This document shows positions 1 through 31,408 of a stretch of 31,408 bases of DNA, piece after piece. The notes beneath the pieces were generated by a model, which worked only from the letters and a program-made list of their open reading frames with translations, had not been told where the DNA came from and did no database searches. Numbering within the stretch: the first letter of the stretch is position 1; each line of letters begins with the position of its first letter. The stretch is from a virus, in IMG/VR virus record IMGVR_UViG_3300017917_001314, positions 1 through 31,408 of that record; one strand, given 5' to 3'. The position numbers and the translations under genes were made by a program.

Positions 1-672
1 GATTCGACCATGTAGACGCTGTATCGTATATTCATGAACCTCCTCTAAAATGTCGTTAATATTATCCGGTGTCACATCTTCCGGCATATCCAAAAGCATC
101 TCATTTGTTATTAAAATGTAGTTACCGATTACCTTTCCGGTCATAGCTGTTCGTATTTTTTCCTTACCTTTCTTATAAATACGATCCACCTGCTTCATGC
201 TTATTTTTGTTTCTTTGCTGATTCTTTCCATGCTGCCAAGTTCCTGGTGAAGTTTCAGCATTGCCTTTTCTACCCAATGCAAATCCTTTTCGATGGATTG
301 CTCCATTGCCTGCAGTTGTCTTTCCCTTTCCTGACGGCTTTCATCTGTTTGCTCGTTGTATAATGTTTCTGTGAATTCATATGTTTGGGTACGGTAGCGT
401 CTGTAAAACCTATTGCCCGGCTGAAAGATCATACGTTGAACGATCCCTGTAGCGTAAAACATTAACTGCTTTTTCTGATAAAGGTCGATAATAACCTCTT
501 CGTCTTTTTCGCAAAGTGTTGCAAATAATTCAGATTTCAAGTCTTCCTGACCAGCACCGGCGTTGAACTTTGCCAGCATTTTATCTGTTTCAGGACTACT
601 GAATAGATCCGCTAAAATCGTGCGGGCGAAAGTGGATGCACCCAAATCCTTCGTCTGTTTCAACTGTGGCAT
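1..672 (-). CDS. Sigma-factor-like transcription regulator, 3' end outside window
   Basis: Open frame of 224 codons from ATG at 672 with no stop before the left edge; an in-frame stop 15 nt upstream makes this the first possible start. Residues about 44-94 (ending RFYRRYR) resemble sigma region 2 of the short sigma-like proteins I know from Bacteroidetes phages. Residues about 147-176 (MERISKETKISMKQVDRIYKK) form a clear helix-turn-helix, as in sigma region 4. In such phages this gene often sits just before the terminase and is thought to switch on late genes (family knowledge and inference). It diverges from the early operon. The sigma assignment is by motif shape only; another HTH regulator is possible. 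Confidence 0.55.
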   Translation of the reverse strand, partial: MPQLKQTKDLGASTFARTILADLFSSPETDKMLAKFNAGAGQEDLKSELFATLCEKDEEVIIDLYQKKQLMFYATGIVQRMIFQPGNRFYRRYRTQTYEFTETLYNEQTDESRQERERQLQAMEQSIEKDLHWVEKAMLKLHQELGSMERISKETKISMKQVDRIYKKGKEKIRTAMTGKVIGNYILITNEMLLDMPEDVTPDNINDILEEVHEYTIQRLHGRI

Positions 673-927
673 GTGGGATAATGTTTATTGCGTTGTCGTT
701 AGGTATTAAAAGAATCTGCTGCATTGCCGTTATATTGCGACAAATGCCGATGTTTGAAGTGAATACGACACCTAGAAAGTTATTGTTTTTCTGATGTTTT
801 TTCTCCCAATATCGACACGTTGCGCATATCACGCCCGAAAAATAAATAAAAAAAAGTTTAAAAAAAATTTGGAATTGTGTAAATCCTGTGTATATTTGTT
901 CTACCAAACAAACAAAAACTAAACACA
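673..927. promoter_or_regulatory. Divergent intergenic control region
   Basis: 255 bp between the leftward sigma-like gene and the rightward early operon. The plus-strand promoter at 868-898 is the only strong signal, preceded by an A-rich tract at about 841-867. I see no matching Bacteroidetes consensus for the leftward gene. A minus-strand open frame covering 596-934 has unconvincing composition and overlaps the sigma-like start in another frame, so I do not call it. Confidence 0.5.
868..898 (+). promoter_or_regulatory. Bacteroidetes-type promoter of the early operon
   Basis: TTTG at 868-871, 19-bp spacer, TATATTTG at 891-898. This is an exact match to the Bacteroidetes housekeeping promoter consensus TTTG/TAnnTTTG. 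It would start a transcript near 903-908 with a leader of about 20 nt before the ATG at 928. Confidence 0.85.
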
Positions 928-1128
928 ATGACAACAGAAATTAAAATTTACAACTCATTTAGCGACAAATTCGGTAATGAATACAAGTTTCAAAACTATA
1001 TTGATTTTGCATCATTTTGGTTTGATATGAGTAGAAAGTCAGCTTTAAGCTTATTCCCTGAAAATTTTAAAGCTTTGCAAAATGCAGCCGCAAATAGTAA
1101 AGAGGCAAGAACTAAAATAGTATTCTAA
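928..1128 (+). CDS. Small hypothetical protein, first early gene
   Basis: 66 residues, no recognised family. It is the first gene behind the strong early promoter and its ATG follows an A-rich leader without a Shine-Dalgarno motif. The protein is soluble and rich in aromatic residues (KFQNYIDFASFWFDMSRKSA) with a basic C-terminal end. First early genes of phages are often small host-takeover proteins; that role is inference from position only. Confidence 0.6.
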   Translation: MTTEIKIYNSFSDKFGNEYKFQNYIDFASFWFDMSRKSALSLFPENFKALQNAAANSKEARTKIVF

Positions 1129-1190
1129 AATATATCGGGGTGCAGCATCCGTCAAAACTGCAAATATTGTAAACTTAAAAACTAAACACT

Positions 1191-1349
1191 ATGCTACTTT
1201 GGATCATCGGAGGTCTTGTTTTCCTCTACTTTTATTTAGACAGCTTTAAATTTTACGTTGCACGACCGTTTTACAAAGGTCGACACCTTCGCAACCACAA
1301 CCAAAAGCAAGCCATTCGTAAATCTCAAAACCTCACACCATGCAAATAA
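1191..1349 (+). CDS. Small membrane protein, 52 aa
   Basis: Short frame starting MLLWIIGGLVFLYFYLD, a single N-terminal transmembrane segment of about 17 residues followed by a strongly basic tail rich in Arg, Lys, His and Gln. Its last 10 nt overlap the start of the next gene, typical of coupled phage genes. The start follows the A-rich leader actaaacact. Function unknown; an inner-membrane anchor with a cytoplasmic basic tail is the likely topology. Confidence 0.5.
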   Translation: MLLWIIGGLVFLYFYLDSFKFYVARPFYKGRHLRNHNQKQAIRKSQNLTPCK

Positions 1350-1594
1350 GTATGTTTGTAAACATTGAAGATATCGAACATATTAAGTCGATATGCTTCA
1401 AAGATGCTGAATGCAGCGAAGAATCAGATTATTGCAGGCTGTTAGCTATTCATCCAGAAAATGGGTTCAGCAGCAGAAAGGTAGAAATTGAGATTAAGAA
1501 TGTCGATATGTTTTGCAGTGATCTTTTTTGGGCAGGTATTAGAATAGGTGCAAACTTGCAACCTAGATATAAAAACGAAACCGTAAACATTTAA
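1340..1594 (+). CDS. Hypothetical protein, 84 aa
   Basis: Acidic small protein with four cysteines (CFKDAEC, YCRLL, MFCSDL) but no ordered zinc ligand pattern. Overlaps the preceding small membrane gene by 10 nt and is followed 11 nt later by the ERF gene, so it is part of the early operon. I recognise no family; the position next to recombination genes is the only functional hint. Confidence 0.6.
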   Translation: MQISMFVNIEDIEHIKSICFKDAECSEESDYCRLLAIHPENGFSSRKVEIEIKNVDMFCSDLFWAGIRIGANLQPRYKNETVNI

Positions 1595-1605
1595 ACCATA
1601 AACAC

Positions 1606-2151
1606 ATGAAAGAGTTACTTAAAATTCAGGCAGAACTCAAAGCGCCTAAGAATCAATTTAACGCATTTGGCAAGTATAAGTACCGGAATGCAGAGGATAT
1701 CCTCGAAGCTGTTAAGCCGTTATTGTTAAAATATGAATGTATTTTAATTGTAAGTGATGTAATAAAAGAAACATCTGGAGGATTAGTTTATGTTGAATCT
1801 ACAGCTAAATTTTGCGCTCCTAATGAAACTAATGCTACTGTAACTGCTCAGGCTGGTATTGACATAAACCGCAAAGGAATGGATATAGCGCAGTCATTCG
1901 GTAGCTCAAGCTCATACGCTCGAAAATATGCGCTCTCAGGCCTTTTCCTTTTGGATGACACTAAGGATGCAGACGCTACAAACACACACGGCAAGGAAGT
2001 TCCTACAAGGGAAGATAAAGATGCTTTGATCAGACAAACCGAAAAGCTACCTGAAGAAAGGAGGGCAAAGGCTATCGCTGCCATAAACAAAGCAGAAACA
2101 AAAGATGAATTTATTAAACTTGAAACCGCACTTAAACAAATAAAACCTTAA
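1606..2151 (+). CDS. ERF-family single-strand annealing protein
   Basis: 181 residues. The N-terminal 125 residues match the ERF recombinase pattern: an early KNQFNAFGKYKYRNAEDILEA motif, then a beta-rich core, then the signature stretch with QSFGSSSSYARKYALSGLF and an acidic DDTKDAD end. The C-terminal third is a charged helical tail. ERF proteins anneal complementary single strands during phage recombination and genome circularisation. It sits just upstream of an SSB-like gene and a nuclease gene, the usual partners of an annealase. An exonuclease partner other than the VRR-NUC candidate is not visible. Confidence 0.85.
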   Translation: MKELLKIQAELKAPKNQFNAFGKYKYRNAEDILEAVKPLLLKYECILIVSDVIKETSGGLVYVESTAKFCAPNETNATVTAQAGIDINRKGMDIAQSFGSSSSYARKYALSGLFLLDDTKDADATNTHGKEVPTREDKDALIRQTEKLPEERRAKAIAAINKAETKDEFIKLETALKQIKP

Positions 2152-2154
2152 ACA

Positions 2155-2421
2155 ATGGAAACAAAAAAGACCGCTGTTGATATGTTTTGGCTTAAGTTAT
2201 TAGAAATTGACTATAACATAGCAAAACAGATGTTATCCGCTTACATTGAATGCAAAGCCGTTGAGAGCATACAGATTACAAATGCTTTGATATTCGGTAG
2301 GGATAACCTTAAGAATCATATATCCGGATCGGCTTACTATGTGAACACATACGGTGACGGATCAAAAGACATTAATTCAAAACAAAACACCAAACTAGTA
2401 TATGATACTCACAATCCATAA
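2155..2421 (+). CDS. Hypothetical protein, 88 aa
   Basis: Starts 3 nt after the ERF stop and overlaps the next gene by 20 nt. The first half is predicted helical (KLLEIDYNIAKQMLSAYIEC), the second half polar and probably disordered. No recognised domain. Location between annealase and SSB-like genes suggests a role in recombination or replication, but only by association. Confidence 0.6.
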   Translation: METKKTAVDMFWLKLLEIDYNIAKQMLSAYIECKAVESIQITNALIFGRDNLKNHISGSAYYVNTYGDGSKDINSKQNTKLVYDTHNP

Positions 2422-2629
2422 TCACAGAGCCGGATATATCGTTAAAGAACTAGGCAATAAATGCCAGGTAAAAAGCGAAGATGCAATGTTTACTGAGATC
2501 GAAATTTTAGAACTTAACTCAGAGGTTGCGCTTGCTTTATTTCACGCAGGCGTTAACGCAGGCTTTGAATCTGGTATGCATAAGATCGAAGATATTTTAA
2601 ACAAAAAACTAGGAGTTTTTAACTATTAA
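2402..2629 (+). CDS. Hypothetical protein, 75 aa
   Basis: Small mixed alpha/beta protein overlapping the end of the previous gene, so probably translationally coupled. A central helix with alternating hydrophobic residues (NSEVALALFHAGVNAGFESGMH) is the only clear feature. No family recognised. Confidence 0.55.
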   Translation: MILTIHNHRAGYIVKELGNKCQVKSEDAMFTEIEILELNSEVALALFHAGVNAGFESGMHKIEDILNKKLGVFNY

Positions 2630-2647
2630 CCAATAAAATCAAAACAA

Positions 2648-2905
2648 ATGTCAAACTACGACAACACAAACAAAGGTGCATTATTCACCAACGATCAGAA
2701 AGGAAATGAGAAAGCACCAAACTACAAAGGCAAGCTCAATGTAAACGGCAAAGATTACGATATAGCCGGATGGGTGAGGCAAGGTAAGAACGGCAGCTTT
2801 CTTTCTTTAACGGTTGCAGAACCTTACCAAAAGTCAACCCTTACAGATCCTCCTAAGCAAACCACATACAGTAAACCAAAAGACACAGGCGATCTGCCAT
2901 TTTAA
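2648..2905 (+). CDS. Small single-stranded DNA-binding-like protein
   Basis: 85 residues beginning MSNYDNTNKGALFTND. The middle (GKLNVNGKDYDIAGWVRQGKNG, then FLSLTVAEP) reads as a few beta strands of an OB-fold-like or DUF736-like protein. It ends in an acidic tip DTGDLPF, close to the bacterial SSB tail (DDIPF) that recruits partner proteins. It lies between the ERF and DnaA-like genes. It is much shorter than a normal SSB, so a reduced SSB or a DUF736-type relative is the best call. Confidence 0.6.
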   Translation: MSNYDNTNKGALFTNDQKGNEKAPNYKGKLNVNGKDYDIAGWVRQGKNGSFLSLTVAEPYQKSTLTDPPKQTTYSKPKDTGDLPF

Positions 2906-2907
2906 CC

Positions 2908-3345
2908 ATGACCGCAAAAGAAGCATTAAAAGAGATAAAAGATTACTTTAACCTCGATCTGCTTCCTTATTCAGAACAAAGACTACTTAAGATACTAGAA
3001 ATGTTAGACAAAACAAAGACGGTAACTAAGGTGAAAAAGATTTATGTTCATGATGAAAAGGAAGCGGAGCATGAGGAAAAAAGATTAGATCTGATTGAGG
3101 AAGCGCAAAGGATTGCTCACATGTACGGAACTACTTTACAGGAAATGAAAGGAAAAAGAAAGTTTCACAATATAGTAGCCGCACGTGCGCACTTTTGCAG
3201 ATATGCCAGACTGCATTCAGATATTAGCCTTAGCCAGTTAGGTAGGTTTTTAAAAAGAGATCACACAACTGTAATGCATTTGGTATATTCAACAAAGCAA
3301 AAATGTATTATTTCACCATTACCACGTAAAATTAAAAATTTATGA
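2908..3345 (+). CDS. Stand-alone DnaA domain IV (replication-origin binding) protein
   Basis: 145 residues. The C-terminal half (about 60-127) carries the DnaA domain IV pattern: a helix with VAARAHFCRYAR, then SLSQLGRFLKRDHTTVMH. The DHTTV element (118-122) is the DnaA signature that reads the DnaA box. The ATPase domains are absent. The N-terminal 50 residues are helical and charged and may bind a partner. It starts 2 nt after the SSB-like gene and lies upstream of the replisome organizer. Likely role: origin recognition or blocking of host DnaA; which one cannot be told. Confidence 0.75.
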   Translation: MTAKEALKEIKDYFNLDLLPYSEQRLLKILEMLDKTKTVTKVKKIYVHDEKEAEHEEKRLDLIEEAQRIAHMYGTTLQEMKGKRKFHNIVAARAHFCRYARLHSDISLSQLGRFLKRDHTTVMHLVYSTKQKCIISPLPRKIKNL

Positions 3346-3467
3346 TTCACATTATCATTTTACTTGTATGCTTAGGTGTCGGCTTTTTATGGGTAAGCGG
3401 CATTGATGCCATGCATGAAAAGCATCCCGATTACAAAGGAAACGATCTATATGAAGAAGATAACTGA
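3342..3467 (+). CDS. Small membrane protein, 41 aa
   Basis: Frame starting MIHIIILLVCLGVGFLWVSG, one transmembrane segment, followed by a short acidic tail (HEKHPDYKGNDLYEEDN). It overlaps the DnaA-like gene by 4 nt (ATGA-type junction) and the next gene by 17 nt, which supports it being a real coupled gene. Small proteins with this layout recur in Bacteroidetes phages as far as I recall. Function unknown. Confidence 0.5.
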   Translation: MIHIIILLVCLGVGFLWVSGIDAMHEKHPDYKGNDLYEEDN

Positions 3468-3837
3468 AAAGGAAGTACACACAGCCGTTTGCAAGTACCT
3501 TGACGCTCAATATCCTGATGTTATCTATTTATCCGATCCTTCCGGGATAAGGGTAACGGTAGGGCTGCAAATGGAGCTGAAGCGCAAAAGGTGCAAAAGG
3601 TATAAAATACCCGATCTGATTATCCTGCATCCTAATGATACTTATAAAGGACTTGTTATAGAGATTAAGACAGATTTCTCAAAAGTTGTAACAAAGTCAG
3701 GGGATTTGCGAAAAGATCCACACGTACAGGAACAACTAAGGACATTGGAACGCTTGCAAAAGCTAGGTTATGCTGGTGTATTCGGTTGCGGATTCGATCA
3801 CATTAAAAGCCTTTTAGATGAATATTTTAAACCATAA
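3451..3837 (+). CDS. VRR-NUC-like PD-(D/E)XK nuclease
   Basis: 128 residues from the ATG at 3451 (MKKITEKEVH); the frame is open further upstream, but that extension overlaps the small membrane gene and looks non-native. Catalytic-site candidates are D in KIPDLIILHP and the E and K of GLVIEIKTD, followed by the KDPHVQEQLRTLERLQKLGY helix and a GVFGCGF strand, the order seen in VRR-NUC proteins. These are small structure-selective nucleases, often Holliday-junction resolvase-like. It fits the recombination/replication operon. Confidence 0.75.
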   Translation: MKKITEKEVHTAVCKYLDAQYPDVIYLSDPSGIRVTVGLQMELKRKRCKRYKIPDLIILHPNDTYKGLVIEIKTDFSKVVTKSGDLRKDPHVQEQLRTLERLQKLGYAGVFGCGFDHIKSLLDEYFKP

Positions 3838-3849
3838 AAACCAATAAAC

Positions 3850-4140
3850 ATGACCAGAACACAAGCACTCGCTACACATTTGCTTTCAGGTAAGCCGGTA
3901 AGCATTAAAACAGCTTACACCTATTTCGGTATCAGTAATATCAGCCGGGAAGTGATCCGCTTAATTGAGCGACCTTTTGGAGTTACCCTCACACGTACAA
4001 AAAAGGAAGGGAAAACGAAATACGGCTCTTATTGTAGCTGGTTAGAATACAGACTCATGCCTAGCAAAATCAATGCATCAGGTATAAAAAAGTTAAAAAA
4101 ATTATCCCTAGAAAGCCAAAAGAAACAGAAAGTTTCGTAA
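3850..4140 (+). CDS. Helix-turn-helix protein
   Basis: 96 residues. Residues about 1-40 (SGKPVSIKTAYTYFGISNISREVIRLIE) read as a helix-turn-helix, followed by a beta-wing region ending SYCSWLEYRLM and a very basic tail with repeated lysines. It is probably a DNA-binding protein acting on phage DNA, possibly on the iterons of the next gene. The target is not shown by the sequence. Confidence 0.6.
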   Translation: MTRTQALATHLLSGKPVSIKTAYTYFGISNISREVIRLIERPFGVTLTRTKKEGKTKYGSYCSWLEYRLMPSKINASGIKKLKKLSLESQKKQKVS

Positions 4141-4155
4141 TTTAGCAACTGATGA

Positions 4156-4230
4156 GTAGCCGCATCAATTTTAAACTTTTTACCCCAATGGGATACTGGA
4201 GACGGCTACCTCCTTTATTCCGGAGGGGTT
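4156..4230 (+). promoter_or_regulatory. Structured leader before the replisome-organizer gene
   Basis: The 98-bp gap holds a perfect 7-bp inverted repeat, GTAGCCG (4156-4162) with CGGCTAC (4203-4209), enclosing a small CCC-AAT-GGG hairpin (4184-4192). A second hairpin follows, CCTCC (4209-4213) with GGAGG (4222-4226), just before the ATG at 4239. There is no T-run, so a terminator is unlikely; a folded RNA leader controlling translation is possible. Confidence 0.4.
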
Positions 4231-4238
4231 AACTTTTT

Positions 4239-4898
4239 ATGGCAAAAGATCCAGCTTTCCTTTTTTATAGCTCCGATTTTGTTACAGGTACATTTACAAT
4301 GACTGATGAACAAGTAGGTAAATATATCAGTTTGTTATGTTTACAGCATCAAAAAGGCATTATTACGGAAAAAGATATGTTATTCATATGTAAAACATAT
4401 GATGAAGATATTTACAGCAAATTTGTTAAAATAGATACAGGCTATTATAATGCAAGATTAAAGGAAGAATCTGAAAAGAGATTAAAATATACTGAATCAC
4501 GTAGAAATAATAGATTTAATAAACATATGAAAAACATATGTAAAACATATGATAAACATATGGAAAATGAAAATGAAAATGAAAATATAAATGAAAATAT
4601 AAATAGAGATATAAATAAAGAAGAAAGCAAAAAAAATAAATTTATACCACCACAGATAGAAGAAGTTAAATTATTCTTTGAAGAAAACGGATATGTAAAT
4701 GGTGAGAAAGCCTGGAATTACTATAACGATGCCAACTGGAAGGATAGCACCGGCAAGCCCGTGAAGAATTGGAAGCAGAAAATGAGAGGCGTATGGTTCA
4801 AAGATGAAAACAGAAAACCAGCACCTAAAGAAAGAATATTAACATTATCAGAATTAATCGAACAAAAAAAAGCAGAAGGCGATGAAAACTATTTCTAA
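4239..4898 (+). CDS. Replisome organizer / replication initiation protein with internal iterons
   Basis: 219 residues. The N-terminal domain (1-95) has the phage replisome-organizer/DUF1376-like pattern: DPAFLFYSSDF, then MTDEQVGKYISLLCLQHQKG. A low-complexity linker (about 95-130, Asn/Glu/Lys) is encoded by 11-bp CATATG iterons and GAAAAT repeats. The C-terminal domain (about 138-219) has EVKLFFEENGY, NDANWKDSTGKPVKNWKQK and GVWF, typical of DnaD-like replication proteins that end in a helicase-loader contact. As in phage lambda O, the initiator may bind repeats inside its own gene. The next gene starts 17 nt before this one ends. Confidence 0.75.
   Translation: MAKDPAFLFYSSDFVTGTFTMTDEQVGKYISLLCLQHQKGIITEKDMLFICKTYDEDIYSKFVKIDTGYYNARLKEESEKRLKYTESRRNNRFNKHMKNICKTYDKHMENENENENINENINRDINKEESKKNKFIPPQIEEVKLFFEENGYVNGEKAWNYYNDANWKDSTGKPVKNWKQKMRGVWFKDENRKPAPKERILTLSELIEQKKAEGDENYF
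4385..4401 (+). repeat. CATATG iteron pair, 11-bp spacing
   Basis: Two CATATG palindromes at 4385-4390 and 4396-4401, exactly 11 bp apart, inside the replisome-organizer gene. They encode ICKTYDE. They are an outlying pair of the same unit that makes up the main array at 4524-4562. Confidence 0.7.
4524..4562 (+). repeat. CATATG iteron array (four units, 11-bp period)
   Basis: CATATG at 4524, 4535, 4546 and 4557, each 11 bp after the last (about one helical turn), unit roughly AAACATATGNN. It is followed at once by GAAAAT repeats and AT-rich DNA to about 4625, a likely strand-opening region. This is the layout of an iteron origin. Positions 4556-4595 are repeated perfectly in inverse orientation at 23196-23235. 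Confidence 0.75.
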
Positions 4899-5502
4899 AC
4901 TACTACCACACGAAGCAGAAACGGCGATAAAATCTGCATTGAATGAAGCCGAAATGATCGCAGGGAGAAGCCTTACCGATGAACAAAAAAGCACTATTAT
5001 CCGTTTTCTTTTGGATGATGTGAAAACAAAGTTTAATTGGCTTACCGTTCCATATCTTAACCAGGCGATCAGAAACGGTCTTTCTTCCGATTTTAAATAC
5101 TTAGATTACAAAACTATCTGTAAATGGTTTTGGGAGTTTAAAAACCTTCCTGAAATGCGTTTAAAGATAATTCTTAACACACCGCTAACACCTACCAACG
5201 TCCCGGAGTTTATGCCTGTAAATTGGTTTATGGAAGTTAATAAAGCCTATTACAAGTTTTGCAATGGTGACCTTTACGAAAATCAAATTAACACAGCTAT
5301 TTACAGCCGTCTTCTTTTGGATGGCTATTTCAAAATAAATACATACAAAAGATATTACGATCATGAAGAAAAAGTTAATATTGACATTGAAAGAGTATGG
5401 CAGGCACAAAGGAGAATCGTATTAGATCAGTTTGCTGAATTTAAAATGCAAGGTGCTGAATATATTTACTCACCTAATCAATATTTGAAAAATGGAAACT
5501 AA
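4882..5502 (+). CDS. Hypothetical replication-associated protein
   Basis: 206 residues, overlapping the replisome organizer by 17 nt and thus probably translated with it. Predicted mostly helical with many aromatic residues (CKWFWEFKNLPEMR, MPVNWFMEVNKAYYKFCNG). No P-loop is present, so it is not an ordinary ATPase helicase loader. Its place directly after the initiator is where many phages put a helicase loader or replication partner. I cannot name the family. Confidence 0.6.
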   Translation: MKTISKLLPHEAETAIKSALNEAEMIAGRSLTDEQKSTIIRFLLDDVKTKFNWLTVPYLNQAIRNGLSSDFKYLDYKTICKWFWEFKNLPEMRLKIILNTPLTPTNVPEFMPVNWFMEVNKAYYKFCNGDLYENQINTAIYSRLLLDGYFKINTYKRYYDHEEKVNIDIERVWQAQRRIVLDQFAEFKMQGAEYIYSPNQYLKNGN

Positions 5503-5767
5503 CTTAACAGATATGCTAATTGTTCCTTTTATCAATATTCTGAAAGAAAGCGGAAAAGATGCGGATCAGGTTAATGATTTTATTGGCAGATCATATGCAT
5601 ACCGGGAAGTATTTAGGATGGGATATAGTGTATTGGAATCAGAGCATAAGCTTGAAAAATTAACTCAGGAAGCAAAAGAAAAGATATGGAACGATAGCCT
5701 TAAATACTGCCCACATGATCGGCTAAATTGGTGCAAAGCAGCACATTTTTACAAACTTGTAAACTAA
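5492..5767 (+). CDS. Hypothetical protein, 91 aa
   Basis: Small helical protein overlapping the preceding gene by 11 nt. It includes SYAYREVFRMGYSVLESEHKL and a C-terminal CPHDRLNWCKAAHFYK region with two Cys and two His that might bind metal. Family not recognised. It is the penultimate gene of the compact replication operon. Confidence 0.55.
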   Translation: METNLTDMLIVPFINILKESGKDADQVNDFIGRSYAYREVFRMGYSVLESEHKLEKLTQEAKEKIWNDSLKYCPHDRLNWCKAAHFYKLVN

Positions 5768-5772
5768 AAACC

Positions 5773-6159
5773 ATGCAACTAATCAAACCAGAAAGAAAAA
5801 TCGCATTTATCAAAAAAAGCTACAACAATGCAGACCTCAAAATACATTTTCATTATTCAACACATCCTAAAATAAATACTGTAAAAAGGTTTTTCAGGGT
5901 ATCACTAATTAGTTTTTTCAATAAGAATAATATAAAATGGAATCGTGCGGCATTTGCTATTGAAAACGGAAAAGTAATATTTACTGAAGGTGTAAAGAAA
6001 AATACATTTTATGTTAGTAAAACAGGATACATCTACAATATTACTTTAGTTATGAAAATATGTGAGATTTATAATATTGAGATACCTGAAAAGAATTCTT
6101 TTATAGCTTTTCAATGTAAGCAGATCAGAAAAGATATTTGGGAGTTAAATAAATTATAA
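5773..6159 (+). CDS. Hypothetical basic protein, 128 aa
   Basis: I take the ATG at 5773 (MQLIKPERKIAF), which follows an A-rich leader; a longer upstream reading overlaps the previous gene. The protein is strongly basic and beta-rich with several Lys/Arg-Phe stretches (VKRFFRVSLISFFNKNNIK), which fits nucleic-acid binding. No family recognised. It ends the early operon, just before a new promoter. Confidence 0.55.
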   Translation: MQLIKPERKIAFIKKSYNNADLKIHFHYSTHPKINTVKRFFRVSLISFFNKNNIKWNRAAFAIENGKVIFTEGVKKNTFYVSKTGYIYNITLVMKICEIYNIEIPEKNSFIAFQCKQIRKDIWELNKL

Positions 6160-6163
6160 ACGC

Positions 6164-6196
6164 TTTGCCGCATAAATTAACATTAAGTTAGTTTTG
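6164..6196 (+). promoter_or_regulatory. Bacteroidetes-type promoter of the membrane-protein cassette
   Basis: TTTG at 6164-6167, 21-bp spacer, TAGTTTTG at 6189-6196, a match to TTTG/TAnnTTTG. It lies just after the early operon and gives the gene at 6279 its own transcript starting near 6203. The leader would begin with a hairpin, AGGAAG (6201-6206) with CTTCCT (6226-6231). CCGCAT (6168-6173) and ATGCGG (6207-6212) form an alternative inverted repeat with part of the promoter spacer. Confidence 0.6.
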
Positions 6197-6240
6197 GAAA
6201 AGGAAGATGCGGTAAAACCCGGCTGCTTCCTGTAAGATCA

Positions 6241-6261
6241 GCAGTCGGTTATATTTAAAAA
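6241..6261 (+). repeat. 21-bp direct repeat, left copy
   Basis: Perfect 21-bp match to 6776-6796, starting GCAGTCGGTTAT and ending in A5. It lies in the leader of the membrane-protein gene. A partial third copy (CAGTCGGTTATA) lies at 9944-9955 in the convergent terminator region. Confidence 0.85.
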
Positions 6262-6278
6262 CTTAAAAAATATAAATT

Positions 6279-6770
6279 ATGAAAGGAATTATTTTAACCG
6301 TTGTATGTTTATTATCATTATCAATATTTGGCATTGTAATTACAAAAAGCGTTCAAATTAATCAAAATTGCTTAGGATATTTAGAACGTGCAGCCAATTC
6401 TAATACTGTTGAAATAGCAAGAAATGAGTTAAAAAAATCAATTGATTATTTAGAAGCAAATAATCTAACAAAAGGTTATACATCTATTTTATGGAAAACA
6501 CCTGATGAAGATATAGAATTTTGGTATAAAAATTTAAAAGAAAGTTATGGCGAATTAATGAAAGTTGATAGCAAAACTTCTTCAGTTGAAAAAACAAATT
6601 TGCTGATAAAATTAAGAGAAACTCTTATTGATAATGGTTCAAAAGGTGATAATATAACTGTGCCAAACGGTATATCAAGATATCCAAATAATTTAATATG
6701 GGCTATATTGATTTTATTTGCAAGTTTAATAATGCTATTTTTAATATTATTAATAGCTGCAAATTTGTAA
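6279..6770 (+). CDS. Membrane protein with N- and C-terminal anchors (probable cargo gene)
   Basis: 163 residues: an N-terminal transmembrane helix (about 4-24), a domain of about 115 residues with the motif WKTPDEDIEFWY, and a C-terminal transmembrane helix (about 140-162). The middle part is probably periplasmic. The coding sequence is noticeably richer in A and T than its neighbours. It has its own promoter and is bracketed by perfect 21-bp direct repeats, so it looks like an inserted cassette (moron). I recall similar two-anchor proteins in many bacterial genomes, without known function. Superinfection exclusion would be a reasonable guess, no more. Confidence 0.65.
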   Translation: MKGIILTVVCLLSLSIFGIVITKSVQINQNCLGYLERAANSNTVEIARNELKKSIDYLEANNLTKGYTSILWKTPDEDIEFWYKNLKESYGELMKVDSKTSSVEKTNLLIKLRETLIDNGSKGDNITVPNGISRYPNNLIWAILILFASLIMLFLILLIAANL

Positions 6771-6775
6771 AAAAA

Positions 6776-6796
6776 GCAGTCGGTTATATTTAAAAA
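6776..6796 (+). repeat. 21-bp direct repeat, right copy
   Basis: Second perfect copy of 6241-6261, starting 6 nt after the stop of the membrane-protein gene. The two copies are 535 bp apart and bracket exactly one gene, which suggests duplication by insertion or recombination of a cassette. Confidence 0.85.
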
Positions 6797-6859
6797 GATA
6801 TAAAGTAATTATACTGGAAGGTATTATACTTTAAAGCATATAAAGTAAAATAACGGACA

Positions 6860-6929
6860 GGTGTATGAGCCGTGCCTGTTTGGAACTATCGAATTAACAA
6901 CGGCTTTTAATTGGCATGGCTTATACACC
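6860..6929 (+). ncRNA. 17-bp imperfect stem-loop upstream of the zinc-finger gene
   Basis: 6860-6876 pairs with 6913-6929 over 17 bp without a bulge. The only two non-Watson-Crick pairs are both G-U on the plus strand, which favours an RNA structure over a DNA palindrome. The loop is 36 nt. ATAAC (about 6849-6853) and GTTAT (6932-6936) could extend it. There is no U-run. It ends about 20 nt before the ATG at 6951, so a regulatory leader or small RNA is possible. Confidence 0.5.
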
Positions 6930-6950
6930 ATGTTATAAAACGGGTTTGTT

Positions 6951-7142
6951 ATGGATTTCAAAGAACGTAAACAACAAAGGAAGGAACATTTTGAGAAATA
7001 CGTTAAGGGTTGGAAATTAAAACCTTGCACCGCCTGTAATGGTAGTGGATATTATGACACTTGTATAAGAGGGCATATTCCAAAATGTTCTGCTTGCAAT
7101 GGAACAGGAAAGGAACGGTATCTTCCTAAAACTGTTTTATGA
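6951..7142 (+). CDS. DnaJ-type zinc-finger mini-protein
   Basis: 63 residues with a basic helical N-terminus and two CxxCxGxG motifs (CTACNGSG about residues 26-33, CSACNGTG about 46-53), the zinc-binding repeats of DnaJ. No J domain or other part of DnaJ is present. Such short proteins are common in phages and may bind RNA, protein or Zn; the function is unknown. A hairpin TGACGG/CCGTCA (7140-7145, 7157-7162) starts at its stop codon. Confidence 0.7.
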   Translation: MDFKERKQQRKEHFEKYVKGWKLKPCTACNGSGYYDTCIRGHIPKCSACNGTGKERYLPKTVL

Positions 7143-7220
7143 CGGTTTGCGGCTTGCCGTCAGGGCGGTAATTGAACCACAAAACTTAAATAGAATTACT
7201 AACTTTTAAATAACAACAAA

Positions 7221-7415
7221 ATGTCAAACGAAGAACTAAACCCCGACTTGAGGCAAACCGATGTTAGCAGCCGTTTAAATGTTTACGAGTACATTTGGTC
7301 AAAGGTGTTTCCAAATGAGGAATTGAACTATGATGACTTCTATGATTGGTCAAGAGAGAATGCTAATAGAGCCTTAGAGTTAGCTTTGAAATACTGCGAC
7401 TTAAATGGCTTATAA
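7221..7415 (+). CDS. Hypothetical acidic protein, 64 aa
   Basis: Small acidic helical protein (MSNEELNPDLRQ start; YDDFYDWSRENANRALELAL near the end). The ATG follows an A-rich leader taacaacaaa. No family recognised. It is the last gene before the long non-coding structured stretch. Confidence 0.55.
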   Translation: MSNEELNPDLRQTDVSSRLNVYEYIWSKVFPNEELNYDDFYDWSRENANRALELALKYCDLNGL

Positions 7416-7441
7416 CTATCTTATTTGCGCAATGCCTAATA

Positions 7442-7542
7442 TTTGCCGATATAGTCAAATAGGCGAAGTAATAAACTGCAATAAATACCGATAAACGCTA
7501 CTTTATGCAAAAAAAGATACTTAACTTCGGTATAAAACCGAA
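7442..7542 (+). ncRNA. Two hairpins opening the non-coding region
   Basis: TTTGCC (7442-7447) pairs with GGCGAA (7462-7467) with one G-U, and TTCGGT (7526-7531) pairs perfectly with ACCGAA (7537-7542) over a 5-nt loop. They lie in the 532-bp gap (7416-7947) that holds no convincing reading frame. Confidence 0.4.
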
Positions 7543-7553
7543 CAAAGAAGCAA

Positions 7554-7679
7554 AAAACTACAGTCATAAACAAAAACACCATTCGGGTTTAAAGGTAACT
7601 ATACACCATGCAGTACTATAGGTACATAAGAAAACCTTAGAAGTATAGTCGTTGTGTGGGTGACACAAACTGTAGTTTT
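7554..7679 (+). ncRNA. Structured RNA closed by an 11-bp perfect helix
   Basis: AAAACTACAGT (7554-7564) is the exact reverse complement of ACTGTAGTTTT (7669-7679). Inside are ACTATAC (7598-7604) with GTATAGT (7643-7649) and the hairpin TTGTGT (7652-7657) with ACACAA (7663-7668), which together make a multi-branch junction. It abuts the tRNA-like element at 7680. I recognise no known RNA family; hammerhead core motifs are absent. Confidence 0.55.
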
Positions 7680-7791
7680 GCACTCAAGTGGCGGAATTGG
7701 TTAGACGTAAGAGTTCTATGATAGGAAAGTCAAAACCTTAGATACTCTGGAGATTGACAACTCATACAGGTTCGAATCCTGTCCTGAGTGC
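7680..7791 (+). tRNA. tRNA-Leu-like element with oversized centre
   Basis: GCACTCA (7680-7686) pairs with TGAGTGC (7785-7791). A perfect T-arm ACAGG-TTCGAAT-CCTGT (7766-7782) and a D-arm-like TGGCGGAATTGGTTAGACG, as in leucine tRNAs, are present. The centre is about 58 nt rather than 30-35 and has no standard 5-bp/7-nt anticodon arm. Instead GAGTT (7711-7715) and GTCAA (7729-7733) match a continuous TTGACAACTC (7754-7763), with 13 nt bulged. Two extra bases lie on each side between acceptor and arms. This may be a degenerate tRNA, one with an insertion, or a tRNA mimic. Confidence 0.5.
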
Positions 7792-7795
7792 ACTT

Positions 7796-7834
7796 CTGGT
7801 GATGTTGAAATAGATAGCATCTATTTTAAACCAG
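7796..7834 (+). ncRNA. Hairpin after the tRNA-like element
   Basis: AAATAGAT (7808-7815) pairs perfectly with ATCTATTT (7819-7826) over a 3-nt loop, inside an outer CTGGT/ACCAG stem (7796-7800, 7830-7834). No T-run follows, so it is not a standard terminator. It continues the chain of stems in this non-coding region. Confidence 0.5.
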
Positions 7835-7859
7835 TGACAGCTTGGAAAGACAAGCAAAA

Positions 7860-7932
7860 TAGTCAAGTAGCATTAGAAGCAATGCACCATCTATAGTGTG
7901 GGAGATAATAGGGGCAGTACCTATCTTGACTA
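7860..7932 (+). ncRNA. Stem-loop directly upstream of the gene at 7948
   Basis: TAGTCAAG (7860-7867) pairs perfectly with CTTGACTA (7925-7932). Inside, ATAGG and CCTAT near 7909-7925 form a smaller hairpin. It ends 15 nt before the ATG at 7948 and could control its translation. Confidence 0.45.
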
Positions 7933-7947
7933 CTAAAATTAAAAATT

Positions 7948-8343
7948 ATGAAAGAACAATTATTTAGTATAGACTTCTTTGAGTTATCTTTTTTAGCAGA
8001 AGCATGTATACCACCAAGACCTATTGCAAGAATGCATTTTTGGCAACAATTGACAGATAAATATTGGCACCAAATGACAGAAAACAATAGGACTATTTTG
8101 TTTAATTGGTTACAAAGAAATTCTCACTATGAAGAGAGTTTGCATAATGAAGAAGAAACACAAATCTTCCATGCAAGGTTTGACCCTGATAATCAATACA
8201 CTGTACATACAAAGTATAAAAGAAAAAAAGAAAGCCATAGAGCTTTTAAAAGAAATGACAGGTATTATACAGCAAGGAACACATGGATAGATGAGAAATA
8301 CATTGTTTCTGTAGAAAAATTAATAATTGAAAAAGAATATTAA
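7948..8343 (+). CDS. Conserved hypothetical phage protein
   Basis: 131 residues. The start (FELSFLAEACIPPRPIARMHFWQQL, then KYWHQM) resembles a widespread phage protein of unknown function with the AEACIPPxPIAR motif, from memory. The C-terminal half is rich in charged and aromatic residues, fitting RNA or DNA contact. It is the first gene after the structured RNA stretch and leads a run of five genes spaced 2-3 nt apart. Confidence 0.6.
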   Translation: MKEQLFSIDFFELSFLAEACIPPRPIARMHFWQQLTDKYWHQMTENNRTILFNWLQRNSHYEESLHNEEETQIFHARFDPDNQYTVHTKYKRKKESHRAFKRNDRYYTARNTWIDEKYIVSVEKLIIEKEY

Positions 8344-8345
8344 TT

Positions 8346-8567
8346 ATGCCAAAAGGTACAAGAACATTAGAAAGCTGGACGCTTGTAAATGGTAAAGATG
8401 GGGATGTATTTTATACTCATAAAAAAGATAAAGACATTACAGCATTAGGAACGTATTATAATAGAAGAATATACACAGAAAGACTTATATTAGTTGATGG
8501 TTGTAAAGATAAACCAGGTGTAAAACCAATAACAAAGGTAACATTACTTCCAATTAAAAAACTTTAG
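8346..8567 (+). CDS. Hypothetical protein, 73 aa
   Basis: Basic small protein, beta-rich (LESWTLVNGKDGDVFYTHKK, ERLILVDGCKDKPGV). It starts 2 nt after the previous stop. No family recognised. Confidence 0.55.
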   Translation: MPKGTRTLESWTLVNGKDGDVFYTHKKDKDITALGTYYNRRIYTERLILVDGCKDKPGVKPITKVTLLPIKKL

Positions 8568-8569
8568 TT

Positions 8570-8824
8570 ATGATAACAGCAAAAGAATATTTAAAAAAAC
8601 TGGATCAAGAATCTGGAACAACATGGACAGAAGATGATGAATCAATATGCAAAGCATTTGTTGAATTTGCTAAACTTCATGTACAAGCTGCATTAAAAGC
8701 TGCTGATGAAAAAGCAATGGTTACAGTAGTAGATTATGAATTTGAATTAGAACCTCCAACCCCAATTTGGGGTGTAGATAGCGATTCAATCTTAAACGCT
8801 TATCCTTTAGATAAAATAAAATAA
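8570..8824 (+). CDS. Hypothetical acidic protein, 84 aa
   Basis: Helical N-terminal part with AKEYLKKLDQES and FVEFAKLHVQAALKAADEKA, a pattern I associate with small accessory proteins of Bacteroidetes phages. The C-terminus is acidic. It starts 2 nt after the previous gene. Function unknown. Confidence 0.55.
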   Translation: MITAKEYLKKLDQESGTTWTEDDESICKAFVEFAKLHVQAALKAADEKAMVTVVDYEFELEPPTPIWGVDSDSILNAYPLDKIK

Positions 8825-8827
8825 GTT

Positions 8828-9031
8828 ATGCAAACATCAATAGAATGGTTAATTGAAAAATTAATAGATTATAAATATTTAAAAAAAGATGCTGGACATT
8901 ATTTTGAACAAGCCAAAGAAATGCACAAACACGAACATAGGCGTACTTTTATTCATGGCGTTTGTGAAAATGGTAAATCATCAAAAGAAAAATTTGAACA
9001 ATACTATCAAGATACATTTAAAAAAGATTAG
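8828..9031 (+). CDS. Hypothetical protein, 67 aa
   Basis: Helical, His-rich protein (EQAKEMHKHEHRRTFIHG) ending KFEQYYQDTFKKD. The EQAKEM and FEQYY pattern recurs in small proteins of Bacteroidetes phages as far as I recall. Function unknown; part of the compact run. Confidence 0.55.
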   Translation: MQTSIEWLIEKLIDYKYLKKDAGHYFEQAKEMHKHEHRRTFIHGVCENGKSSKEKFEQYYQDTFKKD

Positions 9032-9033
9032 TT

Positions 9034-9303
9034 ATGACACCAGCACAATGGAATGAGTACGAAAGACAAGCACAGGTTATAGAAAGGCATCAAAAATGGA
9101 AAGAACAACAAAAGCAACTTATTACAGAAATAATGCAAGAAGATGCTAAGGATGGGTTGTATGAAATATCAGATGAAGAAATTTTAAATGCAGCAAAAGA
9201 ATCAAGACTTGAAGATTTAACTACTTCAGTAGGTTCTTTTGAATTAGGTGCTAAATGGTACATAGAACAATTAAAAAAATATAGACAAAAAGATGTGAAA
9301 TAA
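9034..9303 (+). CDS. Hypothetical coiled-coil protein, 89 aa
   Basis: The N-terminal half is one long Gln/Glu/Lys helix (ERQAQVIERHQKWKEQQKQL), the C-terminal half another helix ending WYIEQLKKYRQK. Last gene of the tightly spaced run. No family recognised. Confidence 0.55.
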   Translation: MTPAQWNEYERQAQVIERHQKWKEQQKQLITEIMQEDAKDGLYEISDEEILNAAKESRLEDLTTSVGSFELGAKWYIEQLKKYRQKDVK

Positions 9304-9347
9304 ATAATAAAACGTCTATATATTGTCTAAATAAATAAAATTAAATT

Positions 9348-9649
9348 ATGAAAACAAAAGAGGAAATATTAAAAAAAAAGCAGGAATTTATCAATTCACT
9401 GACAATTGGACTTTTAAAGATGATCAAAAATTAATTAAGGCTATTCATGAAGCAATGGATGAATATGCCGAACAATTTAAGGAAAACCAAATAATTGCAA
9501 AGCCGTTTTTTTTACTTGGTGTTCCGAAAGATACGAATGAATATGATTTTAATTATTTAGAAAAATATTGCTATGAAAAATATAGTGATTATAATATATT
9601 TATTTATTTTTCTGATAATGATAAATATGAATTTAAAATATTAAAATAA
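9348..9649 (+). CDS. Hypothetical protein split by a -1 shift at a slippery A-tract
   Basis: The ATG at 9348 opens MKTKEEILKKK, then in the zero frame stops after 28 codons. A -1 shift at the A AAA AAG heptamer (within 9371-9380) joins it to AGIYQFTDNWTFKDDQ, which continues as a normal acidic protein to 9649 (about 99 residues). Without the shift, the downstream frame has an internal ATG only at 9455. Either a programmed shift, a real one-base deletion, or a miscalled homopolymer of nine A. The N-terminus KEEILKKKAGI fits a small-protein family known in phages, from memory. Function unknown. Confidence 0.55.
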
Positions 9650-9655
9650 CAATAA

Positions 9656-9904
9656 ATGGATACAATAAATAATATAGCTAAGAATTATCATGAAAGGTAT
9701 CCTTGTGGAGCAATACACATTAAAAATAAAATATGTGAATGTTGTGCATCAAGTATAAATATAACAATTAAATTAGAATATAATAATAGAGATTATTCAA
9801 AAGATATAAAAATATGTAATAATTGTTATTATAAAGTTTTTAATATATGGAATAATGCAACCCGGCCCCTACTAAAAAAATATAGAAAAAAATATGTGAA
9901 ATAA
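9656..9904 (+). CDS. Hypothetical Cys-rich (zinc-ribbon-like) protein
   Basis: 82 residues with two cysteine clusters, CECC (about residues 29-32) and CNNC (about 56-59), spaced like a zinc ribbon, and a very basic C-terminus. The coding sequence is very AT-rich, more so than the replication genes. Last gene on the plus strand before the convergent junction. Function unknown. Confidence 0.55.
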   Translation: MDTINNIAKNYHERYPCGAIHIKNKICECCASSINITIKLEYNNRDYSKDIKICNNCYYKVFNIWNNATRPLLKKYRKKYVK

Positions 9905-9906
9905 AC

Positions 9907-9942
9907 AGACAAATGTCTAAATAAATGTCTAAAATGTCTAAA
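9907..9942. repeat. TGTCTAAA repeat cluster
   Basis: TGTCT at 9914, 9926 and 9935, with an inverted AGACA at 9907-9911. A related TGTCTAAATAAAT lies at about 9324-9336 before the frameshifted gene. It could be an operator or just AT-rich drift. Confidence 0.4.
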
Positions 9943-9948
9943 CCAGTC

Positions 9949-9965
9949 GGTTATAAATTGTAACC
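9949..9965. terminator. Candidate bidirectional terminator between convergent operons
   Basis: GGTTA (9949-9953) pairs with TAACC (9961-9965) over 7 nt, at the point where the plus-strand genes and the minus-strand late operon meet. AGTC/GACT flank it. The stem is short and lacks a T-run, so the call rests mostly on position. Confidence 0.35.
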
Positions 9966-9984
9966 AGTTGACTACAAAATGAAG

Positions 9985-10572
9985 TCAGCTGTTTAAATAC
10001 TTCATAAAGCTGCGGAATTTATTAAGCCTATCCTCTAACCCATTAATTCCTCCGTTAACTCTTCTGCTAACAATAGGTACATTCTCCTCCCCTTTGTCGC
10101 ATAAAGTCCAAAGTTTATTCCTATCAAAAAACCACAAAGCAGAATCTAAAGTATATTTTGTTGCAACTAAATCGGGATGCTTTTCACAATCTTCACCGAT
10201 ATATTCGCTAAATGCTTTGTAATTTGCCCGACCTGTAACCTGTAAATAACCTCTCCCTCTGTAGTTCCATCCGTCACCGCTTGCCTCATTACCATTTCCC
10301 ATTCTGTTAGCATATACCTTATTGGCTATCAATTGCGGCTTACGTGCAAATTGTGCGGCTGTAGTTGCATTGAAATAACGTGGAAACACCTTAAGTAGAC
10401 CAGCGGCGGAATAGTTAAGATTCTCATATAGCACTTTAAAATTACCCGATTCATGTGCAACCTGACTAAGGAAATGCGCTAACCTGAAATTGTTAGTAAT
10501 ATTTTTATTACCTTTTGCAAGCGCATCATAAACATTTACAGGGAGAATGTGTTGTAGTTTTTGCAAGTTCAT
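9985..10572 (-). CDS. Endolysin, glycoside hydrolase family 19 (chitinase-like)
   Basis: 195 residues. It shows the GH19 pattern: FLSQVAHESGNF with the probable catalytic Glu (about residue 41), then NYRGRGYLQVTGRANY, then SALWFF, and a C-terminal VNGG. GH19 enzymes in phages cut the glycan strands of peptidoglycan during lysis. It has no signal peptide, so it probably needs a holin for release. It overlaps the gene upstream by 4 nt and is the last gene of the late operon, downstream of holin and spanin candidates. Confidence 0.88.
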   Translation of the reverse strand: MNLQKLQHILPVNVYDALAKGNKNITNNFRLAHFLSQVAHESGNFKVLYENLNYSAAGLLKVFPRYFNATTAAQFARKPQLIANKVYANRMGNGNEASGDGWNYRGRGYLQVTGRANYKAFSEYIGEDCEKHPDLVATKYTLDSALWFFDRNKLWTLCDKGEENVPIVSRRVNGGINGLEDRLNKFRSFMKYLNS

Positions 10573-10817
10573 GGCTGTTCTTTTTTCTGTTCATAATCTT
10601 TTACATATTTAAGCAGCTTTCTTTGTGCGGCAAATACTATTCTGTAAGTATTACGTTTTACAGTATTAACATCTTCCATTTCATCTTCATAAGTACGGTA
10701 TTGCGGCTCTGATAATTCGGCAAGGGTAGCGATAACCTCAAGTTGGTTGCTGATAATATCGAGCAACTCAAAACCTGTATATTCTGGAAATTCAGGTATC
10801 TGTGTTTCTTCACTCAT
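10569..10817 (-). CDS. Hypothetical protein, 82 aa
   Basis: Acidic start (MSEETQIPEFPEYTGFELLD) followed by helices with a basic end. It has 4-nt ATGA overlaps with both neighbours, so it is translated together with the endolysin and the phosphoesterase. No family recognised; no transmembrane segment. Confidence 0.6.
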   Translation of the reverse strand: MSEETQIPEFPEYTGFELLDIISNQLEVIATLAELSEPQYRTYEDEMEDVNTVKRNTYRIVFAAQRKLLKYVKDYEQKKEQP

Positions 10818-11797
10818 AATACTTTGCCTTTATAGATTCTGTAATTACGAACGTGAAAGTCTTTGCCGTTATCATTTAAGTCAACTATTGCAAAACCATG
10901 AGACCATTTATTTAATGGCATGTAAGCTGGGTTTAATTCGCATAAACAACCTAGTGACCATGTCGTAACTATCTCACCATTCATATCACTTTCAGTGTGT
11001 TCACTAGTCTGGTGATTATGACCTTGCATTGCTGAAACCTTACCTTTCATGTAAAGACCACGTGCAATGTTTACGGGACTGAAAACGGAAGGATATTCGT
11101 GACCGTGAATAATATTTAGCTTATTTGCCTTTATTATACGCTTTTCACCAATTACTGCCATTCCCCTTTCTTTTGCCTTAAGGAGATTCTCAAATTTAAA
11201 CTCCGGGATGCCTAACAATTCAGGTGCCTTATGCATTAGGTAGTGTTCGTATCTTTCATCATGATTACCTAGCTTGTAATAAATTTTAGCATTAAATTGC
11301 TGCAATACATCCAAAAACTCATTCACCGCCTGTATTTCATGCGCTACCGATCTTTTGCGAGGATCTTTCATAAACCTAGAAAGACCATAAAAATCCACCG
11401 TATCACCATTCAAAAGGATCGCATCTGGCTTCTCTTCAGCTATTTTATCAAATGCAGCCGTAACCGCCTCAATAGAATGATATGGGACGTGAATATCAGA
11501 AAGCACCGCTAACCGCTTTGCCTTTAAAATAAACGGCTCATATTTACTTTCCTCTGATTCGGGAAGCTTGTAAGGATTTAAAGGTCTTGGCTCTTCTTTG
11601 TAGAATGGTGTATCCTTTGCTACCTTTACGCTTGCCTTTCCGCTTTTACCTTCGATATACCTTAACGCTTGCCTAGCTGAATCCACATTTTTAAAAGACT
11701 GAACATTCTCTTTATACATTAATCGGGCAAGTGTTAGTGTTGGCATTTCCATGCCATGCTTTGTCCTGTAATCCCTTGCTATATCTATTTGTTTCAT
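10814..11797 (-). CDS. Calcineurin-like metallophosphoesterase with N-terminal HTH-like region
   Basis: 327 residues. All metal-site motifs of the family are present: DIH (101-103), GD (131-132), GNHD (177-180), HGHE (231-234), GHNH (259-262). The first 90 residues (TLTLARLMYKENVQSFKNVDSAR) look like a small DNA-binding or adaptor domain, as I recall in relatives from Bacteroidetes phages. It could cleave phosphodiester or phosphomonoester bonds in nucleic acid or nucleotides; the substrate cannot be read from the sequence. Its place in the lysis region is odd. Four-nt overlaps on both sides. Confidence 0.85.
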   Translation of the reverse strand: MKQIDIARDYRTKHGMEMPTLTLARLMYKENVQSFKNVDSARQALRYIEGKSGKASVKVAKDTPFYKEEPRPLNPYKLPESEESKYEPFILKAKRLAVLSDIHVPYHSIEAVTAAFDKIAEEKPDAILLNGDTVDFYGLSRFMKDPRKRSVAHEIQAVNEFLDVLQQFNAKIYYKLGNHDERYEHYLMHKAPELLGIPEFKFENLLKAKERGMAVIGEKRIIKANKLNIIHGHEYPSVFSPVNIARGLYMKGKVSAMQGHNHQTSEHTESDMNGEIVTTWSLGCLCELNPAYMPLNKWSHGFAIVDLNDNGKDFHVRNYRIYKGKVL

Positions 11798-12024
11798 TCA
11801 ATTAGTTTATCAATGTCTATTTTATGTTCCTGTGATTCTTTCCATAAATACTGCCAAACGTCATCTATTGTGGCATTTTCGCCGTAAATAGATTCACACC
11901 GCTTTTTGCCATTCAATAAAACCTCAAATATGAAAGCTGCCATGTCTAAGCTGTACATTGCACGATGTAAAGCCATCCTGTCATCCGGATCGCTTATATC
12001 ATATTTGATGTTGACAATAGCCAT
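11794..12024 (-). CDS. Conserved small phage protein, 76 aa
   Basis: Acidic helical protein with SDPDDRMALHRAMYSLDMAAFIFEV and an acidic end. The DPDD start followed by long helices recurs in small late proteins of Bacteroidetes phages, from memory. It overlaps the membrane gene upstream by 31 nt and the phosphoesterase by 4 nt. Function unknown. Confidence 0.6.
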   Translation of the reverse strand: MAIVNIKYDISDPDDRMALHRAMYSLDMAAFIFEVLLNGKKRCESIYGENATIDDVWQYLWKESQEHKIDIDKLIE

Positions 12025-12410
12025 AAGTACCCGAAAATAATATAAAGAAAAAGAGAAATGCCACGTAAAGCCCAGAAACCGCCCAAATTTCGGCTCAAAT
12101 TATCTGTTAAGCTGTTTGTATGGTCTGAAAAATAATCGAAAGGTAACCCCCTGAATGCGTTTAAAAGCACATCATAAAATAAACCCCTACATCCTACAAA
12201 GTACAAAGCATAGTATAAAACGTGGTGAGGCATGATGTCATCATAGTAATTCACCGATAAAGCAAGGCACAAACCGAAAAACACAAAGGCTATCGTAACG
12301 CTCCAAAACTTACTCACATTTTCAACCTTGCCATGAGTCGATTTAATACGCAAATATTCGATTACGGCACATAAAAGAGCGGAAATAATTGGGTAGCCTA
12401 GTGAAAGCAT
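11994..12410 (-). CDS. Multi-pass membrane protein, 138 aa
   Basis: At least three hydrophobic segments: about 4-20 (YPIISALLCAVIEYL), 34-56 (FWSVTIAFVFFGLCLALSV) and 115-136 (ALRGISLFLYIIFGYLWLL), with a possible fourth near 66-78. It sits between spanin/holin candidates and the endolysin, so a lysis or exclusion role is possible. No family recognised. Confidence 0.55.
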   Translation of the reverse strand: MLSLGYPIISALLCAVIEYLRIKSTHGKVENVSKFWSVTIAFVFFGLCLALSVNYYDDIMPHHVLYYALYFVGCRGLFYDVLLNAFRGLPFDYFSDHTNSLTDNLSRNLGGFWALRGISLFLYIIFGYLWLLSTSNMI

Positions 12411-12443
12411 ATAGTTTTACTTTTTTCCGATTTTGTAAACTCA

Positions 12444-12746
12444 TTACTTTACAAACCACACATCATGATGATCAGGCCACAGGAACGCCCAAAAGAATAA
12501 ACTTCCTAATATAAGCCATGTTAAGCCAAAATAAAAATGACCTGTTTTCCAAAAGGAAACATTTACATCTGATTCTGCCCACTCATAATATCCGGGCGGC
12601 ATATTTTCACGCTGCTTTTTATATAGGCTGCCGGTCTTTGAAGCTTTGTATCCATAATAAAACCATATAAATGGAGGGATGAAACAGAATGCAATCGCTA
12701 TAAACATATCAATGCTTTCTGATAATGGTGCTATTTCTAAAAACAT
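12444..12746 (-). CDS. Two-helix membrane protein, 100 aa
   Basis: Two transmembrane segments, about 11-33 (MFIAIAFCFIPPFIWFYYGY) and 68-90 (HFYFGLTWLILGSLFFWAFLW), joined by a polar loop with PPGYYEW. It starts 5 nt after the spanin candidate ends. It could be an additional holin-like protein, but nothing in the sequence proves it. Confidence 0.55.
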   Translation of the reverse strand: MFLEIAPLSESIDMFIAIAFCFIPPFIWFYYGYKASKTGSLYKKQRENMPPGYYEWAESDVNVSFWKTGHFYFGLTWLILGSLFFWAFLWPDHHDVWFVK

Positions 12747-12750
12747 ATTA

Positions 12751-13341
12751 TTAAAATTTAGTGACTAATTTAGAAGCTGTCCTTGCAATAGGTTTTCTGA
12801 ACAATAACATTAGTAAAATCAATATCCACCAGTAAAGGTTATCCCTTTGCCTTTTATACTTATCCGCCTTTTCTTTTTCTACTGTGTAGTCTTTGTAAGC
12901 GGCTATATACTCTTTATGTTTATCCTTTACATCTTGAGTCAACTCATCAATAATAACTGTCAAGGAATCCTTTACAATCTGAAGTTTACGTGTATTCTCT
13001 ACAGTCTTTGTAATATACTTGTATTTGATAACAGGTACTTTCTTTTCCTGAAATATGGTAACTATCTCACGTTTCACAGAATCAGAAACATCGCTTCCTA
13101 ATAAACTGTCAAGTATTGAGTGTAGATATACAAACTCCATCTCATAAGCTTGTAAAGTGGTCGAATCTACCACTATAACCGTATCAATGGTTTCCTTTAT
13201 AGGAAATACCTCTTCGCATTTCTTTGCTGCTAATGTTGGCTTCTTATCGAAGAATTTGTCAAGTTTTTTTGGTAATAAGCATGATTGTAAAATGATGCAA
13301 AATACCCCGAAAATGACGTATTTAATTAATTTGTAATTCAT
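12751..13341 (-). CDS. Predicted unimolecular spanin (lipoprotein with C-terminal anchor)
   Basis: 196 residues. The N-terminus (KYVIFGVFCIILQSC) is a lipoprotein signal with a lipobox-like LQSC, Cys near residue 21. Residues about 60-165 are long charged helices likely to form a coiled coil (EYIAAYKDYTVEKEKADKYK). A transmembrane segment follows at about 168-182 (LYWWILILLMLLF) with a basic tail. Outer-membrane lipid anchor plus inner-membrane anchor across the periplasm is the layout of one-piece spanins such as T1 gp11. It overlaps a holin-like gene by 1 nt. Family assignment is by architecture, not similarity. Confidence 0.6.
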   Translation of the reverse strand: MNYKLIKYVIFGVFCIILQSCLLPKKLDKFFDKKPTLAAKKCEEVFPIKETIDTVIVVDSTTLQAYEMEFVYLHSILDSLLGSDVSDSVKREIVTIFQEKKVPVIKYKYITKTVENTRKLQIVKDSLTVIIDELTQDVKDKHKEYIAAYKDYTVEKEKADKYKRQRDNLYWWILILLMLLFRKPIARTASKLVTKF

Positions 13342-13574
13342 TATGTAAAGATTGCGAGTGCTATACCTATGCTACCTCCGGCTATGGTATATAGCGCATC
13401 AAATATATCAAACTTGCCGTAATCGTACCAATCTTTTACTTCTTTAAAAGTAGCCGCGACAACAACCGTACCTATCACCCACATCCAATGCGCATGAATA
13501 GCCTCAAAGAATATAAGTGCAACGAAGCTAATAAAGCAACCAGCACCTAAATGCATCTGTCTATCAATCCTCAT
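13341..13574 (-). CDS. Small membrane protein, holin-like or VanZ-like
   Basis: I choose the ATG at 13574 (MRIDRQMHLGAGCF), giving 77 residues and an 11-nt overlap with the upstream gene; a longer start at 13661 would run through that gene. Two or three hydrophobic segments (CFISFVALIFFEAIHA, WMWVIGTVVVAATF, IAGGSIGIALAIF) separated by KEVKDWYDYGKFDIFDALYT. The D-x-x-D-x-x-YT-AGG pattern recalls small membrane proteins that often sit beside phage lysis genes. Holin is a guess from position. Confidence 0.55.
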   Translation of the reverse strand: MRIDRQMHLGAGCFISFVALIFFEAIHAHWMWVIGTVVVAATFKEVKDWYDYGKFDIFDALYTIAGGSIGIALAIFT

Positions 13575-13800
13575 TTTTATGGTTTTTATCCTGTTTTGTA
13601 CTACCGAAATAAAAGCCAACAACCCCGGCCAATGCACCGCCATAAATAAAGCCAGCCACAATATTAACTATATCATGATTTTGCTCAGGTATGGCTTTGA
13701 CTTGTAATAGATAAACCAAACCAAAACAACCTAAAACGATGATAATAGCAAGGCTGTTTCTAATATCTGTTTTCGTTAATCGTTTCAACCATTCTGGCAT
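13564..13800 (-). CDS. Putative holin, 78 aa
   Basis: Two transmembrane segments, about 17-33 (AIIIVLGCFGLVYLLQV) and 45-66 (VNIVAGFIYGGALAGVVGFYFG), a short basic N-terminus and a polar, charged C-terminus. Size and topology fit class II holins. It resembles small proteins in the lysis cassettes of Bacteroidetes phages, from memory. It starts 1 nt after the preceding stop codon. Confidence 0.55.
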   Translation of the reverse strand: MPEWLKRLTKTDIRNSLAIIIVLGCFGLVYLLQVKAIPEQNHDIVNIVAGFIYGGALAGVVGFYFGSTKQDKNHKNED

Positions 13801-13801
13801 A

Positions 13802-13969
13802 TTATTTCTTTTTACTTGTTATTGATTTTATTACTTTACAGGCTGTTGGTAGGTTACGCAGGATAATGGTAATGCTTGCCCCTGTTGACAAAACGAAAGT
13901 GAAATTATCCTTTGTTATCAATGCTGCAAAGCTAAGCAGCCACACAACCCCTAATTCAATCTTTGCCAT
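13802..13969 (-). CDS. Small membrane protein, 55 aa
   Basis: Starts MAKIELGVVWLLSFAALI, one or two hydrophobic segments with a short polar turn (TKDNFTF) and a basic tail ending TSKKK. It overlaps the upstream gene by 14 nt and is followed 1 nt later by the holin candidate, so it fills the gap exactly. With two helices and a basic tail it could itself be a holin or antiholin. Confidence 0.5.
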   Translation of the reverse strand: MAKIELGVVWLLSFAALITKDNFTFVLSTGASITIILRNLPTACKVIKSITSKKK

Positions 13970-14309
13970 ATTCTATCGCTTTTTCTACGTGATCTTTGTC
14001 AATTGCATTTAACAGCCAAGATAATGCTTTGCCTGTAAATGTTAATCTATTTATTTTTTTATTCATTCCCAACACGTGACTGATTGTCACGTCTTCATGC
14101 CCAAAATTATAGCCATCCTTCTTAATCATGGTATAATTGAAAAGGTCGGCACAAACTACATTACCAAGCTGGTCAATACTTTTTGCGATAGTAAAAAGGT
14201 ATATATTTACGCTTTTAAATAACGTTGTAATTATCTGAAAAGCAAAGCCAACTGGCAATAAAACTATTGCAAGTAACAAAGCGATAATAAGTAAAATAAA
14301 CCCTCTCAT
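13956..14309 (-). CDS. Membrane-anchored hypothetical protein, 117 aa
   Basis: An N-terminal hydrophobic stretch (about 3-32, FILLIIALLLAIVLLPVGFAF) is followed by a soluble part of about 85 residues (NYTMIKKDGYNFGHEDVTISHVLG, then LTFTGKALSWLLNAIDKDHVEKA). It overlaps the upstream gene by 4 nt. No family recognised; it could be attached to the inner membrane with the soluble part in the cytoplasm. Confidence 0.6.
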   Translation of the reverse strand: MRGFILLIIALLLAIVLLPVGFAFQIITTLFKSVNIYLFTIAKSIDQLGNVVCADLFNYTMIKKDGYNFGHEDVTISHVLGMNKKINRLTFTGKALSWLLNAIDKDHVEKAIEYGKD

Positions 14310-14725
14310 AGTTCTTCAATTTCAGGAAACCATCCTGAATTTTTCATTTGTTCATAAGTAAATACCGTTGTTTCCTGTGGTATTATATACTGAAAAGGAA
14401 AGCTTTGCTGTGATTCAATAAACGCTGCCAGTCCAGCCTTTTCAGCTTGTGATAATTCAGGAAACAAAGCAATCAAATTAGTAAGATTGTTTTCCGGATG
14501 CACAATAATATTATAATTTAAATCAATTTCTAAAGCTGTATTTACTGTATCCGTATATGCCGAATCTTGTGTTGGATGCTTCACCCATCCAAAAAGATAG
14601 GTCGTTACATCATTCGGGTTACGTACCTGCGGCGGTCTGCTAATTGCCCATAGTTCGTAACTGATAGCCTCTGCCCTCTGTTCGCTTGTTAATCCTGCTT
14701 GTGGTAAAACCTTAATATATCCCAT
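14306..14725 (-). CDS. Hypothetical protein downstream of the fibre genes
   Basis: 139 residues, soluble, without repeats. It includes TSEQRAEAISYELWAISRPPQ, LFGWVKHP and a C-terminal MKNSGWFPEIEEL. It overlaps the lectin-like gene upstream by 14 nt. A fibre assembly factor, chaperone or small structural protein fits the place, but no motif supports a choice. Confidence 0.55.
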   Translation of the reverse strand: MGYIKVLPQAGLTSEQRAEAISYELWAISRPPQVRNPNDVTTYLFGWVKHPTQDSAYTDTVNTALEIDLNYNIIVHPENNLTNLIALFPELSQAEKAGLAAFIESQQSFPFQYIIPQETTVFTYEQMKNSGWFPEIEEL

Positions 14726-15725
14726 AATAAGAATTTATATTATTGCTAATTGCCGTTCTATTTGATGACTGATTTGAGTTATAGAAAATTTGTTCCTGTA
14801 TTGATCCTAATAAAAAAGATTGAGCTGTACCACTTGCATTTCTTGCCATACCAAAAGCAAGAGGATGATTAGGATTGCCTGTTGCAGATGATGAAACATC
14901 TGTATTATTAGATGATATTGTACCTGCATTTGTAGCTATATTACTACGATCCGCTAACGTAGATGTATTAGGTCTTCCTAATAAATAACTTAAAAATTGA
15001 GTGTTAGCAGGGGTTGCGCCAGATGATTGAGCATTAATACATACAATTGATCCAGGAGTACCAGCATCTCCATTTCCTACTATATGAACCAGTACCCTAT
15101 CTCTCGGAACAGAGCTTCTTGTGTCATGCCCTAAAAATGCGCCTCTTCTTGATACGGTGCTTGTTGTTCCCCATATTACATAAAGTGCTTCTGGATCTGT
15201 AACATTACCCGCTCTTGCAACACCGAAATTTGTATGAGCTGTTCCAAAATGTAAAAAAGTCCAATGCGATGCTGTTGCCGCTTCTAAAAAATCATTAGAG
15301 CCATCGTATATCATTGCGACTTTCCCATTCTGCCTATCAACAACACCAGCATTAACTATACGTGGCTGATTTGCCGCTGCCGATTGACTAACATCACGAC
15401 CTGAACTATCCCCCTGATTATACCACGTTGTAACAAACCCACTATTCGCACCTACAAAAGTTTTGAGGGATGCCGTATCTAAATCACCACCGCTTGTAAA
15501 ACCAATATCCTGCTCACTATTATCATTTGACCTTCTTACCCTTATTGCACTACCTGTGTATGCTGTTCTAAGTTTACGCAAAGAATAAGCCGCTGCCGCA
15601 CCTGAATACTGATCTAATAAAAGATTAGCAGACGCAAACGGCACATAATTAGGATGCGCTTTAATAATCATTTGCGCATCCGCACTTAAACTCAAAAAAA
15701 GTAATATTACAAAAGTAAATCTCAT
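14712..15725 (-). CDS. Secreted lectin-like/arabinofuranosidase-B-like tail protein
   Basis: 337 residues. The first 17 (RFTFVILLFLSLSADAQ) form a Sec signal peptide with the A-Q end common in Bacteroidetes. The rest resembles the concanavalin-like, AbfB-catalytic-like domain found in phage fibres: LLLDQYSGAAAAYSLRKLR, then GDLDTASLKTFVG, then VTTWYNQGDSSGRD, MIYDGSNDFLEA. Such domains bind or cut sugars. It overlaps the fibre gene by 4 nt (ATGA) and so is likely part of the receptor-binding apparatus. A signal peptide on a virion protein is unusual. Confidence 0.65.
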   Translation of the reverse strand: MRFTFVILLFLSLSADAQMIIKAHPNYVPFASANLLLDQYSGAAAAYSLRKLRTAYTGSAIRVRRSNDNSEQDIGFTSGGDLDTASLKTFVGANSGFVTTWYNQGDSSGRDVSQSAAANQPRIVNAGVVDRQNGKVAMIYDGSNDFLEAATASHWTFLHFGTAHTNFGVARAGNVTDPEALYVIWGTTSTVSRRGAFLGHDTRSSVPRDRVLVHIVGNGDAGTPGSIVCINAQSSGATPANTQFLSYLLGRPNTSTLADRSNIATNAGTISSNNTDVSSSATGNPNHPLAFGMARNASGTAQSFLLGSIQEQIFYNSNQSSNRTAISNNINSYYGIY

Positions 15726-17239
15726 ATTCTCTTTTTATACCCTAATAAAGTCAAAGTAAAATAAGTCGGCTTTGTTGCCACCGCTGATGTCCTTACAAAT
15801 ACCCATACATTCGGCGGAATCTTATTATTCGTGAACGATGTTACATTTGTTGCACCTATCGTACCCGTTACCGATGTGCCGCCTGTCACTAATAATGTCG
15901 CACCCCCACCGATTACATTCAAAGAATCATTCCAATAAACCTCTGTTGTAATATTTGGCGAAGTACCTAACACCCCTGCTCTCATTTGCGTTATAATCAA
16001 AGTATCGCTACCTGCATTGTAAAAGCTACCATAAACAGCCGATGTAGTGAATGCTGCCGTATCACCTGCCGCACCGCTACCCGCACCAAAGACCGCCAAA
16101 GGAACGGTATCAAATTGCAATATATTTTCAATAGTCTTATTCTCCCAGATATCAGTAGCAGCCGTATATGCCAAAACTTGATTATTTATAGGTGAAGTTA
16201 TTTTTGTGTCATGTAGCTCTCCTAATTCCTGACCGTTTTGTGGCTTAACATAAATTAAGCCGTTCCCTGCGTTTGCACGCTCTACAACGCCAACAAAAAC
16301 CGAGTGTAACGGTGCAACTGGCTTAACCTTTGTAAACCCTCCAGGCACGCTATCGAGCCATAAAATATCCCCTGCTATGTATGCGCCTAAATTGATTCCG
16401 CTAACTTGCCCTTGTGTTGTAACCCATCCAGCTGCACCTGCTGCGATATCTTCCCTTACAATACCTAGTGTTTTTGAACTAAATGTATCGCTCGTATTCT
16501 TTGCAAGCTTAACCGCTGCCCTGTCACCCTGCGCCCCAAAAATATAAACCACCTGACCTCTTGTAATCGTAACCGCTTCAGCATTTGTGACATATGCTTT
16601 TACCACCGTTGCAGTATCTACATAGCCAATATTTGTAATTCCGTTTGTACCTGCCATGTAGGTAGTGCCATTTACTGCAACACCTACTGATAAATTTCCG
16701 GACGTATCAGGAAAAGTCAATGTTCTATTTGCCGTAGGATTTTGCGATTTTAATTTAGTACCATATGAACCTTTGAAAAAATTAATAGCACCGCTATCAG
16801 CACTATTTCTTTGAATAGTTACAAGCCCAGAAGCAGCAGAATTACCAACCTCAATAAGACCATCACCACCATCAGCGTCTAATCTAACAACACTACCCGA
16901 ACCTTCAGTATATTCAATTTCTATACTATTTGTTGTAACATTCCCTGCCGTTGTAACTTGCTGCAAAGTAGGTACGGAAGCACCGTCACCTACCTTTCTC
17001 CATTGCGTACCAGTCCACGAATAAACCGAACTATCTGTCGTATTGTAACGCAACGCTCCCGGCCTGCGACCAATCGAAGCAGCAATAGTAGGAAGCAATA
17101 AAGTAGAATCAAAAGCACCGCCACGCCATTTATAATAGTTGTTAAAATTAGTGTATAAAACACCGTCAACAGTTTGCCCTTTTACCGATGCAGATAAAAG
17201 AATCAAACTACAAAAGAATCCTAATATTTTCGCCTTCAT
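15722..17239 (-). CDS. Tail fibre-like protein with signal peptide
   Basis: 505 residues from the ATG at 17239, which has GGAGG 5 nt upstream; a GTG two codons earlier is possible. An N-terminal signal peptide (KAKILGFFCSLILLSASVKGQ) precedes a fibre-type body: a GALRYNTTDSSVYSWTGTQW motif, beta-rich repeats, then TITRGQVVYIFGAQGDRAAV, SSKTLGIVREDIAAGAAG and GNGLIYVKPQNGQELGELHD, patterns I know from phage tail fibre and structural proteins. It overlaps the tail-completion gene. The exported N-terminus is at odds with assembly in the cytoplasm. Confidence 0.65.
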   Translation of the reverse strand: MKAKILGFFCSLILLSASVKGQTVDGVLYTNFNNYYKWRGGAFDSTLLLPTIAASIGRRPGALRYNTTDSSVYSWTGTQWRKVGDGASVPTLQQVTTAGNVTTNSIEIEYTEGSGSVVRLDADGGDGLIEVGNSAASGLVTIQRNSADSGAINFFKGSYGTKLKSQNPTANRTLTFPDTSGNLSVGVAVNGTTYMAGTNGITNIGYVDTATVVKAYVTNAEAVTITRGQVVYIFGAQGDRAAVKLAKNTSDTFSSKTLGIVREDIAAGAAGWVTTQGQVSGINLGAYIAGDILWLDSVPGGFTKVKPVAPLHSVFVGVVERANAGNGLIYVKPQNGQELGELHDTKITSPINNQVLAYTAATDIWENKTIENILQFDTVPLAVFGAGSGAAGDTAAFTTSAVYGSFYNAGSDTLIITQMRAGVLGTSPNITTEVYWNDSLNVIGGGATLLVTGGTSVTGTIGATNVTSFTNNKIPPNVWVFVRTSAVATKPTYFTLTLLGYKKRI

Positions 17240-17921
17240 TGACACCTCCGTTTATTGTTATTGTTTTTGTTGTTGCATTGTGTGAAATATACCTACGATC
17301 AGACCGCACTACATAGGTCTGCAATATGCCATCGATAAACACAAAAGGAGCAATAGTCAACTGATTGTTTTGGTATTCAGTATCTCCCTGCTCCATCGGC
17401 TGACCGCTACCTACTATGAAATCCGCAACTGTCATAAATCTGTTTGTGTTAATATATACGAAATTTCCATTAGGTAACTCATAATTTGAAGGCGCTTGGC
17501 AAGCATCGTAAATCATAGGCACTTTTAAATCAATCTGAAAAGTAACTCCTGCCAAAACATCTTCCTGACCTTGCCTAAAATACTCAAAGTTTGCGGACCT
17601 TTGCATCGTCCACTCATGTTTATCCCAGCCTATCTGCGCCAAAAGATCGTGACCGATTAACTCACAATCGCTTTGCATTTCTAGTTCATCCATGTTTTCT
17701 ACATGATGAATATCTGCAATGGTCACAATAATACTGTAAGTCTTTTCCTTTCCTGTAATCGAACTTGTATTTAAAGTGTACCATACAGCAGGATATTCGA
17801 TATCTTTGTAATCGAAAACTACAAAGTCTTCAGCTTTTACGTGTCTTGCCGTTCTCACTTGTTTGTGAGCGGCCGCGATCGTTATTAGCTTTTTTATTAT
17901 TTGATTGAGTGTTGGACTCAT
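17208..17921 (-). CDS. Tail completion/terminator-like protein
   Basis: 237 residues. The N-terminal 145 resemble tail-completion proteins (INQI-type start, HVKAEDFVVFDYKDIEYPAVW, then TYSIIVTIADIHH, then FEYFRQGQEDVLAGVTFQIDLKVP). A C-terminal part of about 80 residues (FMTVADFIVGSGQP, TITINGGVNEGENIRILL) is beta-rich and may be a separate decoration domain. Next to the connector gene, it fits the junction between head and tail. The assignment rests on shape and neighbours. Confidence 0.5.
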   Translation of the reverse strand: MSPTLNQIIKKLITIAAAHKQVRTARHVKAEDFVVFDYKDIEYPAVWYTLNTSSITGKEKTYSIIVTIADIHHVENMDELEMQSDCELIGHDLLAQIGWDKHEWTMQRSANFEYFRQGQEDVLAGVTFQIDLKVPMIYDACQAPSNYELPNGNFVYINTNRFMTVADFIVGSGQPMEQGDTEYQNNQLTIAPFVFIDGILQTYVVRSDRRYISHNATTKTITINGGVNEGENIRILL

Positions 17922-17969
17922 GTTTTTTTAAATATGCTTTTAAAAGCTTTTCGGTTTTCTTTGTATAAC

Positions 17970-18554
17970 TCATTGGCAACAGGATAAGAATTCATAACGA
18001 TACCACTTAGGAACATCCTCTTTTGGCATCGCTGTTTTACCTAAATAAATACCTATTTCATAAGCCGACCGCTTAGGAATAAAAGTATCAACACGGCTGC
18101 CCGGGTTAATATATTCTTGAAACTTCGATCCGGTACCGGCTTCTTCAATAAGATAATTAATTAATCTTTCTAAATACCATTCAGCACGATTCTTATACTT
18201 TGCTTTGTAGTCATCAATCTCTGATGCGCTCACCGCTTCGCTGTTTTCCGTTGACTTCCTTGTCAGTCCCTTATTCCATATCTGATACGACAAACCATCT
18301 GCAAGCTCTGAAATAGTGTAATGTATCATCGCATCCCGGATGTAATCTTTAAGCAGCGTCTCTTCATCCGCTGTTAAATTATTATTGTCGATGCCATCCT
18401 GCAATCTTTCATAAAGAGCTGTACCCAAAACAGGCAAAAGCTGCATTTCCTGAACAGTCTTTATTTCGGAAACGATCATTTTGCTATCTATATTTTTATG
18501 AACAGGCGAGCGCTCATAAATATTTTCAGGACTGATAAAAAGGATATCTCTCAT
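17970..18554 (-). CDS. Head-tail connector (DUF6712-like)
   Basis: 194 residues, mostly helical: MIVSEIKTVQEMQLLPVLGTALYERLQDGI, then ETLLKDYIRDAMIHYTISELADGLSYQI, then YKNRAEWYLERLINYLIEE. This order is that of DUF6712-type connector proteins in Bacteroidetes phages, related to gp6-like head-completion proteins. It forms a ring below the portal. It lies 3 nt after the portal gene, as expected. Confidence 0.65.
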   Translation of the reverse strand: MRDILFISPENIYERSPVHKNIDSKMIVSEIKTVQEMQLLPVLGTALYERLQDGIDNNNLTADEETLLKDYIRDAMIHYTISELADGLSYQIWNKGLTRKSTENSEAVSASEIDDYKAKYKNRAEWYLERLINYLIEEAGTGSKFQEYINPGSRVDTFIPKRSAYEIGIYLGKTAMPKEDVPKWYRYEFLSCCQ

Positions 18555-18557
18555 GTT

Positions 18558-20516
18558 TTATTTTTTTCTCATTACTATTTGACGTACCCAGCGATGTCTG
18601 CATTCTTTTGATCTTGACCCGTCAGGCTCTGTATACCATCCACCTTTACGATCCCATACGCTGTAACCCATTCTACGGCTCATGGTTTCAATTTCAGCAC
18701 GTGACCATAACTTACCTAAATCCTGCAAACGTGCGCAAAAGTTGCGCCTTGTATCTTTGTCAGCATCGGTAAAACCAGGCTTCCAAGTGTATTCATAAAA
18801 GATTTTAAAGTTCAAAGTTTCAGGCTGTATATCTGTTTGCTTTGACAAAGGCTCTGTTAAAGTGCGTTCTATCACTTCATCAATACCTACCTTTACAACT
18901 TTTACAGATATGCGGCCTTCATCCGTTAACCTTTTGATTATTTGCTTTGCGCTGTCAACCTCGATATCCAATGTTTCGGCAATAATCTCAGGAGTTATTC
19001 TTTTATCTTTTCTAAGCAGATCCAAAACGTTTGCCTCAAGCTGATTGACTTCATTAAATTCCTGTGATGTAAACATTGCAGGCAATGTCTTTACAATAAG
19101 GTAATCAGATTTGTTTACTCCGCACTTTGCAAATTCAGCAAGTAAAAGTTCATCCTTTTCTTGTGCGCTGAACTCCATTGCGTTATCAATAGAAAGCATT
19201 GTGTTCACTTCGTCATCATTCAAACCTAAGCTGCTTTTTAAAAGTAACTTAGCTTGTTCTTGACTGATCTCACCTTTTTCAAATTTGCGGATAATACGTG
19301 TAAGGCTTTGCCATTGTCTACCTGTTAGGTTTTTCAGGTTTTCGTTAACTGTTGAGGGTGCATTTGAGGGTGCATTTGAGGGTGCAATTTCAGGATACTG
19401 ATTAGGATCGATACCAACCTTTTCAAGTAACCACTTTTTAGGTGCAATCTGTAAAAGCGTCTGTTCGCTAAATTCAAAACCTATCGGCTCAACAGGAACT
19501 ATCTTATTTTCAACTCCTGTTATTTCTTTAAAAAGCATTTCAAGACTTTGCTGCTTGTCGTTTGCATAAGTAGCCTTAAATATCTCATAAGCCTCACGAA
19601 TCTCACTACGACCTCCTAATTGACCCTCAACACGAATACCGAATAACATCGGACTAACAACCTGATGACCAGCGAATAATTCTTGTTGAATACTCTTTGC
19701 AAGTATATCGAAATGTTTATCTAATTCGGTACTGCTTAAGTCATCCAATTGCGGACGCTTTGCAGGATCTTTACCGAAATTCAAAACGATATTACCAGCA
19801 TTTTCACTGCCCGTAAACTTGCTTTTAAATCCTTTCTCTATTTCTCTTTTCTCTTCTTCGCTAGGTATGCCTTCAAAAAAACTGATCATCTTTGAAGCAA
19901 ACATTCCATTCGTAATAGTTGACAAATGGTATTTGCTTATTTCAATATCCGTTTGTATCGCATTTAAAGCACCCATATAGCCGGGATAACTATAAGTCTC
20001 AACCCCTGGACGATATTCTTTGTAATAAAGTATTTGCGTTTGATTGCGAAGCATCTTCACATCCTGATTAGGATTGTAAGCTAAAAATACTTTTGGTTCA
20101 TCATTCTTTTTGTAACTTTCCCAATCTTTAACAAAAAACTGCGTATTATCTTTATTGCTCCTAACCTTATGGTATGGTACGTGATAATAAGCACCGATCT
20201 TGCCTAATTCGTTATACTGCACCTCAATATAACACCCTCCGAAAACTTCAATATCTAAACAAAGTTTTTTAAGTATCTCATTTGAATTCTCATAAGCATT
20301 CGCCTGTGTGACATTATCAAAGCCTTTGCCTACAATGTAGTTTACCTTTCCCAATACAATACCGTTATGCTTGCTGCTTTTGTTAAACATTGTAAGCAAC
20401 ATATTAGGGAACTTATTATCCTCGCCAAACATAACCCAACCTTTGTTAGGCATTTCCTTCATTACCGGCACTTTGACATCGGCAAACTTTATAAAAGATA
20501 CTCTATTCTGCATCAT
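18558..20516 (-). CDS. Portal protein with winged-helix and C-terminal extension
   Basis: 652 residues. Residues 1-375 are the portal core (GWVMFGEDNKFPN, GGCYIEVQY, YYHVPYHKVR, EEKREIEKGFKSKFTG, LFAGHQVVSPMLFGIR). An APSN repeat linker follows at about 376-388, then a helical segment with EQAKLLLKSSLGLNDDE. Residues about 490-545 (ITPEIIAETLDIEVDSAKQI) form a winged-helix-like domain. The C-terminal domain (about 570-652) has RRNFCARLQDL, YSVWDRKGGWYTEPDG and CRHRWVR, found at the ends of other phage head proteins. The portal is the packaging channel and head vertex. Overlaps the preceding gene by 14 nt. Confidence 0.75.
   Translation of the reverse strand: MMQNRVSFIKFADVKVPVMKEMPNKGWVMFGEDNKFPNMLLTMFNKSSKHNGIVLGKVNYIVGKGFDNVTQANAYENSNEILKKLCLDIEVFGGCYIEVQYNELGKIGAYYHVPYHKVRSNKDNTQFFVKDWESYKKNDEPKVFLAYNPNQDVKMLRNQTQILYYKEYRPGVETYSYPGYMGALNAIQTDIEISKYHLSTITNGMFASKMISFFEGIPSEEEKREIEKGFKSKFTGSENAGNIVLNFGKDPAKRPQLDDLSSTELDKHFDILAKSIQQELFAGHQVVSPMLFGIRVEGQLGGRSEIREAYEIFKATYANDKQQSLEMLFKEITGVENKIVPVEPIGFEFSEQTLLQIAPKKWLLEKVGIDPNQYPEIAPSNAPSNAPSTVNENLKNLTGRQWQSLTRIIRKFEKGEISQEQAKLLLKSSLGLNDDEVNTMLSIDNAMEFSAQEKDELLLAEFAKCGVNKSDYLIVKTLPAMFTSQEFNEVNQLEANVLDLLRKDKRITPEIIAETLDIEVDSAKQIIKRLTDEGRISVKVVKVGIDEVIERTLTEPLSKQTDIQPETLNFKIFYEYTWKPGFTDADKDTRRNFCARLQDLGKLWSRAEIETMSRRMGYSVWDRKGGWYTEPDGSRSKECRHRWVRQIVMRKK
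19354..19387 (-). repeat. 12-bp tandem repeat in the portal gene
   Basis: Three copies of GAGGGTGCATTT (plus-strand reading), coding for an APSNAPSNAPS linker between the portal core and its C-terminal domains. It is in frame and likely variable in copy number. Confidence 0.75.
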
Positions 20517-20889
20517 AAACTTTGTAACTTGTTGAGTTATTATATTTAGTTGTGGTCACATCTTGACCATCTGATAAAAACATTAAACCAGTTTCAACAA
20601 TTGCACCTGCATTGGCTTCATTCGTATTTGTAGTGCTTGCCTGTTCATATACTTTGTAAGTGTACCAACCCTCCTCCACATTTGCAAAATAGGTATTTAC
20701 TACTAAGGAAAATTGATTGTAGCGATCTTGATATAAACTTTGATCTGCACTGTTTACAATCACAAACTTCACTTTATCGTTAGTCGTTCTGCTTTGAAAC
20801 ACGAAAAGAAAATTTGCATCTAAGATAGTCTGCTTTTCCTTAAGCGTCAAAATCAAAGTTTCAGTATTTCCTTTTGTGAGTTTTATCAT
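20503..20889 (-). CDS. Hypothetical virion-associated protein, 128 aa
   Basis: Beta-rich protein starting MIKLTKGNTETLILTLKEKQ, with EEGWYTYKVYEQAS and ETGLMFLSDG. It is preceded by a strong terminator and its own leader and overlaps the portal start by 14 nt. Related proteins occur in structural regions of Bacteroidetes phages, from memory, without clear role. A neck or head-decoration protein is possible. Confidence 0.6.
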   Translation of the reverse strand: MIKLTKGNTETLILTLKEKQTILDANFLFVFQSRTTNDKVKFVIVNSADQSLYQDRYNQFSLVVNTYFANVEEGWYTYKVYEQASTTNTNEANAGAIVETGLMFLSDGQDVTTTKYNNSTSYKVYDAE

Positions 20890-20912
20890 TCCTTTAATAA
20901 ATACCGATTAAC

Positions 20913-20942
20913 AAAAAACGCCCGCCTAAATGCAGGCAGGCG
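20913..20942 (-). terminator. Rho-independent terminator after the tail tube gene
   Basis: On the minus strand CGCC-T-GCCT (20942-20934) pairs with AGGC-G-GGCG (20927-20919) over a 6-nt loop, followed by six T (20918-20913). It lies 24 bp beyond the tail tube stop and would attenuate transcription into the portal-side genes. Confidence 0.8.
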
Positions 20943-20965
20943 CTTTCCCTATTCTTCATCAATTA

Positions 20966-21487
20966 TCAACCAGCTGTTTCAAGTGCTGCAGCTACAGTAC
21001 TATTCACTTCATAAAGTTGATCGGGTTCTTTACCCATAAAGTTTAAAGTATATCCCGAACGATCTCCGAACGCTGTACCGCTTCCGCTTTCAGATGCTGC
21101 CATATCTATACCTCTTTCCTTACCAAGCATCCAAAACTTATTATTGTTATCCTTAACAACTGCAATAAGAACGTTTTGAGCTAACAATTTAAGCTCTGTA
21201 TTTACAGCCGCTGAAAGTTTGTTAACAACGATTGTGAGATTTTGCTCGAAAAACAAAGTGCCGTTTTCAGTTGAAACCTGTGGATTATGAGTGAAGTTTC
21301 CTGTTTCTTTTGGAAGTTCATATTTCCAGAAACGCTTACCGCTTGCCTTTGTGATTCCTGTAACCACTCCTGAAGTGTTTGCGGCAATAGATGTAACGTT
21401 ACTTTTTTCGATAAAATAAACCTCGGTAATACCACCTGCGCTGTCTTTACAGTCGAGCGTATATCCGGTTGTTAAAGCACAAGGCAT
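20966..21487 (-). CDS. Probable tail tube (major tail) protein
   Basis: 173 residues, beta-rich with a central helix (NTELKLLAQNVLIAVVKD), then NKFWMLGKERGIDMAASESGSG, a GYTLNFMG strand and a C-terminal Ala-rich end. Small size, fold pattern and place next to the capsid gene fit a tail tube protein. Start MPCALTTGYTLDCKDS. A head-decoration protein is an alternative. It is followed by a strong terminator, which would keep expression of this gene and the capsid gene high. Confidence 0.55.
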   Translation of the reverse strand: MPCALTTGYTLDCKDSAGGITEVYFIEKSNVTSIAANTSGVVTGITKASGKRFWKYELPKETGNFTHNPQVSTENGTLFFEQNLTIVVNKLSAAVNTELKLLAQNVLIAVVKDNNNKFWMLGKERGIDMAASESGSGTAFGDRSGYTLNFMGKEPDQLYEVNSTVAAALETAG

Positions 21488-21504
21488 AATATATTTTTTT
21501 AAGA

Positions 21505-21526
21505 AGGGAGAGTTTTACCCCTCCCT
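21505..21526 (-). promoter_or_regulatory. Hairpin between capsid and tail tube genes
   Basis: AGGGAG (21505-21510) pairs with CTCCCT (21521-21526) over a 10-nt loop. No T-run follows on the minus strand, so it is more likely a processing or stability element than a terminator. Confidence 0.4.
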
Positions 21527-21539
21527 ATTGATTAACTAA

Positions 21540-22517
21540 TTAAGCTTCGAATTTCACGATCTCATCCATGAAGGCGAACTGCACACCGATCTTAAATGAA
21601 GCGTGAAACTTCACATTGCGATCATCTTGTGAATACCACATTTCAAAGCGCTCATCTTCACCTTGAAGATCAACACCCAAGAAGATATTGCTCATTCTGA
21701 AAGCATATATTGCATTAGTACCAGTCAAACCATGTACAGGGATAACTTTGTAAGATGTACCAGGAACGATGAACTCTGTATTAGGATCATTTTTGTCGCT
21801 TCCCAAATTGTAATGGAAAAGATTAAGATCAACATATTTAGCGATTAACAGATCAAAAGTATCCCATCCGCAGAATATGCGAACATCAGACTTTCCTTTG
21901 ATCTTTGCAGGGAGAGCCTTAACAACTGCAAGAACAGCAGCTTTTGCTTTGTCAGCAGTATCGATGCCTGTAATTGGCGCACCTGAACCGTAAAAGCCAG
22001 TTACGTTTGCATTTACTACAGTTGTAGTTGCATCTGTGATCAATTGCTTAATACCTTTGAACTTATTTAAAAGTCCGTTTGTTCCGCCGTATCCAGAACC
22101 TGTAGCCTGCCAGATTGCAACCTCGATAGCTTCAGCAATCTTGCCTGTTTTCAGATTTGTATAATCTTGAGCGAAAGCCATTGTATCGTAATTAGATCCA
22201 GCAGGGAGTGCCTTTTGCAGATACTTTCCTTCAAGATCTTTCGGACAAAGGATTTCCTGAGTTTTGATTTTACCAACAGTCAAAGTGCGTTGGGTAAATT
22301 CAGTTGTACCGGAAGCAGCGAAACCGCAAGAGCTGTCATCTTGAAAGAATACATCAGTATCCATTCTGTTAACAGTTTCAGATCCTTTCACTCCGGTCAT
22401 TACATTTCCTTCAGAAACGATAAGCTGTTGAGTTCTCGCCTCAAACAGCGACTGAGAAACAAGCTGTTGCTCATTTTGCTCTACATAAGCCGTAAGGCCA
22501 GTTACTAAAAAAGCCAT
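21540..22517 (-). CDS. Major capsid protein
   Basis: 325 residues. The sequence has the features of a HK97-fold capsid subunit of the Bacteroidetes-phage type: a helical N-arm (YVEQNEQQLVSQSLFEART), an E-loop/spine region, then KIKGKSDVRIFCGWDTFDLL, FIVPGTSYKVIPVHGL, YAFRMSNIFLGVDLQGEDE and a C-terminal KIGVQFAFMDEIVKFEA. It follows the scaffold gene by 2 nt. No signs of an N-terminal delta domain, in keeping with a separate scaffold. Confidence 0.75.
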   Translation of the reverse strand: MAFLVTGLTAYVEQNEQQLVSQSLFEARTQQLIVSEGNVMTGVKGSETVNRMDTDVFFQDDSSCGFAASGTTEFTQRTLTVGKIKTQEILCPKDLEGKYLQKALPAGSNYDTMAFAQDYTNLKTGKIAEAIEVAIWQATGSGYGGTNGLLNKFKGIKQLITDATTTVVNANVTGFYGSGAPITGIDTADKAKAAVLAVVKALPAKIKGKSDVRIFCGWDTFDLLIAKYVDLNLFHYNLGSDKNDPNTEFIVPGTSYKVIPVHGLTGTNAIYAFRMSNIFLGVDLQGEDERFEMWYSQDDRNVKFHASFKIGVQFAFMDEIVKFEA

Positions 22518-22519
22518 CT

Positions 22520-23116
22520 TTATTTGTTTTTAAATTGTGAAACGAAATTTGAATAATTGCGAATGCGGTCAGCCTTTGTTTCAACGCTAACCTTTTTAAA
22601 GTTGTTAGGAACTTCAGCCGGTGCTTGAGAAGGTACGTTAACCAAAGTATCAACAAGCTGAATAAGTCCCTGCATTGCTTCGCTTTGCTTACTGAATGCA
22701 GCTTTCAGACCTTCGTAATCAGATTGTAAAGCAGAAAAACTTTGCTCACTTGCGGCGATTCTGTTTTCAATCTCCGCAAACTTTGCAGACATTTTTGCTT
22801 TCTCTTCATCCTTTTTTTCTTCCATATCCTTGCCGCTTTCAATTTCAACTTCAACCTTTTCCTCAACTTCTTTCGGTTTTATTTCAGCAATTACACCACC
22901 TTCAGAAAGTACGATTTCAGTGCCATCTGCTAAAGTGTGTTCACCAGCCGGAGCAGGTGTACCATCTTCGAGTGTAACGATACCGCCAACTTCCAAAGCT
23001 GAAACCATGATTTTAGTACCATCCTCCAAAGTGTAACTTGGTGCGGCTGCTGTTTCTTCTTGAAAAACAAGTTTTTTAACCTGTGCTAAAAGTTCGATCG
23101 GATTCTTCATGCCCAT
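22520..23116 (-). CDS. Scaffold-like protein
   Basis: 198 residues, acidic. Residues about 25-80 are beta-like Gly-rich repeats (YTLEDGTKIMVSALEVGGIV, TLEDGTPAPAGEHTLADGTE). Residues about 85-165 are a long charged coiled coil (EEKKDEEKAKMSAKFAEIEN, SEQSFSALQSDYEGLKAAFS). A basic C-terminus (ADRIRNYSNFVSQFKNK) is the usual capsid-binding end of scaffolds. It lies 2 nt upstream of the capsid gene and downstream of the origin-like gap. Confidence 0.65.
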   Translation of the reverse strand: MGMKNPIELLAQVKKLVFQEETAAAPSYTLEDGTKIMVSALEVGGIVTLEDGTPAPAGEHTLADGTEIVLSEGGVIAEIKPKEVEEKVEVEIESGKDMEEKKDEEKAKMSAKFAEIENRIAASEQSFSALQSDYEGLKAAFSKQSEAMQGLIQLVDTLVNVPSQAPAEVPNNFKKVSVETKADRIRNYSNFVSQFKNK

Positions 23117-23195
23117 ATATACCGAAACCTAAAAAAACTGGACATTTACCAATGAAAAACAAAAAATTTGCTGTTTAAATATTTATATTTTAATC

Positions 23196-23235
23196 TTCAT
23201 TTATATTTTCATTTTCATTTTCATTTTCCATATGT
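23196..23235 (-). repeat. 40-bp inverted copy of the initiator-gene repeat
   Basis: Perfect reverse complement of 4556-4595. In the minus-strand reading it gives MENENENENINED and then a stop, so the copy carries 13 codons of the linker of the replisome organizer without any function as a gene. Confidence 0.9.
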
Positions 23236-23278
23236 GAAACATATGTTTTACATATGATTAACATATGTTATTCATATC
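23229..23278 (-). repeat. CATATG iteron array in the late region
   Basis: CATATG at 23229, 23240, 23251 and 23262 and a degenerate CATATC at 23273, all exactly 11 bp apart, the same unit and phase as at 4524-4562. Confidence 0.85.
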
Positions 23279-23310
23279 TTTTACTTTATTTATTTTATTT
23301 ACTTTACTTT

Positions 23311-23360
23311 GTTGAACGGCTGTTAAACGACCGTTGAACGACCGTTGAACGACTGCTGAA
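23311..23360. repeat. GTTGAACGACC 11-bp tandem array
   Basis: Four units with consensus GTTGAACGRCY at 23311, 23322, 23333 and 23344, then a partial GCTGAA at 23355. Period is 11 bp, the same as the CATATG array next to it but with an unrelated, GC-richer unit. It ends just before the glycosyltransferase stop codon. Confidence 0.85.
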
Positions 23361-23363
23361 AAA

Positions 23364-24368
23364 TTAACTCAATAACTTTAAAAAAGCCGCTTTTCTTTTT
23401 TCATTTATTTCATTGAAATTGAAGTACTTAGCGCAGTATGTATGCAATAAAACTCCAAGTTCATCGCGCATATCTTTATCGTTAACTAATTCGTTAACAT
23501 ATTTAAGCCAGTCACTGCTTTTTTTGACATATTTTACGACATCTTCAGGAAAATCTAAGTAAGGATCGACATGAGAAACAATAGCCGGTATTGCCTTTCC
23601 GGCAGCCTCTAAAAGTTTAATATTCGACTTATAAGCATTAAAATTATTCTTAACCAATGGTACTAACATGATGTCAGAATGTTTGAACATTTCGTAGTAA
23701 TTAAACACTTCCATGCCACGAATTAACATGTGCGGCAAAGACTGGTCCGCTGTGAAATAGTTAGCCATCCTATGCCAGTAATAACGCTCCGTATCGTTAG
23801 AATCTGCAAAGCCACCCATCACCATTTGAATGTTTCCTGATAGTTTTTTGAGTGGCGCTTGTAGTAACTTTAAATCCTGTTCGTGTGTTATGCCACCTGC
23901 CCAAAACAATTTGACAGCATCGGTAACAACCCTTTCGCCGTTAAATTGAAGCCGCCCGTAAGGTATCGCATTCGGTAATATTTGAACGTTCTTATTATGC
24001 GCATAAATAGCGTCTGCTAGCCTTTCATGAGTGCAAGTAACTAAATCAGCTTCTCTCATGTGGTGTATCAAACGTGCCGCAAAATTTGAAGCGTTGTAAC
24101 CTTCATACATCAAATGATCGTGCGATAAAATCCAATAGTCATCCACATCGACAACCAATTTAAACCCTTTCTGCTTTCGCCTTTCAATTAGGTTTTCAGG
24201 TTCCCAAATGCGATTAATAAAAACTATATCATAATCGTGTTCCTCCCATTGTTCATCAGTCATCGAATCGGTAATTCTGCCGTATTCCTTTTCCATTAAC
24301 GAGATCGGAAGCATAAGCCTGTGATAACCACAGCCGCTAAATTTTTGTGTTAGTGTTAGGATTTTCAT
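23364..24368 (-). CDS. GT-B-type glycosyltransferase
   Basis: 334 residues. The N-terminal half has an HRLMLPISLM start, DYDIVFINRIWEP and KLVVDVDDYWILSHDH, then ADLVTCTHERLAD and VQILPNAIPYGR. The C-terminal half has LFWAGGITHEQDL, DIMLVPLVKNNFNAYKSNIKLLEAAG and AIPAIVSHV, the acceptor and nucleotide-sugar patterns of family GT4-like enzymes. It could modify virion proteins or the host surface. It stands between the XkdF-like head gene and the scaffold gene, bounded by a terminator upstream and the origin-like gap downstream, like a separately controlled insertion. Confidence 0.8.
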   Translation of the reverse strand: MKILTLTQKFSGCGYHRLMLPISLMEKEYGRITDSMTDEQWEEHDYDIVFINRIWEPENLIERRKQKGFKLVVDVDDYWILSHDHLMYEGYNASNFAARLIHHMREADLVTCTHERLADAIYAHNKNVQILPNAIPYGRLQFNGERVVTDAVKLFWAGGITHEQDLKLLQAPLKKLSGNIQMVMGGFADSNDTERYYWHRMANYFTADQSLPHMLIRGMEVFNYYEMFKHSDIMLVPLVKNNFNAYKSNIKLLEAAGKAIPAIVSHVDPYLDFPEDVVKYVKKSSDWLKYVNELVNDKDMRDELGVLLHTYCAKYFNFNEINEKRKAAFLKLLS

Positions 24369-24384
24369 ATCAATAAATACGAAT

Positions 24385-24415
24385 AAAAAACCCCACCCGT
24401 AAAAACAGGCAGGGG
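24385..24415 (-). terminator. Terminator between the XkdF-like and glycosyltransferase genes
   Basis: CCCC (24415-24412 read on the minus strand) pairs with GGGG (24394-24391) with an imperfect inner stem, followed by six T (24390-24385). It lies 34 bp after the XkdF-like stop and 17 bp before the glycosyltransferase start. Confidence 0.6.
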
Positions 24416-24448
24416 AGTTGTAAACCTAAACCAAACACAAAAACAAAA

Positions 24449-25480
24449 TTAAAAGTCTCTCAATAAATCTCTTAACTTTTCAATGATCTCTTCTTCTTTC
24501 ATTCGCATCTTAACCTCCGTCATATCAAACATACCCTCAACACTAAACCCTTTAAACGTGCCATCTTTTACCTTCGCCCACGTTTCATCATTCATAACCT
24601 TTGCACCTAAAAACCATGTGCCGTCAGGTAGGTCTTCAAACTGCTTCATTTTGGGTATGCCTTTACTTTCATCTGCTATCCAAGACATGAAAAAAGTAAT
24701 CCCTTCTACAGGCTTTGTATGCATCTCATTTGCGCTTTGCTGAAACCCTTTTGCGTAAAACTTCAAAGCGATCGTTTCAATAGTCTTTTTGTCAAAGAAA
24801 ACATAGTATTCACCTGTTTCATCACGTCTATAAATAGGCATATCCGGAATCATTGCCGGGCCAACTACAATACGTTCTTCACTATTTACAACAGAAAAAG
24901 CATGCATCTTTTGGCGATCTATTTGCTCAAGTTTACGCTGCGCCCACTCGATGCCAGCATCACCACCCCAAGCTAACCACATAAGCCGTCCGCAACCGTC
25001 CCCTAATTCCTTTTGTGAGTTTTGTCTGTGCCTTTCAAATGCTGCCATTCGTGCAATCGTGTCACGTGTTATCGGCTCACCTTTTGCTAATTGATTCGCC
25101 CTTGCTTTGCCAACAGGTGTACCACATTCACCCCATCCGTTTTCCTCAGCCCACCTCAAAGCTATCTTTGCGTTTTCACTTGCCTGTTTTGGATAGTCGC
25201 TGTAGCTTTCCTGAAAGTTCTCATTTCGAGAACTCCATTTGCTGTAACAGATAGCAGCCGCCTGTTCTTGATCTTTGCCCTCACCTACCATGTACGAAAT
25301 ACAGCTAGGTATAAATTCCTCTTCTGATTCGCCTGCTTTCGGCTCAACAAACAACTGTTTTTCAAATGCAAAGAAGTTTTCACCTATTGCCGGAATGTCA
25401 ACAAGTGCCACCGCGTTAACTTCCTGTGTGGCGTTTTCGTCTTCTTTTATCGTTAATCTAAATAATGGTAAATTTTCCAT
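24449..25480 (-). CDS. XkdF-type head maturation/prohead protein
   Basis: 343 residues in three parts. Residues about 50-85 hold FIPSCISYMVGEGKDQEQAA then AICYSKW, common in XkdF-like proteins. Residues about 95-175 (KIALRWAEENGWGECGTPVG, CGRLMWLAWGGDAGIEWAQR) are a small helical domain also seen in other phage head proteins. Residues about 180-325 are the XkdF domain (VVGPAMIPDMPIYRRDETGE, EITFFMSW-type strand, DLPDGTWFLGAKVMNDETWA, FKGFSVEGMF). XkdF of PBSX is a putative head protease. Starts 1 nt after the tape measure stop. Confidence 0.75.
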   Translation of the reverse strand: MENLPLFRLTIKEDENATQEVNAVALVDIPAIGENFFAFEKQLFVEPKAGESEEEFIPSCISYMVGEGKDQEQAAAICYSKWSSRNENFQESYSDYPKQASENAKIALRWAEENGWGECGTPVGKARANQLAKGEPITRDTIARMAAFERHRQNSQKELGDGCGRLMWLAWGGDAGIEWAQRKLEQIDRQKMHAFSVVNSEERIVVGPAMIPDMPIYRRDETGEYYVFFDKKTIETIALKFYAKGFQQSANEMHTKPVEGITFFMSWIADESKGIPKMKQFEDLPDGTWFLGAKVMNDETWAKVKDGTFKGFSVEGMFDMTEVKMRMKEEEIIEKLRDLLRDF

Positions 25481-25481
25481 G

Positions 25482-27584
25482 TTATCCTATCCTTGCATTA
25501 CGCTCAAGGTATGCGTTTCTTTGATTGTTATTTTGTATGTCTGAATTCATTACGTATGCCCTTAAAGACTGATTGCCTAAGTTGTTTATTGCCATTGAGT
25601 TTAACGCCTGCCCTTGCACAGCCGGTGACAAAGTAGGTGACAAAGGAGCATTCATATTTCCGGGAGGTGGAGGAGGCGGAGGAGGTGCGCCGCCGCCAGT
25701 ATTTCCTCCTTGAAATTTTTGCTGTGATATTTTTGCAACATTTGCTAAACCAGCTGCAATAGCCACACCAGCTGCAATAAAAGGCTGTGCAGGAAATAAA
25801 ACAGTAGCAGGATTTAAAGCAGCTTGTCTAAATATACTATTTGCGGCAGCATATGTATCAACAATAGCCTGTGATATATTTAATGCCTTTTGTATGTTAA
25901 ATATTTTTCGAGCATTCTTTTCATTATCGCCTGCAAAAGCACCAACTAAATTAGATAAAGCTCCTAATGATTGTGAAACAGCTTGCAACTTTGCATTCTC
26001 AATTTCTACTGTTCGCTGTAGTTCTTTTTGTTTATTCTTTTCATCAATAGCGCCTAATTCCTGCGCTTCTTTTTCTTTTAATGCTTTTAATAAAGTTAAT
26101 TTTTGCTCTTCAGTTAAATTCTCATTTGCTAATATTGAAGCTCTTTGTTCGGCATATTTTATATTTAACTGCTCAATTTCTTTTTGTGTTTCATCTTGTA
26201 TTCCAGATAATCTAGTTTCTGATGTGATTTTATTTAATTGATCTTGAAAATCTTTTTCTTTTTTAAGATCAGCCGCCTTTTTATCATTTTCTTCTTTATC
26301 GTATTTATCATTAATCTCTTTTCTTTTTAAACGATATGATTCATCAAAAGCAGATCTATCTTTAACGCCTGCGGCTATTAACTTTTTTTCTTCCTCAATC
26401 CTTTTTGTTTCTAAATCTAAAAGTTCAGCATCTCTTTGAGACATCAATGCTTTTCTAGATTCATATAAAATTTTATCAGATTCTTCTTTTGTTTTTGCAG
26501 CTTTATCATCTGATTCTTTTACGGCCTTATTTCTATCTTCAGAAGATTTTTTGTCAATATCTCGTAATTGTAATTGAAAACCAGCTCTTTGGTTTTTTAA
26601 TTCTAATAACGCTTTTTCTTGTTCTTTAATAGATGCGTCACCTTCAGCCTTTACTTCTTTCGGATCAAATACTAATGATGCTAAACCTCCAGTAAACTTT
26701 CCGTATAAATCTAAATTCTTCCCAACCGCACTACCAATTAAATCAATACCTTTTAACAAAGCAGATATAGGTGCTGTGACAAATGTTATGATTCCCTGTA
26801 ATATATCTTTATTACGTTGTGCGGCTGCAACTTGCGCCTTTTGCGTTTCAATGCTATTCTTTAAATTTATTTCAGCCGCTTTTATCGCTTCATCTGTCTG
26901 CCCTACTTTAAGTTTTAAAATATCCGTTTCGCTTTTACCTTGCAGCTTTAATATGTTTTCCTGTGAACTTATTGCATTTAGCTTTTCCTTTTGCGCTTTT
27001 AAGTTAGCTTCCGATTCTTTATTTAACTTTTTCTGTTCCTCACTAACACCGCTTACAGCTGCTTTTATGTCATCCCAATATGCAACAATAGTACCTAATG
27101 CAATTACAAGCGCACCGATACCGATAGATCCGATAGCCGCCTTAATGCCATTAAAAGCCCTTACAGCTACTATTTTAAGTTCATCAAATGCTTTACCTAA
27201 ATCACCAATTTGGCTAAGTCCTTGGCTTAATGCCATAGCACCCTGTACCTTAACTAATGTTTTTTGTAGATCATCACTTTCTTCACCCACCAATGCCATT
27301 GCTCCCTGTACAGCAGAAAAACCAGCAGCCACCTGTGAAGCCGCATTTGAAAAAGCTTTGAATTTATTTCCGGGATCAAATAAATCTGCTTGTTCTTTTG
27401 CATCTTGAATCCTATCTTTTAAATCAGCAATTTTACGTGCGGCTTCCATCGCTTGAGGCGAAGTCTTACCAAACTGCTCCTGCATTACTATTAAATCGCT
27501 TGTAGCTTCTTTAATAGCTTTGCGCATATCTCCTATAGACTTAAACTCTACATTTACACTTGCACCTACTTCAGTCTTAGCCAT
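25482..27584 (-). CDS. Tail tape measure protein
   Basis: 700 residues from the ATG at 27584, which overlaps the upstream stop by 8 nt. Start ASVNVEFKSIGDMRKAIKEA, long helices with Gln/Lys, hydrophobic stretches near residues 148-168 (IGIGALVIALGTIVAYW) and 255-290, then a coiled coil of more than 200 residues (KKSSEDRNKAVKESDDKAAK, EEQKLTLLKALKEKEAQE), and a Gly/Pro-rich end with eight prolines. Large helical protein with internal membrane-like segments between tail genes is the profile of a tape measure, which sets tail length. Two plus-strand open frames across it are mirror artefacts. Confidence 0.8.
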   Translation of the reverse strand: MAKTEVGASVNVEFKSIGDMRKAIKEATSDLIVMQEQFGKTSPQAMEAARKIADLKDRIQDAKEQADLFDPGNKFKAFSNAASQVAAGFSAVQGAMALVGEESDDLQKTLVKVQGAMALSQGLSQIGDLGKAFDELKIVAVRAFNGIKAAIGSIGIGALVIALGTIVAYWDDIKAAVSGVSEEQKKLNKESEANLKAQKEKLNAISSQENILKLQGKSETDILKLKVGQTDEAIKAAEINLKNSIETQKAQVAAAQRNKDILQGIITFVTAPISALLKGIDLIGSAVGKNLDLYGKFTGGLASLVFDPKEVKAEGDASIKEQEKALLELKNQRAGFQLQLRDIDKKSSEDRNKAVKESDDKAAKTKEESDKILYESRKALMSQRDAELLDLETKRIEEEKKLIAAGVKDRSAFDESYRLKRKEINDKYDKEENDKKAADLKKEKDFQDQLNKITSETRLSGIQDETQKEIEQLNIKYAEQRASILANENLTEEQKLTLLKALKEKEAQELGAIDEKNKQKELQRTVEIENAKLQAVSQSLGALSNLVGAFAGDNEKNARKIFNIQKALNISQAIVDTYAAANSIFRQAALNPATVLFPAQPFIAAGVAIAAGLANVAKISQQKFQGGNTGGGAPPPPPPPPGNMNAPLSPTLSPAVQGQALNSMAINNLGNQSLRAYVMNSDIQNNNQRNAYLERNARIG

Positions 27585-29589
27585 TATCAATTATTTTTAA
27601 AAGTTCAACCTTTACAAGTTCATTATTCGTTACATCGTAATCACTTACCTTATTCAACCGAAACCGCACCCCGTCAATAAATACTGCTTTACTGAAATCT
27701 AATTGCGCTATGTCCAATGGTTTCAAATACACGTGACATGTCAATAGCTTACTATCTTTGTCCGCTATTTCGGCAATGTAGCTACTCCAAAACCTGTTAA
27801 AAAGATTCTGTGAAGGGTACGTGCTGGCTGTAAAGTAAACCTCACTAGGTGCGCCAAAATTAAGATCCTGTGTAGGATTAATCGGATCGTCTAAATGACC
27901 AGCATACCCATAAGAAGTCTTTGCGTATGGTGTTTCACCTCCAATAATATTCCAACTATTACATGAAAGTTTTTTGCTGAATAGAATCCTTATGTTTGAA
28001 TCCATCCTATCTTCAGCAGATAACTCATTCGACTTTTTGTATATAGGAACTACATATTTGTCATTGTTTTCATATTTTACCAATGGCGAAGATGCAAAGA
28101 TTATCTCTGTAGTTTGTTTGTCGTTTGAAAACTGAAAACCAGTATCGAACTGCCTATCTGCATAATTCTGATTAAACTTCTTGCGATAGCTTTCGTTGTA
28201 AAAATCAGAATCATCTTTGTACTTATATTCAAATATCCTTCCGTTTAAATTACCCATAGGTACGATATGCCAGCTTTTATCACGTGCCACCTTGTAAGTC
28301 CAGTCGATGTCAGTACCACTCATAAAATCGACATACGGCTCAATTAAAAGCGTTTTCTCATTTAACCTATCTTCCGTAATATACAGGTTAAACATCTTAA
28401 TCAAAGACGCTAAAAAGTCTTTTTGAAATATACCTTTCGGGATGCTATCATTAACAAAAAGCTGTGAACCGTATTGGGCAAGTACAGGTACAGGTGTTTC
28501 AGTTAATATCGTAATATTTCCGGTATAATACATTTCAGCACCTATTGTAAGATCCGCAAACCTTACTGAAATAGTATCACCAACAGATAACCCTACATTC
28601 TCGATATTAAGGGTATGCGTACCGATTGCTCCGAATGTTATTTCTTTTATAGTAGTGCTTCCCTTTCTTATTTGAATCCTTGCATCATTTGCAAAACCAT
28701 CATAACTCTCAACATTTATTTGAACAGTTATATTGGCATTGATCCCTGTAGAACCTCCTAAGGTAAATGTTTCACTATCTGATGTAGTGAATAATCCTAA
28801 ATCACCAAAAACAAAAGGTATCGTATAAGTGCGGCCTGTAAACGTCTGATTCTCATCTGCATTCCTATCTAGTGCAATTGGATCATTATTTGTCAATTCC
28901 TTTGCATTGTGCGGAATGATTAAAGACTTGAAATAGCTTGTATTAAAAAAATTTGATGTATAAGTATAGCCAGCCGCCTGAAACATTTTATCAATATACT
29001 CCTTCACATAAAAAGCAGGACGCAAAGTACCTACATTGTAATCACCTTGATTCGCTACTATATCTGTTTCACGATATAATCCGTAATCTATTAACGGATA
29101 AAAGTAACCGCTGCCGGGTGTGTTATCCCAACTGTTTGAAATATTTGTGTGTGTATAAGCATGATCGTACGCGCTAAAATCTAAATCCTCTAACTTCTTA
29201 TTGCTAATCTGAGACATTAAGCCAGAAAGCTCACCGAACAAAGCACCTTCGTATTCGAGCATGTCACCTTCCTTTATTATACCAGTTAGTCTAAAAACAC
29301 CACGCAAAACCAACAACCCATTTAACCTTAACTCAGCCCTGCTTGTTTGTGCCACATTGAAAGCAGCACCGATGTTAGGCTGACCGGGTGAATACGGATT
29401 ATTACTACCCATTTCAGCAATATGCCCAAATATTGTATCGTTGTTTCCTGTACCGGGCAAAACAATCTGCTTACTGAATGATGTTTCACGTGAAGCAAAA
29501 TTGCGTATGTCATCAATAGCATATGTTAACTGAATGCTGATGTCATCGTTAATATCTGCCCTTTGCCCTTCTATAAACAGTTCGTACAT
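27577..29589 (-). CDS. Tail tip / baseplate protein
   Basis: 670 residues, beta-rich. It starts MYELFIEGQRADINDDISIQ with FASRETSFSKQIVLPGTGNN, followed by YEGALFGELSGLMSQISNKK, YVKEYIDKMFQAAGYTYTS and a C-terminal FIDGVRFRLNKVSDYDVTNN. I recognise this as a common tail protein of Bacteroidetes siphoviruses that probably sits at the tail tip near the tape measure. It lies directly upstream of the tape measure gene and overlaps it by 8 nt. Exact role (hub or distal tail) is not decided. Confidence 0.65.
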   Translation of the reverse strand: MYELFIEGQRADINDDISIQLTYAIDDIRNFASRETSFSKQIVLPGTGNNDTIFGHIAEMGSNNPYSPGQPNIGAAFNVAQTSRAELRLNGLLVLRGVFRLTGIIKEGDMLEYEGALFGELSGLMSQISNKKLEDLDFSAYDHAYTHTNISNSWDNTPGSGYFYPLIDYGLYRETDIVANQGDYNVGTLRPAFYVKEYIDKMFQAAGYTYTSNFFNTSYFKSLIIPHNAKELTNNDPIALDRNADENQTFTGRTYTIPFVFGDLGLFTTSDSETFTLGGSTGINANITVQINVESYDGFANDARIQIRKGSTTIKEITFGAIGTHTLNIENVGLSVGDTISVRFADLTIGAEMYYTGNITILTETPVPVLAQYGSQLFVNDSIPKGIFQKDFLASLIKMFNLYITEDRLNEKTLLIEPYVDFMSGTDIDWTYKVARDKSWHIVPMGNLNGRIFEYKYKDDSDFYNESYRKKFNQNYADRQFDTGFQFSNDKQTTEIIFASSPLVKYENNDKYVVPIYKKSNELSAEDRMDSNIRILFSKKLSCNSWNIIGGETPYAKTSYGYAGHLDDPINPTQDLNFGAPSEVYFTASTYPSQNLFNRFWSSYIAEIADKDSKLLTCHVYLKPLDIAQLDFSKAVFIDGVRFRLNKVSDYDVTNNELVKVELLKIIDNG

Positions 29590-29590
29590 A

Positions 29591-30703
29591 CTATCTGAAT
29601 TGAACGTTGTTATCTATTGAAAATTCGATGTTCACCATTAAAGTATCTGTTTTATTTATACGATCATCTTTAAACTCATAATTAGAATCAGTAATTATCA
29701 CAGGGTAAAACTCCTGTGTCGTTGAATTCAATAAATAAACTTGAGGTGAATGTATTAACTCACTTAACCAATCGTATTCACCTGTACTTAGAATATCGCT
29801 TGTTAATTGCATCTTTTCTTTATAGCTGCCAGCGTAAACCTTTGAAGCCTCATTATAAGCATAACCGACTTTGTCAACCATTTGACCGCCTGATAAGGAC
29901 CATCTCATTTGCTCGAATCTCTTTTTCTGATTGTCATTTAATATCTTCCCATGTATGAAAGTATATGAATCAAAAGCACCAAAAGCATTCAGAAAAACAA
30001 GCGTGTATGTGTCATATTTAGCGCACTTCTTTTTTATGTTTCGTGTACCTATAACACCCGAAACACTACCAGATAATTGAAAGGTAATGTCATCACTTGC
30101 AGGCGTCCAACCAAAAACAAAAGCATTGCCGTTTCCTGTTTCGATATATTCATTCTGCACCGATCCGTTATATTTTTCTTGCCTTGCAAATGTTTGACCT
30201 GAAGGTAGGAAAACAGATAACACAACAGGCTCACCGCTATACCAATATGTATCTGTAGGTCTATTAGTTAAGATCATAGCGCCTGTAATATCAGATTGCT
30301 TCCGATCCCATACGCTACGTGTATAATTATTGTAAACCCTATATGTACCTGATGATATGTTTGTAGTCAATACACCACCGCTTACCTCACCATACCGTAC
30401 ATCGTATTCAGTCCAAAACTCTTCAGATCCTAATTGCTCAGATGTATCAAATGAAAACACATCTAAATTAGATACAGATCCTTCATTTAGCGTTGCCCTG
30501 ACAATGTTACCAACATCTAATACACCGTATTTGCCTGTGCCGTACGGACTGTTCTTTACCCTTGTCACTAAGTTGCCAGACTTGTAAATATCAAATACAT
30601 ACTGAAAGCCTGTGACATTTTTATTTGTAGATTCAACAACATGCCATACTTCTCCATGTGCTGACTGATAACCTGTTGGTGACTGTGAAACTGTTATACT
30701 CAT
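29591..30703 (-). CDS. Distal tail-like structural protein
   Basis: 370 residues, beta-rich. N-terminal SQSPTGYQSAHGEVWHVVES, GFQYVFDIYKSGNLVTRVK and a GKYGVLDVGNIVRATLNEG strand; C-terminal YDWLSELIHSPQVYLLNS, then FYPVIITDSNYEFKDDRIN and LMVNIEFSIDNNVQFR. This C-terminal pattern is common to tail proteins of Bacteroidetes phages encoded next to the tip protein. Spaced 1 nt from the downstream gene. Confidence 0.6.
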   Translation of the reverse strand: MSITVSQSPTGYQSAHGEVWHVVESTNKNVTGFQYVFDIYKSGNLVTRVKNSPYGTGKYGVLDVGNIVRATLNEGSVSNLDVFSFDTSEQLGSEEFWTEYDVRYGEVSGGVLTTNISSGTYRVYNNYTRSVWDRKQSDITGAMILTNRPTDTYWYSGEPVVLSVFLPSGQTFARQEKYNGSVQNEYIETGNGNAFVFGWTPASDDITFQLSGSVSGVIGTRNIKKKCAKYDTYTLVFLNAFGAFDSYTFIHGKILNDNQKKRFEQMRWSLSGGQMVDKVGYAYNEASKVYAGSYKEKMQLTSDILSTGEYDWLSELIHSPQVYLLNSTTQEFYPVIITDSNYEFKDDRINKTDTLMVNIEFSIDNNVQFR

Positions 30704-30708
30704 ATCGT

Positions 30709-31374
30709 TTATATTTTAATGCCTTTGCCTTTTTGCAAATCTGTTTTCATCTGTTCTAAGCTTACCGTTATGCTTTGCCCTAGCGCCTTTGACATTTCAG
30801 CACCGAAGTCTGCGAATGTTTTATCAAAAGCATCTGACCAGAATCCTGTTTCATAAAGACCGTCTCTTTTAATACTACGTGCAATAATGTAAGCTAGCGT
30901 CTTTCTTCCTTTTGTCGGGTCGATTGCTTTGCGCTCCCTACCTTCACGCCCTTTCAAATCTCTTGCCGTTGCTGTTAACCTGTTTCTTATTATCCACTTT
31001 TCAACGGCTGTAACGTGGCTTTTTGAAGGATTAATAAATTTAAACCGATACGGCGAACTATTATTCTTTCGGCTTGTACCTGCACCCCTTACACCTTTGT
31101 CTACAAACTTGTAATAATCTAAGGCTGTGAAATCTATCCTGTATCCGTTCCTTAACTTAACAATATTGAAATCTAAGCTTTCATCTAGTGCGCCCGTTGT
31201 AACAGATCCTGTTTTTTTAAGATTATCGGAAGCTGTTGTTAAAAATTCAGATATGTATTTACTTAGTAAAGCTTGCATAGGATCTAAAACTTGAGATGAT
31301 ACTGGAGCGATACCTCCAAAATCAAACCCTCCTGTTTGAAAAAACCTATCCTGCGCTTGCTTTATTGTAGCCAT
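30709..31374 (-). CDS. Neck / HK97 gp10-like tail-completion protein
   Basis: 221 residues. MQALLSKYISEFLTTASDNL with LDFNIVKLRNGYRIDFTALDYYKFVDKGVRG recalls gp10-type neck proteins (a beta region, then YxxFVDxGVRG). The C-terminus is helical (TLAYIIARSIKRDGLYETGF). First late gene seen at the right edge. The leader upstream has AGTATTTAATACAG. Function by resemblance and neighbours. Confidence 0.55.
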   Translation of the reverse strand: MATIKQAQDRFFQTGGFDFGGIAPVSSQVLDPMQALLSKYISEFLTTASDNLKKTGSVTTGALDESLDFNIVKLRNGYRIDFTALDYYKFVDKGVRGAGTSRKNNSSPYRFKFINPSKSHVTAVEKWIIRNRLTATARDLKGREGRERKAIDPTKGRKTLAYIIARSIKRDGLYETGFWSDAFDKTFADFGAEMSKALGQSITVSLEQMKTDLQKGKGIKI

Positions 31375-31408
31375 ACTGTATTAAATACTAATAAAACAAA
31401 AACCCCCA
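31375..31408 (-). promoter_or_regulatory. Leader of the late genes; likely end of another terminator at the edge
   Basis: Read on the minus strand this begins TGGGGGTTTTTG, which looks like the 3' arm and T-run of a terminator whose other half is outside the window, then an AGTATTTA leader before the ATG at 31374. The same T-run/GTATTTA layout precedes 24368 and 20889. Confidence 0.4.

Follow-up and report, generated by a model that had tools for sequence, protein, structure and literature searches.

Tandem tRNA-shaped modules upstream of a small phage gene and an apparent superfamily of tRNA-like RNAs with replaced anticodon domains

A structured intergenic region in a phage operon

The window is a stretch of viral DNA of 31,408 nt (IMG/VR record IMGVR_UViG_3300017917_001314), and the region considered here (positions 7416-7947) ends directly before a small protein gene for which no relatives were found. 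No plus-strand ORF of at least 60 aa is present in these 532 nt; the sole overlapping ORF of that size encodes 74 aa on the minus strand (7863-8087). A sequence-only reading had described the region as non-coding, structured DNA with a tRNA-like core, and this description is supported: all the stems that it named were found by direct reading of the sequence (Table 1), and the core element covaries strongly. The folding energy of the 532-nt RNA was calculated to be -124.3 kcal/mol, compared with -108.3 +/- 5.4 kcal/mol in shuffles (z -2.96, 0/100). ARAGORN in its default mode called no tRNA in the region and no tRNA array in the window, and no terminator-like site was found between 7416 and 7947. 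Direct searches of INPHARED phages and IMG/VR with the whole 532 nt or its core returned no match.

Table 1. Positions of the features in and next to the region (window numbering).
Feature	Position	Strand	Sequence or remark	Basis
Upstream leader	7442-7542	+	two small hairpins	partly shared with L016, L019
Upstream hairpin stem	7442-7447/7462-7467	+		direct sequence
Second small upstream hairpin stem	7526-7530/7538-7542	+		direct sequence
11-bp helix	7554-7564/7669-7679	+		direct sequence
tRNA-like element 1	7558-7675	+		direct sequence, T-arm/acceptor shuffle test
Element 1 acceptor			CTACAGT/ACTGTAG, extended outward to 11 bp (7554-7679)	
Element 1 anticodon-position stem	7598-7604/7643-7649	+	ACTATAC/GTATAGT	
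Element 1 core inside that stem	7618-7622 ... 7635-7641	+	ATAGG ... CCTTAGA	
Element 1 T-arm	7652-7668	+	TTGTG-TGGGTGA-CACAA, no linker to acceptor	
Acceptor and T-arm of tRNA-like core	within 7680-7791	+		direct sequence
tRNA-like element 2	7682-7790	+	class II (Leu-like), non-decoding	Rfam, ARAGORN, homologs, covariation
Element 2 acceptor			ACTCAAG/CCTGAGT, one A.C mismatch; outward to 7680-7792	
Element 2 D-arm			GGCGGAATTGGTTAGACG	
Element 2 AC stem	7710-7714/7744-7748	+		
Element 2 AGG/CCT hairpin	7723-7725/7736-7738	+		
Element 2 pseudoknot (kissing) helix	7729-7733/7754-7758	+	GTCAA/TTGAC	covariation
Element 2 variable stem	7750-7752/7761-7763	+	GAG/CTC	
Element 2 T-arm	7766-7782	+		
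Spacer hairpin, elements 2-3	7796-7834	+	AAATAGAT/ATCTATTT inside CTGGT/ACCAG	direct sequence
8-bp stem	7860-7867/7925-7932	+		direct sequence
tRNA-like element 3	7861-7932	+		shuffle test, ARAGORN mitochondrial mode
Element 3 acceptor			AGTCAAG/CTTGACT; discriminator A7932	
Element 3 D-arm-like hairpin	7870-7885	+		
Element 3 T-arm	7908-7924	+	ATAGG-GGCAGTA-CCTAT	
Downstream small protein gene	7948-8343	+	131 aa, no family; ATG 15 nt after element 3, reached through CTAAAATTAAAAATT-ATG	

The stems on either side of the core are real, and the tRNA shape of the two domains that they form had been missed. A strict scan for a 5-bp T-arm with a 7-nt loop, joined without linker to the 3' strand of a perfect 7-bp acceptor, found two units in the region (elements 1 and 3), against a shuffle mean of 0.0095 and with 0/2000 shuffles reaching two; with both strands scanned, the rest of the window gave three further matches. 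Element 3 was drawn as a 73-nt cloverleaf by the mitochondrial mode of ARAGORN, and elements 1 and 2 have the core ATAGG-N12-CCTTAGA in common. No homolog was found for element 1 or for the spacer hairpin. Elements 1 and 3 are recognised by shape, the shuffle test and partial sequence resemblance, and the covariation described below covers element 2. The domains do abut, as had been noted, but are better read as three tandem tRNA-like modules than as a single RNA. As judged from the sequence, each module keeps the acceptor, the T-arm and usually the D-arm of a Leu/Ser-type tRNA, and its anticodon and variable domain appears to be replaced.

Part of the leader (7466-7530) is common to the related phages L016 (88%) and L019 (80%), and among 60 loci of portal relatives the leader is present only in these two. 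At the homologous place, L016 (12300-12470, minus strand) and L019 (19290-19450, minus strand) have a different domain, closed by a 10-bp AAAGTTTACC/GGTAAACTTT stem and not recognisably tRNA-like. A non-coding stretch of the window at 6776-6850 (GCAGTCGGTTATATTTAAAAAGATATAAAGTAATTATAC...), perhaps a regulatory or origin element, also has a close match in both phages. The portal was not found in the 296 phylum genomes searched, and therefore no host is assigned to the window phage.

Fold and covariation of element 2

An Infernal search against Rfam, which the sequence-only reading had named as a check, gave a single match for the region, to tRNA (RF00005) at 7682-7790 with 30.2 bits (cut-off 29), so that element 2 alone among the three reaches the score of that family. 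Where RF00005 has a 7-nt loop with U33 and a free anticodon, element 2 has a 29-nt loop (27-29 nt across its family) engaged in a kissing helix. ARAGORN, when introns were allowed, drew a tRNA-Leu body, the anticodon arm of which contains a 22-nt insert. The kissing helix joins the remodelled anticodon arm to the variable loop; its pairs are kept in all homologs, with compensatory changes from GC to AU in one sequence and from UA to CG in two. Such a long, conserved and kissing-paired loop makes normal anticodon presentation impossible, indicating that element 2 is not a decoding tRNA.

Homologs of element 2 were found by pattern scans in viral contigs of IMG/VR, of which several are probably proviral, as well as in GTDB contigs of Bacteroides faecichinchillae JCM 17102 and B. 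acidifaciens DSM 15896. The alignment comprises seven distinct sequences including the window (an earlier count was made on six). In it, 97.1% of cells are paired and both-side changes occur at 16/31 pairs (0/500 shuffles); this signal was abolished by shifting the pairing partners along the alignment. None of the 14 acceptor columns is invariant, yet all seven acceptor pairs covary, showing selection on the acceptor fold and drift in its sequence. In the remodelled anticodon interior, 13/30 columns are invariant. Thus, the tRNA body and the remodelled domain are both under selection, and the covariation that had been proposed as a check proved strong for this element. The derived covariance model R1 describes a tRNA body with an AGG...CCTTRGAT hairpin kissing the variable loop, all of which was found, covarying, in element 2. 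R1 scored the window, which is in its training alignment, at 96.8 bits (E 5.5e-19), and true members, training sequences included, at 93-119 bits, against at most 57 bits for ordinary tRNAs. Scans of Bacteroidaceae and Bacteroidota detected the family in 2/301 (13 candidates scored per genome) and 1/395 species representatives, indicative of a phage-borne, patchy distribution. In the cases inspected, the element is codirectional with its neighbours and the next gene; the locus also contains an Erf gene in the window, L002 and L099.

These data bear on two readings of element 2 as a tRNA gene. The first takes the ARAGORN drawing literally, as a real tRNA-Leu(UAG) gene interrupted by a short intron immediately 5' of the anticodon loop, splicing of which would give a CUUAGAU loop; in most homologs, removal of 20-22 nt does leave the 7-nt loop CTTAGAT. 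However, the insert pairs with the variable loop and covaries with it, one homolog has CTTGGAT, which would alter the anticodon, the other superfamily members described below offer no such reading, and the insert is far below group I size without an Rfam intron match, which together make splicing highly improbable. The second is that the elements are decaying phage tRNA genes whose anticodon arm was lost or filled with junk. The bodies do resemble tRNA-Leu, some phages, such as L136, have such elements beside full tRNA arrays, and the T-loops of elements 1 and 3 are degenerate: TGGGTGA and GGCAGTA, respectively, are without the T54-A58 consensus. Decay is disfavoured for element 2 by the compensatory changes in every acceptor pair and the pseudoknot, and by a remodelled domain that is conserved from the window phage to Bacteroides phages; nor would decay produce the same 20-22 nt insertion complete with a covarying kissing helix. 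It is considered unlikely overall.

A wider set of tRNA-like elements and their relation to known RNAs

A scan of IMG/VR with the pattern AGTCAGGTGGC-N(64-94)-GGTTCGANTCCTGYCCTGACT matched at least 120 stretches, in which shared ends, AGTCAGG...CCTGACT, surround differing interiors; the pattern itself partly imposes the constancy of the ends, but not the diversity of the interiors. The matches listed comprise 111 distinct elements of about 80-190 nt in 87 interior clusters, and ARAGORN found a full-length tRNA in only 9 of these 111. Only 4 of 81 representatives have a 7-nt anticodon loop. The discriminator varies (A or G), several different elements occur in single phages, and Rfam sees the elements solely as weak tRNA matches. 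The superfamily has the T-arm and D-arm of element 2. The strict pattern is matched by neither element 2 nor element 3; the acceptor of element 3 is one compensatory pair off (G-C to A-T), and its 3' flank is similar to the 3' flanks of the superfamily. As judged from sequence, structure and homologs, the window modules probably belong to a large, apparently undescribed superfamily of phage tRNA-like RNAs. Pairing between the anticodon loop and the variable region was not significant over the 81 representatives (5 at p<0.05 with 4 expected; 25 at p<0.2 with 16 expected), and the kissing helix is hence claimed for the element 2 family only; in some other interior families the sequences are too few or too similar for strong covariation. 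No description of such elements was found in the open-access literature. In a large catalogue of structured RNAs from the human microbiome, ARAGORN was used to flag possible tRNAs (PMC8040213).

Several individual elements show unusual architectures. In the Bacteroides prophages L107 (11454-11587, minus strand) and L099 (6302-6421, minus strand), the anticodon stem of a tRNA body leads into an apparent second, circularly permuted tRNA body, which in L107 consists of a T-arm, a short acceptor and a D-arm and in L099 has a truncated D-arm. The same two prophages have at one locus the same tRNA body (L107:10537-10695 and L099:4411-4482, both minus strand); its anticodon arm measures about 85 nt in one, whereas the other has a short, near-normal loop, which reads as an anticodon domain swapped or lost in place. 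In a B. acidifaciens contig, a 163-nt element with a long inner hairpin (L135:804-966, minus strand) stands 15 nt before a small ORF and has a possible AGTCAGG/CCTGATT pairing to the variable region. The portal-related phages L033 and L048 contain a further element type, the hairpins of which covary (GTGG/CCAC vs CCGG/CCGG); its D-arm hairpin also occurs in an AGTCAGG-type element of L198. The isolated Bacteroides phage BS-TP2 (PQ571275) has two odd, unannotated tRNA-like elements, at 13260-13454 and 13732-13813 of its record.

The nearly constant inverted ends around differing interiors could also mark modules for recombination or mobility, in which AGTCAGG...CCTGACT would act as sites of exchange, reassorting interiors and small genes between phages. 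A second CCTGCAGCGGCTCAAAATTTATAATTATG copy was observed about 0.6 kb after the element in L048, and similarly in L006; these detached 3'-end copies directly precede another small gene and suggest a joint spread of the element and gene leaders. Such lone 3' halves would fit exchange. In the element 2 family, however, the acceptors differ completely and still pair, so that the fold is the kept feature, and no associated recombinase was found in a search that was not systematic. We regard exchange modules as improbable.

Comparison with established RNAs gave likenesses without identity. GOLLD and ROOL are defined as single large RNAs in a homo-oligomeric complex. The window RNA shares with them a phage origin, structure, an unassigned function and tRNA-like units, but its modules measure 70-150 nt rather than forming one RNA of several hundred nt, and the window has no tRNA island, near which ROOL and GOLLD occur (PMC12286853). 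No Rfam covariance model for GOLLD or ROOL was matched. The sequence-only reading had expected one large folded RNA and had mentioned GOLLD and ROOL, though it assigned no family; in such an RNA, the tRNA-like unit would form an inner domain. The abutting domains, the structure of the region as a whole and the tRNAs sometimes contained in GOLLD linkers (PMC12286853) are in line with that proposal; it is opposed by the lack of an Rfam match, by the homologs, which have element 2 alone without flanking domains, and by the same-leader relatives L016 and L019 with their different domain, and is very unlikely.

Bacterial Y RNAs (YrlA) contain tRNA-like modules and mimic tRNA outside translation. 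One L107/L099 element resembles them in setting a permuted tRNA body on a stem; in the present elements, the tRNA-like ends are free, unlike in YrlA. The tRNA cluster of phage T4 encodes small stable RNAs of unknown function beside its tRNAs (species 1/C and D RNA), which the present elements resemble by description. Among further candidates, tmRNA was rejected (none by ARAGORN; the only tmRNA-type Rfam match scored 19.7 bits against a cut-off of 65), as were a group I or group II intron-bearing tRNA (the insert has 20-22 nt, and Rfam scans showed no intron family) and Y RNA (no Rfam match in the window and ten related loci). Phage tRNA genes (RF00005) are alike in the class II Leu/Ser-like acceptor, D-arm and T-arm, with a weak Rfam tRNA score for the modules, and differ in that the modules here lack the 7-nt loop, have a replaced and pseudoknotted anticodon/variable domain and are intergenic before small genes. 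In mitochondria, tRNA punctuation sets mRNA ends (PMC4394434), and tRNA-shaped units between genes could do the same here; the present units are phage-borne and non-decoding, and their processing is inferred.

Placement before small genes and a proposed role

Among the matches listed with enough flank, an ATG-led ORF begins 7-44 nt downstream of 46/110 superfamily elements (42%), compared with 32/153 canonical tRNAs of these loci and with 24% at random positions; this statistic was devised after the pattern was seen. In the first set, a downstream ATG followed 16/36 elements and 18/107 canonical tRNAs; the 16 all belong to the 29 elements that lie outside a tRNA array. An upstream ORF stops within 60 nt of 53/107 elements among the matches listed. 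The 46 downstream proteins form 41 clusters with a median of 64 aa and are mostly products of unrelated small genes; the leaders before their AUGs are 52% A and show no Shine-Dalgarno-like motif. For over half of the elements, no AUG occurs inside 45 nt, and many of these stand in clusters.

Other RNA features recur in these neighbourhoods. A terminator-like hairpin was found in L002 (6810-6860, minus strand), L100 (9620-9660), L107, L099, L142 (3001-3065), L143 and L144, often about 10 nt 5' of a tRNA-like element in Bacteroides phages; it has the conserved loop (G/T)(T/C)(C/T)GTGA(A/G)(G/A)ATA followed by a T-run and is preceded by a TCGTGTTTTATTTTGTGTTTG-like stretch. In early regions of Bacteroides phages, Rfam matched a DUF2693-FD RNA (L142:2084-2132, 75.2 bits) and an RT-17 RNA (L100:10769-10845, 41.5 bits).

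The best explanation, to which we would give a probability of about 0.45 with its mechanism included, is that three tandem tRNA-shaped, non-decoding modules occupy the intergenic space of a phage operon and that such RNAs serve as processing punctuation. The features handled by processing enzymes are kept, the part read by the ribosome is lost, and the elements are placed before unrelated start codons, so that a processing or leader device is the simplest reading. We infer from these features that the operon is transcribed across the elements and that its transcript would fold the tRNA-shaped bodies; RNase P would then cut on the 5' side, and RNase Z or exonucleases on the 3' side, as expected from the shape. 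The downstream message would keep a short A-rich leader before its AUG, with a possible effect on translation, and the remodelled anticodon domain would bar the released RNA from translation and may have a second function of its own. Such a further role is likely, since this domain is conserved in the element 2 family and would drift if processing were the sole function. The T-loops of elements 1 and 3, which depart from the T54-A58 consensus, may make these two poor substrates for processing.

The main rival assigns the released RNAs a role in trans, as tRNA mimics or decoys binding host proteins that handle tRNA (synthetases, EF-Tu or defence nucleases that cut tRNA); an arms race would then have diversified the anticodon domain. 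The retention of elbow and acceptor beside a non-decoding, hypervariable anticodon domain, the presence of several elements per phage and the conserved internal sequence of the element 2 family are all compatible with it. Charging of Leu/Ser-like bodies would still be possible, since the anticodon is not read by Leu and Ser synthetases. However, a position just 5' of the AUGs of unrelated genes indicates a role in cis, and a discriminator of either A or G means that no single amino-acid identity is kept. A purely trans-acting role seems rather unlikely, if worth serious consideration. In a broader version of processing punctuation, phages would have a very large set of modular, non-decoding RNAs, each joining an unvarying tRNA body to an anticodon domain that can be swapped, which form early-gene leaders and combine processing with domain-specific trans jobs; this would constitute a categorically new RNA class, which is possible, and is put forward tentatively.

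To our knowledge, few tRNA-like RNAs outside translation exist in bacteria. The findings suggest an overlooked class of tRNA look-alikes that may serve to cut phage messages or to manage them instead of reading codons. Represented at least 120 times in public viral contigs and missed by default tRNA finders, such a class would alter the annotation of phage intergenic regions and would provide a natural tRNA scaffold with swappable domains. The related elements in BS-TP2 (PQ571275) and in prophage-type contigs of B. faecichinchillae and B. acidifaciens place experiments within reach, and the class would open to test how phage polycistronic messages without Shine-Dalgarno-like leaders are cut and translated.
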